NCBI GenBank assembly: GCA_016235425.1
Contig: JACRLC010000076.1
Span: forward strand, 26,905-90,904
Origin: Chloroflexota bacterium
Lineage (GTDB): Bacteria > Chloroflexota > Anaerolineae > Anaerolineales > Villigracilaceae
Direction of reading: 5' to 3'
DNA: 64,000 nucleotides
In this document: positions 1 to 64,000 of the stretch, piece by piece
Layout of the letters: each line of letters begins with the position of its first letter
How positions within the stretch are numbered: position 1 is the stretch's first letter
Position numbers and translations under genes: made by a program
The notes under the pieces: model-generated
Database searches by the model: none
The model's input: only the letters and a program-made list of their open reading frames with translations
What the model was told of the DNA's origin: nothing

Positions 1-364
1 TGCGGAGGGCCAAGGAGCCAGTCAACGCGACCATGCGGATGAATGGGAGTCTGCCGAGGATGCGGCCATAGCGGAGGGCGCGAGTGAAGGATCTGTTTGA
101 GATGCGTTCGCGGTGAAGACGGAGGGAGACAATGTCCGCGCGGCCCTGGAGGAAATAGAAACCATCTTTTGATTCGACACTTTTGCATTGAGGAAGATAG
201 GAAATTAGTTCTTCAAGCGATGCAGGAACAGTGAGGTAACGATAGAGTTCGTCAAGTTTCAACGGGTAATCGAAGACATCCGAGTATGCGAGCGTTTCGA
301 GGATGGCGCGTTCGAGGGAGAGAATGTCTGTTCGCGGAGGTTGCAGGTCTAAAGCTAAAGCCAT
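1..364 (-). CDS. Partial conserved protein, possible nucleotidyltransferase-like
   Basis: This reading frame starts at an ATG at 364, preceded by an AAAGGAA ribosome site seven bases away, and runs off the left edge after about 121 residues. The visible part begins MALALDLQPPRTDI, contains YSDVFDYPLKLDELYRYL (a helical, winged-helix-like stretch) and reaches FIRMVALTGSLAL at the edge. A hydrophobic strand followed by TGSLA resembles the start of the GS-containing nucleotidyltransferase fold, but the catalytic aspartates would lie beyond the window. It is 69 bp upstream of, and on a different transcriptional step from, the glycosyltransferase that follows on the same strand. It is truncated only by the window. 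The function is inferred from a short motif and is uncertain. Confidence 0.6.
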   Translation of the reverse strand, partial: MALALDLQPPRTDILSLERAILETLAYSDVFDYPLKLDELYRYLTVPASLEELISYLPQCKSVESKDGFYFLQGRADIVSLRLHRERISNRSFTRALRYGRILGRLPFIRMVALTGSLALR

Positions 365-433
365 GAGAATTTCCTTTTGGCGGAGGCCCGCAATTTCTGT
401 CAGAGGGGAAAATGAAAATTGCGGGGAGGCAGG

Positions 434-1921
434 CTAAAGGTCGGGTGCGAAGCGTGTGGAAAATGATTGCAGGAGGGTGAAGCCGGAGGTGAAGAGTAAT
501 CCAACAGCGAAGAGAAATGCATAGATCATAATTAGATAATGATCCGTCTGCCAGCTCATCCAGGCTGTCCAACTGTTGAGGCAGGCGAGGGCAATCTCAA
601 AAATGACGAGCGAATCAATTTTGACATGATATCGCGATTTGTCCCAGGCCTGGCGGCGGCGGGTGATGCCGTATTTGGGCGTGCGCTCGAAGGGAATGTC
701 GTGGCGCCGCAAAATTTGAAGCGCGGCGCGCAAGGTGTTGAGGATCATGCCCGAAGAAAAGACTGACATCAAAAAGATAAGGGGAAGATTCAAAAGCCAG
801 CGGCGGCGAAGCAGTTTTTGGCCGACGATGAAATAAATGGTGGGCGCAAAAACAAGCACGTTCATGAAGAGACCGATGCCGACGGGTTCGAGTAAAGTTG
901 GGTATTCCTGCGCGAGCACGAGGAGAAGCGGATACAAACAGATCAATGCCAGCGTGAGAAAATGCAGGCCATAACCAGTGAGATGCAGTGTGGCTTGAAG
1001 TTTGTACGTAAGCGGAAGTTTTACGCGCCAGATCATGGGGATGTAACGGATGGCGCACTCGAGGCCGCCGCGCGCCCAGCGGTGCTGCTGGCGGCGATAG
1101 GCGGTGAAGCTGACGGGCAGTTCCGCAGGCACTTCCACTTCGCCCGCGTAGCGCGCAGACCAGCCGCGCAGGAAGACGCGATAGGAAAGGTCGAGGTCTT
1201 CGGTGAGGGTATCGGCCTGCCAGCCGCCGGCGTCTTGAATGGCAGACTTGCGCCACACGCCCGCGGTTCCATTGAAATTGAAGAAATAGCCTGAGGCCGC
1301 GCGGGCGGGTTGGTCAATGGCAAAATGCGCGTCGAGGGATAGCGCTTGAAGATAGGTGAGCAGGGAATAATCGCGGTTGAGATGCCCCCAGCGCGCCTGA
1401 ACGAACGCGACGCGGTCATCATCAAAATATGGAATCGTGCGGCGAAGAAAATCAGGCTGGGGAATAAAATCCGCATCGAAGATGGCAAGATATTCTCCGC
1501 TGGATCGAGCAAGTCCATCTGCGAGCGCGCCCGCCTTGAAGCCCCTTCTGTCTGCGCGGTGAAGATGAACTATATTGATACCCTGCGAGCGAAGTTGTTC
1601 GACTTTCCGGCGAATAAGTGAAACCGTCTCATCGGTGGAATCGTCCAATACTTGAATCTCAAGCAAGTCACGCGGGTAATCGAGCGCGGCGGCGGATTCG
1701 ATCAGCCTCTCGGTAACATACCACTCGTTATAAATCGGCAATTGCACTGTTGCGCGCGGCCACGCGTCCATTTCCTTTGGCGCGGCGCTTACCAATGATC
1801 GTCGTTCCCTCCAGCCAAGCCAGGCGAGATAAAAATAATTGAAGACATAAACGAACAACACGGTCATCACCAGCGCGTAAGTCACCACGACCGGAACGAG
1901 AATGATATTGAGCAGATCCAT
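434..1921 (-). CDS. Processive GT2 family glycosyltransferase (cellulose synthase/CslA-like)
   Basis: A 495-residue membrane glycosyltransferase that probably polymerises or extends a surface polysaccharide from a nucleotide sugar. An N-terminal membrane span (residues about 8-36) precedes a GT-A domain with LDDSTDET (92-99), the metal-binding DAD (149-151), TEDLDL (240-245, catalytic Asp) and QQHRW (278-282). This is the D, DxD, D, QxxRW signature of processive GT2 enzymes. Further hydrophobic segments follow at about 305-345, 355-385 and near the C-terminus. The start is the ATG at 1921 after GGAGGC. It overlaps the TAA of the upstream ligase-like gene (TAATG), so the two are translationally coupled. 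A longer in-frame extension exists but only overlaps the upstream gene. The product polymer cannot be read from sequence. Confidence 0.88.
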   Translation of the reverse strand: MDLLNIILVPVVVTYALVMTVLFVYVFNYFYLAWLGWRERRSLVSAAPKEMDAWPRATVQLPIYNEWYVTERLIESAAALDYPRDLLEIQVLDDSTDETVSLIRRKVEQLRSQGINIVHLHRADRRGFKAGALADGLARSSGEYLAIFDADFIPQPDFLRRTIPYFDDDRVAFVQARWGHLNRDYSLLTYLQALSLDAHFAIDQPARAASGYFFNFNGTAGVWRKSAIQDAGGWQADTLTEDLDLSYRVFLRGWSARYAGEVEVPAELPVSFTAYRRQQHRWARGGLECAIRYIPMIWRVKLPLTYKLQATLHLTGYGLHFLTLALICLYPLLLVLAQEYPTLLEPVGIGLFMNVLVFAPTIYFIVGQKLLRRRWLLNLPLIFLMSVFSSGMILNTLRAALQILRRHDIPFERTPKYGITRRRQAWDKSRYHVKIDSLVIFEIALACLNSWTAWMSWQTDHYLIMIYAFLFAVGLLFTSGFTLLQSFSTRFAPDL

Positions 1922-3303
1922 TATGCCTCCCTCACATATGCCGCGGTTTGTAACGGATTTGGAAACGGATAAGCGGACGAATTGACGCTCAACGCAGACC
2001 AGAGTCCCCACGCAAGCCATTGCCATATCCGCCCCGCCGCGTTCAGCCACGGGTAGTAATCAAAGAAATCAATGGTCATCAATGCGAGCAACAATGCAAA
2101 TGCGCCAATCATCAGCGGCTGTTCGGCAAATGTTCTCCAACGCGAAACAAAGATAATCACAGGCACAGCCATCAACAAAAAATAGAATGCAGCGCCCAGG
2201 ACCCCGGTCTCCATTGCGGCCACAAGCAGGGTGTAATGCGGCGGTTGGAAGTTGGTTGGAAAATCGGCAAAACGGCTTTTCATCGCCAGCGGCGACGCGC
2301 CCAGCCCAATCCCGATCGTGGAATGCTCCACAAAAATCGTATTGCCCGCGCGGATCAAAAACATGCGCTCCCTCATCGGGTCGTCGCTTGAGATATTTCC
2401 CGAATTCACACGGGAGCCGAAAACAGGAATGTTTTTGATGACGAACGGCGCGGCGAGGAGCAGACTCAGACTCCCAAGCACGATCACCCGTTTGACAGAA
2501 TCCCATCTGTGAGCAAACGCCTCCAACCCGACCATGAAACTGGCTCCGATTAAAAAGCCGATCCACGCCGACCGGGAGAACGTCATCACCAGAGCCAACA
2601 AGCCGGGCAGGAACGCGGTCAACGCGAGCCAGCGTGATCTATTCCTGCCATAAATCAGCACAGCCAGCAAAAGGACAAGCCCAAACGCGAGACAGCCGCC
2701 AAGGATATTCGGATGATCCGCCAATCCATAGGCCCGCAGAAAACGAAGCTCGCCCACAGGGACGACACTTATCCCTGCTTTAGCAGGATCAAGGCGGAGT
2801 TCGCCGAGAGAAAACAATCCAACTGAATGTTGAAGAAGCGATTGCCTGATCGCAACGACAGATTGCAGGATAACCTGCAATCCAACCGGAACAATCACCC
2901 ATTCAGGCAATGTGATTTCATTGACAATATATAAATAAAATAAAAAAAGGAACACAAGACGAATGGAATGGTATCTCGAAAGCACATAGTCCTCACCCCC
3001 AAAAGTGGAAATAAATCCTGCCAGCGTAAGCCCTGCAAGAAAAATCCAAATGGACGCCGAGCCGAATGTAATCCTACGCGGTGCGAGCAGTAATGAACTT
3101 CCCCAGAATATCAAAGTGCAAACCAGCGTTACATCTGTTGCAAAGAGCAGGAAATCTGTGTAATCGCCATAGACAGGAAAAACAGGACGCTGCCATAGAA
3201 CTATTCGCCAGCGCAGGGGCGCAAAAATGATCGTGAGCGCAAAAGAGATTCGCGCAAGCAGATCGAACCAGTAAAAGAGAGGATTATGGGAGGATGGCCG
3301 CAT
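1921..3303 (-). CDS. O-antigen ligase/polymerase-like (Wzy/WaaL) membrane protein
   Basis: A 460-residue polytopic protein with ten or more hydrophobic spans. It has a long non-membrane loop in the C-terminal half (about residues 300-350, ending near NFQPPHYTLLVAAMETG). This is the topology of the O-antigen ligase/Wzy polymerase superfamily. The HYTLLVAAMETGVLG segment matches the H-x-x-x-L-x-x-x-x-x-E-x-G pattern common in the periplasmic loop. It likely joins or polymerises polysaccharide repeat units outside the membrane. It is followed without a gap by the GT2 gene (TAATG overlap), which supports a shared polysaccharide pathway. No good ribosome site is visible before the ATG at 3303. Whether it acts as ligase or polymerase cannot be decided. 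Confidence 0.8.
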   Translation of the reverse strand: MRPSSHNPLFYWFDLLARISFALTIIFAPLRWRIVLWQRPVFPVYGDYTDFLLFATDVTLVCTLIFWGSSLLLAPRRITFGSASIWIFLAGLTLAGFISTFGGEDYVLSRYHSIRLVFLFLFYLYIVNEITLPEWVIVPVGLQVILQSVVAIRQSLLQHSVGLFSLGELRLDPAKAGISVVPVGELRFLRAYGLADHPNILGGCLAFGLVLLLAVLIYGRNRSRWLALTAFLPGLLALVMTFSRSAWIGFLIGASFMVGLEAFAHRWDSVKRVIVLGSLSLLLAAPFVIKNIPVFGSRVNSGNISSDDPMRERMFLIRAGNTIFVEHSTIGIGLGASPLAMKSRFADFPTNFQPPHYTLLVAAMETGVLGAAFYFLLMAVPVIIFVSRWRTFAEQPLMIGAFALLLALMTIDFFDYYPWLNAAGRIWQWLAWGLWSALSVNSSAYPFPNPLQTAAYVREA

Positions 3304-3489
3304 TAAATTCAGACTGTATTTATAAGAATTGTTTATTATAATCTGTACGATATATTCTGAGCGGAGCCATACGTTCTCTGTACCGCATAGTCAAAGGACA
3401 CCACATCAGTCCGTCTTCAGCGCTTCTCCTTCGCTCACACGTATATGCGTACGGTGCAGGGCAGGACGGAAGATTTGTGAGATTCTTAC
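3304..3489. promoter_or_regulatory. Divergent promoter region between polysaccharide genes
   Basis: A 186-bp gap between a minus-strand and a plus-strand polysaccharide gene. Bases 3320-3356 are strongly AT-rich and contain TATAAT-like words in both orientations, so divergent promoters probably lie here. No operator symmetry or small gene was recognised. Confidence 0.4.
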
Positions 3490-4524
3490 ATGCCAAAGCA
3501 TATTGCCGTCAACGCACGCTATTCTCATAGACGCGCCACAGGAGTGGAACGTTACGCCAGGGAAATCAGCCAAAGGTTGTTTCCTCCCATGCGCGAGATC
3601 AAACCATCCAAAGCGTTGTCCCCGCTCGCGGGCCATTTGTGGGAGCAATTCATCCTGCCCGCGCACTTGCACTCGAATGAGGTGCTTTGGTCCCCCGCCA
3701 ACACCAGCCCGTGGATCCTCCGCAGGCAGGCAGTGACCCTCCACGATGCCAGCGTGTTCGATCACCCCGAGTGGTTCAAGTCAACTTTTGGGGCATGGAC
3801 ACGGCTTTCGTGGAAAGTCCTTGCGAAGGGGGTGAAGGCGATTCTGACTGTCTCAAATTTTTCGCGTGAGAGACTGCAGCATCATTTACGAATTCCAGAT
3901 GAAAGAATCCATGTGATCCCAAATGGGGTCGGCAGGCCATTTGAACCGAAGTCCGCGAAGGTGGTTGAAGGAGTGCGGACAAAATACAAGCTGACAAAAC
4001 CTTATTTTCTTTTTGTCGGCACACATGAGCCGCGCAAAAATTTAGATGCGTTGCTCCGTGCGTGGGAAAGTTTTGGAGCATCAGGAGATTACACGCTTGC
4101 CATTGCGGGAACGGAAGGAATTGTGTTTGCGCCTGCAGGTCAAATTGCGAAGTCCCCGGAGGGGGACAATTCGATCCACAAACTCGGATACGTTCCCGAT
4201 TCGGATTTGCCCGCTTTATATTCGGGGACAAGCGCGGTCGTCGTGCCGTCTTTGTATGAGGGGTTTGGGCTTTCTGCGCTGGAAGCCATGGCGTGCGGCG
4301 CACCTGTGATCGCTTCGAATACAAGCGCATTTACAGAAACAGTTGGAGATGCGGGGATTCTAGTCCAACCGGACAACACCGAAGAAATCGCTGACGCAAT
4401 GCACCGAATAACCAAAGACCGCGCGCTGGCAAATACATTGCGCGAACGCGGATTGAAACGCGCGAAACAATTTAGCTGGGACGAGTCCGCGCACAGGATT
4501 CAATCGCTGGTTGAAAGCCTTTAG
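3490..4524 (+). CDS. GT4 family glycosyltransferase
   Basis: A 344-residue cytoplasmic retaining glycosyltransferase with two Rossmann-like halves (GT-B fold). The C-terminal half contains FVGTHEPRKNLDALLRAW (about 177-194), typical of mannosyl/glucosyltransferases of the GT4 family, and EGFGLSALE, whose E257 and E265 form the EX7E motif that binds the nucleotide-sugar donor. It likely adds one sugar to a lipid-linked or growing surface glycan. The N-terminus, MPKHIAVNARYSHRRATGVERYARE, fits the usual acceptor-side strand and loop. The downstream gene starts inside its stop codon (TAGTG), so both are co-translated. Donor and acceptor are not predictable. Confidence 0.88.
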   Translation: MPKHIAVNARYSHRRATGVERYAREISQRLFPPMREIKPSKALSPLAGHLWEQFILPAHLHSNEVLWSPANTSPWILRRQAVTLHDASVFDHPEWFKSTFGAWTRLSWKVLAKGVKAILTVSNFSRERLQHHLRIPDERIHVIPNGVGRPFEPKSAKVVEGVRTKYKLTKPYFLFVGTHEPRKNLDALLRAWESFGASGDYTLAIAGTEGIVFAPAGQIAKSPEGDNSIHKLGYVPDSDLPALYSGTSAVVVPSLYEGFGLSALEAMACGAPVIASNTSAFTETVGDAGILVQPDNTEEIADAMHRITKDRALANTLRERGLKRAKQFSWDESAHRIQSLVESL

Positions 4525-5621
4525 TGAAACTGGCGCTTGTCCATGAATGGCTGAACGTTTACGGCGGGTCAGAAAGATTGCTTGCTGAGATTTTGGGCCT
4601 ACATCCTCAAGCCCAATTGCACGCGCTAATCCACAATAAGGAAAATTTGTGCGGCACACTGCTTGAAGGAGTAGATGTCAAAACTTCCTTCTTGCAAAAG
4701 ATTCCGCGCGTCGAGCATCTTTATCGCGGACTTCTTCCTCTCATGCCGTTCGCCATCGAAAGCATGAATGTGCGCGATTACGATGTGGTATTGTCCGTTT
4801 CACATGCGGTTGCACATGGGGTGAAGACGACGAAAGAACAAGTTCACATTTCGTATGTCTGCACACCGATGCGATACGCGTGGCATTTGCAGGATGACTA
4901 TCTGCACCTGCACCATTTGAACAAACCGATCATCGGGGCCGCCGCACGCGTGACTTTGGGCCTGCTCCGCCGCTGGGACAGAGCCGCGGCCGCCCGCGCA
5001 GATCATCTGCTCGCAATTTCGCAGTGGACAGCAGAGCGAATCAAGCAGGCATGGGAATGTGAGGCTAAAGTCATTTATCCGCCTGTGGATGTGGATCGAT
5101 TCAATCCTGCAAAAGAACGCGATAATTTTTATTTGCTGGTCTCGCGGCTGGTTCCGTACAAAATGACCGCGGAGATCATCCGCGCGTTCAATCAATTGAA
5201 ATTGCCACTCATCATCGTTGGCGATGGGCCTGAGATGCCGCGACTGCAGAAGTTGGCAAATGAGAATATCAAATTGCTCGGCCATCAACCTGATTCAGCA
5301 GTCGCGGATTTGATGAAACGGGCGAAGGCATTCGTCTACATGGCTGTGGAGGATTTCGGAATTGCGATGGTCGAGGCGCAGGCGGCAGGGTGCCCGGTCA
5401 TCGCGTATGCGCGGGGCGGCGCGGTGGAAATTGTTCAGGAGGGAGAAACGGGTCTCTTATATCGGGAGCAGACCGCGGGGTCCATGATGGAGGCGGTGAG
5501 TCAGTTTGAGAGGCGCCCGCGGGCAATGAGTCCACAAGCCGCGAGGGAGAACACGATGCGGTTTTCAAGTCAGCGATTCCAAACTGAATTTACAGATTTT
5601 GTGGAGTCCAGCAAAAGGTGA
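4524..5621 (+). CDS. GT4 family glycosyltransferase
   Basis: A 365-residue GT-B glycosyltransferase starting at GTG, which overlaps the TAG of the preceding glycosyltransferase. The N-terminus, KLALVHEWLNVYGGSERLL, carries the glycine-rich acceptor loop of GT4 enzymes. VSRLVPYK (about 207-214) opens the donor domain and EDFGIAMVE supplies the EX7E pair E276/E284. HISYVCTPMRYAWH in the first half resembles mannosyltransferases that act early in exopolysaccharide assembly; this is family resemblance only. Together with the previous gene it forms a two-gene plus-strand unit facing away from the GT2/ligase pair. Confidence 0.88.
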   Translation: MKLALVHEWLNVYGGSERLLAEILGLHPQAQLHALIHNKENLCGTLLEGVDVKTSFLQKIPRVEHLYRGLLPLMPFAIESMNVRDYDVVLSVSHAVAHGVKTTKEQVHISYVCTPMRYAWHLQDDYLHLHHLNKPIIGAAARVTLGLLRRWDRAAAARADHLLAISQWTAERIKQAWECEAKVIYPPVDVDRFNPAKERDNFYLLVSRLVPYKMTAEIIRAFNQLKLPLIIVGDGPEMPRLQKLANENIKLLGHQPDSAVADLMKRAKAFVYMAVEDFGIAMVEAQAAGCPVIAYARGGAVEIVQEGETGLLYREQTAGSMMEAVSQFERRPRAMSPQAARENTMRFSSQRFQTEFTDFVESSKR

Positions 5622-5693
5622 CTGTCATCTATGCCGGTAAAGAGTAAACGAGAATGGGCAGAACACAAAACAGCCTGTACAAACGTTGCTTGT

Positions 5694-7316
5694 TCATTTC
5701 ACGCCTCCACCTGCGTGCTTCTTCAACAAAGGCAGAGCAACCAACAGGAACGGAAGGAAGATCGCGCCGCCGCATGGCAACAATGGCTGGCGGGATTGTT
5801 CGGGTTCTTTCGGCGCACTTGGTTGTTCCGCCGAAGAAGTCTCTGCCTCCCCTGAAAGGGACAGTTCATCCACCCAGACCGTGCCGGTGTTTGGTGTATC
5901 GGAATAAGTGCTGAAACCAAACGCCATGCCAGCGATCTGATTCGGTTTGGCGAAGGCCTCACCGGCGTTTTCCTCCCAGTCTGCGCGGTGAAATTCTTCC
6001 CACCTTAATATGAATTGAACCCAAACTTCGGAAGTTGTGTTGGAAGTCTCAATCGTGCGGAGATAAGTCTCGCTCGCAGTCATTGACCCGGCATAAATAT
6101 TTACATCGAAGACCAGACCCGCATCCGCGGAGCGCAGGTAAAAAGCCAGACCATCGGCGGCGCTCCAATCCTGCACCTGCTCGAACATTAGGGCACAGGT
6201 GGCCCAACTGTTGGCCGCCACGTCGAAATCCAATTGCAAGGAATGAACGCCTTCATGAGCGGTTTGTGCCGATGGCGCACAGGAGAGGGATGTGTTGGCG
6301 GCTTCATCTTGGAAAGCCTCCCATCCCGCAGTTCCGGCTGGAATCCCACCCTCGAAATCATCGAGCAGGCCCAGCGTCACAGGAGGAAGCGGGGCAATGG
6401 GAGCCTGTGTCTCAGCCGATGGAACGCTCGCTTCGGCTGGTTGTCCCTCTTTCCAGCGATGATAGAAAACATTCAACACCGGCACGAATTCTTCGGTCGC
6501 TTTGCGGCTCCCCTGTTCGGAAGGATGGTCGTCGCCGGATGGATAATAAAGCGTGTTACGTGTTCCGATGATGTGCCCAATTTGTCCATTGTTGACGCGG
6601 TGGTGCGCGTTGGGATCGGTCAACACATTATAGAAATCGAAGACAGCTACGTTGTTGCCCGCATAATTGTTCTCGCGCAGCCAGTCATTGACCAGCCACT
6701 CGTTGAAAGCGCGGGCATTATCGGCATAAGTCGGATCGCTCAGCGGAGGCGCAGTGACGACTACGAAAAGTTTATCGGGACGCGCACCAAAGTATTGCAG
6801 GATTTCGTTATAAACATACTTTGCATGTCCAACAGATAACCATCCTTCAGTGTCCGGCGAGTCGTTTGGATTGCCTTCCAGCGCGGAATTCGGAAAACAG
6901 GATTTGAACACAATGATTTGGTTTTCGCCGCCGGGATCGGAAAGCGAGCGCGTGTAAGAGGCATGTTGCTCGTTTTCGTTGAAGAGCGCGTCCATGTAAG
7001 TTGGAGTATTATCGCTGGCAAACCATTCCGTCCAGTTTGGGATGTCGGTGCGGTCACCGATGGCATCGGGCCCCCACCCATAATTTGTGTCGCTGACGAA
7101 GTAGTTGTTCTGGTCGAGTGTTTTCCCCAAATCGCCGTAATCATCCATCAGCCAGTTCTCGCCCGTGGAATGATGGATGAAAACAAGTTTAACCGCTTCA
7201 TCCGGAGGGCCTGGATTATCAGCCTGAAAATTCGACGATGGCTTGGGCGATGCAGAAATGAGGAGCAACACTGGAAGAATCGAAAAAACAACCCACCCGC
7301 TATTCAAGGTTTTCAT
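5694..7316 (-). CDS. Secreted SGNH-hydrolase-like protein with C-terminal carbohydrate-binding-like domain and membrane anchor
   Basis: A 540-residue exported protein. Residues 1-25 form a signal peptide. The next ~250 residues begin LVFIHHSTGENWL and contain FKSCFPNSAL and GDDHPSEQG. The Ser, Asn and Asp-x-His placement resembles the blocks of SGNH/GDSL hydrolases, so it may be an esterase or deacylase acting on a cell-surface glycan. A proline-rich linker leads to LLDDFEGG..., a jelly-roll domain of the CIA30/CBM11 type (about 330-490). A C-terminal hydrophobic segment with basic end (KKHAGGG) may anchor it. GGGAGGG precedes the ATG. Its position beside polysaccharide genes fits glycan processing. 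The hydrolase call is moderate; a catalytic role is not certain. Confidence 0.65.
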   Translation of the reverse strand: MKTLNSGWVVFSILPVLLLISASPKPSSNFQADNPGPPDEAVKLVFIHHSTGENWLMDDYGDLGKTLDQNNYFVSDTNYGWGPDAIGDRTDIPNWTEWFASDNTPTYMDALFNENEQHASYTRSLSDPGGENQIIVFKSCFPNSALEGNPNDSPDTEGWLSVGHAKYVYNEILQYFGARPDKLFVVVTAPPLSDPTYADNARAFNEWLVNDWLRENNYAGNNVAVFDFYNVLTDPNAHHRVNNGQIGHIIGTRNTLYYPSGDDHPSEQGSRKATEEFVPVLNVFYHRWKEGQPAEASVPSAETQAPIAPLPPVTLGLLDDFEGGIPAGTAGWEAFQDEAANTSLSCAPSAQTAHEGVHSLQLDFDVAANSWATCALMFEQVQDWSAADGLAFYLRSADAGLVFDVNIYAGSMTASETYLRTIETSNTTSEVWVQFILRWEEFHRADWEENAGEAFAKPNQIAGMAFGFSTYSDTPNTGTVWVDELSLSGEAETSSAEQPSAPKEPEQSRQPLLPCGGAIFLPFLLVALPLLKKHAGGGVK

Positions 7317-7357
7317 AAGCCCTCCCGCGCTAACTTGTGAGACACAACACTATCTAC

Positions 7358-7385
7358 ATTATAGAAAACCTTCGATAAAAGGCAA
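7358..7385 (-). promoter_or_regulatory. Candidate promoter for the SGNH-like gene
   Basis: On the minus strand, TTGCCT (7385-7380) and TATAAT (7363-7358) are separated by 16 bp and lie about 40 bp before the start codon at 7316. The -10 box is a perfect consensus; the -35 matches four of six. Confidence 0.5.
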
Positions 7386-7440
7386 TAGGCTTCCGGTAGG
7401 GCATAGTACAATTGCTCATCTCTTCAGCGAGGAACCGACC

Positions 7441-8505
7441 ATGACCACTTCAAATTTCGACGGCTGGACCTGTCCGATCCCGCTCCAAAACTATCCCACC
7501 ATTGTGATGGGACACGGCGCGGGCGGAAAGATGATGAACGATCTCATTCGTCATCTTTTCGCGCAGGAATTTCAAAATGATTTGCTCGGCCAATTGGGCG
7601 ATTCCACTGTGATCGAGCAGTTAGCTTTTAGCGGTCAGCGGTTAGCTCTTACTACCGATTCGTTTGTGGTGAGCCCGCTGTTCTTTCCAGGCGGCAATAT
7701 TGGCGAACTTGCCGTGAATGGCACGGTCAACGACCTTGCGATGAGCGGCGCAAAACCGCTTTATCTTTCGGCGGGCTTTATCCTCGAAGAAGGTCTGCCA
7801 ATGGAGACACTTGGCCGCGTGGCTGCTTCGATGTCACGCGCCTGCAAATTTGCGGACGTGAAAATCGCGGCGGGCGATACGAAGGTTGTGAACAAGGGTC
7901 ATGGCGACGGGATTTACATCAACACGACCGGCATCGGACTCATTCGCGAAAATGTGGATATCAAACCGACCAACGCGAAACCCGGCGATGCAATCATCAT
8001 CAGCGGCACGATGGGTGATCATGGCATTGCCATCATGTCGGTTCGGGAGGGACTTCAATTTGATTCCGCCATCGAAAGCGACACCGCCCCGTTACACGAT
8101 CTCGTCAACGCGATGCTGGCGGCGAGTCCCGATATCCATTGCCTGCGCGACGCCACCCGCGGCGGACTCTCCGCCGTGCTGAATGAATTAGCCGAAGCAT
8201 CCAAAGTCGGGATCGAATTTGAGGAGACGAAAGTCCCCGTGCGCGTCGAAGTCAATTCCGCCTGCGAGATGCTTGGGCTTGATCCGTTTTACATTGCGAA
8301 TGAAGGAAAATTAGTGGCTTTTGTACCAGAGGCACACGCCGAAAAAGTTTTAGCCGCGATGCAAAAACATGAATACGGAAAAAACGCCGCCATCATCGGC
8401 CGCGTCGTAGACGAGCACAAAGGCATGGTCGTGGCAAAGACCGCCATCGGCGGTTCGCGCGTGGTGGATTTGCCCGCTGGAGAGTTGCTGCCGAGGATTT
8501 GCTAG
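7441..8505 (+). CDS. hypE: Carbamoyl dehydratase HypE (NiFe-hydrogenase maturation)
   Basis: A 354-residue PurM/AIR-synthetase-fold protein. In hydrogenase maturation HypE accepts a carbamoyl group from HypF on its C-terminal cysteine and dehydrates it with ATP to a thiocyanate, which becomes the cyanide ligand of the NiFe centre. The sequence has the glycine-rich GHGAGGKMM near the N-terminus, LTTDSFVVSPLFFPGG, VNDLAMSGAKP, and ends in LPRIC, the canonical C-terminal tail with the reactive Cys. The start is the ATG at 7441 after GAGG; an open extension upstream lacks similarity. No hypA, B, C, D, F or hydrogenase gene is in the window, so it stands alone here. The identity is firm. Confidence 0.95.
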   Translation: MTTSNFDGWTCPIPLQNYPTIVMGHGAGGKMMNDLIRHLFAQEFQNDLLGQLGDSTVIEQLAFSGQRLALTTDSFVVSPLFFPGGNIGELAVNGTVNDLAMSGAKPLYLSAGFILEEGLPMETLGRVAASMSRACKFADVKIAAGDTKVVNKGHGDGIYINTTGIGLIRENVDIKPTNAKPGDAIIISGTMGDHGIAIMSVREGLQFDSAIESDTAPLHDLVNAMLAASPDIHCLRDATRGGLSAVLNELAEASKVGIEFEETKVPVRVEVNSACEMLGLDPFYIANEGKLVAFVPEAHAEKVLAAMQKHEYGKNAAIIGRVVDEHKGMVVAKTAIGGSRVVDLPAGELLPRIC

Positions 8506-8507
8506 CT

Positions 8508-8538
8508 GTTCAGGATGCGGTTGAACTGCATCCTGAAC
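8508..8538. terminator. Hairpin between hypE and the AlkZ-like gene
   Basis: Perfect 11-bp inverted repeat GTTCAGGATGC / GCATCCTGAAC with a 9-base loop, just after the hypE stop and before the convergent gene end at 8565. There is no clear T-run, so it may be a bidirectional terminator or a repeat. Confidence 0.5.
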
Positions 8539-8564
8539 GCAGTATAACTATTCACGAACAAAAC

Positions 8565-9428
8565 CTATTTCCGAGAATTTGTTAATTCCGCCAGTGCCAG
8601 CCACTCCCCCTGTTGCTTGGGATGCTCTGCCCGTTTCAGTTTTCCCTTTTCCACCAGCCGCGCAATCGTCCGCGCGGTTAATTCATTTCCCCAGCCAAAC
8701 AATTTGTTCACATCCCGCGCCTGCGCCGCGCCCACGGACTGGAAATACAATTCGAGTAATTTCACCCGCGCCTGCGTCTCGCTGATTTTGCGCGCCTGCT
8801 CAGGCAATTCTGGATAGTGACGCGGGACGATTTCATAGATATGCGAGTAGCGCCAGGCCCCTGCCTCCGCCACACCCACAGGCAGTATTTTAAAATCGGA
8901 TTGTAACAACTCCAACGCTTTGTTGAATTCGGATTCCTTCGCATTGGCAAGTTTCGCCAGGCGGCGCAAATCCAACGTGTTCAGCGCGCCATTATCGAGC
9001 AAGGTTTCATACACCTGCTTCGCAGCCTGGGACAAGCGCCCCTCCTGGTAAGCGATCAAGTAATCCTCGTCGGGCGAACCATAGTTTTCAGAAAGCGCAT
9101 AAAAATATGGCGCGATGTCCAGCGAAATCATGGTTGCTTTGCGGCGTAAGATTTTCGCGTAATACCATTTCTTTTTATCCAGCGCTTCATCCTTCCAGCG
9201 CCACGTGACGTGACCGGGGTCATCGTGCTTATCGGCAACGACCCGGTCACCGGCAACGGACACCCACAAACTTGGCAGGTCAATACCTTTGATTGGCCAA
9301 AAGTAAATGAAGCCGCGCGCGTTGACAAAGGTCAATGCCTGGGATGGGGATGAAATTCGTTTTGACGGAGGCAGGTTGAAGGTCCGCGTGCGATGCGATT
9401 TGAGTCGGGTGAGATCAATGGTTGGCAT
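8565..9428 (-). CDS. AlkZ/YcaQ-like winged-helix protein
   Basis: A 287-residue protein that appears to belong to the winged-helix superfamily of AlkZ/YcaQ DNA glycosylases and their relatives (HTH_42). In the middle are tandem helical winged-helix stretches: VYETLLDNGALNTLDLRRLA and FNKALELLQSDFKILPVG, then a region ending in ARTIARLVEKGKLKRAE. A conserved tryptophan-rich start (ARGFIYFWPIKG) precedes them. AlkZ enzymes excise alkylated or crosslinked bases with a Q-x-Q/D motif, which I do not see clearly, so this may be a non-catalytic relative. It is convergent with hypE and divergent from pgl. The family assignment is inferred from pattern and moderate. Confidence 0.55.
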   Translation of the reverse strand: MPTIDLTRLKSHRTRTFNLPPSKRISSPSQALTFVNARGFIYFWPIKGIDLPSLWVSVAGDRVVADKHDDPGHVTWRWKDEALDKKKWYYAKILRRKATMISLDIAPYFYALSENYGSPDEDYLIAYQEGRLSQAAKQVYETLLDNGALNTLDLRRLAKLANAKESEFNKALELLQSDFKILPVGVAEAGAWRYSHIYEIVPRHYPELPEQARKISETQARVKLLELYFQSVGAAQARDVNKLFGWGNELTARTIARLVEKGKLKRAEHPKQQGEWLALAELTNSRK

Positions 9429-9465
9429 GAGTCAATTTTACTGTAAGTAAACGTAAGTTATGTCT

Positions 9466-9471
9466 TATAAT
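9466..9471 (+). promoter_or_regulatory. -10 box of a probable leaderless promoter for pgl
   Basis: A perfect TATAAT ends seven bases before the ATG at 9479, and no ribosome-binding site is present. RNA polymerase starts about 6-8 nt after the -10 box, so transcription should begin at or next to the start codon. No good -35 is seen. Confidence 0.6.
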
Positions 9472-9478
9472 CTTTTTA

Positions 9479-10228
9479 ATGAATATTCAGATTCACAAAA
9501 ACCTTGAAGCCTTGAGCCGCGCCGCGGTGGAATTCTTCGCGGCCTCCGCAGCGCAGGCGATTTCCGAACGCGGACGTTTTCTGGTTGCCCTCAGCGGCGG
9601 CAAGACTCCGCAAAGCATGTTTCAAATGCTTCCAGACGCGCCGGTTGGCTGGCCGCGCGTCCATGTCTTCTGGGCGGATGAACGATGCGTGCCATCGGAC
9701 GACCCCGGAAGTAATTACGGCCAGGCGCGCCGGGCATTTTTGGATAAAGTAAAAATTCCTGAGGAGAACGTGCACCGCGTCCAATCGGACCTCGAGCCTG
9801 CGGAGGCCTCGAAAAGCTACGCCCTCACTTTGAGCGGATTCGCCGAACCGCCGCTCGAATTTCCGCGCTTCGATTTGGTTCTGCTCGGCATGGGCGATGA
9901 CGGTCACACCGCGTCCCTCTTCCCCGGCTCCGAAGTGGACGCGTCAACTCCCACGTTGGCCGTGACCGCGCAATATCAAGACCGCCCCGCCAACCGCGTG
10001 ACGTTGACGCCGAAGGTGTTCAATGCCGCAAGACAAATCATATTTTTGGTCAGCGGTGAGAGCAAGGCAGAGACATTGGCGCGCGTGCTGGACGATGAAA
10101 ACTATCAGCCGGAAACTTTGCCCGCCCAGAGGATTCATCCATTGGGCGGCGCGGTCACATGGATGGTGGATGAAGACGCGGCAAGTAAATTGCCGCGAAG
10201 GATGAAACAAAAATTTTGTGAAGGATAA
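9479..10228 (+). CDS. pgl: 6-phosphogluconolactonase
   Basis: A 249-residue cytosolic enzyme of the NagB/RpiA/DevB type that hydrolyses 6-phosphogluconolactone to 6-phosphogluconate, the second step of the oxidative pentose phosphate pathway. Recognisable motifs are LVALSGGKTPQSMFQML (about 36-52), VHVFWADERCVPSDDPGSNYG (about 61-81, the VFWADER family signature) and LLGMGDDGHTASLFPGS (about 137-153). Length is normal for the family. It starts at ATG 9479 with a -10 box immediately upstream and no ribosome site. gnd and zwf follow on the same strand, giving a complete route from glucose 6-phosphate to ribulose 5-phosphate. Confidence 0.95.
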   Translation: MNIQIHKNLEALSRAAVEFFAASAAQAISERGRFLVALSGGKTPQSMFQMLPDAPVGWPRVHVFWADERCVPSDDPGSNYGQARRAFLDKVKIPEENVHRVQSDLEPAEASKSYALTLSGFAEPPLEFPRFDLVLLGMGDDGHTASLFPGSEVDASTPTLAVTAQYQDRPANRVTLTPKVFNAARQIIFLVSGESKAETLARVLDDENYQPETLPAQRIHPLGGAVTWMVDEDAASKLPRRMKQKFCEG

Positions 10229-10311
10229 TCACTATCTTCCGTCCTTCGACTGCGCCGTCCAACGAACGGACGGCTCCGCTCTGGACGAAGAGAATGTAAT
10301 AAGGAGAATTT

Positions 10312-11226
10312 ATGGAACTCGCAATGATTGGTTTGGGAAAGATGGGTTTGAACATGGCTACGCGGCTTGTGCGTGGCGGACATCGCGTGGTTGGTTTCGA
10401 CCAAAACGCATCGTCGGTTGAATCAGCCATCAAGAACGGTGCGGAAGGCGCGGCATCTTTGGAAGAAGTGATGTCGAAGTTGAAATCGCCGCGCGTGATT
10501 TGGATCATGGTTCCCTCCGGCAAGCCGACGGATGAGACGATTGAAAAATTATCCGGCCTGCTGGAAAAAGGCGACGCGGTGATTGACGGCGGAAATTCCA
10601 ATTACAAGGATTCCATCCGTCACGCGGAATACCTTTCAACAAAAGGCGTTGACTTTTTGGACTGCGGCACAAGCGGCGGAGTCTGGGGCCTCAGCGAAGG
10701 ATACAGCCTGATGATCGGAGGCAGGCCCGAGGTCACAGAAAAGATGCGTCCCATTTTCGAGACGCTGGCCCCTGCGGCAGATAGAGGCTGGGGACGCGTC
10801 GGGCCTTCCGGCGCGGGGCATTACGTCAAAATGATTCACAACGGGATCGAGTACGGAATGATGCAGGCCTACGCGGAAGGATTCGGCATCTTGAAATCGA
10901 AGGAAGAATTTGGTTTGGATTTGGCGCAAGTCTCGGAAATTTGGCGGCATGGCAGTGTGGTGCGGTCGTGGCTGTTGGATTTGGCGGCGAACGCGTTGAA
11001 GGAGGACGGTGACCTCTCGGAGATCAAGCCGTGGGTGTCTGATTCAGGTGAAGGACGCTGGACGGTATTCGAGTCAATTGATCTCGATGTGCCAGCGCCG
11101 GTGATCACACTCGCGTTGCAAATGCGCTTCGCCAGCCGCGACGAGGAAAACTTCCCGGCTCGCATGCTTGCGGCGCTGCGAAATCAATTCGGCGGACATG
11201 CTGTCAAAAAGACCGTTGAGAGTTAG
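10312..11226 (+). CDS. gnd: 6-phosphogluconate dehydrogenase, decarboxylating (short form)
   Basis: A 304-residue enzyme that oxidatively decarboxylates 6-phosphogluconate to ribulose 5-phosphate. The Rossmann motif GLGKMGLNMATRLVRGGH opens the protein. VIDGGNSNYKDSIR and the substrate-binding CGTSGGVWGLSEGYSLMIGG (about 118-137) follow, as does GPSGAGHYVKMIHNGIEYG (about 163-181, with the catalytic Lys). At ~300 residues it is the short type that lacks the C-terminal extension of the ~470-residue enzymes; that type often prefers NAD+. AAGGAG precedes the ATG. It is the middle gene of the pgl-gnd-zwf cluster. Confidence 0.95.
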   Translation: MELAMIGLGKMGLNMATRLVRGGHRVVGFDQNASSVESAIKNGAEGAASLEEVMSKLKSPRVIWIMVPSGKPTDETIEKLSGLLEKGDAVIDGGNSNYKDSIRHAEYLSTKGVDFLDCGTSGGVWGLSEGYSLMIGGRPEVTEKMRPIFETLAPAADRGWGRVGPSGAGHYVKMIHNGIEYGMMQAYAEGFGILKSKEEFGLDLAQVSEIWRHGSVVRSWLLDLAANALKEDGDLSEIKPWVSDSGEGRWTVFESIDLDVPAPVITLALQMRFASRDEENFPARMLAALRNQFGGHAVKKTVES

Positions 11227-11256
11227 CCGCAGAGATTTTTAACCGATGTTACACAC

Positions 11257-11313
11257 CGTCCCGAAGGGTTAGGCGAAAAAAAACAAACCGGAATCACAGA
11301 ACCCTTCGGGACG
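11257..11313. repeat. CGTCCCGAAGG hairpin repeat, copy 1
   Basis: Two perfect 14-bp arms, CGTCCCGAAGGGTT (11257-11270) and AACCCTTCGGGACG (11300-11313), in the gnd-zwf gap. The same arm sequence recurs at 50145-50199, which marks it as an interspersed element rather than a gene-specific terminator. Confidence 0.7.
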
Positions 11314-11343
11314 TTCTACGAAAGGTGAGTTTTACAGGTCTCC

Positions 11344-12810
11344 ATGAATCAAGAACTATCCACTTCCATTATTATTTTCGGTGCTTCGGGCGATCTAACC
11401 CAGCGTAAATTGATCCCGTCCCTGCTCAATTTGTTCATCAAAGGACGAATGCCCCAGGCATTTCAAATCATCGGGTTTGCCGGTTCGGAATTTACGGATG
11501 AACATTTCCGCGAGCATTTACTGGAAGGCGCGAAAAAATTCGCCGCTTTCGAGTTCAGCGACGATGAATGGGATTCGTTCGCCCCGCGCCTGCGTTATCA
11601 GCAAGGCAAATATGCGGATGCCGCGGATTATAAAAAATTAAATGACATGCTTGCGGGCGTCGAAGGCGGCGCCGCCAACCGCATATACTACATGGCCCTT
11701 CCGCCCACCCTCTTCCCGGCCATCATTGACAATCTAGACAGCACCGGCCAACTGCACGAGAACGGCGGATGGAGGCGCGTCATTCTGGAAAAACCATTCG
11801 GCACGAACCTGGCATCCGCGGTCAAACTCAACCAGCAGGTACACAAGGCGCTCAACGAGAATCAAATCTATCGCATCGATCACTATCTCGGCAAGGAAAC
11901 TGTCCAGAATATTTTGTTCACGCGCTTTGCAAACACAATCTTCGAGCCAATCTGGAATCGCAACTACATTGACCACGTCCAAATCACCGTGGCGGAAAAG
12001 GTGGGACTCGAGCATCGCGCCGGGTTTTATGACGGCGTGGGCATCCTGCGCGACATGTTCCAAAATCACCTCCTGCAACTGCTTACCCTGGTGGCAATGG
12101 AACCGCCCGCGTCGTTCAACGCGAGCCACCTGCGCAACGAAAAGGTCAAAGTGTTAAGCGCCATCAAACCGATGACACCCGAACAGGTCACGGTGAACTC
12201 CGTCCGCGCACAGTATCGCGGTTATCGCGAAGAGCCGGAGGTCAAGCGCAATTCAACCACCGCCACGTATGCCGCGCTTCGTCTCTTCATCAATAATTGG
12301 CGCTGGCACGGCGTCCCATTTTATTTGCGTTCGGGGAAAAAGCTTGCCGAAAAACAAAGCCAGATCATCATCAATTTCAAGGAACCCCCGCTCGCCATGT
12401 TCCCCATGCAGACCATGAAATCCAACATGCTCGTGCTTTACCTGCAACCTGACGAGGGTGTGCATCTGCGCTTCGAAGCCAAAGCGCCCGATACCGTCGC
12501 TGAAACGCGCTCCGTGGACATGGAATTCCACTACGCCGAAGCCTTCGGCCAGACCGCCATCCCCGAGGCCTACGAAAGACTCCTACTCGATGCCCTGCAA
12601 GGTGACGCATCCCTCTTCACCCGCGCGGACGAAGTGGAGACGGCCTGGTCCCTGATCGATCCCATTTTGCAGACGTGGGAAACGCATCAGACTCCGCCCT
12701 TAGCTGTTTACCGACCGAATAGCTGGGGCCCAACCGAGGCAGATTCCCTCCTAGCCCGCGACGGACGGTGGTGGATGCAAAACGAAGCGACCACGATGCT
12801 TAATGATTGA
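11344..12810 (+). CDS. zwf: Glucose-6-phosphate 1-dehydrogenase
   Basis: A 488-residue enzyme catalysing the first and NADPH-forming step of the oxidative pentose phosphate pathway. The nucleotide-binding motif IFGASGDLTQRKLIPSL lies at residues 11-27. The active-site signature RIDHYLGKETVQN (about 177-189) contains the substrate-binding Lys and the catalytic His neighbourhood. EKPFGTNLASA precedes it as in the family. Length and motif spacing are normal. It follows gnd after a 117-bp gap holding a hairpin repeat, so it may be transcribed with gnd or separately. Confidence 0.96.
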   Translation: MNQELSTSIIIFGASGDLTQRKLIPSLLNLFIKGRMPQAFQIIGFAGSEFTDEHFREHLLEGAKKFAAFEFSDDEWDSFAPRLRYQQGKYADAADYKKLNDMLAGVEGGAANRIYYMALPPTLFPAIIDNLDSTGQLHENGGWRRVILEKPFGTNLASAVKLNQQVHKALNENQIYRIDHYLGKETVQNILFTRFANTIFEPIWNRNYIDHVQITVAEKVGLEHRAGFYDGVGILRDMFQNHLLQLLTLVAMEPPASFNASHLRNEKVKVLSAIKPMTPEQVTVNSVRAQYRGYREEPEVKRNSTTATYAALRLFINNWRWHGVPFYLRSGKKLAEKQSQIIINFKEPPLAMFPMQTMKSNMLVLYLQPDEGVHLRFEAKAPDTVAETRSVDMEFHYAEAFGQTAIPEAYERLLLDALQGDASLFTRADEVETAWSLIDPILQTWETHQTPPLAVYRPNSWGPTEADSLLARDGRWWMQNEATTMLND

Positions 12811-12823
12811 CCGGAGAAAAAAG

Positions 12824-13171
12824 ATGAGTACGTTACAAGCTCTTTACGTCATGGCATTTTCACCGGAAAAACTGGAGAACAAGCAATTGATAAGCCTGAC
12901 ACGCGCCGCCGCGGATGAGCTTGCAGAGAATGACAAGGTTTTCGCCAAACTCATGGGCATGCTGAGCGCCAAGACAGCCATCAACTTTTCGAACCAGCAG
13001 CACGTTTCAACCATGCAGACAATGCAAGTGATGCACACCACCTTCAGCGGCTGGATGGAAAACGAAAATGTGCCGTTCGAGCCGCGGCTAAACGAGACGT
13101 TCTTCGCAAAGCATTTCACGGATATTCAGGGGATTGAACATTACATCTTGTATTTCTTTTATTTCAAATGA
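12824..13171 (+). CDS. Small protein of unknown function
   Basis: A 115-residue, mostly helical, soluble protein that I do not recognise. It starts at ATG 12824 after GGAGAAAAAAG, 14 bp after the zwf stop, so it is probably co-transcribed with zwf. Visible features are SLTRAAADELAENDKVFAKL, a methionine-rich helix (STMQTMQVMHTT) and an aromatic end, HYILYFFYFK. There is no signal peptide or metal motif. The codon use matches its neighbours. A role with the pentose phosphate enzymes is only suggested by position. Confidence 0.65.
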   Translation: MSTLQALYVMAFSPEKLENKQLISLTRAAADELAENDKVFAKLMGMLSAKTAINFSNQQHVSTMQTMQVMHTTFSGWMENENVPFEPRLNETFFAKHFTDIQGIEHYILYFFYFK

Positions 13172-13230
13172 CCTGTAAAATGATACATTTAGAGTAGCGA
13201 ACAAGTGTTCTGATATACTATAAGTACAGT

Positions 13231-13692
13231 ATGTGGACTGGTACTCAAAGCATCCAGGGCTATCACGAACGCATCAACGATGTCAGGCAGTACATCAGCG
13301 AGCACGTTGACGAACCGCTCAATCGGGAAATTTTGGCGGCGGTCGCTGGTTTCTCTGTATCCCACTTTCATCGCGTCTTCACCGCCTATATGGGTGAAAA
13401 CATTTCCAGCTATGTTCGTCGCGTGCGCATGGAACGCGCGGGGCGAAAATTGCGGATGGGTGCGGTGGATATTACAGAGGTCGCGTTAGCCGCCGGTTAC
13501 GATACCCATGCGGCCTTTGGCAGGGCATTCAAACAACAGTTCGGTCTCAGCCCCAGTGAGTTTCGCCAACTCAGTTGCAATGCGGCCACCCAAATTCTGA
13601 TCATGACACGGACGCCGGGTCCGATGCCGATGGAGGTAGACATTACAAAAGCACCGCGCGAGATACAGTACAGAAAGATGAACAAGAAGTGA
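13231..13692 (+). CDS. AraC/XylS-type regulator, lacking most of the effector domain
   Basis: A 153-residue DNA-binding protein. Residues 10-110 are the AraC double helix-turn-helix: INDVRQYISEHVDEPLNREILAAVAGFSVSHFHRVF, then ITEVALAAGYDTHAAFGRAFKQQFGLSPSEFR, the family signature. After it the chain continues as a linker of the kind that leads into a GyrI-like ligand domain (GPMPMEVDITKAPREIQY) but stops at MNKK, so about 130 residues seen in related two-domain regulators are missing. TATACT (13215-13220) lies just upstream and no ribosome site is seen. It may regulate the VOC gene that follows 40 bp later. Either a natural single-domain regulator or a truncated one. Confidence 0.8.
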   Translation: MWTGTQSIQGYHERINDVRQYISEHVDEPLNREILAAVAGFSVSHFHRVFTAYMGENISSYVRRVRMERAGRKLRMGAVDITEVALAAGYDTHAAFGRAFKQQFGLSPSEFRQLSCNAATQILIMTRTPGPMPMEVDITKAPREIQYRKMNKK

Positions 13693-13732
13693 AATAACCA
13701 TGTCCAGTTAACGAAAGAAAGGATAAATCACC

Positions 13733-14116
13733 GTGAAGATTCAACTTAGCAGTGTAATGGTAGATGACCAGGACAAGGCCCTTAAGTTTTATACTGAGGT
13801 TTTGGGCTTTGTCAAAAAAAGAGACATTCCACTGGGGGAAGCCAGGTGGTTAACTGTTGTCTCCCCCGAAGGGCCGGAAGATATTGAGCTGCTTCTTGAG
13901 CCAAACAGCAACCCAGCCGCCAGGACATACCAAAAAGCTATTTTCGAGCAAGGGATCCCGCTAACAGCATTTGCTGTCAAGGATATTCACAAGGAGTATC
14001 AAAGGCTGAAAAAGCTGGGAGTGAAATTTAGTATGGAGCCGACAAAAACCGGACCGGCAACTGTCGCCGTCTTTGATGATACCTGCGGTAACCTCATCCA
14101 GATTTATGAGGTGTAA
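13733..14116 (+). CDS. VOC (glyoxalase/bleomycin-resistance) family protein
   Basis: A 127-residue protein with the paired beta-alpha-beta-beta-beta modules of the vicinal oxygen chelate superfamily. It begins with GTG at 13733 after GAAAGGA. Signature stretches are SVMVDDQDKALKFYTEVLGFVKKRD (N-terminal module) and FAVKDIHKEYQRLKKLGVKFSMEP, ending TVAVFDDTCGNLIQIYEV. The family includes glyoxalases, dioxygenases and antibiotic-binding proteins; the substrate cannot be assigned from these motifs. It is close behind the AraC-type regulator, which suggests a small regulator-effector unit. Confidence 0.82.
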   Translation: MKIQLSSVMVDDQDKALKFYTEVLGFVKKRDIPLGEARWLTVVSPEGPEDIELLLEPNSNPAARTYQKAIFEQGIPLTAFAVKDIHKEYQRLKKLGVKFSMEPTKTGPATVAVFDDTCGNLIQIYEV

Positions 14117-14470
14117 TTACTGTCAATCGTCACCCAGACTTATTTTGCAGACAGCCTGACAACTTACTGGAGCCAAGACCCGACCGGCTGGGTCTTGGCT
14201 CCAGTGCAATACCCTACAAAACCTGGTTTCATCCTTGCATTCCGATTCCCACCAAGTCTCCTGCACAAGCCGTTCTCAAGATTTATCCGCTTCCCCTGCC
14301 AAGGGATGGGGAGCTACGCTACCAGCGGAGTACTTGAATCTGTTACATTTGGCAGATGCTTTTATAAATGTGAGGAATATAATTTAAACACGCAACTTTC
14401 CCGGTTGCGGTGCGTAAATTCATTGTCAAAATTAAAACCAATGAAAAAGGGAAGACAGAGGAACTGAACC
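14117..14470. other. Intergenic region with a strong hairpin
   Basis: 354 bp without a convincing gene. It holds a perfect 15-bp inverted repeat, CTGGAGCCAAGACCC (14167-14181) / GGGTCTTGGCTCCAG (14190-14204), which may end the VOC transcript although no T-run follows. The last ~90 bp are AT-rich and probably carry the promoter of the efflux cassette. A short open frame at 14195-14467 lacks coding character. Confidence 0.5.
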
Positions 14471-15523
14471 ATGAAAACAAAAGCCGTATTTCTTTTCGCA
14501 GTCACCGCCTTAATGCTGGCGGCTTGTGGAACTGCCACTCCCACCGCAGTCGCAACCGACATTCCCATCGTTGTTGCCGACAGCGCCATTATCACAGAAG
14601 GCCGTCTTGAACCGATCCGTTACGTGGAAGTGGCATTGAACGCCAACGGACTGGTCAGTGAAGTGCTGGTGGCAGAGGGTGAACAGGTCGAGGCAGGCCA
14701 GGTCATCGCCCGTTTGGAAAGCGCCGAAGCCAAAACCCTCGAAGCCGCACAAGCCAGCGCCGCCGAAGAACTGACTGTCGCTTACCAGGAAGTCCGCGAC
14801 GCGCAGTATAAGCTGGACAATTTCGATGTTCCGTCCGACTTTTCGGGGTTGACTCCCACCCAAGCCGTGGAGCAAATGCTGGAGAAATTGAACACAGCCC
14901 GCGACAACTTCGAGCCATACAAGGATCTCGCAGACAGCAGACTGCAACCGACCAACGCCGAAAAAGAATCCGGTGTTTACCGGGATACTGCCAAGCTGTA
15001 CAAAAAACAACTGGACGACGCCTGGGCCAGGTACCGCAAGGCTATTCTATGGATGGAATTGGAAACCACGCTTGAAACCGCCTCGGCGCGTTTGGCACAG
15101 GCCCAGAAAGATTCCAACGCCCTGCAAGACCCGTCCTTTGCCGAAGATACCGCCGGAACGCGCGCCGCATTGGCAAACGCCGAAGTCCGCGCGCCATTTG
15201 CGGGTGTGATCACCAGCCTGGGACTCAAAGTGGGCGAATTCGCCTCCGCCGGAACGCCGGTTGTGACAATCGCAGACACGTCGAAATGGATCGTTAAAAC
15301 CACCGACCTGACTGAGATTGACGTGGTGGAACTGGAAGAAGGCCAGCCCGTCACGGTCACGCTGGATGCGATTAGCGGTGTCACACTCGAAGGCAATGTA
15401 TTTTTGATCGGGCAGAGTTACTCCGAGAACCAGGGCGATGTCGTGTACGAAGTGACGGTCTTGTTGACAGAGTCTCATCCCGCCATGCGCTGGGGTATGA
15501 CCGCAGAAGTCAAATTTGAATAA
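14471..15523 (+). CDS. Lipoprotein membrane-fusion (HlyD/AcrA-type) adaptor
   Basis: A 350-residue exported adaptor. The N-terminus MKTKAVFLFAVTALMLAACG is a lipoprotein signal with Cys as the first mature residue. A lipoyl-like half motif, VSEVLVAEGEQVEAGQVIARL (about 56-76), is followed by a long helical hairpin and the returning half, VRAPFAGVITSLGLKVGEFASAG (about 237-259). A beta-barrel (WIVKTTDLTEIDVVELEEGQPV) closes the protein. Such adaptors bridge an ABC permease to the exterior in tripartite efflux or lipoprotein transport. Two ATPase-permease pairs follow on the same strand and probably share this one adaptor. Confidence 0.88.
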   Translation: MKTKAVFLFAVTALMLAACGTATPTAVATDIPIVVADSAIITEGRLEPIRYVEVALNANGLVSEVLVAEGEQVEAGQVIARLESAEAKTLEAAQASAAEELTVAYQEVRDAQYKLDNFDVPSDFSGLTPTQAVEQMLEKLNTARDNFEPYKDLADSRLQPTNAEKESGVYRDTAKLYKKQLDDAWARYRKAILWMELETTLETASARLAQAQKDSNALQDPSFAEDTAGTRAALANAEVRAPFAGVITSLGLKVGEFASAGTPVVTIADTSKWIVKTTDLTEIDVVELEEGQPVTVTLDAISGVTLEGNVFLIGQSYSENQGDVVYEVTVLLTESHPAMRWGMTAEVKFE

Positions 15524-15648
15524 TTGCTCATCACGCTGATTGGAGAAGTGGTGTTCATTCGGTCCGTCTTTGTTGAAAACAACTGCATCCGGGCCAGACA
15601 CTGAATGCATCCTTCTCCAACTGGCGAGTGATTACGAAGGGCCAAGCC

Positions 15649-16785
15649 ATGTCACTCCCCTTTATGAAAACACAGCCTGAAACTACCGCAAACCATCACA
15701 TAATCGAATTGCGCGATGTGCAGAAATCCTATAAGTCTGCCGCGGGTGAATTTCCTGCGCTCAAAGGGATAGGTTTACAGATCAAAGCCGGTGAATTTGT
15801 CAGTATCATTGGCAAATCAGGAAGCGGCAAGTCCACCCTATTAAACATGATCACCGGCATTGACCGCCCTACTTCCGGTGAGGTTCTGGTTAATGGCACT
15901 GCGGTCCATGAATTGAATGAGAATCAACTGGCGGCATGGAGAGGCGGCAATCTTGGCATCATCTTCCAGTTTTTCCAATTACTGCCGGCACTTAGCCTTA
16001 AGCAGAATGTGATTTTGCCCATGGATCTGGCTGGCAAGTACAAGCCGCGTGAGAGACGGGAACGCGCAGAGCATTTATTGGAAATCGTTGGTTTGGCTGA
16101 CCAAATGCAAAAACTTCCGAGCATGGTATCGGGCGGACAGCAACAACGCGCCGCGATGGCGCGCGCGCTCGCAAATGACCCGCCGATTGTCATCGCCGAC
16201 GAGCCGACAGGGAACCTGGATTCCAAGACTGCTGAAACGGTCTTCGGTTTGTTCAACGATCTTGTCGCACAGGGCAAGACCGTCATCATCGTCACACACG
16301 ACAGCAGTCTTGCAAAACGAACACATCGAACGGCGTTGATCGCCGATGGCGAGATTGCCAACGAATACGTGGCAAAGGCCATGCCCACGCTAACGCACGA
16401 ACAACTTCTGTCCGCGACTCACAAAATCAAGCCGCGCCAGTACGAAGCGGGCGCGATGATCCTTGTGGAAGGCAAAAACAGCGACACGTTCTACATCGTT
16501 TCCAAAGGAACGGTGGACGTTGTATTGCCGCGCCCGAATCAATCGGATGTGATCGCGGTGGAACTTGGTCCCGGTAAATTCTTCGGCGAGATGGAATTCT
16601 TCCACGATCGTCGAAACAAGGCGTCCATTCGCGCCTGCGAAAGCTGCGACGTGGAATTGCTCGCCATAAGCTATGATCAACTCAACGAATTACTGAATCA
16701 ATCTGAGGCCACGCGTGAGGCGCTTCATCGGGCCGCCGATCTGCACGAACGGGAAAATATCCAACAGCGAGAGGCGAGGGTTTGA
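15649..16785 (+). CDS. ABC transporter ATPase (LolD/MacB type) fused to a cyclic-nucleotide-binding-like domain
   Basis: A 378-residue protein, far longer than the usual ~230-residue ATPase of this family. Walker [10 protein letters not shown] is at 55-63, the signature SGGQQQR and Walker B IVIADEP follow, and the H-loop is VTHDSS. After residue ~230 comes a second domain: [14 protein letters not shown], then [18 protein letters not shown], then [13 protein letters not shown]. This is a cNMP-binding (Crp-type) beta-barrel. Its phosphate cassette lacks the ligand-gripping arginine (N before KA), so cyclic nucleotide binding is doubtful. It powers the permease starting 2 bp downstream. The start chosen (15649) follows GAAGGG at proper spacing. 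Confidence 0.9.
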
Positions 16786-16786
16786 G

Positions 16787-19192
16787 ATGGGCGTCCTCTG
16801 GCATAAGATCTGGTTCGACCTATGGCACAATAAGACGCGCACCCTGCTGGCGGTTTTGAGCATCGCGTCCGGGGTGTTCGCGGTGGGCGCGATCTTCGGC
16901 ATGAGCGACCTGCTCCTGACGAACATGGATGAGTCGCACCGCGCGGTGCTTCCAACCCACATCAACGTGTATCTGGGAAATCCCATTGACCGCGGCATTT
17001 TGCTCAACCTTAAGAGCGTGCCAGGCGTCGAGGATATCGAGCCTTTTAATTCGGTCAGCGTTCTTTACAAACTCCATCCTGAGGATGAGTGGCGGCAGGG
17101 TGTGATTCAAATGCGCGATGACTTCGAAAATCAGAAGTACGAATTGCTTCAATTGCGAGCGGGCAGCTGGCCCGGCGCGAAGGACGAAGTCGCGGTGGAA
17201 CGAATGGCGGCGCAATTCCTCAAAATCGGTATTGGCGACTCGGTCATCTTCAAGATGGACGATAAGGAACGCCTCCTGCCCATCACGGGGTTGATCCGCC
17301 ACCCGTTTGTGCCTCCGCCGCAATTTCAGGATCTGGCTTTCTTCTTCATGGACAGCGAAGGCATGGAGCGGCTGGATATTCCCGTCGGTAAGTTCAGTTC
17401 ATTTTACGTGCGCGTGACTCCGTACAGCGCCGATTATGCCAAAGAGGTTGCAACTGCGATCAAATCCAAACTGGCGAAACAGGATATTCGCGTCGCGGCG
17501 TTTGTTTACGAAGACCCGAACAAACACTGGGGGCGCACATTTTTCGACGGCATCACGCTGGTGCAAAAGCTGCTCGCTTTGATCTGCGTGACGATCAGCG
17601 CGGTGCTGGTTTACAACACGCTCTCCAATCTCATCACACAGCAAATCAACCAGATCGGAATCCTGAAAGCGATTGGCGGAAGGACGGGAACGATCATTGG
17701 AATGTATCTGTTCAGCGCGCTGGTGTACGGAATCCTTGCTTTGATCATCGCCCTGCCTCTGGGCGCGATCACTGCCGCGCAATTGACAGCGATCTTTCTG
17801 GGGCTGTTCAACATTGACATGACTCAATTTCAGGTTTCGAGAGAGGCAATCATCTTTCAAGTCATGTCTGCGTTGATCGCGCCTTTGCTGGCGGGATTGC
17901 CTCCTGTTTTGCAGGGCGCGAAGATCACCGTGCGTCAGGCCATCGCAAGCTATGGGCTTGGCGGAGACTTTCACTCTGGCTGGCTCGACCGCATCGTCGA
18001 GGGAATCGGGCGCCGCTGGCTTCCGTCGCATTATGCGACTGCGCTCGGAAATATGTTCCGCCACAAGGGACGCCTGCTTCTCACGCAGTTTGTGTTGATC
18101 GCGGCGGGAAGCGCGTTTTTGATGGTGAGGAGTCTGGATTCATCGCTGGCATTGACGCTTGATAATTACTTCGGGAGACAGCATTACGATACGATGATCC
18201 AGTTCGAGCAGGATGAGAGGGCCAGCCGCGTTCTGTCCATAGCCGAATCTGTGGAGGGGGTCGAGAAAGCCGACATCCGCTTCATCCAATCTGCCAGCAC
18301 GTTCGTCGCGGGCCAATTGGTCAAGGATGCGGGCATCGGCTCGACGATCAGGGGCATTCCCGCAGACAGCGACTTTTACTCGCCGTTGATGGTGGCAGGC
18401 CGCTGGTTCGATCCAGAAGACGGCCGCGCGGTCGTGTTGTCCCGCGATACGGCCAAGAAAAACAACATCCGAGTCGGCGATACGGTGACGCTTGACCTGG
18501 GCGAATTGGGCAGGGACGACTGGCTGGTCATCGGATTCTATGAGCCGGTATTTGTCGGCGGCTTTACCTCCGATACGATCTATGCGCCGCTTGACACGCT
18601 GTATCGGGCGACCAAAAAATATAATCAGGGAAGCATGGTTCTTGTCCGCACAACCTCTCACGATCCAGAATTTACAGCGGCCATTACCAAACAGCTCAAG
18701 GATTTATACGAAAGCAATAACATGAAAGTCGTTGACAGCCAAACGCAGGCCGCGTTACGCACGACCAATGAATGGCAATTCAGTACCGTGACGTGGATGC
18801 TGCTGGCCCTGTCCGTCATCGTTGCGGTTGTGGGCGCGATTGCGCTGATGGGCGCGCTCTCCATCGGCGTCATCGAACGAACAAAGGAGATCGGTGTGTT
18901 ACGCGCGGTGGGCGCACGATCCCATACCATCCTCGGTATCTTCGTCATGGAAGGCGTTTTACAGGGATTATTGAGCTGGCTGATCTCGATTCCCATTTCC
19001 CTGATCGCCAGTCCCATGGTCGCCAGCTCGCTGGGTCATGCCATGTTCGGCGCGACGCTCGATTATGAATACAGCTGGCCCGCCGTCGGCATGTGGCTTG
19101 GCCTTGTCATTATCATTTCCATACTGGCTTCCATTCTTCCCGCACGCGGCGCGACGCGCATCAGCGTGCGCGACAGCCTGGCTTACGCTTAA
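16787..19192 (+). CDS. FtsX/MacB-like ABC permease
   Basis: An 801-residue inner-membrane protein with two FtsX-like modules. Each holds a large extracytoplasmic (MacB_PCD-like) domain flanked by membrane helices. An N-terminal span (about 16-40) is followed by a periplasmic domain and three helices around 270-395 (ending ITVRQAIASYG). The second module starts near 430 and ends with three helices, the last reaching the C-terminal RISVRDSLAYA. This 8-10 TM arrangement is that of LolC/E-like or large 'ABC3' transporters that extract lipids, lipoproteins or amphipathic compounds. It starts 2 bp after the ATPase stop. The substrate is unknown. Confidence 0.88.
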   Translation: MGVLWHKIWFDLWHNKTRTLLAVLSIASGVFAVGAIFGMSDLLLTNMDESHRAVLPTHINVYLGNPIDRGILLNLKSVPGVEDIEPFNSVSVLYKLHPEDEWRQGVIQMRDDFENQKYELLQLRAGSWPGAKDEVAVERMAAQFLKIGIGDSVIFKMDDKERLLPITGLIRHPFVPPPQFQDLAFFFMDSEGMERLDIPVGKFSSFYVRVTPYSADYAKEVATAIKSKLAKQDIRVAAFVYEDPNKHWGRTFFDGITLVQKLLALICVTISAVLVYNTLSNLITQQINQIGILKAIGGRTGTIIGMYLFSALVYGILALIIALPLGAITAAQLTAIFLGLFNIDMTQFQVSREAIIFQVMSALIAPLLAGLPPVLQGAKITVRQAIASYGLGGDFHSGWLDRIVEGIGRRWLPSHYATALGNMFRHKGRLLLTQFVLIAAGSAFLMVRSLDSSLALTLDNYFGRQHYDTMIQFEQDERASRVLSIAESVEGVEKADIRFIQSASTFVAGQLVKDAGIGSTIRGIPADSDFYSPLMVAGRWFDPEDGRAVVLSRDTAKKNNIRVGDTVTLDLGELGRDDWLVIGFYEPVFVGGFTSDTIYAPLDTLYRATKKYNQGSMVLVRTTSHDPEFTAAITKQLKDLYESNNMKVVDSQTQAALRTTNEWQFSTVTWMLLALSVIVAVVGAIALMGALSIGVIERTKEIGVLRAVGARSHTILGIFVMEGVLQGLLSWLISIPISLIASPMVASSLGHAMFGATLDYEYSWPAVGMWLGLVIIISILASILPARGATRISVRDSLAYA

Positions 19193-19207
19193 AACCTGCC
19201 CGAATAA

Positions 19208-19258
19208 CGGAGTGCAGACTTCAGTCTGCTTTGCTTGCGGACTAAAGTCCGCGCTCCG
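19208..19258. repeat. Double-hairpin repeat with GACT-NN-AGTC cores
   Basis: Two adjacent palindromes, GCAGACTTCAGTCTGC and GCGGACTAAAGTCCGC, enclosed by CGGAG/CTCCG. It lies in the gap between the two transporter units. The GACT-NN-AGTC core also occurs at 36045-36076. Confidence 0.65.
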
Positions 19259-19302
19259 ATGGATTATCGGATAGGTTCTTAATCAATCAAAAAGGATACA
19301 TT

Positions 19303-20445
19303 ATGTTTACTCTCCCGTTTTTTACAAATAATGAACCGAAAAGCAATGGAAACTCGCGCATGATTGACCTGCGCGATGTCCACAAGTATTACAAGACTGC
19401 CATCGGTGATTATCACGCGCTGAACAGCGTTGACCTGCAAATTGAGGCAGGCGAATTCGTGAGCATCATCGGGAAATCAGGAAGCGGCAAGTCCACGCTG
19501 TTGAATATGATTACCGGCATCGACCGGCCCACAAGCGGCGAAGTGTTTGTCAATGGCACAGCGGTGCACGAGCTGAACGAAAACCGCATGGCGCGCTGGC
19601 GCGGCAAGAATTTGGGCATCGTGTTCCAGTTCTTCCAACTCCTGCCGACCATCTCGGTCATCGAGAACATCATGTTACCGATGGATTTCTGCCGAACGTA
19701 TCCGATGCGCGAACGCGAGAAGCGCGCCCTGGAATTGCTCGAAATGGTGGAACTGGCAGACCATGCCTACAAACTCCCCACCGCGCTCTCCGGCGGACAG
19801 CAGCAACGCGTGGCCATCGCGCGCGCGCTCGCCAACGACCCGCCCATCGTCATCGCGGACGAGCCGACAGGCAACCTTGATTCCAAGACCGCCGAGTCTG
19901 TGTTCGCGTTGTTCAATGAGCTGGTCGCAAAAGGCAAGACCATCATCATCGTCACCCACGACAGCGGACTGGCAAAACAGACTCATCGTACCGCGCTCAT
20001 CGCGGACGGCGAGATCGTCAACGAATACGTGGCGAAAGCCATGCCCACCCTCTCACGCGACCAGTTGTTACAGGCCACGCGCATTGCAAATGCACAGGCT
20101 TACGAGGCCGGCGCGATGATTCTCTCCGAAGGCACAAACGCGGATACGTTCTACATCGTGACCAAAGGGACTGTGGAGGTTGTCCTGCCGCGGGAAAATC
20201 AATCGGACGTGATAGCGGTTCAACTCGGACCTGGAAAAGTCTTCGGCGAAATTGAATTTTTCCACGAGAAAAAACATAGCGCCTCCATCCGCGCCTCGGA
20301 GCGTGGAACTGTCGAAGTGCTGGCTATCAGCTATGATCAACTCAACGAATTGCTGGGCCAGTCCGAGGTCACGCGTGAGGCGCTGCACCAGATGGCGGAT
20401 AAGCATCAAGAGGAAAATGTCACGCGGCGAGGGAGGATGTCATGA
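19303..20445 (+). CDS. ABC transporter ATPase fused to a cyclic-nucleotide-binding-like domain (paralogue)
   Basis: A 380-residue paralogue of the ATPase at 15649, near-identical in layout. Walker [10 protein letters not shown], signature SGGQQQR, Walker B IVIADEP and H-loop VTHDSG make a complete nucleotide-binding domain. The C-terminal third ([14 protein letters not shown] ... [18 protein letters not shown]) is a Crp-like sensor barrel whose phosphate-cassette Arg is replaced by His. The gene overlaps the next permease by four bases (ATGA), so both are made together. The repetition of ATPase and permease indicates an ancient tandem duplication without duplication of the adaptor. Confidence 0.9.
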
Positions 20446-22829
20446 GCAGCCGCTGGAAGAAAATCTGGGCCGATTTCTGGGGCAACAAGTCGCGCACGTT
20501 TCTGACCATTTTGATGATCGCGGTCGGTGTATTCGCGGTGGGGCTGAACAGCAACACCGGCCTGTACATGAACGAAAGCATGGACAGCGATTATCTTTCG
20601 GCCAGCCCCTCGGAAGCGGAAATTTACGCCTCGCCGCTGAACGACGATATGGTGAAGATCGCGCGCTCCATGCCGGGCGTGGATGCGGTGGAAGGACGCA
20701 GTACCGCGAGCGCGGACGTGGTTCGCGAGGGGAAGCCGGTCACGATCCAACTCACGGCAGTGGACGATCCGAACAATCTGACGGTGGGCAAACTCAAGCC
20801 CGCGCTCGGTGAGACCAGCCTGCCCCCGCTTGGCGAGAGACAAGTCCTGGTGGATGAGTCTGCCAAATCGCTTGGATACAAACCCGGCGACACGATTATC
20901 GTCGAACTCAACAATGGCAAACGCCGCGAACTAATCCTGGCTGGTTACATGCACGATGTGACGGGGTTCCCGTTCCCATTTACAAATGCCATGAATGCCT
21001 ACGTGACTCCCAACACACTGGTGTGGCTGGGCGGGTCATTGGATTACAACGTTTTGAAAGTAAGCGTTGCAAAAAACCAAACCGACCAGGATCACGTCAC
21101 AGAAGTGGCGCAGGCCGTGGCCGACCGAATTGATCGCGCCGGTGCGACGGTTTATTTTGTAAGCATCTACCAACCGGGCCATCACTTTGCATGGAGCATC
21201 TCGCAGGGTGTCTTCTTTGTGCTTGGTGTGCTGGGCTACATGACCGTGCTGTTGAGCGGGTTCCTCATCGTCAACACCATCACCGCGTTGATGACACAGC
21301 AAACCCGCCAGATCGGTATCATGAAAGCCACAGGCGGTGGAAATGCTCAAATCTTCAGCATGTATCTCGTTTTGATCCTGGGTTTCGGGTTGGTCGCGCT
21401 GATTATCGCAATCCCACTTGCAAACATCGCGGCAAAGGCCAACGGCGGAGGGATGGCGGCATGGCTGAACTTCCACACAGTTCCCTACAGAAGCTATCCC
21501 ATCACCCTTGTCCAGCAGGTGATCGTGGCGCTGGTCGTGCCGGTGATCGCGGCCATCTGGCCGGTCTACAACAGCGTGCGGATCACGGTGTGCGAGGCTC
21601 TCAGCGACTATGGCATTGGCGGCAACGCCAAGCCAAAGGATAAATCAGTGAGCAAGGGCGCGTTGTTCATCCCGCGCCCGATGCGGCTTTCGTTACGCAA
21701 TGCTTTCCGCCGCAAGGCACGCCTGGCTTTGACCTTGTTCACCCTCGTTCTCGGCGGCGCCATTTTCATCGGCGTTTATAACCTGTGGGCTTCGTTCGAT
21801 AAGACAATGCAGGACATCCAGGGCTATTTCATGGCCGACATCAACGTTTCGTTTGGGCGCTACTATCGCTTCGAGGAGGTTGCCTCCATCGCGGAGGCCG
21901 TACCCGGCGTATCGAGCGTGGAAGGCTGGACGGAAGTCCCCGGCACGCTGATCTCGGACAACAAAGATGAGGCCGGCACGCAGATCCTGTTTGTCGCTCC
22001 GCCCTCGACCTCGACCCTGATTCAGCCCATCATCACGTCCGGCCGCTGGCTGACGACCGGCGATGAGAATGCCATCGTGATCGGCAACCACCTGCTCAAT
22101 GTCTTCCCCGATTTGAAAGTCGGCGATTGGCTGACCATCAAGATTGACGGCAAAGAGACAAAATGGCACATCATAGGCACTTACAGCATCACAGGCAACG
22201 TCAGCCCGCCGCTGCTTTACGTCAATTACGAATATCTCAGCCGCATTGTGGGCCAGCCGGGACAGGTCTATTCCCTGCGCGTGCTCACGAGCCAGCACGA
22301 CTCGCTCACGCAGAAGCGTATCAACGATCAATTGCAGGCGGCCTTCAAAGCGCGCGGCATCCAGGTGACTTCCACGCAACTGGGCGCAGATTTCATCCAG
22401 GATCAAAAAGCGCAGACCGACATCCTGGTTTATTTCATGCTGTTCATGGCGGCCCTGATCGCAATCGTCGGCGGGCTGGGCCTGATGGGAACAATGAGCA
22501 TCAATGTTCTTGAACGCACGCGCGAGATCGGCGTGATGCGCGCCATCGGCGCATCCAACGGCGACATCCAAAGCATCGTGATCGTCGAAGGCATGGTCAT
22601 TGGCCTGATCAGTTGGGCCATCAGCATTCTCATCTCCATCCCCATCACAAACGTGCTGACCTATGGTGTAGGCGTGGCCATCATGACCTCCCCCATGCCT
22701 GCCGTGTACGGCGTGAGCGGCATCGTCGCATGGCTGATCTTTACCCTCATCCTTGCCACGATTGCGAGCGCACTGCCTGCACGCCGGGCATCGAGGCTCA
22801 CTGTCCGCGATACGCTGGCATATGAGTAA
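20442..22829 (+). CDS. FtsX/MacB-like ABC permease (paralogue)
   Basis: A 795-residue permease built like the one at 16787: an N-terminal span (about 14-36), an extracytoplasmic domain, three helices at about 250-390 ending [14 protein letters not shown], a second extracytoplasmic domain, and three C-terminal helices ending [11 protein letters not shown]. The ATG overlaps the ATPase stop. The two permeases are divergent in their exposed domains, so they may form a heteromeric transporter (as LolC/LolE do) or two transporters sharing one adaptor. The gene ends just before a long hairpin at 22833-22870. Confidence 0.88.
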
Positions 22830-22832
22830 ACC

Positions 22833-22870
22833 AAAGGTGACAGTCACTTCGCAAAGTGACTGTCACCTTT
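22833..22870. terminator. Perfect 17-bp-stem hairpin ending the transporter unit
   Basis: AAAGGTGACAGTCACTT (22833-22849), loop CGCA, AAGTGACTGTCACCTTT (22854-22870), then T. It begins four bases after the permease stop and its last bases touch the -10 box of the next gene. Most likely a terminator, possibly also affecting the downstream promoter. A partial copy (AAAAGGTGACTGTCA) lies at about 5614. Confidence 0.75.
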
Positions 22871-22876
22871 TATACT
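22871..22876 (+). promoter_or_regulatory. -10 box of probable leaderless promoter
   Basis: TATACT ends six bases before the ATG at 22883, with no ribosome-binding site. It abuts the hairpin on its left, so any -35 contact must fall inside the hairpin's right arm. Confidence 0.5.
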
Positions 22877-22882
22877 TGGGTG

Positions 22883-23533
22883 ATGGATATTATCGCCAAA
22901 TTCCAATCCCATCTTCCCGCCGATCTGCAACAGGCCCTCAAGCAGATCAAAACACCGTTCGACGTGCAGGAATATTTGCTGGGCATGCCTTACAACGCCG
23001 AAGCGCGCGACAGGTCACCGCTGAATGTGATGCTGGACGGGCAATGCCACTGTTTAGACGGAGGATTCCTGGCGGCGCTTTTGCTTTGGAAATTGGGATT
23101 CCCGCCTCTTGTTCTGGACCTTAGGCCTGATCCCGGCATGGACGATGATCATGTCCTTGCGCTGTACCAGCTTGAGGGGCGGTGGGGTGCGGCGGCGAAG
23201 TCAAACTACGTCAATTTGGGATTCCGCGAAGCCATCTACAAGAATCCGCGCGAGCTGGCGATGTCGTATTTCGAGCATTACATCAACACAAAGAGGGAAA
23301 AGACCCTGCGCGGTTACACACGCCCAATGGATCTATCAAAATATCCTGACCCCAACTGGCCGTGGGATGAACAGTCCGCGAACAGGTTATACAAGCATTT
23401 CTACAAACGCAAACCCATCCCGCTGATCTCGAAATCAACCGCGAAAAGGCTGAACCCGGTCACCGAGAGATTATTCGAAGCAGAGACACTTCACACGAAT
23501 ATGAATTGGGTGTTTGGGATTCGGGAAGAATGA
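22883..23533 (+). CDS. Transglutaminase-like fold protein, function unknown
   Basis: A 216-residue soluble protein. The start is taken as ATG 22883 because a -10 box ends six bases before it; an ATG nine codons earlier lies inside the hairpin. The motif LDGQCHCLDGGFLAALLLWKLG places a Cys at the start of a helix, and about 40 residues later DDDHVLALYQ places a His on a strand. This Cys-then-His order is that of transglutaminase-like/papain-like proteins. The rest, including KSNYVNLGFREAIYKNPRELAMSYFEHY, is not recognised. There is no signal peptide. Catalysis is possible but unproven. Confidence 0.6.
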   Translation: MDIIAKFQSHLPADLQQALKQIKTPFDVQEYLLGMPYNAEARDRSPLNVMLDGQCHCLDGGFLAALLLWKLGFPPLVLDLRPDPGMDDDHVLALYQLEGRWGAAAKSNYVNLGFREAIYKNPRELAMSYFEHYINTKREKTLRGYTRPMDLSKYPDPNWPWDEQSANRLYKHFYKRKPIPLISKSTAKRLNPVTERLFEAETLHTNMNWVFGIREE

Positions 23534-23537
23534 ATTC

Positions 23538-23576
23538 CCGCCCTCACCCCGCCCCTCTCCCAGAGGGGGAGGGAGA
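23538..23576. repeat. CCCTCACCCC...GGGGGAGGG repeat
   Basis: A C-rich half followed by a G-rich half, of the CCCTCACCC type also seen between khpA and rpsP (60777-60849). It lies between two convergent genes. Confidence 0.5.
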
Positions 23577-23578
23577 AA

Positions 23579-24295
23579 CTATGGGCATTTTCTTTTATCC
23601 CCATTGCCATCCAGGCTGATGTCAATTTCAACGCCTTCCCTGAGTTGAACGATTGCGACTTCGGGATATTGATCCATGTCGAGATCATAAACGGTATAAG
23701 TGCCCGGATAGATCCACACTTCATTTTCGGGATATTGAAGCAGGGACGGAATGATGATATCGCCGGGCTTGACGATCATTTGATGGTGGGTGCAATTCCG
23801 CAGGTAGGACGCAACCGGCCAATCCGTAACCTGGATACCAGGCAGGCCTGCAACATCGCCATCCATTGAAGAATAACCTGTCATTATGGAGACCCAGCCC
23901 GTTTGCCCTGGTTGAGATGGGATGGAAATCTGTACCCAATCCGAGAGTATATCCCGCGCCAACACCGAGGCTGATTCTCCCTTCGCAAGCACGCCAATTG
24001 GGTTATACGCCAGTCCCGGCCCGCGGCGAATGTACAGGTTGCCGTTGACCGCGGTGATCGTATCTTTGACTTGTATCTCTTCAACTATAGGCGTAACCGT
24101 AACTGTGGGAAGCGGCAGGGTTGAAGTTGGTTCGGGAGGCCGGGTTGCGGTTTCTTCGCTCACGGGCACTTCAGTGATTTGCGCTGGCGCAGTATCACTG
24201 GGGACAAATCGGGCCGCGCGGCGACATCCGGTTACGGAAACGAATAAAATCCCGGCAAGAGACCAGAGCAATAATTTGGAAAATCTCGAAGACAT
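23579..24295 (-). CDS. Lipoprotein with bacterial SH3-like domain
   Basis: A 238-residue exported lipoprotein. The signal SKLLLWSLAGILFVSVTGC ends in a lipobox with Cys 24. A Thr/Pro-rich linker (about 45-70) leads to an SH3b-type domain: NLYIRRGPGLAYNPIGVLAKGESASVLARD...WVQISIPSQPGQTGWVSI, the usual NVRSGPG...G.V pattern. The last ~90 residues form an unrecognised domain with GTYTVYDLDMDQYPEVAIVQLREG. SH3b domains usually bind peptidoglycan or polysaccharide, so it probably sits at the cell wall. It is the last gene of a minus-strand run after a MacAB-like operon and may be an accessory or an independent protein. Confidence 0.8.
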   Translation of the reverse strand: MSSRFSKLLLWSLAGILFVSVTGCRRAARFVPSDTAPAQITEVPVSEETATRPPEPTSTLPLPTVTVTPIVEEIQVKDTITAVNGNLYIRRGPGLAYNPIGVLAKGESASVLARDILSDWVQISIPSQPGQTGWVSIMTGYSSMDGDVAGLPGIQVTDWPVASYLRNCTHHQMIVKPGDIIIPSLLQYPENEVWIYPGTYTVYDLDMDQYPEVAIVQLREGVEIDISLDGNGDKRKCP

Positions 24296-24314
24296 TTACA
24301 GGCCATTCCTATCA

Positions 24315-24342
24315 GACTCCAAAGTCTGGAGACTTTGGAGTC
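24315..24342. repeat. Palindrome between permease and SH3 lipoprotein
   Basis: GACTCCAAAGTC / GACTTTGGAGTC, perfect 12-bp arms with a four-base loop TGGA. There is no T-run. It belongs with the other short intergenic palindromes of this window. Confidence 0.6.
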
Positions 24343-24353
24343 CGCGGCAAATT

Positions 24354-25604
24354 TTATTCGTAGCGTAACGCTTCCACAGGTTCAAGAGCAGCGGCGCGAT
24401 TGGCCGGATAGATACCGAAGAACAGGCCCACCGCCGCGGAGAAAAGCGTGGCCAGCATCACCGCATCAATCCCAACGATCGGAGTAAAAGCTGTGCCTGA
24501 AGCTGTCGCGATCCATCCGACCAGGAATGAGATCAGCCAGCCAAACAGTATCCCGATAATCCCACCGACTAAACTTAGCACGGACGATTCGGTCAGGAAT
24601 TGGATCAGGATGTCACGTCTGCGCGCACCCAACGCTTTACGCAGGCCGATCTCGCGCGTCCGTTCAGTGACCGAGACCAGCATGATATTCATAATGCCGA
24701 TCCCGCCAACAAGCAGGGAAATGCCGGCAATCCCACCCAGGAAAATGGTCAGAATGCCGGTGATTGTGGAAAAAGTACTCAGAAACTGTTCTTGCGTGAA
24801 GATCGTGAAGTCATCTTCTCCAATCGGCGTACGATGGCGCTGACGCAGGATCTGACTGATCTCTTCGGAAGCTGTTGGCACCGCTTCTGCACTGATGGCC
24901 TGCACAGTGATGATGTCCACTTCATTATGAGCCTTGCGGCCTGTCAAACGCGCTTGTGCCGTGCTGAAAGGGACAAATGCCTGGTTATCCTGGCTTCCAA
25001 ACATACTACCGCCCCTGGACTCCAATACGCCGATCACGCGAAAAGGCTGACCTTCGATCCGCACTGTGTCACCTACCACGCCATCATGGTGGCCAAACAA
25101 ATTGTCTGCGGTTTCCGGGCCCAGCACAACTACCGAAGCGTATCCAAGGACGTGTTCTTCATTGATGAACTCGCCTTCTGTCAATATTAAGTTGCTGATC
25201 TCAGATTCTTCGGGTACAACACCCATAATTGTCGTGGAAGTGCTCTCGCCGCCAAAAGTAATCGTGCCACTCGTCTGCAGGGCTGGCGCTACCATCAGCA
25301 CTGACGGTGCAGCCAGCGGATCGGCGAGTGCATCGGCATCTGCCAGTGTAAGCGGGCGCTCAAAGGCGACGGTCCTTGGGCCGCCAGGACCTCCCTCCTG
25401 CATATTTCCCCTGAAGACGAACAATAAGTTTGTGCCAATACTGGTAATTGAACCGGTGATAGACTGCTCCGCGCCGTTCCCAATGGCTAGCATGGCGATT
25501 ACCGCCGCGACGCCGATCACAATCCCCAGCACCGTCAGGCCGGAGCGCATTTTATTACCAGCCAGGCTTTCAAGAGCTTCAAGGAATGCTTGTGCTAATG
25601 TCAT
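24354..25604 (-). CDS. MacB-like ABC permease
   Basis: A 416-residue inner-membrane permease: one N-terminal span (about 20-42), an extracytoplasmic MacB_PCD domain, and three C-terminal helices including [33 protein letters not shown], the hallmark of MacB/FtsX permeases, ending [13 protein letters not shown]. The start is taken at 25604 because GGAG stands seven bases before it; an in-frame ATG two codons earlier is too near. It overlaps the end of the ATPase gene by 26 bases. With that ATPase and the adaptor it forms a tripartite MacAB-type exporter of antibiotics, peptides or lipids. Confidence 0.9.
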
Positions 25605-26277
25605 TTCCATTCTCCAGTAGCCCATCGCGCAAACGGATCACGTGATGGGTCTGCTCGGCGATGGCGGAATCGTGCGTCACAATGATCAAAGTTGTTCCCC
25701 ACTCGCGGTTCAAGTTGAGCAGGAGATTCATGATCTCCCTGCCCACTTTGGAATCCAGGTTGCCGGTCGGTTCATCCGCCATGATGATCGCAGGGTTGTT
25801 GACCAGGGCACGCGCAATCGCCACGCGTTGCTGCTGTCCGCCGGAAAGCTCGAACGGACGATGCGTCATGCGGTCTTCCAAACCCACCGCTTTCAGCGCT
25901 TCCATGGCTCGATCGCGTCGGCCTTCGGTAATTCCTGCGTACCGCAAGGGAAGTTCAACGTTGCCAATAGCAGTCAAACGCGCGAGCAGGTTGAAACTCT
26001 GAAAAACAAACCCGACCTTGCGATTGCGGATGCTGGCAAGCTGATCGTCGTTCAACGCGGCCACAGGCTCGCCATCCAAAATATATTCGCCTGAGCTTGG
26101 CCGGTCGAGGCAGCCCATGGTATTCATCAGAGTGGACTTTCCCGACCCTGAGGGTCCCATGATTGCAACTATGTCCCCGCGCTTAACCTTGAACGAAACC
26201 CCACGCAAGGCCTCAACTTCGATTTCGCCCATCTTATACACTTTTTTCAAGTCGTGGGCTTCGATCACCCAATCCAT
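25579..26277 (-). CDS. MacB-like ABC transporter ATPase
   Basis: A 232-residue stand-alone ATPase of the MacB/LolD family. It has Walker [11 protein letters not shown]-loop FVFQSF, signature SGGQQQR, Walker B IIMADEP and the H-loop VTHDSA. The start at 26277 is set by a GGAGG five bases upstream. The stop of the adaptor gene lies only one base before this ATG. Unlike the two ATPases at 15649 and 19303, it has no C-terminal sensor domain. It drives the permease at 24354. Confidence 0.93.
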
Positions 26278-26278
26278 C

Positions 26279-27535
26279 TCAACCTCCAAACGGCCCGAAG
26301 CTTTGCGACGGCGGATTCAAAATCACCTGATCACCCTCTTTCAAGTCTCCGTCTACTACAACACTCATCGAATCGGACGACTGGCCGAGTCTGATTTTGA
26401 CCATGACCGGCTGGCCGTCTTTCAGCACATACACCACCCGGGTATTATCCACCAAACGGACAGCGCGGTTGGGCACGAGCAAGGCGTTCTTGACCTCTTT
26501 CACAACGATATTGACCGCCGCGGTCATGCCCGGTTTGACCAATTCGTCTGCATCCGTGATTTCAACGGTCACGGTGAAATTGACAATCCCCTGCACCGTA
26601 TCACCGGCCTGTCCCACTTCCACGACTTCGCCGTGGTATTCCTTGCCGAGAATTGCATCGAAACTCAAAGTCACAGGCATTCCGAGTCCCACGTTGTTGA
26701 TATCCACCTCTGAGACTTGAACATCCACCAGCAAGTGGGAAAGATCGTCCAGCCGAAAAGCAGTTGCGCCTGTATTCACCTGATCGCCCACGACCGGCCC
26801 GGCCTGCGTGATCGTCCCATCAAATGGGGCAATGATGCTTCCCATGTTCAAGGTCACTTTCGCCGCGGCCACGCGGGCTTCAGCGGCGGCAACATCTTCG
26901 GGGCTGGGACCGTCCTTCACCCGTTCGTAAGCGCGTTGCGCATCTTCCAATTGCGCCAGGGCCAGCGCCAGTTTTTCGTCGGCATCGGCAATGGTCTCTT
27001 TATCTGCATAGCCTTTGTATTCGCGGATCTTTGGAACGCCGCCTACGATATAAACATCGGTAATCGTAATTTTCCCATTAAGCGACTGGCGATAATCGTA
27101 AGCCTTCTTGTAATCCTGCTCGGCTTTATCGAGCGTAATCGCGGCCTGGGCCTTGGCGGTGTTCGAGTTCATCAGGTCGTCCAGCGCCCTTTGCGCGCTG
27201 ACCAGGTCTGCTTCTGCCAGGATAATGTTTTGGGAAACTGAAGCCTTATCGAGGCTGGCCAGCACATCGTCCCGTTTGACGCGGTCGCCGACTTCCACAT
27301 TCACAGCGTCCACAGTTCCATTCGTCTGCCAGACCAGGGTTGCGCTTCGCTGTGCGCGCACACTTCCAGTCGCGCCCACGCTCGCTGTCAGATTACCGCG
27401 CTCGATCACCTCTGTCTGAAATTGCAGGTTCGCCGAATCGCTTCCTCCGCGGAATACAAAAAACAGTATCAACAGGATGAGGGCTATTCCCACTCCAATG
27501 GATACCTTCTTATGTCTCTTGACGAATCCAATCAT
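26279..27535 (-). CDS. Membrane-fusion (MacA/HlyD-type) adaptor
   Basis: A 418-residue adaptor anchored by an N-terminal span (residues 12-30). The first lipoyl half, [26 protein letters not shown], a helical hairpin (about 115-215) and the second half, [23 protein letters not shown], give the MacA-like core. A beta-barrel and a membrane-proximal domain ([24 protein letters not shown]) complete it. It is the first gene of the operon adaptor-ATPase-permease and hands substrates through the envelope. The C-terminus is short and glycine-rich (FGPFGG). Confidence 0.92.
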
Positions 27536-27766
27536 GTAAATGCCTCCGTGCGGGTTCTTCCCGCCGTCCCAATTCTACACCTTTGATATGTACGCACAAG
27601 CAGATAGATGGGTTGTTTTATACCCTTTTTACGTTAATGGGTCATGACGAAAATTGTGACGATTGTCGTCAGCTTTGGTGACATTAAAGCCTGTGTCTGC
27701 CAATGCGGATTGGGTATCATCACACTGACCTTCGTTATTTATCATTAGGTTTTGGAGGCATCCCGC

Positions 27767-29206
27767 ATGCAGGCAGTACCCAGTGAATTCCTGGCCATTG
27801 ACCGAAAAGAACGAGCCAATCGGCCATTTTTTGATTTAGATTTGCGCCCGCCCGAAGTCCGCACGTGCGACTTCGATGACGTGGTCATCTCTTTTGATCC
27901 CGAACGTGCCATGGTGGAAGCCGCACGCTGCATCCATTGTCCCGACCCGGCCCCGTGCATGTTGGCCTGCCCCGCGCATAATGACATCCCCTCCGCCATG
28001 TGGCTCATCGAACAGGGATGCTTCGCGGATGCCGCCAACATCTATCACAAGACCAGTTCTCTCCCGGAAATCTGTGGACGCGTTTGCCCGCACGAAGCAT
28101 TGTGCCAGGGATCGTGTGTACTCAACAAACATCACCAGCCCGTACAGACCGGCGAACTCGAAACCTTCGCCGTGGATTACCAGCGCCGCACCGATGGCTA
28201 CATTATTCCCGTGGGAACTCCGTCGGGCAGGAAAGTTGCCATAATCGGAGCCGGACCCGCAGGTCTCGCGTGCGCCGAGCAATTGGTCCGCAAAGGCCAC
28301 GAGGTGACCGTCTTCGAATCCAAGCCTGCACCCGGCGGCCTGCTCGTCTATGGCATTCCCAACTTCAAACTCCCCAAGGATGTCTGGGGAGAAAAATGGG
28401 GGGAATTCGAGCGCGCGGGCGTCAAGTTCCAACCAAATACCTACATCGGCAAGGATAAGACGATTGATGGTTTATTTGCTGAAGGCTTCGAAGCCGTCTT
28501 CATCGGCGTCGGCTCTGAAATTGACGCGAAAATGGAAGACACTCCCGGCACGGATCTCTGCGGCGTTTACGAAGCCACCGACTTCCTCATCCGCGGCAAT
28601 GTTGATCCCGCCCTGCTCCCGGACGACATGCGAAGGCCGCTCGAACTTGGCAGGCGCGTGGTCGTCATCGGCGGCGGCGACACGGCCTCTGACTGCCTCC
28701 GTACCGCCCTGCGACTCGGTGCGGAAGAAGTGACCTGTCTCTACCGCCGCACGGAAAAGGAAATGCCCGGCGGCAAGAAAGACCGCAAGATGGCAAGAGA
28801 CGAGGGCGCGAAATACCGCTTCCTCACCCAGCCTGTCAAATTCATCGCAGGCGCGGACGGAAAACTCGCGGCCGTCGAATGTATCGAAATGAAACTCGGC
28901 GAACCGGATGCCAAAGGCCGCCGCAGGCCCGTTCCCGTCGAAGGTTCCAACTTCAGCGTCGCGGCAGATACGGCCATTCTCGCGCTCGGCTACTGGCCCG
29001 ATCCCATTCTCGGCAAAACCACACCCGACCTCGAAGTCCATGATTGGGGACTCATCATCGTCAAAGACAAGGCCACCGGCGCAACCACGCGGCCCGGCGT
29101 ATTCTCCGGCGGAGATTGTGTCACCGGCCCCGATCTCGTCGTCACTGCCATGGTCGGTGGGCGCAAAGCCGCCGCCGCCATTGACGAATATTTACGAAAC
29201 AAATAA
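27767..29206 (+). CDS. GltD-like NAD(P)-dependent FAD/Fe-S oxidoreductase
   Basis: A 479-residue flavoprotein of the glutamate synthase small-subunit family. The N-terminal region carries cysteines CIHCPDPAPCMLACP and GRVCPHEALCQGSC for two [4Fe-4S] clusters. IIGAGPAGLACAEQL (about 152-166) binds FAD, GGGDTASDC (about 304-312) binds NADPH, and VFSGGDCVTGPDLVVTAM closes the FAD site. Such proteins feed electrons to a partner (glutamate synthase large subunit, NfnA, PreA or others). No partner gene is adjacent, so the physiological acceptor is unknown. The start at 27767 is set by GGAGG eight bases upstream. Confidence 0.88.
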   Translation: MQAVPSEFLAIDRKERANRPFFDLDLRPPEVRTCDFDDVVISFDPERAMVEAARCIHCPDPAPCMLACPAHNDIPSAMWLIEQGCFADAANIYHKTSSLPEICGRVCPHEALCQGSCVLNKHHQPVQTGELETFAVDYQRRTDGYIIPVGTPSGRKVAIIGAGPAGLACAEQLVRKGHEVTVFESKPAPGGLLVYGIPNFKLPKDVWGEKWGEFERAGVKFQPNTYIGKDKTIDGLFAEGFEAVFIGVGSEIDAKMEDTPGTDLCGVYEATDFLIRGNVDPALLPDDMRRPLELGRRVVVIGGGDTASDCLRTALRLGAEEVTCLYRRTEKEMPGGKKDRKMARDEGAKYRFLTQPVKFIAGADGKLAAVECIEMKLGEPDAKGRRRPVPVEGSNFSVAADTAILALGYWPDPILGKTTPDLEVHDWGLIIVKDKATGATTRPGVFSGGDCVTGPDLVVTAMVGGRKAAAAIDEYLRNK

Positions 29207-29232
29207 CTCCCTGCTGAGGGCAGGCTGATATT

Positions 29233-29256
29233 GTAGGGCGACATTAGTCGCCCTGC
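29233..29256 (+). terminator. Hairpin with T-rich tail after the GltD-like gene
   Basis: GTAGGGCGAC / GTCGCCCTGC around loop ATTA (one G-U pair), followed by ATCTTTT. It can end the GltD-like transcript just before the next promoter; it also resembles the interspersed GAC..GTC palindromes. Confidence 0.55.
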
Positions 29257-29268
29257 ATCTTTTAAAGT

Positions 29269-29274
29269 TATAAT
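29269..29274 (+). promoter_or_regulatory. -10 box of probable leaderless promoter
   Basis: A perfect TATAAT ends seven bases before the ATG at 29282, with no ribosome-binding site between. Geometry is identical to pgl. Confidence 0.6.
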
Positions 29275-29281
29275 CTCCCGC

Positions 29282-30553
29282 ATGTTACAGCGAATATATC
29301 AAGCCTTAGAGTACACAACCTACATCCTCGTCTGCGCCTCCCTGCTCGGCTACAGCACACCGCCCACCACAGACAAAATCGAAAACATTCGCGCCTTCAC
29401 GCGCGACATCGAATTCGACTACATCAGTTGGATGGTTGACGCTTCCCTGCTCAAGCTCGAGTCCGCCACCGTCAACCTGCCGCACAGCCTCGACCCGGCC
29501 GCGCAAAAAGAAATCGTCACCCAATATTTGCGTGTTACACAACTTTCATTCGAACAGGAACACCAGCTCGAGGGACTCTACGCCGACGCATCCATCCTCG
29601 ACAAGGAAACCGCCTCCGCCACACTGCGCGCCGAACTCGCCGCCACATATGACCGTATCGCAAAAATCGGCCCCCTTGCAGAAGCCATCCTCCAAAACCA
29701 GGTCAGTGAAATACTCGCCGAAGCAGACCTCACCATGGGCGGGCAACCCACCCCAAATGTGCTGTATCATTCCACGCCGTTACCCATGGCGCTCATCGTT
29801 TCCCCGCGCGAACGCATCGAACAAACTGCCAACATCTCCGTTGCAATGGACCTCACCGTGGATGAACAAGCCGCGCTCGAAAAAAACGTGGATACCCATC
29901 TAAACGTCTCCTCGCTCGTCGTTCCCATCGGCGGTATCGGCGTGTATCCCACCATGGTCATGGAAACCACCGACATCCGCTGGCTTCTCGAAGTCGTCTC
30001 CCACGAATGGACTCACAACTACCTCACCCTCCGCCCGCTCGGCATCCTCTACAGCGAAACGCCCGAACTGCGGACAATGAACGAAACGACCGCCTCAATA
30101 GTCGGCAACGAGATCGGGACTCGCGTCCTCGAACGCTTTTATCCTGAACTCATGCCCGCCTCCACCTCGCCCCGCAGCCTGCTCTCGTTACCCACAAATC
30201 CCCTCCCCGACGATTCAAACCCGCCCCCCTTCGACTTCCGCGCCGCCATGCACGAAACGCGCGTCACCGTGGACGCGCTCCTCACCGAAGGAAAAGTCAA
30301 AGAAGCCGAAGCCTACATGGAGTCGCGCCGACTCGTCTTCCTGGAAAACGGATATCTGCTCCGCAAGATCAACCAGGCCTACTTCGCGTTCCACGGCGCT
30401 TACGCAGATGTCCCCGGCGGCGCGGCAGGCGAAGACCCGGTCGGCCCGGCAGTTCGCGCATTGCGCGCCCAAAGCACATCCCTCGCGGATTTTGTAAACA
30501 CAATCTCCTGGATGACCAGCTTCGAGCAATTGCAGGAAGCGGCAGCAAAGTAA
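29282..30553 (+). CDS. Putative zinc metalloprotease-like protein
   Basis: A 423-residue protein with a hydrophobic N-terminal segment (about 8-24). A zinc-protease-like motif HEWTH lies at residues 241-245 within VVSHEWTHNYLTL, and an E268 in NETTASIVGNEIG, 23 residues later, could be the third ligand as in gluzincins. A nearby SPRERIEQTANISV and VVPIGGIGVYPTM region precedes the active site. I do not recognise a named family. It heads a compact plus-strand run with a foldase, a PrsW-like protease and TrmI. Its start is the leaderless ATG at 29282. Confidence 0.7.
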   Translation: MLQRIYQALEYTTYILVCASLLGYSTPPTTDKIENIRAFTRDIEFDYISWMVDASLLKLESATVNLPHSLDPAAQKEIVTQYLRVTQLSFEQEHQLEGLYADASILDKETASATLRAELAATYDRIAKIGPLAEAILQNQVSEILAEADLTMGGQPTPNVLYHSTPLPMALIVSPRERIEQTANISVAMDLTVDEQAALEKNVDTHLNVSSLVVPIGGIGVYPTMVMETTDIRWLLEVVSHEWTHNYLTLRPLGILYSETPELRTMNETTASIVGNEIGTRVLERFYPELMPASTSPRSLLSLPTNPLPDDSNPPPFDFRAAMHETRVTVDALLTEGKVKEAEAYMESRRLVFLENGYLLRKINQAYFAFHGAYADVPGGAAGEDPVGPAVRALRAQSTSLADFVNTISWMTSFEQLQEAAAK

Positions 30554-30555
30554 AC

Positions 30556-31806
30556 ATGCGTATTCAAAAAACAATTTCGCTTGCCATCCTTATCCTCGCC
30601 AATGGATTCCTCCTCTCAGCCTGCGGATCGTCCACTCCAACCGAGACTCCCATCACCGCGACGCCCACCCCCATCCCGCCGACAGCGACACCCGAGGTCA
30701 GTTGTTCCTCCATCAAAATGGAACCAACCCCCGCGGTCACATCTGGCCCGTTTTCCGTTGCCGCGGATGACTTTATTCTCGGCGATGTGTCAGCTCCTGT
30801 AACCGTGGTTGAGTACTGCGACCTGCAATCCCTGGACTGTCACGGCCTGGCGGACATCCTGAACAAACTGCTCGAAAATCATTCCAGGGATATGCGCCTC
30901 GTTATCCGCCCCATCCCACTGCTCGAACTCAAAGGATTTGAAAATTCGATGATCGCCATGCAGGCGGTCATCGCCGCGGACAAACAGGGCAAATTCATCG
31001 AAGTCCATAACCTGCTCTATGAAAAATATGCAGAGTGGGCCGGAATGACTTCCACCTCTGCGTTCGAAGGCTGGCTCGCAAGGGAAGTCCCTCCGCTCGG
31101 AGTCGACAAGGCCCAATTCCAAAGCGACCTCAAAAGCCAGGAAACGGTCGCCCAGATGACAGGGTGGTATGAATCGGCAAAGGAAAAAGGTGTCGTGCCG
31201 CCATATCCTCTCGTCCTGATCAATGGCAATCCCGTCAACGTCGGCCTGCTTTACTACGACTATCTCGATCAAGCCATCAGCCTGATCGCGCTGGGCGCAA
31301 AACAGTTCACCGAATGCCCGCCTTTCGCCATTGACCCGGCCAAACAATACATCGCGACCATCCACACCGAAAAAGGTGACATCACCATCCAATTGTTTGC
31401 AGACAAAGCTCCGCTGGCGGTCAACTCTTTCCTCTTCCTTGCGCAGCAGGGATGGTTCGAAGGTGTGACCTTTCACCGCGTCATCCCCGGGTTCGTTGCG
31501 CAAGCCGGCGACCCAAGCGGCACAGGCCAGGGCGGCCCCGGCTATCTCTTCAACAATGAAACAAGTGACCTGAAATTCGACAAACCCGGCATGGTGGGCA
31601 TGGCGAACTCCGGGCCAAACACGAACGGAAGCCAATTCTTCATCACCTATGCGCCCGCGCCCCACCTCGACGGAAGCTACACCATCTTCGGTCAGGTTAT
31701 CAGCGGCATGGACGTGGTCGAACAACTCACCCCGCGCGATCCAGGACAAGGATTCAGCCTGCCGCCGGGAGATAAAATCATCGGTGTTGACATCGAAGAA
31801 AAATAG
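30556..31806 (+). CDS. Lipoprotein fusing a thioredoxin-fold (DsbA-like) domain to a cyclophilin
   Basis: A 416-residue lipoprotein: signal and lipobox LLSAC (Cys 23), a Thr/Pro linker, a DsbA-like domain (about 65-250) and a cyclophilin peptidyl-prolyl isomerase domain (about 260-410; FHRVIPGFVAQAGDPSGTGQGG, then NTNGSQFFITYAPAPHLDG). The first domain has VTVVEYCDLQSLDCHGL where active DsbA relatives have F/Y-x-x-x-x-CPYC. The first catalytic Cys is thus Ser (SLDC, 92-95), so disulfide exchange is unlikely and the domain may be a chaperone or peptide-binding module. The cyclophilin part keeps the catalytic Arg (FHRV) and QFF motif. It lies 3 bp after the metalloprotease-like gene. Confidence 0.85.
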   Translation: MRIQKTISLAILILANGFLLSACGSSTPTETPITATPTPIPPTATPEVSCSSIKMEPTPAVTSGPFSVAADDFILGDVSAPVTVVEYCDLQSLDCHGLADILNKLLENHSRDMRLVIRPIPLLELKGFENSMIAMQAVIAADKQGKFIEVHNLLYEKYAEWAGMTSTSAFEGWLAREVPPLGVDKAQFQSDLKSQETVAQMTGWYESAKEKGVVPPYPLVLINGNPVNVGLLYYDYLDQAISLIALGAKQFTECPPFAIDPAKQYIATIHTEKGDITIQLFADKAPLAVNSFLFLAQQGWFEGVTFHRVIPGFVAQAGDPSGTGQGGPGYLFNNETSDLKFDKPGMVGMANSGPNTNGSQFFITYAPAPHLDGSYTIFGQVISGMDVVEQLTPRDPGQGFSLPPGDKIIGVDIEEK

Positions 31807-31812
31807 CCGCCC

Positions 31813-33081
31813 ATGCAAAACTCAAAAACACACTGGCCTTCCATAATAATCCTGCTTGCCATGATTCCCGGCGCGGGGCTGTTCCTGGTCACAGCCCTGG
31901 GACTCGGAGTCAGTTCCATTTTCGCGCTCGCAACCAATGGAGATGACCCTGCCGCTTCCATGATCGCCGCTGTCTCTGCCGCGCTGGAAGGATTGATCCT
32001 CGCGGTGGGCGCGTGGTTCGTCCTGCAAAAAACGATCGGCCGCGAACAGGCCGATGTGTCCCCCGCTTTTCCATTTGCAAACTGGCACGTCTTCACCGCC
32101 CTCGGTTTGGGAGGAATTGCCCTGCTCATCGGCGGGTTGGCGGCCTTTTCAGAAATCAAGTGGCTTGCCCTGCTTCTCCTTCCCATCCTGACCATCCTCA
32201 TCATTGCACCGCCGATCTGGATCATGCTTGGGCTGGGAACAAAGGGACTCGATCTGGGGCCGCGCTGGCGGGTCTGGGGCATCATCGGCGTCGGCATGAC
32301 GGTTGGCCCGCTGATCATGATCGTGCTGGAAATCGTCATCGCAATCGTTCTGGTTTTGGGTGCCAGCATTTACCTTGCCGTGCAGCCCGGCATGGCCGAG
32401 GAAATCATCCGCCTCGGTAATTTTCTTGAAAACGAGACCAATCCTGAGGTCATGTTAAGAACGCTTGGCCCGTACGTCATGAACCCAGCCGTGATCACTG
32501 CCGCGTTAACTTACATCGCTCTGATAGTTCCCTTGATCGAAGAATTGCTCAAACCGCTTGGCGTTTGGCTGTTTGCCCGCAAGATCGAATCACCTGCGCA
32601 GGGATTCGCGCTGGGCCTGCTCAGCGGCGCGGCCTATGCCCTCGTGGAAAGCCTCGGCGCAAGCGGACGCGGCGGCCCGGATTGGACGGTGGTCGTTGCA
32701 ATTCGCGCCGGCACAAGTTTCCTGCACATCACAACCACAGGGCTCATGGGCTGGGCGATCATCGCCGCCTGGCGTGAGCGGCGCATCCTTCGATTGCTGG
32801 CAACTTATGCGGCAGTCGTCGTCCTGCACGGCCTTTGGAACGGCTCCACAATTGGAACGAGCCTTGCCGTTATTGCAAGCACCATCGGTGAATCAAACTG
32901 GATATTCACGATCGTGCCCGCCGCCATCTGTGGAATGCTGGTGCTTGCCATTGGCATGGTGGCGGTCCTGCTCGCATCCAACCGCAGGGCAAGAAAACTA
33001 TCCCGGGCTGAAGCCGCGCCATCAAATCCCATATTGACGAAAAACACCACCCCCGATACAGAGAGTAAAATAACTTCATGA
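31813..33081 (+). CDS. PrsW-family intramembrane protease-like protein
   Basis: A 422-residue protein with eight or more membrane spans. The C-terminal half has the PrsW (MEROPS M82) pattern: PLIEELLKPLGVW (paired Glu), GLLSGAAYALVESLG (Glu in a helix), RAGTSFLHITTTGLMGW (His) and VVLHGLWNG (His). These are the predicted metal-binding or catalytic residues of the family, which cleaves anti-sigma factors or acts as a CAAX-like protease. It starts 6 bp after the foldase gene, and its stop overlaps the next start (ATGA). An anti-sigma target is not visible nearby. Confidence 0.8.
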   Translation: MQNSKTHWPSIIILLAMIPGAGLFLVTALGLGVSSIFALATNGDDPAASMIAAVSAALEGLILAVGAWFVLQKTIGREQADVSPAFPFANWHVFTALGLGGIALLIGGLAAFSEIKWLALLLLPILTILIIAPPIWIMLGLGTKGLDLGPRWRVWGIIGVGMTVGPLIMIVLEIVIAIVLVLGASIYLAVQPGMAEEIIRLGNFLENETNPEVMLRTLGPYVMNPAVITAALTYIALIVPLIEELLKPLGVWLFARKIESPAQGFALGLLSGAAYALVESLGASGRGGPDWTVVVAIRAGTSFLHITTTGLMGWAIIAAWRERRILRLLATYAAVVVLHGLWNGSTIGTSLAVIASTIGESNWIFTIVPAAICGMLVLAIGMVAVLLASNRRARKLSRAEAAPSNPILTKNTTPDTESKITS

Positions 33082-33920
33082 CTTCATCCATTGCCCGCGC
33101 AGGCGACCTCGCGCAGCTCGTCGGCCTGCGCCACAAACATTTCATCCTCACCCTCCAGGAAGGCGCGGACTTGCAAACCCATCGCGGCGTGCTCAAGCAC
33201 GATGACCTGATCGGCAAACCGTGGGGTTCACAGGTCTTCAGTCACATGGGCGCGCCGTTCTTCCTGCTCGAGCCCTCGCTCGGCGACCTGCTCATCAACC
33301 TGCCGCGCACCACGCAAATCCTCTACCCCAAAGACATCGGCTTCATCCTCATCACGATGGGCATCAAGCCCGGACAGCACGTGATGGAAGCAGGCACAGG
33401 GTCGGGGTCAATGACGATTGCGCTCGCGTCAACTGTCGGGGCGGAGGGACGCGTTACGTCATACGAACAACGCGTGGACATGCAGAATCTCGCCCGCAAG
33501 AATGTCGAACGGGTGGGCCTCGCTTCGCGCGTGACCTTCAAACTGCGCGACATTCAAGAGGGCTTCGACGAAGCCGATGCAGACGCGTTCTTCCTCGACG
33601 TGCCAAATCCATATGACTACATCGCGCAAGTGCGCGCCGCCATCAAGCCCGGCGGATTCTTCTGCACGCTCATCCCCACTTTCAACCAGGTGGAAAAAAC
33701 TCTGGTTGCCTTGCGAAAGCATAAATTCGCCTTCATCGAAGTGTGCGAAATCCTCCTGCGCTATTACAAGCCTGAACCCTCCCGCATCCGCCCCACGGAC
33801 AGGATGGTGGCGCACACAGGTTTCCTGATCTTTGCCCGCAGGATCGAACCAGGCGCAGACGAGCGCGCGAAGGAACTTAACGAAGAAGTAGGGGTAAGCA
33901 TCCAGGAAGGAGAGCAATAA
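33078..33920 (+). CDS. trmI: tRNA (adenine-58-N1)-methyltransferase TrmI
   Basis: A 280-residue SAM-dependent methyltransferase that modifies A58 in the T-loop of tRNA. The N-terminal beta domain (KHFILTLQEGADLQTHRG) is followed by YPKDIGFILITMGIKPGQHVMEAGTGSGSMTIALA, the SAM-binding motif, and DIQEGFDEADADAFFLDVPNPYDYI (motif IV with the catalytic Asp-x-Pro neighbourhood). Length and motifs are typical of TrmI. The start overlaps the PrsW-like stop (ATGA), so it is coupled to a membrane-protein operon. Confidence 0.93.
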   Translation: MTSSIARAGDLAQLVGLRHKHFILTLQEGADLQTHRGVLKHDDLIGKPWGSQVFSHMGAPFFLLEPSLGDLLINLPRTTQILYPKDIGFILITMGIKPGQHVMEAGTGSGSMTIALASTVGAEGRVTSYEQRVDMQNLARKNVERVGLASRVTFKLRDIQEGFDEADADAFFLDVPNPYDYIAQVRAAIKPGGFFCTLIPTFNQVEKTLVALRKHKFAFIEVCEILLRYYKPEPSRIRPTDRMVAHTGFLIFARRIEPGADERAKELNEEVGVSIQEGEQ

Positions 33921-33921
33921 T

Positions 33922-34464
33922 ATGTTTCGCCGCCGTGGTGGATTCCGTCCCGGACGCCGGGGATTTGCTCCTGCCATACCGCCCAGATTACAGCGCGCCA
34001 ACCAACTGCTGGCAAACGGAAATTACGCCGAGGCCGCGCTGGCTTTTCTGGAATTGGCGCGCGGCGCGGAGGATCGCTTCCCCGAACGCGCACCGTTCCT
34101 CTACCTGCAAGCCGGTCGTGCCGCCATTTTGGATGGACAGACCCAAATGGGTATCGCCCATCTACGCCGCGGCTTGACCATGCTCGGCACACAAGGCCGT
34201 TTCGTGCGGATGCAAAACGCAGGCCAGCACGCCGTTGAGGAATTGAATGCACGCGGCCTATCCGCTGAAGCCGCGGAGATTGCCGAACTCATCAACGGCA
34301 ACATTCCTCAACGAAGCGAGCACGAAACGTCTCCCGCCAGAAAGCCGACCCTGCCCACACACTGTCCAAATTGCGGCGGCTCACTCCGCCCTGATGAAGT
34401 CGAATGGCTGGACGATCTCACCGCCGAATGCACCTACTGTGGAAGCCCCGTGCGCGGAGATTGA
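33922..34464 (+). CDS. Helical-repeat protein with C-terminal zinc ribbon
   Basis: A 180-residue protein. After an Arg-rich start (MFRRRGGFRPGRRGFAP) come paired helices resembling tetratricopeptide repeats: RANQLLANGNYAEAALAFLELARGAE, FLYLQAGRAAILDGQTQMGIAHLRRGL and so on to about residue 125. The C-terminus carries a two-CxxC zinc ribbon, CPNCGG (about 151-156) and CTYCGS (about 172-177). It starts 1-2 bp after trmI. Similar small proteins follow TrmI in related genomes only by my impression; the function is unknown, perhaps protein-protein adaptor work. Confidence 0.75.
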   Translation: MFRRRGGFRPGRRGFAPAIPPRLQRANQLLANGNYAEAALAFLELARGAEDRFPERAPFLYLQAGRAAILDGQTQMGIAHLRRGLTMLGTQGRFVRMQNAGQHAVEELNARGLSAEAAEIAELINGNIPQRSEHETSPARKPTLPTHCPNCGGSLRPDEVEWLDDLTAECTYCGSPVRGD

Positions 34465-34527
34465 TTGGCCTCACTTTGTTGGTGATCGAGCAGCCCCGAA
34501 TGCTTGTAGAGGGGCGTATCGCCCTGC

Positions 34528-34550
34528 CCTGGCGGGCTGGGCCAGGGAGA
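34528..34550. repeat. CCCTGG...CCAGGG hairpin in the zinc-ribbon/Nudix gap
   Basis: The 124-bp gap between 34464 and 34589 holds GGGGCGTATCGCCC and CCCTGGCGGGCTGGGCCAGGG inverted repeats. Related words (GGCTGG, CCAGG) are found in the 55255-55413 element. It is probably interspersed repeat DNA. Confidence 0.45.
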
Positions 34551-34588
34551 CCACCTGTTACAGGAATACACTTCCGCCCACCTACACC

Positions 34589-35185
34589 ATGTACCCAACC
34601 GAAGAATATATCACCGCCAAACTGCGCGAGGCTGAGGATGTCACTGACACCGACGGCTATGCCGAAGTTGACCTTTCGCCCAATTCCCGCATAAAATGCG
34701 CGGCAGTTCTGATCCCGCTTGTGTGTTTCGACGATCAATGGCACCTGCTCTTCACGCGCAGAACGGACAGGGTCGAGTCACACAAAGGGCAGGTCTCTTT
34801 TCCAGGCGGCGCGTGCGATGACGGCGAGACCACTCCCGAACAGACCGCGCTCCGTGAAGCGGATGAAGAAATCGGGGTGGCCCCGAAGGATGTAAAAGTC
34901 CTGGGGCGGCTAAGCCGTCTGATAACGGTCACCAGTTTTCGGGTCAGCCCGATCGTGGGCGTCATCCCGTGGCCGTATGCTTTTCGGGTGGCAAATATCG
35001 AAGTGGCGCGCGTCTTCACCATGCCGTTATCCTGGCTCGCAAACCGGAATAATTACTGGGAACTGTTCCGCCGCGATTCGGACAGGTCGGTTATCTTTTA
35101 TCATCCGTATGACGGGGAATTGTTGTGGGGCGCAACCGCAAGAATGACGGTCAATTTTTTGAAGACGATTGATGTTTTAACATAA
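34589..35185 (+). CDS. Nudix hydrolase, CoA pyrophosphatase-like
   Basis: A 198-residue hydrolase with a complete Nudix box, GGACDDGETTPEQTALREADEEIGV (about residues 77-101, with the READEE metal-binding acids). Upstream, FTRRTDRVESHKGQVSFPGG matches the CoA-diphosphatase (NUDT7/YeaB) subgroup, which cleaves CoA and related dinucleotides to 4'-phosphopantetheine and 3',5'-ADP. The start is ATG 34589; the frame is open further upstream but overlaps the previous gene and repeat DNA. No clear ribosome site is seen. Substrate specificity is inferred from the subgroup pattern. Confidence 0.85.
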   Translation: MYPTEEYITAKLREAEDVTDTDGYAEVDLSPNSRIKCAAVLIPLVCFDDQWHLLFTRRTDRVESHKGQVSFPGGACDDGETTPEQTALREADEEIGVAPKDVKVLGRLSRLITVTSFRVSPIVGVIPWPYAFRVANIEVARVFTMPLSWLANRNNYWELFRRDSDRSVIFYHPYDGELLWGATARMTVNFLKTIDVLT

Positions 35186-35241
35186 CAGGACCTTCGCTTG
35201 GACTGCAAAATCTCCTGATTTTGCGGCGAAGTCGGGAGATC

Positions 35242-35272
35242 CTTCGACAAGCTCAGGACGACGCTTCGGATT
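35242..35272. repeat. CTTCGACAAGCTCAGGACGACGC interspersed word
   Basis: The segment begins CCTTCGACAAGCTCAGGACG and continues to a CGCTTCGG. Near-identical words occur at about 47085-47106, 53588-53606 (reverse) and 55366-55382. This marks an interspersed repeat family in intergenic DNA. Confidence 0.6.
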
Positions 35273-35301
35273 CCGTTGAGCAAAAGTCACACAAGTAACA
35301 T

Positions 35302-35334
35302 AAAAGCCCGCCATCCAAAAGATGACGGGCTTTT
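35302..35334 (-). terminator. Rho-independent terminator of rplY
   Basis: Reading on the minus strand, AAAAGCCCGTCATC pairs with GATGGCGGGCTTTT (one G-U pair) around loop TTTT, followed by more A/T. It begins 18 bp after the rplY stop at 35352 and can also terminate the Nudix transcript from the other side. Confidence 0.85.
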
Positions 35335-35351
35335 GAAGACTGTCGAAGTTA

Positions 35352-36020
35352 TTACTTCTTCTCTTCTGTGCCTTCTTCTTCCTTCTTACCGCGTTCCACA
35401 GAGAGTTCAGGTTCAGCGGTTGTTGTAACAGCAGCGACCTCACCAACGGGTGCGGCAACCTCTTCCACCTTGGGAGCCGCGGCAATCGCAACCATAATGT
35501 CGGCGTCATCCAAAATGCGGATATTATCCGATAATGCGATGTCGCTGACGTGAATGCCGTCGCCCACCTGCTTGAGCAGGGAAAGATCCACCGTAACGCG
35601 TTCGGGCAGGTCGGTGGGCAAACATTCCACTTCGAGTGCCTCGAGGCCATGCACAAACACGGCGTTGAAATCCTTCACCGCGGGGGAAAAGCCGGTGAAT
35701 TCGATTCGCACGCTGGCGCGGATCTTCTCGGTGAGCGAAACCGCCAGGAAATCCACGTGCGTGAGACTGCCCTTGATGTAATTGCGCTGTTTCTCGCGCA
35801 CAAGAGTCGGATATTCCTGCCCATCCAGTTCAATCGTCACCAGGCTGGACGAGGTGAGCTTGCCCAACGCAAGCCCCGCGCTGTGCGCTTCCAGTGAGAT
35901 CGCGATCGGCTCCACGTGCCGTCCGTAGATCACCGCGGGCAGTTGACCCGCGCGGCGCATGGCTTTCACCTGCTTGCCGGTCACATCGCGTTTCACAGCT
36001 TTTAGTACGACTTTCTCCAT
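35352..36020 (-). CDS. rplY: 50S ribosomal protein bL25 (CTC form)
   Basis: A 222-residue ribosomal protein that binds 5S rRNA. The N-terminal domain (EKVVLKAVKRDVTGKQVKAMRRAGQLPAVIYGRH, then HVDFLAVSLTEKIRASVRIEFTG) is the L25 barrel. The C-terminal TL5/CTC domain (LPERVTVDLSLLKQVGDGIHVSDI) follows, with an acidic/alanine-rich tail ending KKEEEGTEEKK. The start at 36020 follows CGAGGAGTTAAG; a longer frame upstream has no support. A terminator lies just downstream and a perfect palindrome 25 bp upstream of the start. Confidence 0.95.
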   Translation of the reverse strand: MEKVVLKAVKRDVTGKQVKAMRRAGQLPAVIYGRHVEPIAISLEAHSAGLALGKLTSSSLVTIELDGQEYPTLVREKQRNYIKGSLTHVDFLAVSLTEKIRASVRIEFTGFSPAVKDFNAVFVHGLEALEVECLPTDLPERVTVDLSLLKQVGDGIHVSDIALSDNIRILDDADIMVAIAAAPKVEEVAAPVGEVAAVTTTAEPELSVERGKKEEEGTEEKK

Positions 36021-36044
36021 CTTAACTCCTCGGGCGCCTCTCAC

Positions 36045-36076
36045 TTCGTAGTAACGACTTAAGTCGTTACTACGAA
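36045..36076. repeat. Perfect 32-bp palindrome upstream of rplY
   Basis: TTCGTAGTAACGACTT directly followed by its exact complement AAGTCGTTACTACGAA. It is centred about 40 bp before the rplY start, so it could be an operator or lie in the 5' leader. Its core (GACT-TA-AGTC) matches the element at 19208, which favours a mobile palindrome. Confidence 0.75.
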
Positions 36077-36126
36077 ATTACCTTCGCCCTTTGAATGATT
36101 TTCTCCCGGCCTCTCAGCCGGGGGAT

Positions 36127-36651
36127 TTACGATTTTCGGCCAAATAACATCCGGCCCAGCAACAGCATCAGCCCGGCGAACAAACCGCCAACCAACCCGG
36201 CGATCAACGCGCCGCGCGTATCCATTACGGTGGTGACGCTGCCTTCCACTTTCGGGGATAACAGGACGATTGACTCGATCCGTTCCCCGCGGACTTTTGC
36301 GCCCGCCACGACTCCCGCGTAGGTGTTGCCCATCTCCACGCTTCCCGCGACGACCGCGCCTGCGTACCCATTAATAGACACGTTCTCCGCCCGGACCGCT
36401 CCCGCCCCGCTGTTCTGCATGTTCACTTCCCCGGCATGAACGAGTCCCAAACCGGATTCGTGCGTATTCACCCTGCCAGACTTCACGTCAAGCGCGACGC
36501 TGATGTGAAGCTCAACTTCCTCCGCCTCGATCTCCTGCGCCGAACTCTGGTGCATTCGCACCAACTCAGCCTTGACCGAGTCAACATCCACCTGCGTCAG
36601 GTTGGTCACTTGCGGCTGGTCTGATTCGGGGAGGGAAGTTTGTTCGGTCAT
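36127..36651 (-). CDS. Repetitive beta-solenoid-like protein with C-terminal membrane span
   Basis: A 174-residue protein (193 if the earlier ATG at 36708 is used). From about residue 45 it is built of short repeats alternating hydrophobic and small residues: VNTHESGLGLVHAGEVNMQNSGAGAVRAENVSINGYAGAVVAGSVEMGNTYAGVVAG. This is a pattern of right-handed beta-solenoids such as bactofilins and polymeric scaffold proteins. The C-terminus has a glycine-rich span, GALIAGLVGGLFAGLMLLLGRM. Start 36651 is preferred because a hairpin (GCCTCC/GGAGGC) and a TAAAAT -10-like box occupy the region before it. The function is unknown; scaffold at the membrane is a guess. Confidence 0.7.
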   Translation of the reverse strand: MTEQTSLPESDQPQVTNLTQVDVDSVKAELVRMHQSSAQEIEAEEVELHISVALDVKSGRVNTHESGLGLVHAGEVNMQNSGAGAVRAENVSINGYAGAVVAGSVEMGNTYAGVVAGAKVRGERIESIVLLSPKVEGSVTTVMDTRGALIAGLVGGLFAGLMLLLGRMLFGRKS

Positions 36652-36708
36652 CTTTTCTGGCACAAATTGCGCCTCCGCTCTTGGAGGCGCAGGATCAACG
36701 GACTGCAT

Positions 36709-36968
36709 TTTAGTCCGTGAGGAGGGAATTCGTCAAGGTGCCGCGTTCTTGTTTGCGGTGAGAGAGTGAGTAACGGGCAATGACGGATGATGTGCCGGGA
36801 AAATTATTGGTCATTGTTTTACCCAAAGCACAGACGTATAATTTGATAGCAAAATACGGTGCGCTCGAAGAAAATCTGATTCCGAGGGAAAAAACCAAGT
36901 TCCAGCGCGGCAATAGTTAAATCTTGTGGATGACATTCCATCAGGCACTCCAAAAATAGAAGGGCAAA
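36709..36968. other. Intergenic region without recognised feature
   Basis: 260 bp between a minus-strand and a plus-strand gene. The right half is AT-rich and probably carries the promoter for 36969. No hairpin or small gene convinced me. Confidence 0.4.
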
Positions 36969-37721
36969 ATGAATTCATCTGTTCTTATCGCGATAATCAC
37001 CGCAATTGCAGCACTCGTGGGTGCGGTAAGTCCGATTATTGTAGCTTTGATTCAATCCAATAAAGACAAACAACCACAAACCGGCGGCATAATTTTGCCA
37101 AGCAATGTAATATTACACCAGCCTAAAATTCGGGTTCGATGGAGCGTCATTCTGATTTTTTCTTTTGTGTTCGGCGTATTGGGTTATGGCATGGCATTAC
37201 TGGCCAATCCGGGGGCATCAACGTCACAATCCATCACACCTGAAAGTACCAGCTTTCCACCCACGTTGGAACAAGCTCCCATGCCAACGCCGTGGTTTTT
37301 AGGAAACGGTATCACTTCCACTGATCCAAAACCGCTATGCACAATCGCAGTGAATAATAATGCCCGCGAATCAGGCAGGGATAATGCCATGGGATTGACA
37401 TTCAATATAACAGGACAGGACGGCTTTTGCAGTTGGATTATTTCGCTTGACGGCTACGACGCCAGCTCGAAAAAGCAGGTTACATTCCTGGTTAAAGGGG
37501 AGAAAGGAGGAGAACAATATCTGGTTGGAATTAAAGATGTGAAGACAGAATCGGGCAGGGAACCAAAGGTTCCAGAAACAGCTTCCGCTTCCTGGGCGCA
37601 AGTTTCCATTCCTTTAGATGATTTCGAAAATCAAGATTTATCTTCATTGGAAAACTTCAGCCTGAGCTTTAAGATTGGAAGCGGCACAATCTACGTGGAT
37701 GAGCTAATATTCACGCCATGA
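36969..37721 (+). CDS. Membrane-anchored protein with C-terminal CIA30/carbohydrate-binding-like domain
   Basis: A 250-residue protein. There is one span at 3-27 and a second at about 56-77 (WSVILIFSFVFGVLGYGMALLA), then a Thr/Pro-rich linker and a jelly-roll domain from about 120. That domain contains VTFLVKGEKGGEQYLVGIKD and FSLSFKIGSGTIYVDELIFTP, the pattern of CIA30/CBM11-like ligand-binding domains. The next gene encodes the same type of domain on a lipoprotein, so the two were probably duplicated. The pair is AT-richer than the flanking genes. Binding a surface glycan is the likely role; no catalytic residues are seen. Confidence 0.72.
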   Translation: MNSSVLIAIITAIAALVGAVSPIIVALIQSNKDKQPQTGGIILPSNVILHQPKIRVRWSVILIFSFVFGVLGYGMALLANPGASTSQSITPESTSFPPTLEQAPMPTPWFLGNGITSTDPKPLCTIAVNNNARESGRDNAMGLTFNITGQDGFCSWIISLDGYDASSKKQVTFLVKGEKGGEQYLVGIKDVKTESGREPKVPETASASWAQVSIPLDDFENQDLSSLENFSLSFKIGSGTIYVDELIFTP

Positions 37722-37737
37722 CAAAAGGAGTTTGGCT

Positions 37738-38508
37738 ATGAAACGAAACACCATTCTCTTGGTATTGGTATTATTGGTAGTCCCTTTATTACTGCAATCC
37801 TGCGGGCCATCAACGAAGGAAATCGAGCTGACCGTTCAGGCAGGGATAAATCAGGAAAATACCCGGGAGGCCCTCCAGAAAGAACAAACTGACGTTGCCA
37901 ATACGCAAAGTGCCATTAAAACTGAAGGAACCGCAATGGCGATGACACAGACGGCAATGGCAATTCCTCCCGCACAAGCCGTTACGGCGGCTTCATGTCC
38001 GTTTTATATTTATAAGGATTGGGGAGCTGAAGTCAATCACTTTGTACCGGAGGGTTGGATGGGCGATACCCAGGATATAAAGCTGGATGACAATTACAAG
38101 CTCGACCCCGAACATCCAACCGTGATCCAGATCACCTACAAACCGAGTGGAGATATGCAGTGGGCTGGTGTCTATTGGTGGGATCCGCCCGGTAGTTTTT
38201 TTGGCAGTAAGGATGGCGGCTTCGATCTCTCCTGCGCAACAAAGTTGACCTTCTGGGCACGTGGAGAAAATGGCGGAGAGAAGGCGGAATTCAAGGCCGG
38301 CGGCATTGCAGGCACTTTCAGGGATTCCCTGCAACCAGCGTTATCGAGCGGACCCATTACTTTAACAAATTCGTGGGTTCAATACACAATCGAATTATCG
38401 GGGAAGGATTTAAGCCATGTCATAGGCGGTTTTGTCTGGGTTACCAACAAACCACAAAACCCTAATGGATCTGTCATTTATATGGATGACATTCTGTATG
38501 AACATTAG
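37738..38508 (+). CDS. Lipoprotein with CIA30/carbohydrate-binding-like domain
   Basis: A 256-residue lipoprotein: signal KRNTILLVLVLLVVPLLLQSC with lipobox Cys, a helical stretch with Thr repeats (EGTAMAMTQTAMA, about 60-80), then a jelly-roll domain. Within it, LTFWARGENGGEKAEFKAGG and WVQYTIELSGKD ... VIYMDDILYEH match the domain of the gene before. AAAGGAG sits eight bases before the ATG at 37738, so the preceding in-frame TTG is not used. It is 16 bp after its neighbour and co-transcribed. Likely a cell-surface glycan-binding protein. Confidence 0.75.
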   Translation: MKRNTILLVLVLLVVPLLLQSCGPSTKEIELTVQAGINQENTREALQKEQTDVANTQSAIKTEGTAMAMTQTAMAIPPAQAVTAASCPFYIYKDWGAEVNHFVPEGWMGDTQDIKLDDNYKLDPEHPTVIQITYKPSGDMQWAGVYWWDPPGSFFGSKDGGFDLSCATKLTFWARGENGGEKAEFKAGGIAGTFRDSLQPALSSGPITLTNSWVQYTIELSGKDLSHVIGGFVWVTNKPQNPNGSVIYMDDILYEH

Positions 38509-38615
38509 GTTGCAGGTAATTCAACGCCATCAAATACTTGCGTCCAGAGATCCGAACGCCCTATTTCCAAAATAATTTTGGTAAAAACGATCTGCCATAG
38601 TTGGCTCGCAGATGA

Positions 38616-38651
38616 AAAAGAGACAGTCACGATTTCGCGGCTGTCTCTTTT
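38616..38651. terminator. Bidirectional terminator hairpin
   Basis: AAAAGAGACAG (38616-38626) pairs with CTGTCTCTTTT (38641-38651), with T-runs on both sides when read in either direction. It sits between the convergent lipoprotein gene and the beta-propeller gene. Confidence 0.8.
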
Positions 38652-38720
38652 ATTGCGGGGAACTTGCCGCCACGCAAGCTCAAGTCTCTGTTTCGGCGGC
38701 GGCAAGTCTCCATCCGGGAA

Positions 38721-39662
38721 TTATTCGGGGACGAGCACTACTTCGTATTCGGTATCAGGCGTCGGCGGAGTCCCGAAGCGTGCATTGACAACGTAGAGCG
38801 ATCCGCCGAAGCGTGCGATGGTGGTCGGTACACGGAACAGTGGACTGGTGATGGCCGCCTCGATGGTTCCTGAATTAAAGTCGGATTCCAATTTCACCAC
38901 GGCGACCTGATTCAAGGTATTCTGTACGACGTACAATGTTTTTCCGTGCAGCAGGATTCCGTCTCCATTCGACACCGAACCTGTCCCCAGATCAATGAGA
39001 GCTGCCTCGCCTGTGGCTGGGTCCACCGAATACAGGGCGCCCTGCGAACTGTTGACGATGAACAACGTCCTGCCATTGGGCGTGACGGCAATGCCGTTGG
39101 CGTTGAAAGCTCCCGGCGTAAATTGATAATCGCCGCCCAGTGAGATCACCTCACTGGCGGGGGGATCGGTCAACTGGCCGTTCTTTTCAAGCGGTACGCG
39201 GTATATCACCGGCTGGAAGGAATCGGTGAAATAGGCGGCATCTTTTGTGACCACTACGTCGTTGATAAAACTGGACTCAGCCGTTAGTTGGATTTCAGCC
39301 GCGTTCGCGCCAGTCTCGCCATTGTAAATGTAAGCATAGCCGGTAGTACCGCCTGCCGCGAACAACAAGCCCGAGCGCTTGTCAAACTTGAGGCCGATTG
39401 CCCGGCGGCCATCCTGTGCAGGGACAAGCACTTCGCCTTTGCCTGTCCGCAGGTCGCCGCGGTACACCGCGCCGGTTGGGATGGACCCAACGTAAAAAGT
39501 ATTTCCACGGCCGGTGGCAATGCCTTCCGGCTGGAAGCCATTTGGCAGGAAAATGACCTCCGGGAACGTATCTGCGGGTATTCCTGCGATCATGGTAAAG
39601 CTGAGTGAGACCAATAGTAAAGCCACGATGAAACGCTGGGGTGCAGTCTGAATTACAGACAT
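38721..39662 (-). CDS. Exported beta-propeller protein (SMP-30/NHL-like)
   Basis: A 313-residue exported protein with a signal peptide (about 1-28; FIVALLLVSLSFTMIAG). The mature part is made of repeated four-stranded blades: PEGIATGRGNTFYVGSIPTGAVYRGDL, GLKFDKRSGLLFAAGGTTGYAYIYN, NDVVVTKDAAYFTDSFQPVIYRV, NGIAVTPNGRTLFIVNSSQGALYSV and NGDGILLHGKTLYVVQNTLNQVAVV. This is a six-bladed propeller of the SMP-30/gluconolactonase-like type. There is no assured catalytic residue. The start follows AAAGGAG. The role outside the cell is unknown. Confidence 0.8.
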   Translation of the reverse strand: MSVIQTAPQRFIVALLLVSLSFTMIAGIPADTFPEVIFLPNGFQPEGIATGRGNTFYVGSIPTGAVYRGDLRTGKGEVLVPAQDGRRAIGLKFDKRSGLLFAAGGTTGYAYIYNGETGANAAEIQLTAESSFINDVVVTKDAAYFTDSFQPVIYRVPLEKNGQLTDPPASEVISLGGDYQFTPGAFNANGIAVTPNGRTLFIVNSSQGALYSVDPATGEAALIDLGTGSVSNGDGILLHGKTLYVVQNTLNQVAVVKLESDFNSGTIEAAITSPLFRVPTTIARFGGSLYVVNARFGTPPTPDTEYEVVLVPE

Positions 39663-40192
39663 TTTTTCTCCTTTCTAATCTAAAACTGGGCGGGGGATTT
39701 AATCGTGATCCGCAATAACATTGTGTAAATCCATTGGCGGATTTCATTATTTTAGGGAGGCAATATGATACTTCTCTGAGAAAAACATAAAAACCAACTT
39801 AAACAGTTCGCTTTACGCAGTGTCATTTCTGTCTGTACCGCGAAATGATCGCTTATTTTGCGAAAAACCATCACAGGATGGATTGGGACTGCCTGCGGGG
39901 GAATCCAGACTGTTGGTCCGTGCTTTTCCCCGAACGCAAAGAGCAGCCTCGAAGACCGGCCTGCTGACCTTCGGACATCGCTTAAGCTCGAAATTTTTAG
40001 CCACGGATTACACTAATTGGCGCAGATTTTTCTTCCTACTGATTTTTGAAAAATGTAAGTCACAAAAAATGGCTATTTTCTCTCGTGTTTTTGGCTAAAA
40101 ATGAGACTTTCTTATTTCAAAACTCAGTAATCCGTGAAATCTGCGGCAAAGAATCCTCGTGTCCGAACTGATACATTAACTTCGGCTGGCAG
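39663..40192. other. Long intergenic region with crossed inverted repeats
   Basis: About 530 bp without a credible gene. Bases 40002-40144 hold CACGGATTAC (40002-40011) and GCAGATTT (40022-40029) on the left, and GTAATCCGTG (40127-40136) and AAATCTGC (40137-40144) on the right. TTTTTAGCCA (39994-40003) also matches TGGCTAAAAA (40092-40101). All are exact complements, but they cross each other. The CACGGATTAC/AATCCGTG words are typical of intergenic repeat DNA. Short open frames here show no coding character. Confidence 0.55.
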
Positions 40193-40221
40193 TTGCAAAA
40201 TCAGCAAATTAACTGTATAGT
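40193..40221 (+). promoter_or_regulatory. Promoter for the hydrolase-CHAT gene
   Basis: TTGCAA (40193-40198) and TATAGT (40216-40221) stand exactly 17 bp apart. The transcript would have a leader of about 255 nt before the ATG at 40484. This is the best sigma-70-type promoter in the window by spacing. Confidence 0.6.
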
Positions 40222-40483
40222 ATTTGAAGCGCGGACGTTCAAATTTTCCGCATTGACATAACGCATGGAGACATTCCGTTCACCAACATCTGTCAAAGAG
40301 GTTTATGGAGGAAGCCATGAGACACGCATCATGTGGATAGACAATCCCAGACACAGGCAACCATTGCAATCATTGCGGCAACACCATTGGCTGGGACCGC
40401 AAAATCAGATAAGAGGGCTTTTCACGCAGGTTTATTTTCGGCAAAGAAACAATCAGACTGTTACTCAATGAAAGGAATGGATC

Positions 40484-43400
40484 ATGAGCACAAGGAATTT
40501 CGATGATGGTGTGGAAATCACTCTGCCTCCAGACTTTGAGATAGCAACACCTAGACCATCCATCGCCAAACGTTCGGCAAAACAGCGAATGCGAGAGTTT
40601 GTGCCTATGCCTTCCTCCCAGGCGCAAACGCAGGATGGCAATCTTCTGCTTGGGTCGCTGAAGGAAAGCGGCCTGGAACTTGTTCGCGAGGTGGAATTCA
40701 AGCCTAAATCACAGGGGCGCGCGCGCCGAACACGCGCTGTAACCACCAGCAAGGCTGCAGAAATTGCAGTGGACTTGAAACCAAATGAAGAGAGCATCAT
40801 ACTGCTCGAGCAGGATGGGCTGTTTTTATGGAAATACGCGGACTCTACGCAGGCGAAAAAATCCACCCGCCGCAGGGGAATGCGCGCCGAATCGACAGGG
40901 AAACACCAGGTCTTTAAATTGGAGATTGAGGCCCAACGTCCACCATCCACCACCCGCAAAGCTCGCGGTTTGAAGGTGGAGCCCAAGGAATTGGCCTGGG
41001 GATGGGCCAAGGCCTCCATCTTGAAATTCACGGCAAGCAAGACCATCGAAATTGCGAAAAAATTACTCGAAAAAAATGTCCGAACCGGCCTTGTAGGAAT
41101 CGACTCGGTTTCCCCTGATAACTGGAAACCGCTGAAAAAACTCAAGGTCACCACCCCGCCGAAGGGGCACGCCCCGCGTATCCTGCTCTTAATTCATGGA
41201 ACTTTCAGCAGTACCGTCGGATGTTACGGCGCACTTGGTCTTGGCAAAGACGGTTGGGGCAAAAAATTACTTAGATCTGCGTTTAAGCATTACGACGCGG
41301 TCATCGGTTTTGACCACGCCACTCTCAGCCAAAGTCCCCTGGAAAACGCGCAATATCTTCTCGATCAATTGGAGGCCATGAATTGGACAGAACCGCCCGT
41401 CTTCGATGTGGTCGCGCACAGCCGAGGCGGACTGGTGATCCGCTCCCTGATCGAACTACTGATGCCTCAGTCCAACTTGAAGGCCAAATTCAATCGGGTC
41501 ATTTTCGTCGGCTGTACAAATGAAGGAACACTGCTTGCAGAGCAGAAGAATTGGAAACACCTCATAAACCTGTACACAAACCTCGTGGTTGGAGGATGCC
41601 GGGTGATAAGCCTGATATCGCCGCAATCCAAAGTTGCCGCGGCAATCCTCGGTGAAACGATAAAAAACATCGGCTCCTTCGTCCAGTATTGCACGGATTT
41701 AATAAGCAAAGACGAAGTGATTCCCGGCCTGGCGGCCATGGTCCCCAACGGAGAATTTGTTAGGAATATCAATCAATTTCAGCCGGGACAGCCCGCCATC
41801 GCTGAAAGCAACTATTACGCGGTCACGTCCGATTTCAAGCCGCTCCTTACAGGCGACCACGAACCGAAGGAACTTCCAAAACGCTTCTTCCTGTTGACGG
41901 CTGGCGGATTCATGGGTCAGCTCATGAAGGAAGCGAACGACCTGGTGGTGAACGTCGCTTCGATGAGCGCGATTGACAGATCAACCGGCAAGTACATTCA
42001 GGATAAAAACCGTTACGACTTCGGGGAGAATCCGCAGGTTTATCACACAAACTATTTCACGCGCCCCGAAGTTTGCAATGCGCTTGCGCGTTGGTTAAGC
42101 CTGCCCCCGCTCGATTCAAAAACAGGGAGCAAAACAAAGATTGGGGCCAAAAGAGGCCCGGGTTCCGGGGGCAGGGGAAAAAGAAGGACCAGGCCCTCTA
42201 CAATTCCCCTGGCGACAACCAGTTCGCTCAACGCCCCCGCAGTGCTTCCTCCCATCGTTGACACCGACATCATCCTTGCCAACGTTACTTCGTCTGTTAC
42301 GGCGCTGCGCGACGAGATTGCCAAACACGCGCCGAGCTACGTGGTCGTCAGGAAACCTCACAAAGGGAACATCCTCAACTATGCCTTCACAGGGGAAGAG
42401 ACGCTGGAGTTGCTCGGAAGAAAAAAGAATGACTCGATCAGCGATGTTCTCAAACTCGCCGAAGATACGGCCTCCGTGACGCGAAGCGGGGCCGACAGGA
42501 TAACGCGCAGAATCGGAATGGCCGCCGCCCTGCCAAGCCCCGGAAATGCGGCGCACCGTGAAGTGATTCTCGCGGGTGACGTGCCGGTCGGCGTCGTTCC
42601 CGAAATGGGGAATCTTCCCAGCGCAAATGATCTGGCCGAAATGGCACGCATCGTTTCGGACCCGAAAACTGATTCCGAACGAATAGTCACGCGCCGCACG
42701 ATGCCCACTTTTGTCATGGATACGGAAAAAGTGAGTTCAAAACCAGCCGAAGCAGGGAGCAAAGCCAAAGTGACCTGCCACTTTCATGCTGAAATGGACG
42801 CGGAGGTCGTTGTCAATCGGGCAGTCACCGTCTGCGTGACCATTTCGCGGGAGATGATCGAAGCCCTGACCAGTGAAGTGTCTGCCGTGGGCGTGGGGGA
42901 AGTCAGCACGGCGAAAAAGATCCTCGTCCAGGTCGTGCCCAAATCGAACTTCATCACAATTGATGAAAATGGCGGGCGGGCGGAAATTGACGTCCCACAA
43001 CCGCGGGAACCAAGGGAGCTATTCTTCGACCTGCGGGCACTCAAGAAAGGCGAAGGCGAAATCTGGGTACTGGCGCGCCAGGGGCAGGTTCCCATCGTCA
43101 AACTCGTTCTCAAGCCTGAGGTGGTCAAAACTCAAAGTTATTCCTCCGAAAAAGTGAGCGCAAATAAAAATGCAAACGAGCCCAGGCCTTTGTCCGCGCC
43201 GTTGCACCAGCTTTGGATTCACGAACGGACCACCGAAGAAGGAATCGTTTACGAATATGAGCTTTACTCCGAGGGACTCAAGATTCGGAAATGGGTCAAT
43301 TCGCCTCCCATCAAAGGCGACCGTGACAAGTATGTAAAAAGTCTGTACCAACAGATCGAAGATCGCTGGGTAAGCTCCCACCAGGATGAAGAGAACTTTG

Positions 43401-44293
43401 CCCAGGAATTGAGAGCCTTCGGCGCGGATTTATTCGACGAATTGATCCCGGCAGAACTCCAGAAAATACTCTGGAAACGCCGCAGGGATTTCGACAGCAT
43501 CCAGGTGATCTCCAGTGAACCGTTCATCCCCTGGGAACTTGTCCACCTGAAAGACCCGGATAAAAAGGGAATGCCGCGTGAGATGATGTTCATGGGCCAA
43601 ATGGGACTCATTCGATGGCTCGAAGGCGCAGGCGAAGACGGCTGGCCTCCCGAACAGATCAAAATAAGAAACGAGCGGGCGCGTTACGTCATTCCCGATT
43701 ATCCGGAAGATGAGTACAAATTAGAGCAGGCAGAAATGGAAGAAAATTTTCTGAGAAGTAAGTTTTCCGCCACCGCAGTAAAACCGGAATCGGGTGCGGT
43801 CCGAACCATCATCTCCAAACCGGGCAGGTTCGACCTGCTGCACTTTGCCTGTCATGGTTCGGCAGAATCCGACAATATTAGCAAAGCGGCATTGTTGATG
43901 CGGGGAAAATACAACGAGAAGGGTGAATATATTGAAGACCCATTCACGGCAACCGCCGCCGAAAGTTTCAGCAATCTCAAATCCGGTGATAACTCACCAA
44001 TGGTCGTTCTAAACGCCTGCCAGGTGGGACGCACGGGTTATAAACTCAGCGGCATAGGCGGTTTTGCCAACGCCTTCCTTTCCGGCGGGGCAGGCGCATT
44101 CGTTGGCACGCTATGGTCGGTAGGCGATGAACCTGCCCGCACCTTCACCGAGACTCTGTACAAATGCCTGCTCACTGGCTCGAATCTCTCCGAAGCGACC
44201 ATCAAAGCGCGTAATGCGGCAAAAGAAGCCGGTGAAGCGACATGGCTCGCTTACGTTGTCTATGGGCATCCGCATTTAAAAATCAGCAGATGA
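40484..44293 (+). CDS. Alpha/beta-hydrolase fused to a CHAT (caspase-like) protease domain
   Basis: A 1269-residue single protein. Residues ~225-530 are an alpha/beta-hydrolase: oxyanion motif IHGTF (237-241) and nucleophile elbow VAHSRGG with Ser 313, similar to lipases. A basic, Ser/Arg-rich linker (about 545-580) leads to an unassigned middle region and a beta-rich segment (about 770-880, TVCVTISREMIEAL ... ITIDENGGRAEIDVPQP). The C-terminal ~300 residues are a CHAT domain with FACHG (catalytic His 1124) and LNACQVG (catalytic Cys 1179), ending GTLWSVGDEPARTF ... YGHPHLKI. No signal peptide or membrane span is seen. CHAT proteases in bacteria are often defence or death effectors (for example gasdermin activators and Craspase); pairing with a lipase-like domain in one chain suggests proteolytic control of a lipid- or ester-cleaving effector. 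It stands alone, with its own promoter and terminator. Confidence 0.85.
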   Translation: MSTRNFDDGVEITLPPDFEIATPRPSIAKRSAKQRMREFVPMPSSQAQTQDGNLLLGSLKESGLELVREVEFKPKSQGRARRTRAVTTSKAAEIAVDLKPNEESIILLEQDGLFLWKYADSTQAKKSTRRRGMRAESTGKHQVFKLEIEAQRPPSTTRKARGLKVEPKELAWGWAKASILKFTASKTIEIAKKLLEKNVRTGLVGIDSVSPDNWKPLKKLKVTTPPKGHAPRILLLIHGTFSSTVGCYGALGLGKDGWGKKLLRSAFKHYDAVIGFDHATLSQSPLENAQYLLDQLEAMNWTEPPVFDVVAHSRGGLVIRSLIELLMPQSNLKAKFNRVIFVGCTNEGTLLAEQKNWKHLINLYTNLVVGGCRVISLISPQSKVAAAILGETIKNIGSFVQYCTDLISKDEVIPGLAAMVPNGEFVRNINQFQPGQPAIAESNYYAVTSDFKPLLTGDHEPKELPKRFFLLTAGGFMGQLMKEANDLVVNVASMSAIDRSTGKYIQDKNRYDFGENPQVYHTNYFTRPEVCNALARWLSLPPLDSKTGSKTKIGAKRGPGSGGRGKRRTRPSTIPLATTSSLNAPAVLPPIVDTDIILANVTSSVTALRDEIAKHAPSYVVVRKPHKGNILNYAFTGEETLELLGRKKNDSISDVLKLAEDTASVTRSGADRITRRIGMAAALPSPGNAAHREVILAGDVPVGVVPEMGNLPSANDLAEMARIVSDPKTDSERIVTRRTMPTFVMDTEKVSSKPAEAGSKAKVTCHFHAEMDAEVVVNRAVTVCVTISREMIEALTSEVSAVGVGEVSTAKKILVQVVPKSNFITIDENGGRAEIDVPQPREPRELFFDLRALKKGEGEIWVLARQGQVPIVKLVLKPEVVKTQSYSSEKVSANKNANEPRPLSAPLHQLWIHERTTEEGIVYEYELYSEGLKIRKWVNSPPIKGDRDKYVKSLYQQIEDRWVSSHQDEENFAQELRAFGADLFDELIPAELQKILWKRRRDFDSIQVISSEPFIPWELVHLKDPDKKGMPREMMFMGQMGLIRWLEGAGEDGWPPEQIKIRNERARYVIPDYPEDEYKLEQAEMEENFLRSKFSATAVKPESGAVRTIISKPGRFDLLHFACHGSAESDNISKAALLMRGKYNEKGEYIEDPFTATAAESFSNLKSGDNSPMVVLNACQVGRTGYKLSGIGGFANAFLSGGAGAFVGTLWSVGDEPARTFTETLYKCLLTGSNLSEATIKARNAAKEAGEATWLAYVVYGHPHLKISR

Positions 44294-44344
44294 GCGGCAA
44301 CGCGGCTGAGGCCTGCCAGGTTCAGCGACTCCAAGGAGAAGCCC

Positions 44345-44383
44345 GAAAACAGGGGTGCGGGCATACGCCCGTCCCCTGTTTTC
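44345..44383 (+). terminator. Terminator hairpin after the CHAT gene
   Basis: GAAAACAGGGG (44345-44355) pairs with CCCCTGTTTTC (44373-44383), with an inner GGGC/GCCC stem. The T-run lies in the right arm. It is 52 bp after the CHAT stop. Confidence 0.65.
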
Positions 44384-44494
44384 GTGAAACCTTTCAACTT
44401 TCGCGAAACGCTATGATCAGGGATGTGGTTATCCTCATTCCACCCGATTGGCGCAGGCGCCCGCTATGCGCGGGTTCGTCAGTTATACCCAGAG

Positions 44495-44544
44495 CGGTCA
44501 CAAATTGCGCTTTTTTAGAAGCGGGAAAGCGCAATTTGTGACCG
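44495..44544. repeat. Perfect 19-bp inverted repeat
   Basis: CGGTCACAAATTGCGCTTT (44495-44513) and its exact complement (44526-44544) around a 12-base loop. It lies 12 bp from the end of the convergent PBP gene and has no T-run. It could end that transcript or be an interspersed palindrome. Confidence 0.7.
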
Positions 44545-44555
44545 TGGGCATTATA

Positions 44556-47015
44556 CTAATTGCCAATTACCGTAATCACCACAACATCGCTCCTAACCGC
44601 TTCCCCCTCCGCATTGACACCCTCCACCCAAAACCGATGCTCTCCCGCCTGCAACAGCCACCAAACTTCATAAGGCGGTTCAGATAAACCTGCCAGCAAG
44701 CTCCCATCCACCCAAAATGTGACCTGGGTAATGCCCTGCCCAACAAGCGCTTCGATCAATAATTGCTGTGCAATTGGATCGAGATTCGGCGTGATTTGAT
44801 AGACAGTATTCGGGCGCGGGGAAACCAAAATGATTTCATCGTTTTGCGTCGAAGAAGAAGCCTGGGAATAATCCACCAGCAAAGGTAACCCGTGTGCCCG
44901 CGCCCAGGGTTGCGCCTCGACGGGGAGGTCAAGCACGATCACAGGCGCGGCCTGCCGGGCTGCATCGGTCGAGATTTTGTTCGTGAGCGAGTCAATCCAG
45001 ACTTGTTTGTAATAAGTATCGGACTGGGTCGGCTCGGTTCCGGGGATGAACCATTCCGTTCGTTTATGCTGGCAGGCCGAAGTCGGGAGGAGACCGGAAA
45101 GCGCGCACACTTCGAGTTGGGTCATGTCAGCAGGCCGTTCAAACTCTTTGGCAGGTTTCCCCATCAATAGTGACCGCATCGCGTCGTGCCAGATCGGGGC
45201 CGCGCCTGTCAGCCCGGTCACGTTGTGCATGGCTTCGTAATTGCTGTTGCCCACCCACACGCCGGCGAGGAGATCGGGAGTGTAGCCAATCGTCCAGTTA
45301 TCGTGAAAATTGGTGGTCGTGCCCGTCTTCACCGCGGCAGGCCGGTCAATTTTCAAGATGCTGTTCTGGCCGAAGCTGGTCGTGCGCGCGCTGTCGTCGC
45401 TGAGGATGTCGCTGATCAGCCAGGCCACGCGCGGGTCAATGGCTTGAAGCGGCGGTTGCCTTTCCTCCTTATAAATCAAATCGCCGTCCGCATCCCGGAT
45501 ATCGAGAATGACCGTATGCCCCGTGAACGTTCCCTGATTCGCAAGCGCGCCGTACGCGGTCGAAAGTTCCAGCAGACTGATCTCACCGCCGCCCAGCGCA
45601 AGCGACAAATCATAACTCTGCGGCTTGCCCAGCGACGTGATGCCAAGCTGGCTCGCAAGACTCAGCGCCGCTTCGATGCCCACCTCCTGCAGCGTCTTCA
45701 CCGCGGGAATGTTCAGCGACGACGCCAGCGCCTCGCGCACCGCCACCGGCCCATGTTCGCGGCTGTCATAATTTTTCGGCGTGTACGGCGCGCCATCGTG
45801 TGTAATGAAAGTCGTCGTCACATCTAGAATGGACGTTGCCGCCGTCCAGGATTTTTCGAGCGCGAGCGCGTAAATAAACGGCTTGAAAGCGGAACCCGTC
45901 TGGCGCGGCGAAGTCGCCATATCCAACGCGCCGAAGATGGACGCATCAAAATAACCGGCGCTTCCGATCAGGGCAAGCACCTCGCCATTTTGCGGATCGA
46001 GGACGACCAGCGCGGCATTATTGACATTGTGACTGATCCCGCCTCTTTCCTCGACTTTGAATTGCTCGATGCGCCGACGAATGATCTCCTCTGACAGTTT
46101 TTGCGCGTCCAAATCCAGCGTGGTGCGGACGACGAGACTCTGATCCAAATTCAATCTCCCAGAGTCAAACAATGAATCCAACCGGCTTTTGACCAGCCAG
46201 ATAAAATGCGGCGCTTCAATCGGATACGGCGCGGGGTTATAGCTCAGCGGCACCGACTCAGCCGCGACTCGTTCCTCATGCGTGAGATAACCCTGATCTT
46301 CCATGAGTCCCAGCACAATGACCTGGCGCTGTTTCGCAAGATCAGGATTCGTGAACGGGTTGTAAATTCCCGGAGCCTGCGGAAGCCCGGCAAGGAGCGC
46401 GCATTCCGGGATGAGCAAATCGCTGGCAGACTTACCGAAATACGTCTGCGCCGCGGCTTCCACGCCGTAAGACATCCCGCCATAGTTGACCTGATTGAGA
46501 TACAGCGCAAGGATTTCATCCTTCGACAACTTGCGCGTCATCTGCCAGGCCAACGCGGCCTCGCGCAATTTGCGGCGAAGCGTGCGCTGGCTGAGTTCAT
46601 CCTGCAACAAAAGATTGCGCGCCACCTGTTGCGTGATCGTGCTTCCGCCTGCAATCGTCTCGCCGCCTTTGAGATTGATCCACAATGCGCGGACGATGCC
46701 TTCCAAATCCACGCCGATGTTCTGATAGAAGTGCTTGTCTTCAACGGCAATGGTCGCAGACAGCATACATTGCGCGATATTTTCGGAGGAAAGCACCGCG
46801 TGACGTCCGCCTTCTTCGGGGAGGATTTCGTAAAGCAGGCGACCATTTCGATCCGTGATGCGAAGGCTGGGCATGTTCAAATGCTCGGAGAGGGAATTGA
46901 TGGATGGCAGGTCCCAGAAGAGATAAAGGATGAGACCGGCGAGAATTGCAAGCGCGGCATGAATCAATCGGGCAGGCTTTTTCAAGTTGAAGCGGGAATT
47001 GCGGGATGATTTCAT
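44556..47015 (-). CDS. pbpC: Penicillin-binding protein 1C-like bifunctional transglycosylase/transpeptidase
   Basis: An 819-residue class A PBP that polymerises and crosslinks peptidoglycan outside the membrane. An N-terminal span (about 18-40) is followed by the GT51 glycosyltransferase domain: ATIAVEDKHFYQNIGVD (catalytic Glu) and GGSTITQQVARNLLL. The transpeptidase has TGSAFKPF (Ser 375, Lys 378), SLNIP (SxN) and KTGTT (KTG). CALSGLLPTSACQHKRTEWFIPGTEPT and a C-terminal beta domain (about 720-819) are typical of PBP1C with a BiPBP_C module. The start at 47015 is chosen because TAGAAT ends seven bases upstream (leaderless pattern). No operon partner is present. Confidence 0.92.
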   Translation of the reverse strand: MKSSRNSRFNLKKPARLIHAALAILAGLILYLFWDLPSINSLSEHLNMPSLRITDRNGRLLYEILPEEGGRHAVLSSENIAQCMLSATIAVEDKHFYQNIGVDLEGIVRALWINLKGGETIAGGSTITQQVARNLLLQDELSQRTLRRKLREAALAWQMTRKLSKDEILALYLNQVNYGGMSYGVEAAAQTYFGKSASDLLIPECALLAGLPQAPGIYNPFTNPDLAKQRQVIVLGLMEDQGYLTHEERVAAESVPLSYNPAPYPIEAPHFIWLVKSRLDSLFDSGRLNLDQSLVVRTTLDLDAQKLSEEIIRRRIEQFKVEERGGISHNVNNAALVVLDPQNGEVLALIGSAGYFDASIFGALDMATSPRQTGSAFKPFIYALALEKSWTAATSILDVTTTFITHDGAPYTPKNYDSREHGPVAVREALASSLNIPAVKTLQEVGIEAALSLASQLGITSLGKPQSYDLSLALGGGEISLLELSTAYGALANQGTFTGHTVILDIRDADGDLIYKEERQPPLQAIDPRVAWLISDILSDDSARTTSFGQNSILKIDRPAAVKTGTTTNFHDNWTIGYTPDLLAGVWVGNSNYEAMHNVTGLTGAAPIWHDAMRSLLMGKPAKEFERPADMTQLEVCALSGLLPTSACQHKRTEWFIPGTEPTQSDTYYKQVWIDSLTNKISTDAARQAAPVIVLDLPVEAQPWARAHGLPLLVDYSQASSSTQNDEIILVSPRPNTVYQITPNLDPIAQQLLIEALVGQGITQVTFWVDGSLLAGLSEPPYEVWWLLQAGEHRFWVEGVNAEGEAVRSDVVVITVIGN

Positions 47016-47022
47016 TGAGCAG

Positions 47023-47028
47023 ATTCTA
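47023..47028 (-). promoter_or_regulatory. -10 box of probable leaderless promoter for pbpC
   Basis: On the minus strand TAGAAT (47028-47023) ends seven bases before the ATG at 47015. There is no ribosome-binding site. Confidence 0.5.
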
Positions 47029-47131
47029 ATCCAAGACGGACTCCAACGTCTCCTGACGTTGGAGCTTGATACCGAAGTCAGGAGACCCTTCGACAAGCCC
47101 AGGACGACGCTTCGGGACTCCGCTCGTCAAT

Positions 47132-47160
47132 TTGCATTTTCCTGTTTTTCGTCCTACACT
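47132..47160 (+). promoter_or_regulatory. Promoter of the Mut7-C gene, leaderless type
   Basis: TTGCAT (47132-47137) and TACACT (47155-47160) are 17 bp apart, and the -10 ends seven bases before the ATG at 47168. A complete -35/-10 pair with start-codon spacing of the leaderless kind. Confidence 0.6.
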
Positions 47161-47167
47161 TTATGCA

Positions 47168-47875
47168 ATGAAGACTGCACGATTTCATTTTGACGATGAG
47201 TTCCATCCACTGCTCTCACGCGATAAACGCAGTGATGGATTCGACCTTTCCTTTCGCGGGCCGCAATCGGTCAAACACTTGATCGAGTCGCTCAGAGTGC
47301 CGCATACTGAAATCGGGCCTTTGAAGGCAAACGGGGAATCCATCGGGTTGGATTATCTCGTCCATGACGGCGACCAGATTGAGGTCCGGCCTGATGCGCC
47401 CGAAGTTTGTCAAACGGAACCGCGCTTCGTCCTCGACGGTCATCTTGGGCGGCTGGCCGCGCATCTTCGCATGTTGGGCCTGGATTGCCTGTATCGCTCT
47501 GATTATGACGATCCCGAATTGGCAAAGGTTTCCGTCAGCGATGACCGCATCCTGCTGACGCGCGACCGGCTTTTGCTGATGCAAAAAAGAATCACGCGAG
47601 GGTATCTTCTGCGGAGTCTCGATCCCGAAGAACAGTTGCGGGAGGTTGTCAAACGGTATCAATTGATTCAGTGGATCAAGCCCTTTTGCCGCTGTCTGCG
47701 ATGCAACCATCCATTGGAATCCATTTCAAAGGAGGCCGTGCTGGAGCGGCTTGAACCGCTGACAAAATTTTATTTTGAAGATTTTCGCATTTGCCCGGCG
47801 TGCGGGCAAATCTATTGGAAGGGCTCGCACTACGAGAGGATGCAAAAACTTATCGAGCAGATTCGGAAGGAATGA
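47168..47875 (+). CDS. Mut7-C RNase-domain protein with N-terminal ubiquitin-like domain
   Basis: A 235-residue protein of the Mut7-C family. Residues 1-80 form a ubiquitin/ThiS-like fold (TARFHFDDEFHPLLS ... VHDGDQIEVRPD). The rest is the Mut7-C (PIN-like RNase) domain: FVLDGHLGRLAAHLRMLGLDCLYRSDYDDPELAKVS and ILLTRDRLLL, with conserved acidic residues (D at FVLDGH and the RSDYDDPEL cluster). A zinc ribbon follows: CRCLRCNHPLE and CPACGQIYWKGSHY. These proteins are thought to be RNA-processing nucleases; the target is unknown. The start fits the adjoining leaderless promoter; an extension upstream only covers repeat DNA. Confidence 0.87.
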   Translation: MKTARFHFDDEFHPLLSRDKRSDGFDLSFRGPQSVKHLIESLRVPHTEIGPLKANGESIGLDYLVHDGDQIEVRPDAPEVCQTEPRFVLDGHLGRLAAHLRMLGLDCLYRSDYDDPELAKVSVSDDRILLTRDRLLLMQKRITRGYLLRSLDPEEQLREVVKRYQLIQWIKPFCRCLRCNHPLESISKEAVLERLEPLTKFYFEDFRICPACGQIYWKGSHYERMQKLIEQIRKE

Positions 47876-47919
47876 TTTGATTTATCGGGGTGCTGGGTCT
47901 ATACTTGTTTGTATATTTC

Positions 47920-48010
47920 GTCCTGAGCGGAATGAGGAGCGTTCTTCGCGACGAATGTAGTCGAAGGACGCTTTTGCAGGGCGCTTCGACTTCGTTACAC
48001 TCCGCTCAAC
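47920..48010. repeat. Interspersed repeat in the Mut7-C/membrane-protein gap
   Basis: This span contains TCGTCCTGAGCGGAATGAGG, AGCGTTCTTCGCGACG, GTCGAAGGACGC and CTTCGACTTCGTTACACTCCG. The CGACTTCG/CTCCGCTCA words recur at about 53640-53680. Non-coding repeat DNA. Confidence 0.55.
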
Positions 48011-48033
48011 GCGATAAAAAAACGGAGGCGCAC

Positions 48034-48666
48034 ATGTCTGATTCTGCATTGCAAGCATTGAGCATTTTGAGGGACGGGAGCAACTACCAATGGTACGTGA
48101 TTCCATTGCTGTCCTTCGTCTTCTACGTCTACACCGTGGAAGCCGAGAGGCGCAACTGGAATCTGATTTTGGCGGCGCTGGCGTTCTGGGGCATGGACTG
48201 GTTCAACGAAATCTGGAACGGACTCGTCCTGCGGTTCACCGGCTACGCGCCGGTTTGGGGTGAACCGGGGCCAACCGCATATTTGATTCTGGTGGGACTG
48301 AATATCGAAACCATGTTCATGTTCGCGGTGGCGGGCATCGTTTGGACGAAGATGCTGCTTCCCAACAAGGAGGATAAGATTCTCGACATCAACAATCGCT
48401 GGTTCGTGGCGATTGCAGGCTCGGCGTTTTGTGTGTTCGTCGAATATTTCCTCAACGGCGTCGGCGCGTTGACGTGGGATTGGCCGTGGTGGAATCGCGG
48501 CGCGCCGTGGTTGATCTTCCTGTTCGGGTATCTCACTTTCTTCATCGCGGCATTCTGGGTATACGACATGAAGACGATGAAGCAAAAATTGCAGACGGTA
48601 GGTTTCATTTGGGGATTTGACATTATTTGTCTGATCCTGTTCATGGGCATCCTGAAGTGGATTTAG
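48034..48666 (+). CDS. Polytopic membrane protein of unknown function
   Basis: A 210-residue protein with about six membrane spans (for example WYVIPLLSFVFYVYTV, LILAALAFWGMDWF, YLILVGLNIETMFMFAVAGIVW, FVAIAGSAFCVFVEYFL, WLIFLFGYLTFFIAAFWVY and IWGFDIICLILFMGIL). The aromatic-rich pattern FWGMDWFNEIWNGLVL stands out. The ATG at 48034 follows GGAGG at seven bases. I do not know a family for it. It precedes another membrane protein on the same strand by 115 bp, so the two may be functionally linked. Confidence 0.72.
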   Translation: MSDSALQALSILRDGSNYQWYVIPLLSFVFYVYTVEAERRNWNLILAALAFWGMDWFNEIWNGLVLRFTGYAPVWGEPGPTAYLILVGLNIETMFMFAVAGIVWTKMLLPNKEDKILDINNRWFVAIAGSAFCVFVEYFLNGVGALTWDWPWWNRGAPWLIFLFGYLTFFIAAFWVYDMKTMKQKLQTVGFIWGFDIICLILFMGILKWI

Positions 48667-48780
48667 CGCGAGAGATCTGAACCGCGAAGCACGCCAAGGG
48701 CGCGAAGAAAACCTTTTCTTTCTCTTTGCGTTCTTCGCGCTCTTCGCGGTTCAATTTCTTTTGCCCAAGCCATCATCCTC

Positions 48781-49545
48781 ATGGATCAATTTTTCGCCTA
48801 CGATTACACCGGCAAGCCCTTTATGCTTTTCGATGCGGCGCACTTTGCCGCGTTGACCGCGCTTGTCTTTATTGGATTTTGCCTGACCCGATTCAAAAGC
48901 TCTGACGTGGCTACGCGCAGAAAAGTCCGTATCGCGCTGGGGTTTTTCCTATGGGCCAACGAGTCCACGTGGCATATTTGGAACGCGGTTCACGGACATT
49001 GGAATGTGCAAACCATGCTTCCGCTTCACGCGTGCAGTATCCTGATCTGGCTCAGCGGCTTCATGCTCATTTTTGGGAATTACAGGGTCTACGAATTTGC
49101 CTACTTCATGGGAATCGGCGCGGCATTTCAATACCTGATGACTCCCGACCTGGGCATTTACGGCTTCCCCCACTTCCGCTATTTCCAGACTTTCCTCTCG
49201 CACGGCATCCTGCTCATCTCCGCCATCTACATGACCGTCGTCGAAGGATTCCGTCCCACGTGGAAATCCTTCTGGCGCGTGGTGATCGGGACGAATATTT
49301 ACATGGCAATCATCTATCCCATCAATGTTTGGCTGGGAAGCAACTACTTGATGATCAATGCCAAACCAGCGACACCAAGTCTCTTGGATTTGCTGCCCGA
49401 ATGGCCGGTGTATATTCTGTACATGGAAGCCATTGGCCTGGTCACGTTTCTGGTTTTATATTTGCCCTTTGCAATCAAAGACTGGCAGGGAAAAAGGATG
49501 ATAGCGAAGGAGAGCGCCTCAAGACTGGAAAGAATTTCAAAATAG
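48781..49545 (+). CDS. YwaF/TIGR02206-family membrane protein
   Basis: A 254-residue integral membrane protein of the TIGR02206 (YwaF-like) type. It has a conserved start, FAYDYTGKPFMLFDAAHFAALTALVF, then WHIWNAVHGHWNVQTMLPLHACSILIWLSGF (the PLHACS motif with His) and YFQTFLSHGILLISAIYMTV. About seven spans are predicted. The function of the family is unknown. The sequence is unremarkable in length and composition. It ends 55 bp before the convergent AT-rich gene. Confidence 0.82.
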   Translation: MDQFFAYDYTGKPFMLFDAAHFAALTALVFIGFCLTRFKSSDVATRRKVRIALGFFLWANESTWHIWNAVHGHWNVQTMLPLHACSILIWLSGFMLIFGNYRVYEFAYFMGIGAAFQYLMTPDLGIYGFPHFRYFQTFLSHGILLISAIYMTVVEGFRPTWKSFWRVVIGTNIYMAIIYPINVWLGSNYLMINAKPATPSLLDLLPEWPVYILYMEAIGLVTFLVLYLPFAIKDWQGKRMIAKESASRLERISK

Positions 49546-49599
49546 AGAATCCGCTTGATCTGACCTTGGGTAGCCTTGGCACTGCTTTCATACTGGCGT

Positions 49600-50070
49600 T
49601 TATGTTTTGGTTTCTTCTTTATCTAAATCTTCCGAATTGCCACCTAGTTTCTGATACTTACTCATAACTCTCTCTCTATGCCTATCAAAATTTAGTATGT
49701 CATCTATTTCATCTGTGATTCGAGTCATGGGATAAGCAGCCATAAAAGCGAATATAAGGATAAAACCTGCAAGGACTTCGCCAGATAGGGGTTTTACTGA
49801 AAACTGGGGGAGAAGAAAGACACCAACGGCAGCTACTAATATGATAAGCATACCTAACCCCAAAGCTAGATACCTCAACATCGGAAGAATTATCATGATA
49901 GGGATTTGCGTAAGTATCTTTATATATCTATAGCGAGACCGCAAGATATACAATCTCCTCTCACGTATAGAGAGTGAACTTTTCTCAAAATAAGACTTAA
50001 CCCAGGGTCTTGTAAACTCTAAAAGATAAGCAAGAATTAGCCCTAAGAAAAGGAAAATCCAATTATCCAT
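49600..50070 (-). CDS. Small membrane protein of unknown function, AT-rich
   Basis: A 156-residue protein with an N-terminal span (WIFLFLGLILAYLL), a basic amphipathic stretch (SYFEKSSLSIRERRLYILRSRYRYIK), two further spans (about 61-88 and 100-118), and a hydrophilic acidic C-terminus (GGNSEDLDKEETKT). GGAGAC precedes the ATG. The base composition is clearly AT-richer than the surrounding genes, and it lies 280 bp from a tRNA gene, which together suggest recent acquisition. No family is recognised. Confidence 0.65.
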   Translation of the reverse strand: MDNWIFLFLGLILAYLLEFTRPWVKSYFEKSSLSIRERRLYILRSRYRYIKILTQIPIMIILPMLRYLALGLGMLIILVAAVGVFLLPQFSVKPLSGEVLAGFILIFAFMAAYPMTRITDEIDDILNFDRHRERVMSKYQKLGGNSEDLDKEETKT

Positions 50071-50144
50071 GTCTCCAGCCTTTCTCCTATTCCTTAGATT
50101 TTACTCTACTTGAATAGACCTTATCGGAAATAACATACGAGCAC

Positions 50145-50205
50145 CGTCCCGAAGGTTTATTTCGGGCAATTTGAGTGTCTGACACCAACCTTCGGGACGT
50201 TTTTT
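50145..50205 (+). repeat. CGTCCCGAAGG hairpin repeat, copy 2
   Basis: CGTCCCGAAGG (50145-50155) pairs with CCTTCGGGACG (50189-50199) and is followed by TTTTTT, so this copy could work as a terminator. The arms match those at 11257-11313. Confidence 0.65.
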
Positions 50206-50349
50206 CTAATTACCGATAAAGTTTAATATAGAAAACCTTCTTTCGAGGGGCTTCTTTTTGACTAGCTGGCGAAATACTGAACTAATAAACTTGTGTTAAA
50301 ATATGGAAAATGCCCGCAAGTTAATTGTAGGGCAATTTACCCGTAAACC

Positions 50350-50433
50350 GGGGCGATGGCGGAATCGGCAGACGCAACAGACTTAAAATCTGTCGTTGGC
50401 AACAACGTGAGGGTTCGACCCCCTCTCGCCCCA
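50350..50433 (+). tRNA. tRNA-Leu (anticodon UAA)
   Basis: A class II tRNA folded by eye. The acceptor GGGGCGA pairs with TCGCCCC, discriminator A at 50433, CCA not encoded. Anticodon stem ACAGA/TCTGT surrounds loop CTTAAAA with TAA at 50384-50386. A variable arm (CGTTGGCAACAACG) and a T-arm with GGTTCGACC follow. It decodes UUA and UUG. It stands alone, followed by a repeat element rather than further tRNA genes. Confidence 0.95.
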
Positions 50434-50444
50434 CTCTTAACCCT

Positions 50445-50579
50445 GTCATTGCGAGGCGGCGTTCTACCGTCGAAGCAATCTCCTCGCCACAAATGTCATT
50501 GCGAGGGCGCTCTTACCGAAGCAATCCCCTCAGAATCAGGAGACTGCTTCGTCGGGAAGAACACCCTCCTCGCAGTGAC
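50445..50579. repeat. GTCATTGCGAGG element, copy 1
   Basis: Starts GTCATTGCGAGG (50445-50456), ends CCTCGCAGTGAC (50568-50579), with an internal second GTCATTGCGAGGG (from about 50492) and GAAGCAATC words. The ends are inverted with two mismatches. The same termini bound 55255-55413. It lies between tRNA-Leu and dgt. Confidence 0.7.
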
Positions 50580-50603
50580 GTTTTGTTCTGAAAGAGAGTT
50601 TGT

Positions 50604-51755
50604 ATGTTCTTCACCCGCCAGCAGCTCGAAGAGATCGAAGACAAGAGCCTTGCTTCTTATGGCACGCGAAGCAAAGACACAAAAGGGCGCGCCTATCTCG
50701 ACAGCGAGCCGGATTACCGCACGTCCTTCCAGCGCGACCGCGACCGCATCCTCCACACCACTGCCTTTCGCAGGCTCGAATACAAAACACAGGTCTTCAT
50801 CAACTTCGAAGGTGATTATTTCCGCACCCGCCTCACCCACACACTCGAAGTTGCCCAGATTGGCCGCACATTGGCCCGCGCCCTCGGCGGCAATGAAGAC
50901 CTCGTCGAAGCGGTCTGCCTCGCGCACGATCTCGGCCACTCGCCTTTCGGTCATTCCGGCGAAGTTGCCCTCGCCCGTCTCATGAAGGACTTCGGCGGCT
51001 TCGATCACAACAAACAATCCCTGCGTATCGTCACCGAACTCGAGGAACGCTACCCCGAATTCCCCGGCCTGAATCTCACCTGGGAAGTGCGCGAAGGCAT
51101 GGTCAAGCACGAATCGGAATATGACATCTCCGACGCCCGCGACTTCAGCCCCGATCTGCGCGGCAACCTTGAAACACAAATTTGCAACGTGGCTGACGAA
51201 CTGGCCTACACCACCCACGATCTCGACGACGGCCTGCGCTCCGGCATGATCACCCCGCCAATGCTCGAAGGGATCGCCCTCTGGGAAATCCTGAGCGAAA
51301 CGTTCAACTGGCGCGGCCCCGTGCTCGACGACGTCGCCCGCCACCGCATGATCCGGCACCTGGTCGGCCTGATGGTCACAGACATGCTGCAATCCACCGA
51401 CACCCGCTTGAAAGAGAGCAAGGTCAAATCGCCGTTGGACATTCAAAAGCTCAAGCATAACGTCATCGGATACAGCGAAGACATGCAGCGCCGCCATCGC
51501 GAATTGAAGGACTTTCTCTACGCCAAACTTTACCGGCATTACCGCGTCGTGAGGATGCAGGTCAAAGCGGAACGCACCATTTCCGACCTGTTTGCCGGCT
51601 ACAAAAACGAACCATCCATCCTCCCCGATCACGTTCAACGCTTCATCGAGACGCGCGGCCTCGAACGCACGATCTGCGACTACATCGCCGGTATGACAGA
51701 CCGCTACGCAATCGAAGAACATCGAAAACTGTTCAACCCCATCGAAAAACCATAG
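50604..51755 (+). CDS. dgt: Deoxyguanosinetriphosphate triphosphohydrolase-like protein
   Basis: A 383-residue HD-superfamily enzyme that removes triphosphate from dNTPs. Motifs: FRRLEYKTQVF (about 54-64), RTRLTHTLEVAQIGR (about 74-88, first metal His) and CLAHDLGHSPFGHSGE (about 99-114, the HD pair). The regulatory/C-terminal helices are of the usual ~380-residue short type. The start is ATG 50604 at the end of the repeat element, with AGAGAG upstream as a weak ribosome site. Such enzymes balance dNTP pools and some restrict phages; here no defence neighbours exist, so a housekeeping role is favoured. Confidence 0.92.
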   Translation: MFFTRQQLEEIEDKSLASYGTRSKDTKGRAYLDSEPDYRTSFQRDRDRILHTTAFRRLEYKTQVFINFEGDYFRTRLTHTLEVAQIGRTLARALGGNEDLVEAVCLAHDLGHSPFGHSGEVALARLMKDFGGFDHNKQSLRIVTELEERYPEFPGLNLTWEVREGMVKHESEYDISDARDFSPDLRGNLETQICNVADELAYTTHDLDDGLRSGMITPPMLEGIALWEILSETFNWRGPVLDDVARHRMIRHLVGLMVTDMLQSTDTRLKESKVKSPLDIQKLKHNVIGYSEDMQRRHRELKDFLYAKLYRHYRVVRMQVKAERTISDLFAGYKNEPSILPDHVQRFIETRGLERTICDYIAGMTDRYAIEEHRKLFNPIEKP

Positions 51756-51847
51756 GACACTCGCAGACAACGGAAGTCTTTTTCGAAGTCTTTATGGAAG
51801 ACTTCTGTAGTCTATTTTCAGTTATATTTCACAAGGAGGTAACTGCC

Positions 51848-52312
51848 ATGCCCCAACCATCCTATCTGACCGCCGAAGGTGAAGCCAAATTAAGAGTCGA
51901 ACTCGAAGATCTCAAAGGCCCGCGCCGCGAAGAACTCGCCCAGCGGCTTCGCTCCGCCATCCAAATGGGCGACCTTTCCGAGAACGCCGATTACCACAAA
52001 GCGAAGGAAGACCAGGCTTTCCTCGAAGGCCGTATCCAGGAAATCGAATTCCTGCTGCGCAACGCGGTCATCATCGAAAAATCCGCCAACATTGACGTGG
52101 TGTCCATCGGCGACCACGTCACCATTCAGGAAGATGGCTACCCGCCCGAAACTTATCACGTCGTCGGCGCCAAGGAAGCCGATCCGCGCAACGGCAGGAT
52201 TTCCAATGAATCTCCCATCGGCCGCGCCATCATGGACAAAAAAGCGGGCGACACCGTTGAAGTTGACGCCCCCGCCGGCAAGATGAAATTCAAGATATTG
52301 AAGATCGAGTAA
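51848..52312 (+). CDS. greA: Transcription elongation factor GreA
   Basis: A 154-residue factor that rescues backtracked RNA polymerase by stimulating cleavage of the nascent RNA. The N-terminal coiled coil starts YLTAEGEAKLRVELEDLKGPRREELAQRL and carries the acidic tip GDLSENADYHKAKEDQAFLEGRI. The C-terminal FKBP-like domain ends PAGKMKFKILKIE. A strong GGAGG lies before the ATG at 51848; an open extension upstream is not needed. A terminator follows at 52384. Confidence 0.96.
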   Translation: MPQPSYLTAEGEAKLRVELEDLKGPRREELAQRLRSAIQMGDLSENADYHKAKEDQAFLEGRIQEIEFLLRNAVIIEKSANIDVVSIGDHVTIQEDGYPPETYHVVGAKEADPRNGRISNESPIGRAIMDKKAGDTVEVDAPAGKMKFKILKIE

Positions 52313-52322
52313 AAGGATTCAC

Positions 52323-52375
52323 GTCATTGCGAGCGTTCGTTGCGAAGCAATCCCCCAACTAAACGGGATTGCTTC
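52323..52375. repeat. GTCATTGCGAGCG element (short copy)
   Basis: GTCATTGCGAGCG, then GAAGCAATCCC (52344-52354) and its exact complement GGGATTGCTTC (52365-52375). A short relative of the 50445 and 55255 elements, between greA and its terminator. Confidence 0.65.
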
Positions 52376-52383
52376 TTAAACAA

Positions 52384-52426
52384 CAATCAGCCCGAACTTT
52401 TCACGGTTCGGGCTGATTGCTTTTTT
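52384..52426 (+). terminator. Rho-independent terminator of greA
   Basis: CAATCAGCCCGAAC (52384-52397) pairs perfectly with GTTCGGGCTGATTG (52406-52419); C and TTTTTT follow. It is the strongest terminator in the window and lies between convergent greA and the next gene. Confidence 0.92.
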
Positions 52427-52434
52427 CAAATACT

Positions 52435-53427
52435 CTATCCGCCGCCTTTCGGCCAGATTGCGAGCTCAAGCGTGATGCGCTCGAAGTAGCTGTTTTGCGG
52501 CATCGAGCCGCGTCCATATTCCAAATCAACGACCGTGGCTAGCAATTGCAAGGTAGCCGTCTCAAGCAGGATTTGTGCCTGCGGTTCGACCTGAACCAGC
52601 TCACCTTTTGGCTCAAGCCGGGAACGAATCCCAGCATCGTTGAAGGCGTGTTCGGACATCAAAACTTTCGTGGCGGTCTTGATGTCGTTTTTGTCGAACA
52701 GCCAGATTTCCAATGCAGTGACCTTCTTCGGGTCGCCCACACCGATCGCTTCGGAGACACCCACACCGTATTCACCAAGGAACTCGCCGCCCTGCGTATC
52801 GATGCTGAACGACTCATCGTACAAGTCGTCGCCCAGCACGTAGGTGGTCATCGTTTGTGTGATCGGGGGAGCGAGACCAAGCTGTTCGAAGTTGGTCTTT
52901 TCAGCGTGCTTGCTGATCTCGGCGGCCTGCATCACCGGGGTCGGTTCGCCGCCTCCGCGCTTGCGAAGCAATCGCCAGAGATAAACCCCCGCCACGCCCA
53001 AAAAGACAACCAGGGCAACAACACCGCCGACGAGCAGGATGGTCTTCCACATCGAAGAACCGCCCGCCTCCGGGGTAGTCGGTAGGCCACTGCTTTCTTT
53101 TATCCGCGCAATCAACTCGCCATAAGCGCGGACCACAGCCGGGTCTGCCGCGCGCGGGTCTGCCTGTACTTTGTTATAGGCATCAGTCGCGCCGAGGCCA
53201 AGATTATCCCACCTTTGCACGGCCAGGTTTGGGTCCTGATTGAGGCGGAAAGAGTCAATCGCCATGCGAAGATAGTCTTCCTGCAAGTCCGCACGCAAAT
53301 AAGACGGGTCAGCATCCTTGAATTCCTTGGTTGACCAGCCTATCCCCAAACCAAGCAAAAGACCAACAATCAGGGCGCCGATAGGCACAAGAGGGAGTTT
53401 TTTCAAAAAGGCAATGACAAACTGCAT
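52435..53427 (-). CDS. Two-span membrane protein of unknown function
   Basis: A 330-residue protein with a span at 13-30 (PIGALIVGLLLGLGIGW), an exposed helical domain with YLRADLQEDYLRMAIDSFRLNQDPNLAVQRWDNLG, a second span at about 130-152 (ILLVGGVVALVVFLGVAGVYLW), and a C-terminal cytoplasmic domain of ~170 residues (YVLGDDLYDESFSIDTQGGEFLGEYGVGVSE, IWLFDKNDIKTATKVLMSEHAF). I cannot name the family; it looks like a conserved Anaerolineae-type protein. AAAGGAG precedes the ATG. It is alone and divergent from nothing else. Confidence 0.78.
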   Translation of the reverse strand: MQFVIAFLKKLPLVPIGALIVGLLLGLGIGWSTKEFKDADPSYLRADLQEDYLRMAIDSFRLNQDPNLAVQRWDNLGLGATDAYNKVQADPRAADPAVVRAYGELIARIKESSGLPTTPEAGGSSMWKTILLVGGVVALVVFLGVAGVYLWRLLRKRGGGEPTPVMQAAEISKHAEKTNFEQLGLAPPITQTMTTYVLGDDLYDESFSIDTQGGEFLGEYGVGVSEAIGVGDPKKVTALEIWLFDKNDIKTATKVLMSEHAFNDAGIRSRLEPKGELVQVEPQAQILLETATLQLLATVVDLEYGRGSMPQNSYFERITLELAIWPKGGG

Positions 53428-53505
53428 GGCGAGACTCCTTTTGTTAATTCCGTTGCCTGATTATACATCCTAATCTTAACGACTTGTATAGCAGAAATAT
53501 TGCCA

Positions 53506-53683
53506 CACGTTCCGTCCTGCCTGCACCGTGCGCAGGCACGTGTGAGCGGAGCGAGGAGCGTTCGTTGCGACGAGCGCAGCGCCGCCCTGAGCTTGTCGAA
53601 GGGTCGAAGGGCAGGTCTCACACAAACCCTACGTTTCCAAGCTACCCGCACTTCGACTTCGCTGCGCTCCGCTCAGCGCGAAG
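53506..53683. repeat. Compound interspersed-repeat region
   Basis: Holds TGCGCAGGCACG, GAGCGGAGCGAGGAGCGTTCG, GAGCTTGTCGAAGG (the reverse of CCTTCGACAAGCTC) and CTTCGACTTCGCTGCGCTCCGC. No gene is convincing. The words recur at 35242, 47085, 47920 and 55366. Confidence 0.6.
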
Positions 53684-55063
53684 CTATTTTGCCTCCATCA
53701 AATACAACTGACGCTCCGACTCGTTCACCAGGACAGACTCGTGAATTTTGAACCGTTCCCCAAAAGCGGCCTCAAATCCTTCGCGTGTGTACTCTGTGAA
53801 AATATCTTCGCGGGCCGCCAGCATTTTTTGCACCTGCGAATCGGACTTTGGCACGAACTCGATCACCAGCCATTTGCCCATCTCCGCGAAGAAATCGGCG
53901 AGTTGCGGGAGCGGGACGTTGTTCGTGATCGCCAGGTGATGGATCACTGCCAGCGCCAGCAGAATATCCGCCGGGCCGCGCTCCCGAAATGATTCGCGCT
54001 CGCGATTGGCCCAGCCCAGCGCGGGGCTTGGATTCGTCAGGTCGAGTTGAAGCGGGAGGAGATTTTGTTCCTTGTTGTTTTTCGCGCGCAGGTAATTCTG
54101 CTCGACCGCGGCGGAGTCAATATCAAAAGAAACCGTGAACGCGCCCGAAGCGCCTGCCACGCGGCTGAATACGCCGGTGTTCGCACCGAGGTCCCACACT
54201 TGATTTGGCTGTACGCGCGCAATCCATTCGGTCACAAGTCGTTTCTTGTGTTCAAAGGCCGCGTCGGAATAATTGGTGATCTCGTAGTAATTCCACCAGC
54301 GCGTACCGGCGGGCTTCCATGAAAGTTTTCGCACCGTGACTTCCAAACTTTCAATCAAACCAACCAGCGCGTTCCGGCTCATCTTCGCCTGCCCAACCGA
54401 TTCGCCTGCAAATCGTTTCTCCGCGCCCGCGTGCAAATGGATGTGAGTGAGCAAGCCGAAATTCAAGCGCGTACGCGTTGGCAGCAGCTTGCTCGCAAGG
54501 TCGAGCGGCACGCCGTCAATGTACACGCGCAGTAACTGGCTCAAACGCACGTCGCAATAAGACATCAACGCCAGCGGCGCGAGGAAGTGCTGGCAGAACT
54601 GGCGGTACGCGATCCACGGCTGTCCCTCCTTGTATTTCTCGAACGACAGCGTATCGATCAACGCCGGCTTGCCGCGCACAAACTGGATGTTGTACGCGCT
54701 GGCATCCTTCAATGCCAGATTGTATTTCAACGCCCGCTTGTGAATGGACAGGGTCGCAAGTGCGGCATCCTTCAACTGGCTGAACGACCATTCATACGGA
54801 TACGAGATGAACGGCACGCGTTCCGGCTGGATGACTTTGAAGGCCTCCGCGTTTCGATTGCGCTCAGCGCGAGGGGCTTCCACCTCAACGTGCGGGATCA
54901 GCAAACCGGCCTTTACCAATCTATCGTAAAGGCCGGATTCCATTAAACGGGCATAATCTTCAGCGTAGACGCGGTTGATCTGTCGGAACAGGACCCCGCC
55001 TCGAGAAAACAGGAACCCGCTAGGGTCCCGGAAAGAAGCGTTCAGTTGATCAGTTTTGGGCAT
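53684..55063 (-). CDS. Class I SAM-dependent methyltransferase (NoeA-like layout)
   Basis: A 459-residue protein. The N-terminal ~230 residues are a non-catalytic region with RDPSGFLFSRGGVLFRQINRVYAEDYARLMESGLYD and FISYPYEWSFSQLKDAALATL. The C-terminal domain (about 265-459) has the SAM motif VWDLGANTGVFSRVAG, an acidic strand FDIDSAAVEQN, and LLALAVIHHLAI. This two-part design matches large nodulation/NoeA-like methyltransferases. The start at 55063 overlaps the preceding small membrane gene by 14 bases. The substrate is not predictable. Confidence 0.82.
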   Translation of the reverse strand: MPKTDQLNASFRDPSGFLFSRGGVLFRQINRVYAEDYARLMESGLYDRLVKAGLLIPHVEVEAPRAERNRNAEAFKVIQPERVPFISYPYEWSFSQLKDAALATLSIHKRALKYNLALKDASAYNIQFVRGKPALIDTLSFEKYKEGQPWIAYRQFCQHFLAPLALMSYCDVRLSQLLRVYIDGVPLDLASKLLPTRTRLNFGLLTHIHLHAGAEKRFAGESVGQAKMSRNALVGLIESLEVTVRKLSWKPAGTRWWNYYEITNYSDAAFEHKKRLVTEWIARVQPNQVWDLGANTGVFSRVAGASGAFTVSFDIDSAAVEQNYLRAKNNKEQNLLPLQLDLTNPSPALGWANRERESFRERGPADILLALAVIHHLAITNNVPLPQLADFFAEMGKWLVIEFVPKSDSQVQKMLAAREDIFTEYTREGFEAAFGERFKIHESVLVNESERQLYLMEAK

Positions 55064-55235
55064 CGGCGGTGTCGTCGTCTTCGTCCTCAGGTTTCGTCTT
55101 TTTGCCAAAGAAACCTTTTATTTTGCCCCATGAGGCGCGCAGGGCAACACCAAGGCCAAGCAGCGCGGCGATGGCAATTTGGATGATGAAACTGCCGGAG
55201 CCGGGATCGAGATAAGGGAGGGGTGAGAAGTGCAT
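55050..55235 (-). CDS. Small single-span membrane protein
   Basis: A 61-residue protein: LPYLDPGSGSFIIQIAIAALLGLGVALRASWG is a periplasmic/lipid-facing stretch followed by a membrane span, then basic KIKGFFGKKTK and an acidic tail (EDEDDDTADAQ). AGAAGGTC precedes the ATG. It overlaps the start of the methyltransferase gene, so the two are coupled. Proteins with the YLDPGSGS start are common next to such methyltransferases in my reading of similar gene orders; the function is unknown. Confidence 0.75.
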   Translation of the reverse strand: MHFSPLPYLDPGSGSFIIQIAIAALLGLGVALRASWGKIKGFFGKKTKPEDEDDDTADAQN

Positions 55236-55254
55236 GTTTGACCTTCTATTGTAT

Positions 55255-55413
55255 GTCATTGCGAGGGTGTTCTTTGCCCGCCTGCACCCTGGACTGTCCG
55301 TCCAGGACAGGCTGGCTCCAGGCCAGGGAAGCAATCTCCCCGCCTGCATGGGGATTGCTTCCCTTCGACAAGCTCAGGACAGGCGCCGGGAAAAGCGCCC
55401 TCCTCGTAATGAC
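55255..55413. repeat. GTCATTGCGAGG element, copy 2
   Basis: Begins GTCATTGCGAGG (from 55255) and ends CCTCGTAATGAC (55402-55413), an inverted match with one difference. Inside are AAGCAATCTCC / GGGATTGCTTC, a CCAGGACAGGCTGG stretch and CTTCGACAAGCTCAGGAC. About 159 bp, noncoding, between two same-strand genes. This is a MITE-like palindromic element. Confidence 0.72.
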
Positions 55414-55417
55414 ATGA

Positions 55418-57727
55418 TTATTCAACCGCTTCTGGAATAATATTTTCAAGCAGGAAGGATTCCGAGCAGTTGGCGCATTGCGCTTCGCGCTTGTTCGCGA
55501 TGACGAGCAAGCCGTTGCATTTCGGGCAGGGTTGTTTGATCGGCCTCTTCCAGGAAGTGAAATCGCAATTCGGGTAATTGATGCAACCGAAGAATGTGCG
55601 GCCTTTGCGGGTCTTGCGCTCGACAAGCTCGCCGCCGTCCTTCGGGCACGTGACGCCAATTTTCTCAAGCCAGGGTTCGGTGTAACGGCATTCGGGGAAG
55701 CCACTGCAAGAAATGAATTTTCCGAAGCGGCCATAACGGATGACGAGGTCCTTGCCGCATTCGGGACAGGCGCGGCCAATGGGTTCAGGCCCGCTTTTGA
55801 CAACGGGCATTTCGGCCTGCGCTTTTTGCACATCGAGCGAGAAGGGCTTGTAGAACTCGTGCATCACTTCCACCCACTCGGCCTGGCCTTCCGCGATCAT
55901 GTCCAAATCTTCTTCCATGCGCGCGGTGAATTGCAGGTCAACGATGTCGGGGAAATATTGCACCATCAAATCATTGACTTGCGCGCCGGTTTCGGTTGGC
56001 ACGAGCCGTTTCTCGATTCGCTCCACATACCCGCGCTGTTGGATGGTGGAGATCGTCGGCGCGTACGTGGAGGGGCGTCCGATGCCGTTCTCTTCCAACG
56101 CCTGCACGAGCGACGCTTCCGAGAAGCGCGGCGGCGGTTGCGTGAAATGTTGTTCGGGGATCAGTCGCACGAGTTCCTGCTTTTGCCCCTCCGCAACGCC
56201 CACTGGAATTTTCACGTTCTCTTCGTCATCTTCCGTTTTTGCATCTTCGTTTCTGGCTTCTTCATACACAACCAGAAAGCCGGGGAATTTGACCGCTGAA
56301 CCCGAAGCGCGCAGAAGATAAAGATGATCGTTCGACTTGCCGGTTACTTCCACTTGCAGCGTATCGTAGAGCGCGGCTTCCATTTGCGAAGCGACAAATC
56401 TCTGCCAAATCAGGTTGTAAAGTTTGTACATCGCCGGTTCGAGGAAGGGCTTGACCTTTTCCGGGTCGCGCATCACCGAAGTGGGCCGGATGGCTTCGTG
56501 CGCTTCCTGTGCGCCTGCCGAGCGCGTTTTATAGAGCGGCGGTTCGGGCGGCAAAAAGTCGCTGCCATACTTTTCAGTCACGTACTGGCGCGCTTCAGTT
56601 TGAGCAAGCGTCGAAACGTTGGTCGAGTCGGTACGCATATAAGTGATCAAACCCGTCGTGCCGCCGTTACCAACGTCCTGGCCTTCGTAGAGCGCCTGCG
56701 CAAGTCCCATCGTGCGCTTGGCAGTGAAGCCAAGTTTGCGGGAGGCTTCCTGTTGCAGGGTCGAGGTCGTGAACGGCGCGGACGGCCTGCGCCTGCGTTC
56801 GCCGCGCTTGACCTTCGTCGTTGCATACGCGGCAGTTTCCATATCCACGAGGATCGGCTTGACCGTTTCCTCGTTCGGCAGTTCCGGTTCCTTGTCGTCA
56901 ATGCGCGCGAGTTTTGCTAGGAATGACGATTTCAACCCTTCGGGCTTGAACTCCCCATGAATGGACCAATACTCGACCGGCTTGAACTCTTCGATCTCAC
57001 GTTCACGCTCGACGATGAGCCTGAGAGCCACCGATTGAACGCGTCCAGCCGACAGACGACTCCGCACCTTCTCCCACAAAATGGGGCTGATGCTATAGCC
57101 GACGAGCCGATCCAGCACGCGCCGAGCCTGCTGCGCATTGACCAGATCCATGTTGATGTCGCGCGGATGAGCGAAGGCTTCGTTAATCGCAGGTTCGGTA
57201 ATTTCGTGGAAGACCACGCGCCTGGTGCGCTCCGGTTCGATCTGCGCGGCTTCCATCAAATGCCACGAAATGGATTCCCCTTCACGGTCCGGGTCGGTTG
57301 CGAGATAGATTTCCTTGGCCTTCTTCGCGAGCTGTTTGATCTCTTTGACGATATCCTTCTTTTCATTCGGCACGCGGTATTTCGGCTCGAAATTATTTTC
57401 CACATCCACAGATAATTGCGAACGGAGAAGATCGCGCACATGCCCCACCGATGCGCGGACGGTGTACCCTCTGCCCAGGAAGCGCCCCACTGTTTTGGCC
57501 TTCGCAGGCGATTCGACGATCACCAGCTTGCCCTCGCGAACCTCCACTTTTTGGGGTTTTTCGGGAGGGGTCAATCCTTCGTGCCCGGGTGTTTTGCCCA
57601 TGCGATACATTTTCGTCCCGCACACGGGGCAAATACCCAACGTAACAGGAGACCCCTTCGCATTGAACGTCGCAACGGGGTCTTTCATTTCTCGTTTTGT
57701 CTTACACTTCATGCAATAAGCTTCCAT
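55418..57727 (-). CDS. topA: DNA topoisomerase I
   Basis: A 769-residue type IA topoisomerase that relaxes negative supercoils. Before the Toprim domain it has an extra ~60-residue zinc ribbon (CMKCKTKREM ... CPVCGTKMY). Toprim: LVIVESPAKAKTVGRFLG and YLATDPDREGESISWH. The active-site tyrosine is Tyr 363 in GLITYMRTDST. The C-terminus carries three zinc fingers: CPECGKDLVIRYGRFGKFISCSGFPEC, CPKDGGELVERKTRKGRTFFGCINYPNC and CPKCNGLLVI...CANC. It is the fifth gene of the minus-strand rpsP-to-topA run. Confidence 0.97.
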   Translation of the reverse strand: MEAYCMKCKTKREMKDPVATFNAKGSPVTLGICPVCGTKMYRMGKTPGHEGLTPPEKPQKVEVREGKLVIVESPAKAKTVGRFLGRGYTVRASVGHVRDLLRSQLSVDVENNFEPKYRVPNEKKDIVKEIKQLAKKAKEIYLATDPDREGESISWHLMEAAQIEPERTRRVVFHEITEPAINEAFAHPRDINMDLVNAQQARRVLDRLVGYSISPILWEKVRSRLSAGRVQSVALRLIVEREREIEEFKPVEYWSIHGEFKPEGLKSSFLAKLARIDDKEPELPNEETVKPILVDMETAAYATTKVKRGERRRRPSAPFTTSTLQQEASRKLGFTAKRTMGLAQALYEGQDVGNGGTTGLITYMRTDSTNVSTLAQTEARQYVTEKYGSDFLPPEPPLYKTRSAGAQEAHEAIRPTSVMRDPEKVKPFLEPAMYKLYNLIWQRFVASQMEAALYDTLQVEVTGKSNDHLYLLRASGSAVKFPGFLVVYEEARNEDAKTEDDEENVKIPVGVAEGQKQELVRLIPEQHFTQPPPRFSEASLVQALEENGIGRPSTYAPTISTIQQRGYVERIEKRLVPTETGAQVNDLMVQYFPDIVDLQFTARMEEDLDMIAEGQAEWVEVMHEFYKPFSLDVQKAQAEMPVVKSGPEPIGRACPECGKDLVIRYGRFGKFISCSGFPECRYTEPWLEKIGVTCPKDGGELVERKTRKGRTFFGCINYPNCDFTSWKRPIKQPCPKCNGLLVIANKREAQCANCSESFLLENIIPEAVE

Positions 57728-57741
57728 GCCTTCTCCAAACC

Positions 57742-58833
57742 TTACAGGTATTTTTCTTGTCTGTGTTTTCTTAGATGCTCCACTACATCCTTGACCTTCT
57801 GAGTCTGGTCGGCCTTGCAGACCAGCAACACATCGTCCGTATCAATGATGACCATGTCGTCCACACCGATGGTGACCAGCAGGCGCTCCTCATTGGTTCC
57901 ATATACAAGCGTATTGTGCGTCTCATGCGCAAGATGGACGGCGTCATTCGTTTCAATATTACCATTCATATCCGGCAACAAGACTTCAAACAGCGACTCC
58001 CACGAGCCGACATCGCTCCAGCCCAGGCCGCCAGCAGGCAGCACTGCCACGCGCTCGGCTCTTTCCATGATGCCGTAATCCACCGTCTCGACCTTCAAGT
58101 CATTCCAGTATTGCTTCAAGACGTTGTCCTGCTCATCCGTACCCCAGGCAGAGACGATGTTCTTCAAGGCATTCGCGAGATCGGGCATCTGGTTTTCGAT
58201 TTCGCGCAGGATCGCGCCTGCGCTCCAGATGAACATGCCGCTGTTCCACGAATGATCGCCGGAACGGAGCAATTTCTGCGCCGTCTCCTGGTTCGGTTTT
58301 TCCTTGAAGGATTTCACAACATACGCGGGATATTTATATTTGCCATCCAGCGATTCGCCCTGCTGGATATAACCATAACCGGTAGAAGCGTGCGTCGGGG
58401 TAATGCCCAACGTAACCAGGTATTCATTTTTCGACACTTCAAACGCGGCGCGGAGCAGGTAATGGAACAAGTCGCGATTGCGGATGAAATGATCCGAGGG
58501 CAAAACCGCCATCGCGGCCTGCGGGTCGCGTTTCTGCAAGACCGCGGCGGCCAATCCTACCACAGAGGCGGTGCCGCGCGGGGAAGGTTCGATGATGTAA
58601 TTTTCCTCAGGGATGAGAGGCGCCTGCTGGCGCATCTCCGTTGCCTGCTCTTCAACTGTCACTACCAAGATTCGTTCGGGAGGAAATAAATTTTCCAGCC
58701 GGCTCACGGTGCTTTGGAACAGGGTTTCCTGCCCGATAAGCGGGAGCAATTGTTTGGGTCTTTCTTTTCTCGAAACGGGCCAAAGACGTGTGCCGCCTCC
58801 GCCCGCCATAATTACCGCATAGGTATGTTCCAT
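57742..58833 (-). CDS. manC: Mannose-1-phosphate guanylyltransferase
   Basis: A 363-residue nucleotidyltransferase that makes GDP-mannose from mannose 1-phosphate and GTP. The N-terminal signature MAGGGGTRLWPVSRKERPKQLLPL (residues 10-33) contains the nucleotide-binding GGGTRLWP and the family Lys. VLPSDHFI and SFKEKPNQ (donor/acceptor positions) follow. At ~360 residues it lacks the C-terminal isomerase domain of bifunctional ManC. GDP-mannose could feed the polysaccharide transferases at the left of the window. It lies 14 bp before topA and 12 bp after dprA. Confidence 0.93.
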   Translation of the reverse strand: MEHTYAVIMAGGGGTRLWPVSRKERPKQLLPLIGQETLFQSTVSRLENLFPPERILVVTVEEQATEMRQQAPLIPEENYIIEPSPRGTASVVGLAAAVLQKRDPQAAMAVLPSDHFIRNRDLFHYLLRAAFEVSKNEYLVTLGITPTHASTGYGYIQQGESLDGKYKYPAYVVKSFKEKPNQETAQKLLRSGDHSWNSGMFIWSAGAILREIENQMPDLANALKNIVSAWGTDEQDNVLKQYWNDLKVETVDYGIMERAERVAVLPAGGLGWSDVGSWESLFEVLLPDMNGNIETNDAVHLAHETHNTLVYGTNEERLLVTIGVDDMVIIDTDDVLLVCKADQTQKVKDVVEHLRKHRQEKYL

Positions 58834-58845
58834 AAAATAACCTCC

Positions 58846-59952
58846 TTACGCCGAGTAGCCCGATTGTACCTCACGCACAGCGACGTAATTCATGCCACCG
58901 ACCTGCCGCACCATGCCTTTCAACTCCATTAAAACCAGCGCGGCGGAAACCTTCTCGATTGGCAGTTCAGCCTGATTGCGAATTTCATCCACGTGCAAGG
59001 GTTCGTTTCCCAGCACATTCATCAAACGCGCTTCTGTTTCATCAGCGGGGAGAATCTTGCGCGCAGTTTTTTGCTCGCCCACGCGCGTCAGATCCAAAGC
59101 CTGCATCAAGTCGTTTGCGCTCAACAATGGCAGGGCCCCCCGCTGAATCAATTTATTCGTGCCTTTGCTCTGCGGCGCAAGGATACTGCCCGGCACAGCA
59201 AACACTTCGCGTCCCTGCTCGGCGGCAAACTCGGCAGTGATCAACGCGCCGCTGGTCTCGCCCGCCTCCACAACCACCACCGCCAGCGACAGCCCGGAAA
59301 TGATCCGATTGCGCGGCGGGAAGTTCGAAGCATCCGGCGGCGTGCCCGGCGCGTAGTCGCTGATGATACCACCGCGTTCCATCATCTGCTCGGCGAGGGC
59401 GCGATGCTCGGGCGGGTAGATTTTATCCACGCCCGAACCCAGCACGCCGATCGTGCGCCCGCCAGCCTTCAAAGCGGCGGAATGCGCCACCGCATCCACA
59501 CCGCGTGCGAGACCGCTGATTACCGTCATGCCATTCGCGGCAAGGAACGCTGCGATCTCCTCGGTCACCTGCCGTCCGTATGGCGTGACCCTGCGCGTGC
59601 CCACAACCGCTACCGCGAACAGGTCATCGGGCAAATATTCGCCGCGAATATACAACACGGGCGGCGGCTGGTCAATCTCTTTCAAACGCGGCGGGTACGA
59701 TTCATCCTGCCATGTCAGGATTTTGATCCCCTGTGACTCGATCTTCTCCCAAAGCTGATCCAGGTTAACTTTTTCGCGCGCCTGGATGACACGCTCGATC
59801 ACTTTCGCCCCCAAACCTGCTTCCATTAAATGGGCAGGATCAGCGCGCCAAGCGGACTCCAGATCGCCAAAGTATGCGACCAGTCCCTGCATACGCACCG
59901 CGCCGATGCCTTTGATGAGGTTGAAGCCGATCCAGTATTTTCTATCGTCCAT
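58846..59952 (-). CDS. dprA: DNA-processing protein DprA
   Basis: A 368-residue protein that loads RecA onto incoming single-stranded DNA in transformation. An N-terminal SAM-like region (YWIGFNLIKGIGAVRMQGLVAYFGDLE) precedes the Rossmann core: VGTRRVTPYGRQV, GMTVISGLARGVDAVAHSAALKAGGRTIGVLGSGVD and FPPRNRIISGLSLAVVVVEA. A winged-helix C-terminus (EPLHVDEIRNQAELPIEKVSAALVLMELKGMV) closes it. The start is ATG 59952; a palindrome (59959-59984) lies immediately before, and rimM ends inside it. Natural competence is suggested, but no com genes are in the window. Confidence 0.95.
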   Translation of the reverse strand: MDDRKYWIGFNLIKGIGAVRMQGLVAYFGDLESAWRADPAHLMEAGLGAKVIERVIQAREKVNLDQLWEKIESQGIKILTWQDESYPPRLKEIDQPPPVLYIRGEYLPDDLFAVAVVGTRRVTPYGRQVTEEIAAFLAANGMTVISGLARGVDAVAHSAALKAGGRTIGVLGSGVDKIYPPEHRALAEQMMERGGIISDYAPGTPPDASNFPPRNRIISGLSLAVVVVEAGETSGALITAEFAAEQGREVFAVPGSILAPQSKGTNKLIQRGALPLLSANDLMQALDLTRVGEQKTARKILPADETEARLMNVLGNEPLHVDEIRNQAELPIEKVSAALVLMELKGMVRQVGGMNYVAVREVQSGYSA

Positions 59953-59958
59953 CTTAAA

Positions 59959-59984
59959 GTAGAACGAGATCAATCTCGTTCTAC
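59959..59984. repeat. Palindrome between rimM and dprA
   Basis: GTAGAACGAGAT / ATCTCGTTCTAC, perfect 12-bp arms with a CA loop. The rimM stop codon lies in one arm and the other arm ends seven bases before the dprA start. Confidence 0.7.
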
Positions 59985-60532
59985 AGTCCTTCGAGCAGGT
60001 GAACTCTGATTAAACGGCGGCCAGCATCAATGTCCAGAATGACCGCGGGGATGGCGGGGAGCAATAATTCTTTGCCGGAGTCATCCGTCACAACGTACAC
60101 GTCGTTCGCGCCCGTCTCGATGATTTCGGTCAATGTCCCGAGGGTTTTGTCGGCCTCGTCAACGACGGTCATCCCGAAAAGTTCGTGCTGGTAAATCTGA
60201 CCTTCGGGCAGCGCAGGGACTTCACTCCCCTTGACGTAGACCCACTGGTTGCGGAGCTGGCCGGCGTCTTCGGGCGTGTCAATGCCGCGAAATTTTACCA
60301 AAACGCCATTCGCGTGCAAACGCGCACCTTCAAGCGGCAAAGCCTTATGCTTCTCGCCGACGAAGAGTTTGCGCCCTGCTTCAAGCCGTTCGGGGAAATC
60401 GGTGTGCAAATCCATAATGATCTCACCATGCACGCCATGCGGGCGGCGAAGAAATCCGACCACCAAATAGAAAGGCTCGCCTGCTGGCGAGCCGGTACCA
60501 GACTTCGCTGGAGATTCTTTCTTTGCAGGCAT
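59981..60532 (-). CDS. rimM: Ribosome maturation factor RimM
   Basis: A 183-residue factor that helps assemble the head of the 30S subunit and binds uS19. The N-terminal domain has YLVVGFLRRPHGVHGEIIMDLHTDFPERL, the RimM signature. The PRC-barrel follows with IYQHELFGMTVVDEADKTLGTLTEIIETGANDVYVV and KELLLPAIPAVILDIDAGRRLIRVHL. The ATG at 60532 overlaps the khpA stop (TGATG), so it is coupled. Unlike many bacteria, trmD and rplS do not follow; dprA does. Confidence 0.95.
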   Translation of the reverse strand: MPAKKESPAKSGTGSPAGEPFYLVVGFLRRPHGVHGEIIMDLHTDFPERLEAGRKLFVGEKHKALPLEGARLHANGVLVKFRGIDTPEDAGQLRNQWVYVKGSEVPALPEGQIYQHELFGMTVVDEADKTLGTLTEIIETGANDVYVVTDDSGKELLLPAIPAVILDIDAGRRLIRVHLLEGL

Positions 60533-60765
60533 CAAGGTTCCACTACGTCGAGCGCGGCCTGTTTGCCTTCGCGTTCGGCGGCCACACGGAGCAGGGTGCG
60601 GATGGAGTTCGCCACCTTGCCGCCTTTGCCGATCACGCGGCCCATGTCGTCCCTTGATACACTCAATTCGATGCGGACGCGCGAGCCATTTCCGACTTCG
60701 CTCACCTGCACATCTTCGGGATGCTCAACAAGTGACTTGGCAATGAATTCGATGAGGTCTTTCAT
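60532..60765 (-). CDS. khpA: KH-domain RNA-binding protein KhpA
   Basis: A 77-residue protein with one KH domain: VRIELSVSRDDMGRVIGKGGKVANSIRTLLRVAA contains the GxxG loop (GKGG). KhpA binds RNA, often with KhpB, and affects cell division and translation in other bacteria. The start is ATG 60765; a longer frame upstream is in repeat DNA. Neighbours are rpsP upstream and rimM downstream (four-base overlap), the standard arrangement. Confidence 0.94.
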   Translation of the reverse strand: MKDLIEFIAKSLVEHPEDVQVSEVGNGSRVRIELSVSRDDMGRVIGKGGKVANSIRTLLRVAAEREGKQAALDVVEP

Positions 60766-60776
60766 AAGAAACTCCT

Positions 60777-60849
60777 CCCTCACCCTAGCCCTCTCCCGAA
60801 GGGAGAGGAGACTCCCTTCCCCCAAAGGGGGAAGGGCTGGGGATGAGGG
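60777..60849. repeat. CCCTCACCC...GATGAGGG repeat with two hairpins
   Basis: Outer CCCTCACCCTAGCCC and GGGCTGGGGATGAGGG, with inner CTCTCCCgaaGGGAGAG and CCTTCCCCCaaaGGGGGAAGG. It sits in the rpsP-khpA gap. A related element is at 23538. Confidence 0.65.
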
Positions 60850-60855
60850 AAAATT

Positions 60856-61200
60856 CTAATCCTTGCGGGTCTTTACCGGTGCGGCGCGCCTGGTTTCAGC
60901 TTCGGCGGCTTCAGCGACGAGGGTTTCAAGGGACTCGCCCTTCTTGAAACGCTCAAAACGAGCCTGTGTACCGGAGGTCTTGAAAATCTGCGCCACAGAC
61001 TCGGAGGGCAGGGCGCCGTTTTTCATCCAGTGAAAGACGCGGTCTTCCTTTAAGTGGATCGTTGCCGGGTTGGTACGGGGATTGTACACACCGAGGATTT
61101 CCAAAAAGCGACCATCGCGCGGGGCTTCCTTATCGGCGGCCACAACGCGGTACGTGGGTTGGCCTTTGAGGCCAATACGACGTAAACGAATACGAACCAT
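60856..61200 (-). CDS. rpsP: 30S ribosomal protein bS16
   Basis: A 114-residue ribosomal protein needed for 30S assembly. The N-terminal VRIRLRRIGLKGQPTYRVVAADKEAPRDGRFLEILGVYNPR and the following DRVFHWMKNGALPSESVAQIFK are diagnostic; an Ala/Glu tail follows. The start is ATG 61200 with GGAG upstream on the minus strand. It is the first gene of the rpsP-khpA-rimM-dprA-manC-topA run, all on the same strand. Confidence 0.97.
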   Translation of the reverse strand: MVRIRLRRIGLKGQPTYRVVAADKEAPRDGRFLEILGVYNPRTNPATIHLKEDRVFHWMKNGALPSESVAQIFKTSGTQARFERFKKGESLETLVAEAAEAETRRAAPVKTRKD

Positions 61201-61449
61201 TTGACTTGCTCCTTTAGAATGTTTTGCGTTTCAGACAGGCAAGAGAGGGGTTGCATGGAAGGATCATGCGGCCTTGCGGGCTGGAATCGTCGGGCTGTAT
61301 TTTACCAGAGAAAAGGGAAATTGCCCTTTTTCGGTTTGGGGGCGTATAAGACATAGTTGGTCGATCAGTTTCCTGGGTTTTTGTATATTTTCCATTTTTG
61401 CTTGCCCACGTGAGGAGGTGCTTGTATAATGTATGAAAGATATAGGAAG
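61201..61449. other. Intergenic region between rpsP and the cassette palindromes
   Basis: 249 bp with no gene. It falls steadily in GC to the right, and probably carries the rpsP promoter (minus strand) near 61230-61330. A short minus-strand open frame (61214-61501) lacks any protein-like feature. Confidence 0.4.
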
Positions 61450-61512
61450 TTATACAGCCATTTTGCTGTATAAAACACCTTTTTGGGGGTTTATACAGCA
61501 TGCTGTATAAAC
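61450..61512. promoter_or_regulatory. Two tandem TATACAGC palindromes (operator-like)
   Basis: First palindrome: TTATACAGC (61450-61458) and GCTGTATAA (61465-61473) with a 6-base gap. Second: a perfect, gap-free palindrome at 61489-61512, half-sites GTTTATACAGCA and TGCTGTATAAAC. Together four half-sites alternate in orientation, and the inner two can also pair over ACACC...GGGGT. Such clustered dyads usually bind a dimeric regulator or a recombinase; nothing here says which. They lie 5 bp before the cassette boundary GTTGGGT. Confidence 0.65.
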
Positions 61513-61516
61513 CATA

Positions 61517-61523
61517 GTTGGGT
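61517..61523 (+). other. Candidate 5' boundary of an integron-like cassette (GTTGGGT)
   Basis: GTTGGGT fits the integron core-site consensus GTTRRRY and is exactly complementary to ACCCAAC at 63276-63282, the first core of the attC-like element after the gene. In a cassette these two boxes come together when it circularises, so they are expected to match. No full attC or attI is evident before it. Confidence 0.5.
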
Positions 61524-61587
61524 TGCTAACAACGTGAAATTCAAAAGAAGAAATTGTCTCGCTAAGGCTGTGTGCAAGCAATTGACG

Positions 61588-61593
61588 TATAAT
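61588..61593 (+). promoter_or_regulatory. -10 box for the TIR gene inside the cassette
   Basis: A perfect TATAAT 30 bp before the ATG at 61623, preceded directly by TTGACG but without a -35 at the normal 17-bp spacing. The ribosome site AGGGG lies before the start, so unlike pgl this gene has a leader. Confidence 0.45.
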
Positions 61594-61622
61594 TTCTAAA
61601 AATCTCCCTGAGGGGAAACATT

Positions 61623-63215
61623 ATGCCTGAACCCAAACACCTACTCAAAGTTTTTCTCTGCCACGCATCACAGGACAAGCCTAGTGTGCGGGAACTTGCC
61701 CAACGCCTTTTTGCTGAAGGTTGGATTGACCCTTGGCTTGATGAGAAGAAACTATTACCTGGGCAAGATTGGCGATTAAAAATTGAAGAAGCCGTTGAAA
61801 CCTCTGACATAGTGATTATTTGTCTTTCAAGTAATTCTGTCAGCAAGGAAGGGTTTATTCAGAAAGAGTTAAGATATGCCAGAGAAATTGCGCTTGAAAA
61901 ACTTGAAGAATCTATTTTCCTAATACCTTTACGAATTGATGAGTGCGCTGTTCCAAGGGGTTTACGTTTTTATCAATGGGCAGATTATTTTGGGGAAAAG
62001 AAAGATGAAACATACAATGCTTTACTTGAATCTTTGAGATTGCGCTATGAGCAGAAATTAAAGATTGAGAAGGAAGAACATGCTCGCAAGGAAAAAGAGA
62101 GACTGGAGCGTGAAGCCGCTGAAAAAGTAGCGTGGGAGAAAGCAGAGCGCGAAGCAGCCGAAAGAATCGCAAAGGAAAAAGCGGAAAGGGAAGCCGCTAC
62201 AAAAGCGGCGCGGGAGAAAGCGGAACTTGAAGCCGCTGAAAAAGCAGCACGAGAAAAAACAAAACATGAATTTGCTGAGAAATCCCAACGTGAAAAAGCA
62301 GCACATCGAGCCGCTCGGAAGGCAGAACTAGAAAAGTCTATCTCTAAATCTTTCGCCACGTTTAAGTCAATTCTTATAAGGGGTATTCCATTTTTTAGAA
62401 TTGCAGGAGTCATAGGAATTATTATCATTTTCTTTTGGGGTGGCTCATTGGTAATGCCTCAAGTTCTTTCGCTTATACCAACCGCAAGCCCAAGCGCCAC
62501 GATTACGCCTACAATTACTCCTGTCCCACCCACGAAAACGCTTGTCCCAACTCCTACGAAAACAAAAGTGCCCACTGCAACGCCTCGACCCTCAACATTC
62601 TCTATTTACGATGATTTTTCATCTGGGTCTTCTAGTAAAAAATTTAATACGGCACTTTGGGCAAATCCAAGCAATCAAGCAGCCATAAGTTGGCAAAATG
62701 GATATTTAATTTTTTCGGGAAACAACTGTGATTGTGTTCTTCCATCGAATTCGCCCACGCAATGGCGAATAGGTCAGATAGGAAAACTGCAAGCGGATTT
62801 AAGGCTTGATAAAGTTTCTGGTGGATATGGGTTTACAAAAATCCAAATTCTTACTACTTTGTCCGATGGCAAAGGAACTTGGTGGGTACAATGTAGAGCA
62901 GGTTCATTTGATGGCAAAACAGCGCAATTTATTTGCGATTCATACAGATATGATGGTAAGACCTTTATTACCAGTTATCAAACTGTGTCTCAGTCTATTG
63001 AATTCGATAAGTTTTACACAGTCGCCATTGAATTGGCGTCAGACGCCAGCATTATTAAATACTATTTTGGTGATAAGGAAATTGGGTCTTATAAACCACA
63101 AGAAAAAAATCTGTTGAGCAATGCAACATTCACTTGGCAAATTGGTTTGTACGCTGGCGACGGTGCTAGTGCTACTGGAGCAATAGATAATGTAATGATA
63201 GGTACTCTAAAGTAA
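61623..63215 (+). CDS. Transmembrane TIR-domain protein with exported lectin-like domain
   Basis: A 530-residue membrane protein. Residues 8-140 form a TIR domain: KVFLCHASQDKPSVRELAQRL, WLDEKKLLPGQDW, and SSNSVSKEGFIQKEL, where Glu 82 is in the place of the catalytic Glu of TIR NADases. Residues ~140-240 are a charged Ala/Glu/Lys helix with six 13-residue repeats (162-239). A membrane span lies at about 257-279. A Thr/Pro linker (287-323) follows, then a ~200-residue exported domain (FSIYDDFSSGSSSKKFNTALW ... AIDNVMIGTLK), a jelly-roll lectin/laminin-G-like fold. The topology is TIR inside, sensor outside. It likely consumes NAD+ or makes a cyclic signal when the outer domain is engaged, inferred from TIR biology. 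The gene is AT-rich compared with the chromosome and lies in an integron-like cassette. Confidence 0.88.
   Translation: MPEPKHLLKVFLCHASQDKPSVRELAQRLFAEGWIDPWLDEKKLLPGQDWRLKIEEAVETSDIVIICLSSNSVSKEGFIQKELRYAREIALEKLEESIFLIPLRIDECAVPRGLRFYQWADYFGEKKDETYNALLESLRLRYEQKLKIEKEEHARKEKERLEREAAEKVAWEKAEREAAERIAKEKAEREAATKAAREKAELEAAEKAAREKTKHEFAEKSQREKAAHRAARKAELEKSISKSFATFKSILIRGIPFFRIAGVIGIIIIFFWGGSLVMPQVLSLIPTASPSATITPTITPVPPTKTLVPTPTKTKVPTATPRPSTFSIYDDFSSGSSSKKFNTALWANPSNQAAISWQNGYLIFSGNNCDCVLPSNSPTQWRIGQIGKLQADLRLDKVSGGYGFTKIQILTTLSDGKGTWWVQCRAGSFDGKTAQFICDSYRYDGKTFITSYQTVSQSIEFDKFYTVAIELASDASIIKYYFGDKEIGSYKPQEKNLLSNATFTWQIGLYAGDGASATGAIDNVMIGTLK
62106..62339 (+). repeat. Six 39-bp coding repeats in the TIR protein helix
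   Basis: Six consecutive 39-nt units encode EREAAEKVAWEKA-type 13-mers (EREAAEKVAWEKA, EREAAERIAKEKA, EREAATKAAREKA, ELEAAEKAAREKT, KHEFAEKSQREKA, AHRAARKAELEKS). Protein identity exceeds DNA identity, so the array is old and selected. A 13-residue period is unlike the 7- or 11-residue periods of coiled coils. Confidence 0.8.
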
Positions 63216-63275
63216 AACTCTCCGTAAAAAAAGGCTAAGTTGTTAATTATGATGGCAATTCTTCCAAGACCGCAA

Positions 63276-63403
63276 CCCAACAAAGCGTGCACTGGACGCT
63301 GGGGTACGGTGCGGCTTTTCAAGCATTTTTCTGGCTTCGAGTTTTCTCTGCTCCCAAACAGAATCCACGCCCGCCCACACGCAGGTAACGCAAACCGTTA
63401 GCC
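63276..63403 (+). other. attC-like recombination element (integron cassette site)
   Basis: 128 bp long. It starts ACCCAAC (63276-63282, fits RYYYAAC) followed by AAAGCGTGCACTGG, and ends ACGCAGGTAACGCAAACC then GTTAGCC (63397-63403, GTT with an imperfect RRRY). GCGT (63286-63289) can pair with ACGC (63388-63391), and CTGG/CAGG-type pairs continue the stem imperfectly, as in attC sites with L boxes. The length matches long chromosomal attC sites. A structure-based search would be decisive. Confidence 0.55.
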
Positions 63404-63455
63404 ACCTCTTCGAGAATTATGTAGGTCTTCAAAATAATTTTGTCTGCGAGCAAAG

Positions 63456-64000
63456 ATGATTGATTTCAAAACCTATGCAAAGAGTTTTTTCTCTGATGTC
63501 GCCAAAGGAACAGTTGAAATCTACAATGAATTTAGCCTTCAGCATGAATTTGGGCTTTATTTGCGGACAACGTGTGGCACGGCTTTCAAAACTCAATTTG
63601 AACGCCCTGTTTCTTTCTTTGGCTTGCATCGAAGTAATTTTGTAAAAAAAGAAATTGACATTTCAGTTTTTGCTCCAGACCAGATAGAAAAATATGCAAT
63701 CGAATTGAAGTATCCGCGCAATGGTCAACACCCAGAGCAAATGTTCAAGGCTTGTCAAGATATTTGTTTTCTTGAACAACTTCGTCAAAGCGGTTTTGTA
63801 AAATGTTGTTTTATAATCGTGGCAGATGACCATTTGTTTTATTCGCATGGTGACCAAACGGGAATATACAAATTTTTCCGAGCGGGTGTTCCGATACACG
63901 GCAATATTCAGAAACCTACTGGGGCAAAAGATGACGCAGTAGAAATTATCGGCAATTATTCTGTTGTTTGGAATGATGTTGATAAAAACCGAAAATATGC
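63456..64000 (+). CDS. Partial PD-(D/E)XK nuclease-like protein (next cassette)
   Basis: A reading frame starting MIDFKTYAKSFFSDVAKG and still open after 181 residues at the window edge. KKEIDISVFAP (Asp 68) and YAIELKYPRNGQ (Glu 83, Lys 85) give the D...ExK pattern of the PD-(D/E)XK nuclease core, with a following helix EQMFKACQDICFLEQL. An N-terminal acidic helix (EIYNEFSLQHEF) fits too. It begins 53 bp after the attC-like element, with only weak ribosome-site sequence. AT-rich like the TIR gene. It may be a restriction-like or other nuclease; the call is by fold pattern. Confidence 0.6.
   Translation, partial: MIDFKTYAKSFFSDVAKGTVEIYNEFSLQHEFGLYLRTTCGTAFKTQFERPVSFFGLHRSNFVKKEIDISVFAPDQIEKYAIELKYPRNGQHPEQMFKACQDICFLEQLRQSGFVKCCFIIVADDHLFYSHGDQTGIYKFFRAGVPIHGNIQKPTGAKDDAVEIIGNYSVVWNDVDKNRKY

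Follow-up and report, generated by a model that had tools for sequence, protein, structure and literature searches.

A TIR receptor-like gene cassette behind an attI-type site with no adjacent integrase in an Anaerolineae genome

Introduction

Integrons combine an integrase gene (intI), an attachment site (attI), the promoter Pc and cassettes ending in attC sites. The locus analysed here carries cassettes beside a ribosomal protein gene, and it raises the question of what kind of site received them and by which integrase. The window, i.e. the whole stretch of 64,000 nucleotides under analysis (genome G000, contig C65, positions 26905-90904), comes from an Anaerolineales bacterium, and its right edge is the contig end. 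A first-pass annotation had placed a TIR receptor-like gene in an integron-like cassette there, and proposed either cassettes lacking an integrase or insertion at a secondary site. Published work is cited by PMC number and for the excerpts available of each paper.

Results

The locus holds no integrase, and intI genes lie elsewhere in the genome

The genome (5.0 Mb, 109 contigs, 99.6% complete) encodes three full-length integron integrases, with TIGR02249 scores of 462 (C98), 444 (C5) and 434 bits (C23) at a cut-off of 265, and a broken one on C43. At E ≤ 0.001 no intI was found in the window or on the rest of C65, as the first-pass annotation had stated for the window; the intact genes on C98, C5 and C23 answer its question about intI elsewhere. 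At this locus intI, attI and cassettes do not occur together as in a complete integron, part of the array being unassembled. Among 61 genomes, intI was detected at E ≤ 1e-60 in 32 (own included), with few integrases per genome.

The host gene to the left of the array is rpsP (ribosomal protein S16; 60856..61200, − strand), an ORF with homologues in 56 of the 61 genomes, own included. Its leader is conserved with a same-genus relative (G001) to about position 61324, as seen by blastn against relatives. Between rpsP and a KH-domain gene lies a strong GC-rich hairpin (60779-60849) with sub-threshold Rfam matches only. Rfam at E ≤ 1 over 60501-64000 reported no attC and no intron.

The TIR cassette ends in an attC site with mismatched arms

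The cassette begins at the R box GTTGGGT (61517..61523, + strand), with the insertion point G|TT after 61517, and it ends in an attC at 63275..63403 (+ strand; R'' ACCCAAC, 63275-63281; R' GTTAGCC, 63397-63403). These boxes are those named by the annotation, and the 5' box is the exact complement of R'' (7/7 nt). The element was scored with covariance model R1, whose training set was seven attC sites (C23, four; HKUEN02, two; C105, one), the window attC being left out. Such a search had been proposed, and its failure named among the grounds for dropping the cassette reading; the site was recovered at 94 bits and E 1.4e-24, with the order R''-L''-L'-R' at the cassette 3' end. The annotated attC-like element is thus an attC, at 129 nt rather than 128 bp. 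In the R1 stem, 8 of 24 pairs are changed on both sides, and 92.8% of cells pair, vs. 32-43% when the alignment is slid.

The whole genome gave 22 R1 matches (five of them model sites, two overlapping) in a scan that scored 150 of 887 candidates. R1 matches occur in 41 of the 61 genomes, own included. Of 50 consecutive R'/R'' pairs taken from ten arrays, 46 are exact complements, vs. a mean of 9.9 and a maximum of 20 in 2000 shuffles; the four other pairs are the first of L010 and the first of L226 (core coordinates off by at least one base), one of L262 (6/7) and an unplaced one of L226. The window element is the attC of an integron-type cassette, beyond chance.

The annotation had also suggested folding the bottom strand, and here the canonical hairpin was not obtained: the predicted best fold lacks the canonical stem (z = -0.17), which was present in 6/6 other sites folded. 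The hairpin is missing because the two arms mismatch. Read from the site sequences, the right arm equals that of C23_4, and the pairing partner of the left arm is the right arm of C105_1. The TIR attC therefore looks chimeric, and its source could be homologous attC-attC exchange or an assembly chimera. Since the arms do not pair, the cassette would now be hard to excise, and may have lost mobility. Another site on C105 (L071, 5409-5612) likewise has arms that mismatch each other and match arms of other sites.

The left boundary is homologous to integrase-linked attI sites

A four-site (type-1) profile was made from integrase-linked attI only (G028:C5, G014:C15, G033:C28 and G024:C139, all from other genera than the window). 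With nhmmer it gave one match in the window, at 61411..61522 on the + strand, ending exactly at the cassette boundary, with 29.7 bits and E 2e-8 for the window alone (9.6e-7 in a run scaled to 3 Mb); this training set contains no lone site and is not blind, because the profile was made after the likeness of the window had been seen. Among 100 random windows (first-order Markov resamplings), 76 gave any match, the best at 7.7 bits. An earlier three-site profile had scored the window at 18.6 bits (E 0.0014, window plus 262 loci). The segment is attI-like by homology to integrase-linked attI and by its end at G|TT. It does not lie immediately beside intI, as attI is defined in PMC9668308 (excerpt): its neighbour is rpsP, and C65 has no TIGR02249 match.

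The layout of the segment is shared with the intI 5' regions of several relatives, which have TATAAT, an inverted repeat, a second inverted repeat and NNTA|GTT. A promoter-like TTGCCC-17-TATAAT, a candidate Pc, was found by consensus scan at 61402..61430 (+ strand); the scan gave 8 such sequences vs. 5.4 in shuffles, and is therefore not significant alone. From the start of TATAAT to the core there are 92 nt in the window; the four profile sites have 90-96 nt. The first inverted repeat, TTATACAGC..GCTGTATAA, lies at 61450..61473, and a perfect 26-nt palindrome, GGTTTATACAGCATGCTGTATAAACC, lies just 5' of the core (61488..61513); allowing up to 2 mismatches in its 20-nt centre, the palindrome has no other occurrence in G000. 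The attI of G028:C5 and the window have in common the run TTTTGGGGGTTTATA and the end TATAAACC.TAGTT.

When 61317-61622 was compared with the 61 genomes, a 37-nt stretch of 95% identity was found on G014:C8. It spans the palindrome and the cassette boundary, core included, and heads a cassette with attC beside an unrelated gene and without intI. A second core copy, GTATAAGACATA|GTTGG (61344..61360, + strand; G at 61356), stands 161 nt upstream of the boundary with a shortened palindrome, and is perhaps a duplicated attI. Plasmid records contained no match to the leader, and IMG/VR none to its palindrome pattern. Judged by homology, the left boundary is an attI homologue and not a chance secondary site.

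The TIR protein is a predicted membrane receptor

The annotated TIR gene was confirmed: a 530-aa ORF (61623..63215, + strand) matches Pfam TIR_2 with 94.2 bits and 1.1e-26 (cut-off 28). The TIR domain occupies residues 10-134, a long predicted helix starts at 124 and a membrane segment lies at about 260-278; the outer part consists of a Pro/Thr stalk and a GH16-fold beta sandwich (about 319-530), and no GH16 catalytic motif was found in the protein. Solved relatives of the TIR domain include AbTIR. Residue E82, the Glu of a QKEL stretch, is invariant across 19 aligned proteins and presumably catalytic. The protein is a predicted membrane effector whose outer beta sandwich would bind a sugar-like ligand; binding may switch on a TIR activity, probably NAD-consuming, as expected of defence-type cargo.

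The second cassette gene (63456..64000, + strand) starts 52 nt after the attC end, is still open at the window and contig end that cuts it, and belongs to an uncharacterised family, mostly of about 187 aa, with best matches 94-95% identical. PADLOC models matched mainly the TIR part of the first protein; a partner was sought as in Thoeris and short pAgo, and the second gene, the only other one visible in this incomplete array, had no match.

TIR-domain gene cassettes have been reported from plant-microbiome integrons, with host immune regulation discussed (PMC11089894, excerpt). The annotation had called a membrane TIR in a cassette unusual; TIR cassettes as such are not new, and what sets this protein apart from those of the excerpt is its membrane segment with an outer GH16-fold domain. 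By their titles, 39 of 41 GTDB loci holding TIR relatives belong to Anaerolineales, other Anaerolineae or Chloroflexi, and the rest to Brevinema and Abawacabacteria. R1 found attC at one of the 41 (L095), the tail of which is adapter sequence, so that its TIR gene is cut and any attC beyond is invisible; at L079 the match is weak (E 0.075), and its strand is the wrong one relative to the TIR gene. Among 30 TIR loci of the 61-genome set, the single one with attC is the window itself. By these counts, most TIR genes of the family do not occur as cassettes. A third case, outside those 30 loci, was retrieved by position: on G003:C47 (L206, 3398-5227) a KAP NTPase-TIR fusion gene is a cassette in an array of seven attC, in a genome where no intI was found at E ≤ 1e-60. 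The closest TIR relatives (P0001-P0006) are 71-89% identical and lie on metagenome contigs of ≤3.7 kb. TIR orthologues at the same place in relatives would have spoken against a cassette, and the surroundings of rpsP in relatives yielded no TIR relative.

The array probably fills the interval between rpsP and ffh

In 7 of the rpsP loci of 12 relatives (G001, G033, G006, G014, G028, G036 and G017), ffh precedes rpsP in the same orientation; none of the 12, same-genus G001 included, has attC even at E ≤ 1. The ffh gene of G000 is at the start of C68, in the order group II intron 3' end (Rfam RF00029, a match checked for C68 only) inside an attC (112-233), CAAX-protease-like gene (PF02517), ffh. 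One attC in the window and the interrupted one on C68 thus flank an unassembled gap. With array sequence by rpsP on C65 and by ffh on C68, the interval between the two genes is likely taken up by an array that is not fully assembled. The annotation had looked to attC sites on the right for support; the contig ends there, and C68, which ffh places on the far side, begins with one. In PMC7923331 (excerpt), group IIC-attC introns are described as opposite.

Lone attI sites occur in six genomes

A second attI profile was built from the C5, C98 and C43 sites of G000 and G007:C25, and both training-only profiles were used in a survey (E ≤ 0.01, match reaching the core). In 77 loci around arrays or integrases (0.577 Mb), 27 rows were obtained, corresponding to 25 sites (two antisense doubles), vs. 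0 sites in 112 comparison loci (0.770 Mb), a ratio that is not a population estimate because the array loci were chosen for holding arrays or integrases. As comparison served 69 TIR loci, 29 IMG/VR loci with an integrase, 12 rpsP loci, L011 and L095, of which nine (L095 and eight from IMG/VR) do carry attC by R1 at E ≤ 0.05.

An intI is canonically placed at 10 of the 25 sites (eight of them training sites, L276 and L280 not; that of C43 is broken), and at L234 it lies at the far end of the array. Two attI-like sites of G008 have, directly downstream and in the same direction, a tyrosine recombinase only ~32% identical to IntI (two copies: L243, 5138-5929; L244, 9715-10506); this single-contig genome has no TIGR02249 match at E ≤ 1e-60. 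The other 12 sites, from six genomes including our own, are lone, intI being absent over 3.5 kb as far as the sequence extends: the window, L221, L235 and L236 (G014), L224, L226 and L227 (G033), L232 (G028), L239 and L241 (G007), and L249 and L250 (G036). Each of the 12 precedes attC in the same orientation.

Three further lone sites were recognised by other means and missed by the training-only profiles at E ≤ 0.01, namely L071:2326 (C105), L175:781 (C99; recovered by an iterated profile alone, at 0.0048) and L221:5543 (G014:C8). Upstream of the 15 lone sites, intI remnants were sought at E ≤ 0.05 over a maximum of 3 kb (L236, 1.4 kb; L071 and L221:8704, 2.3 kb); 14 sites gave none, and 9/9 controls were found, seven of which had supplied a query. 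At the remaining site, L250 (G036:C18), an intI N-terminal stub of about 50 residues stands in the canonical divergent place (E 0.003).

An inverted-repeat scan over 3.06 Mb of strand gave 8 places, 7 at array heads and one a terminator-like hairpin (L100); a stricter first scan gave 2, and the scan misses several profile-found sites. G033:C24 (L223) and C27 (L225) carry a third palindrome type and were left out of the count. The attI profiles gave no match at reversed-layout integrons (own C23 and the eight IMG/VR loci with attC). On C23 (L010, 6532-7520) intI points towards the array, and integrons of the usual layout occur in the same genome.

Discussion

We favour, with a probability of roughly one half, the reading that the TIR gene is the first cassette behind an attI-type site without intI, and that an integrase encoded at another locus likely supplied the cassettes in trans. 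The source would be one of the three intact genes on C5, C98 and C23, whose product would recombine incoming cassettes at the window attI, and the candidate Pc within this site would drive the TIR gene. Lone docking sites are also present in five related genomes, which suggests that they are likely loaded by an integrase produced from another locus. The same cassette start (GTTGGACGAACCCG...) is found at the ends of C5, C98 and C23 (L007, L008 and L010), behind two attI and one attC; being common to three platforms, it suggests exchange between them. Published assays show recombination with intI and attI carried by different plasmids (PMC9668308, excerpt). The lone sites are clean and several per genome, and integrases are few per genome, which favours action in trans. 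Against it stand the two lone sites of G036, where no intI was found at E ≤ 1e-60, and the window attC copy, predicted not to fold canonically. No cognate integrase is in sight in G000, because the intI-linked attI on C5, C98 and C43 are of another sequence type.

That same pairing of the C5, C98 and C43 integrases with another attI type also fits a relic, in which a full integron once stood between ffh and rpsP and lost intI, leaving attI, promoter and cassettes as a CALIN that keeps attI. Such an origin is the main rival and a serious possibility, although we place it somewhat on the improbable side. The intI stub at L250 means that decay happened at least once, in a genome with no intI found at E ≤ 1e-60, and intI loss with arrays kept is reported for Xanthomonas (PMC12444791, excerpt) and Treponema (PMC3607928, excerpt). 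In contrast, 14 of 15 lone sites show no remnant, and three lone sites each in G014 and G033 would require repeated clean deletions sparing attI and promoter; the 12 relatives' rpsP loci without attC would make both the arrival of the platform and the loss of intI recent. Between transfer in trans and a relic, we lean to the former, without certainty.

Insertion at a secondary (attG-type) site, with cassettes placed at a chance GTT before rpsP, was raised by the annotation and was our own first reading. The array does lie in a non-integron locus, and IntI can use such sites (PMC12444791, excerpt). This reading was dropped, and we now think it very improbable: over the 112 nt leading up to the boundary the sequence matches integrase-linked attI (E 2e-8), and the 37-nt stretch across the boundary recurs on G014:C8, at an unrelated locus in another genus. 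Still less credit is due to a mis-join that would have put attI and cassettes beside rpsP. Contigs break within arrays, and shared repeats (the group II intron and one cassette) end many of them; both ends of the interval agree, however, since the array borders rpsP on C65 and ffh on C68, and since ffh precedes rpsP in the loci of 7 of the 12 relatives; lone sites also occur in other assemblies, one of them of 20 contigs (G036).

Resuming insertion in trans, we tentatively propose, at odds slightly short of even, that the Anaerolineae integron is distributed, with several stand-alone attI and promoter platforms per genome, dispersed at ordinary genes and stocked in trans by a single integrase or a few; as part of this proposal, the cassettes on such platforms would be partly defence-like, the TIR receptor being an example. 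If so, these platforms go unreported by current integron finders.

The locus resembles an integron in its attI homologue, the promoter-like sequence at the same place, the attC and the complementary boxes, and differs in having no intI beside attI and a ribosomal protein gene at its left. Like a CALIN it has cassettes without intI, but its array begins with an attI that can be recognised as such, a feature that CALIN finding does not seek. Cassettes also lie where there is no intI in attG-type insertions, whereas the insertion site here is attI by homology. Class 1 integrons with a truncated intI1 keep attI and Pc and have no working integrase; in contrast, no intI remnant was found here, and the sites are many and dispersed. 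For IntegronFinder 2.0, attI outside class 1 is poorly described and undetected (PMC9024848, excerpt). As in the plant-microbiome integrons, TIR genes are cassettes, so the new point is the left boundary, an attI without intI. No title or abstract on lone or orphan attI was found among the literature matches listed, a search to which subscription papers mostly did not belong. If lone attI platforms are common, (i) many arrays now counted as clusters without integrase are genuine insertion sites with a promoter; (ii) a single integrase can diversify several chromosomal loci; and (iii) integron counting and the view of defence-like cassette expression change.

IntI homologues up to 84% identical lie on IMG/VR contigs labelled viral (L118-L146), and at eight of these 29 loci attC follows intI in the reversed layout. 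On C18 of G000, a CRISPR spacer (L023, 1069-1102) with no other match in its own genome at ≤3 mismatches resembles an attC 3' end followed by a cassette start (ACCGCTAACGCAAGCCGTTGGCAAGCCCC..), which suggests a CRISPR memory of a cassette-bearing invader.
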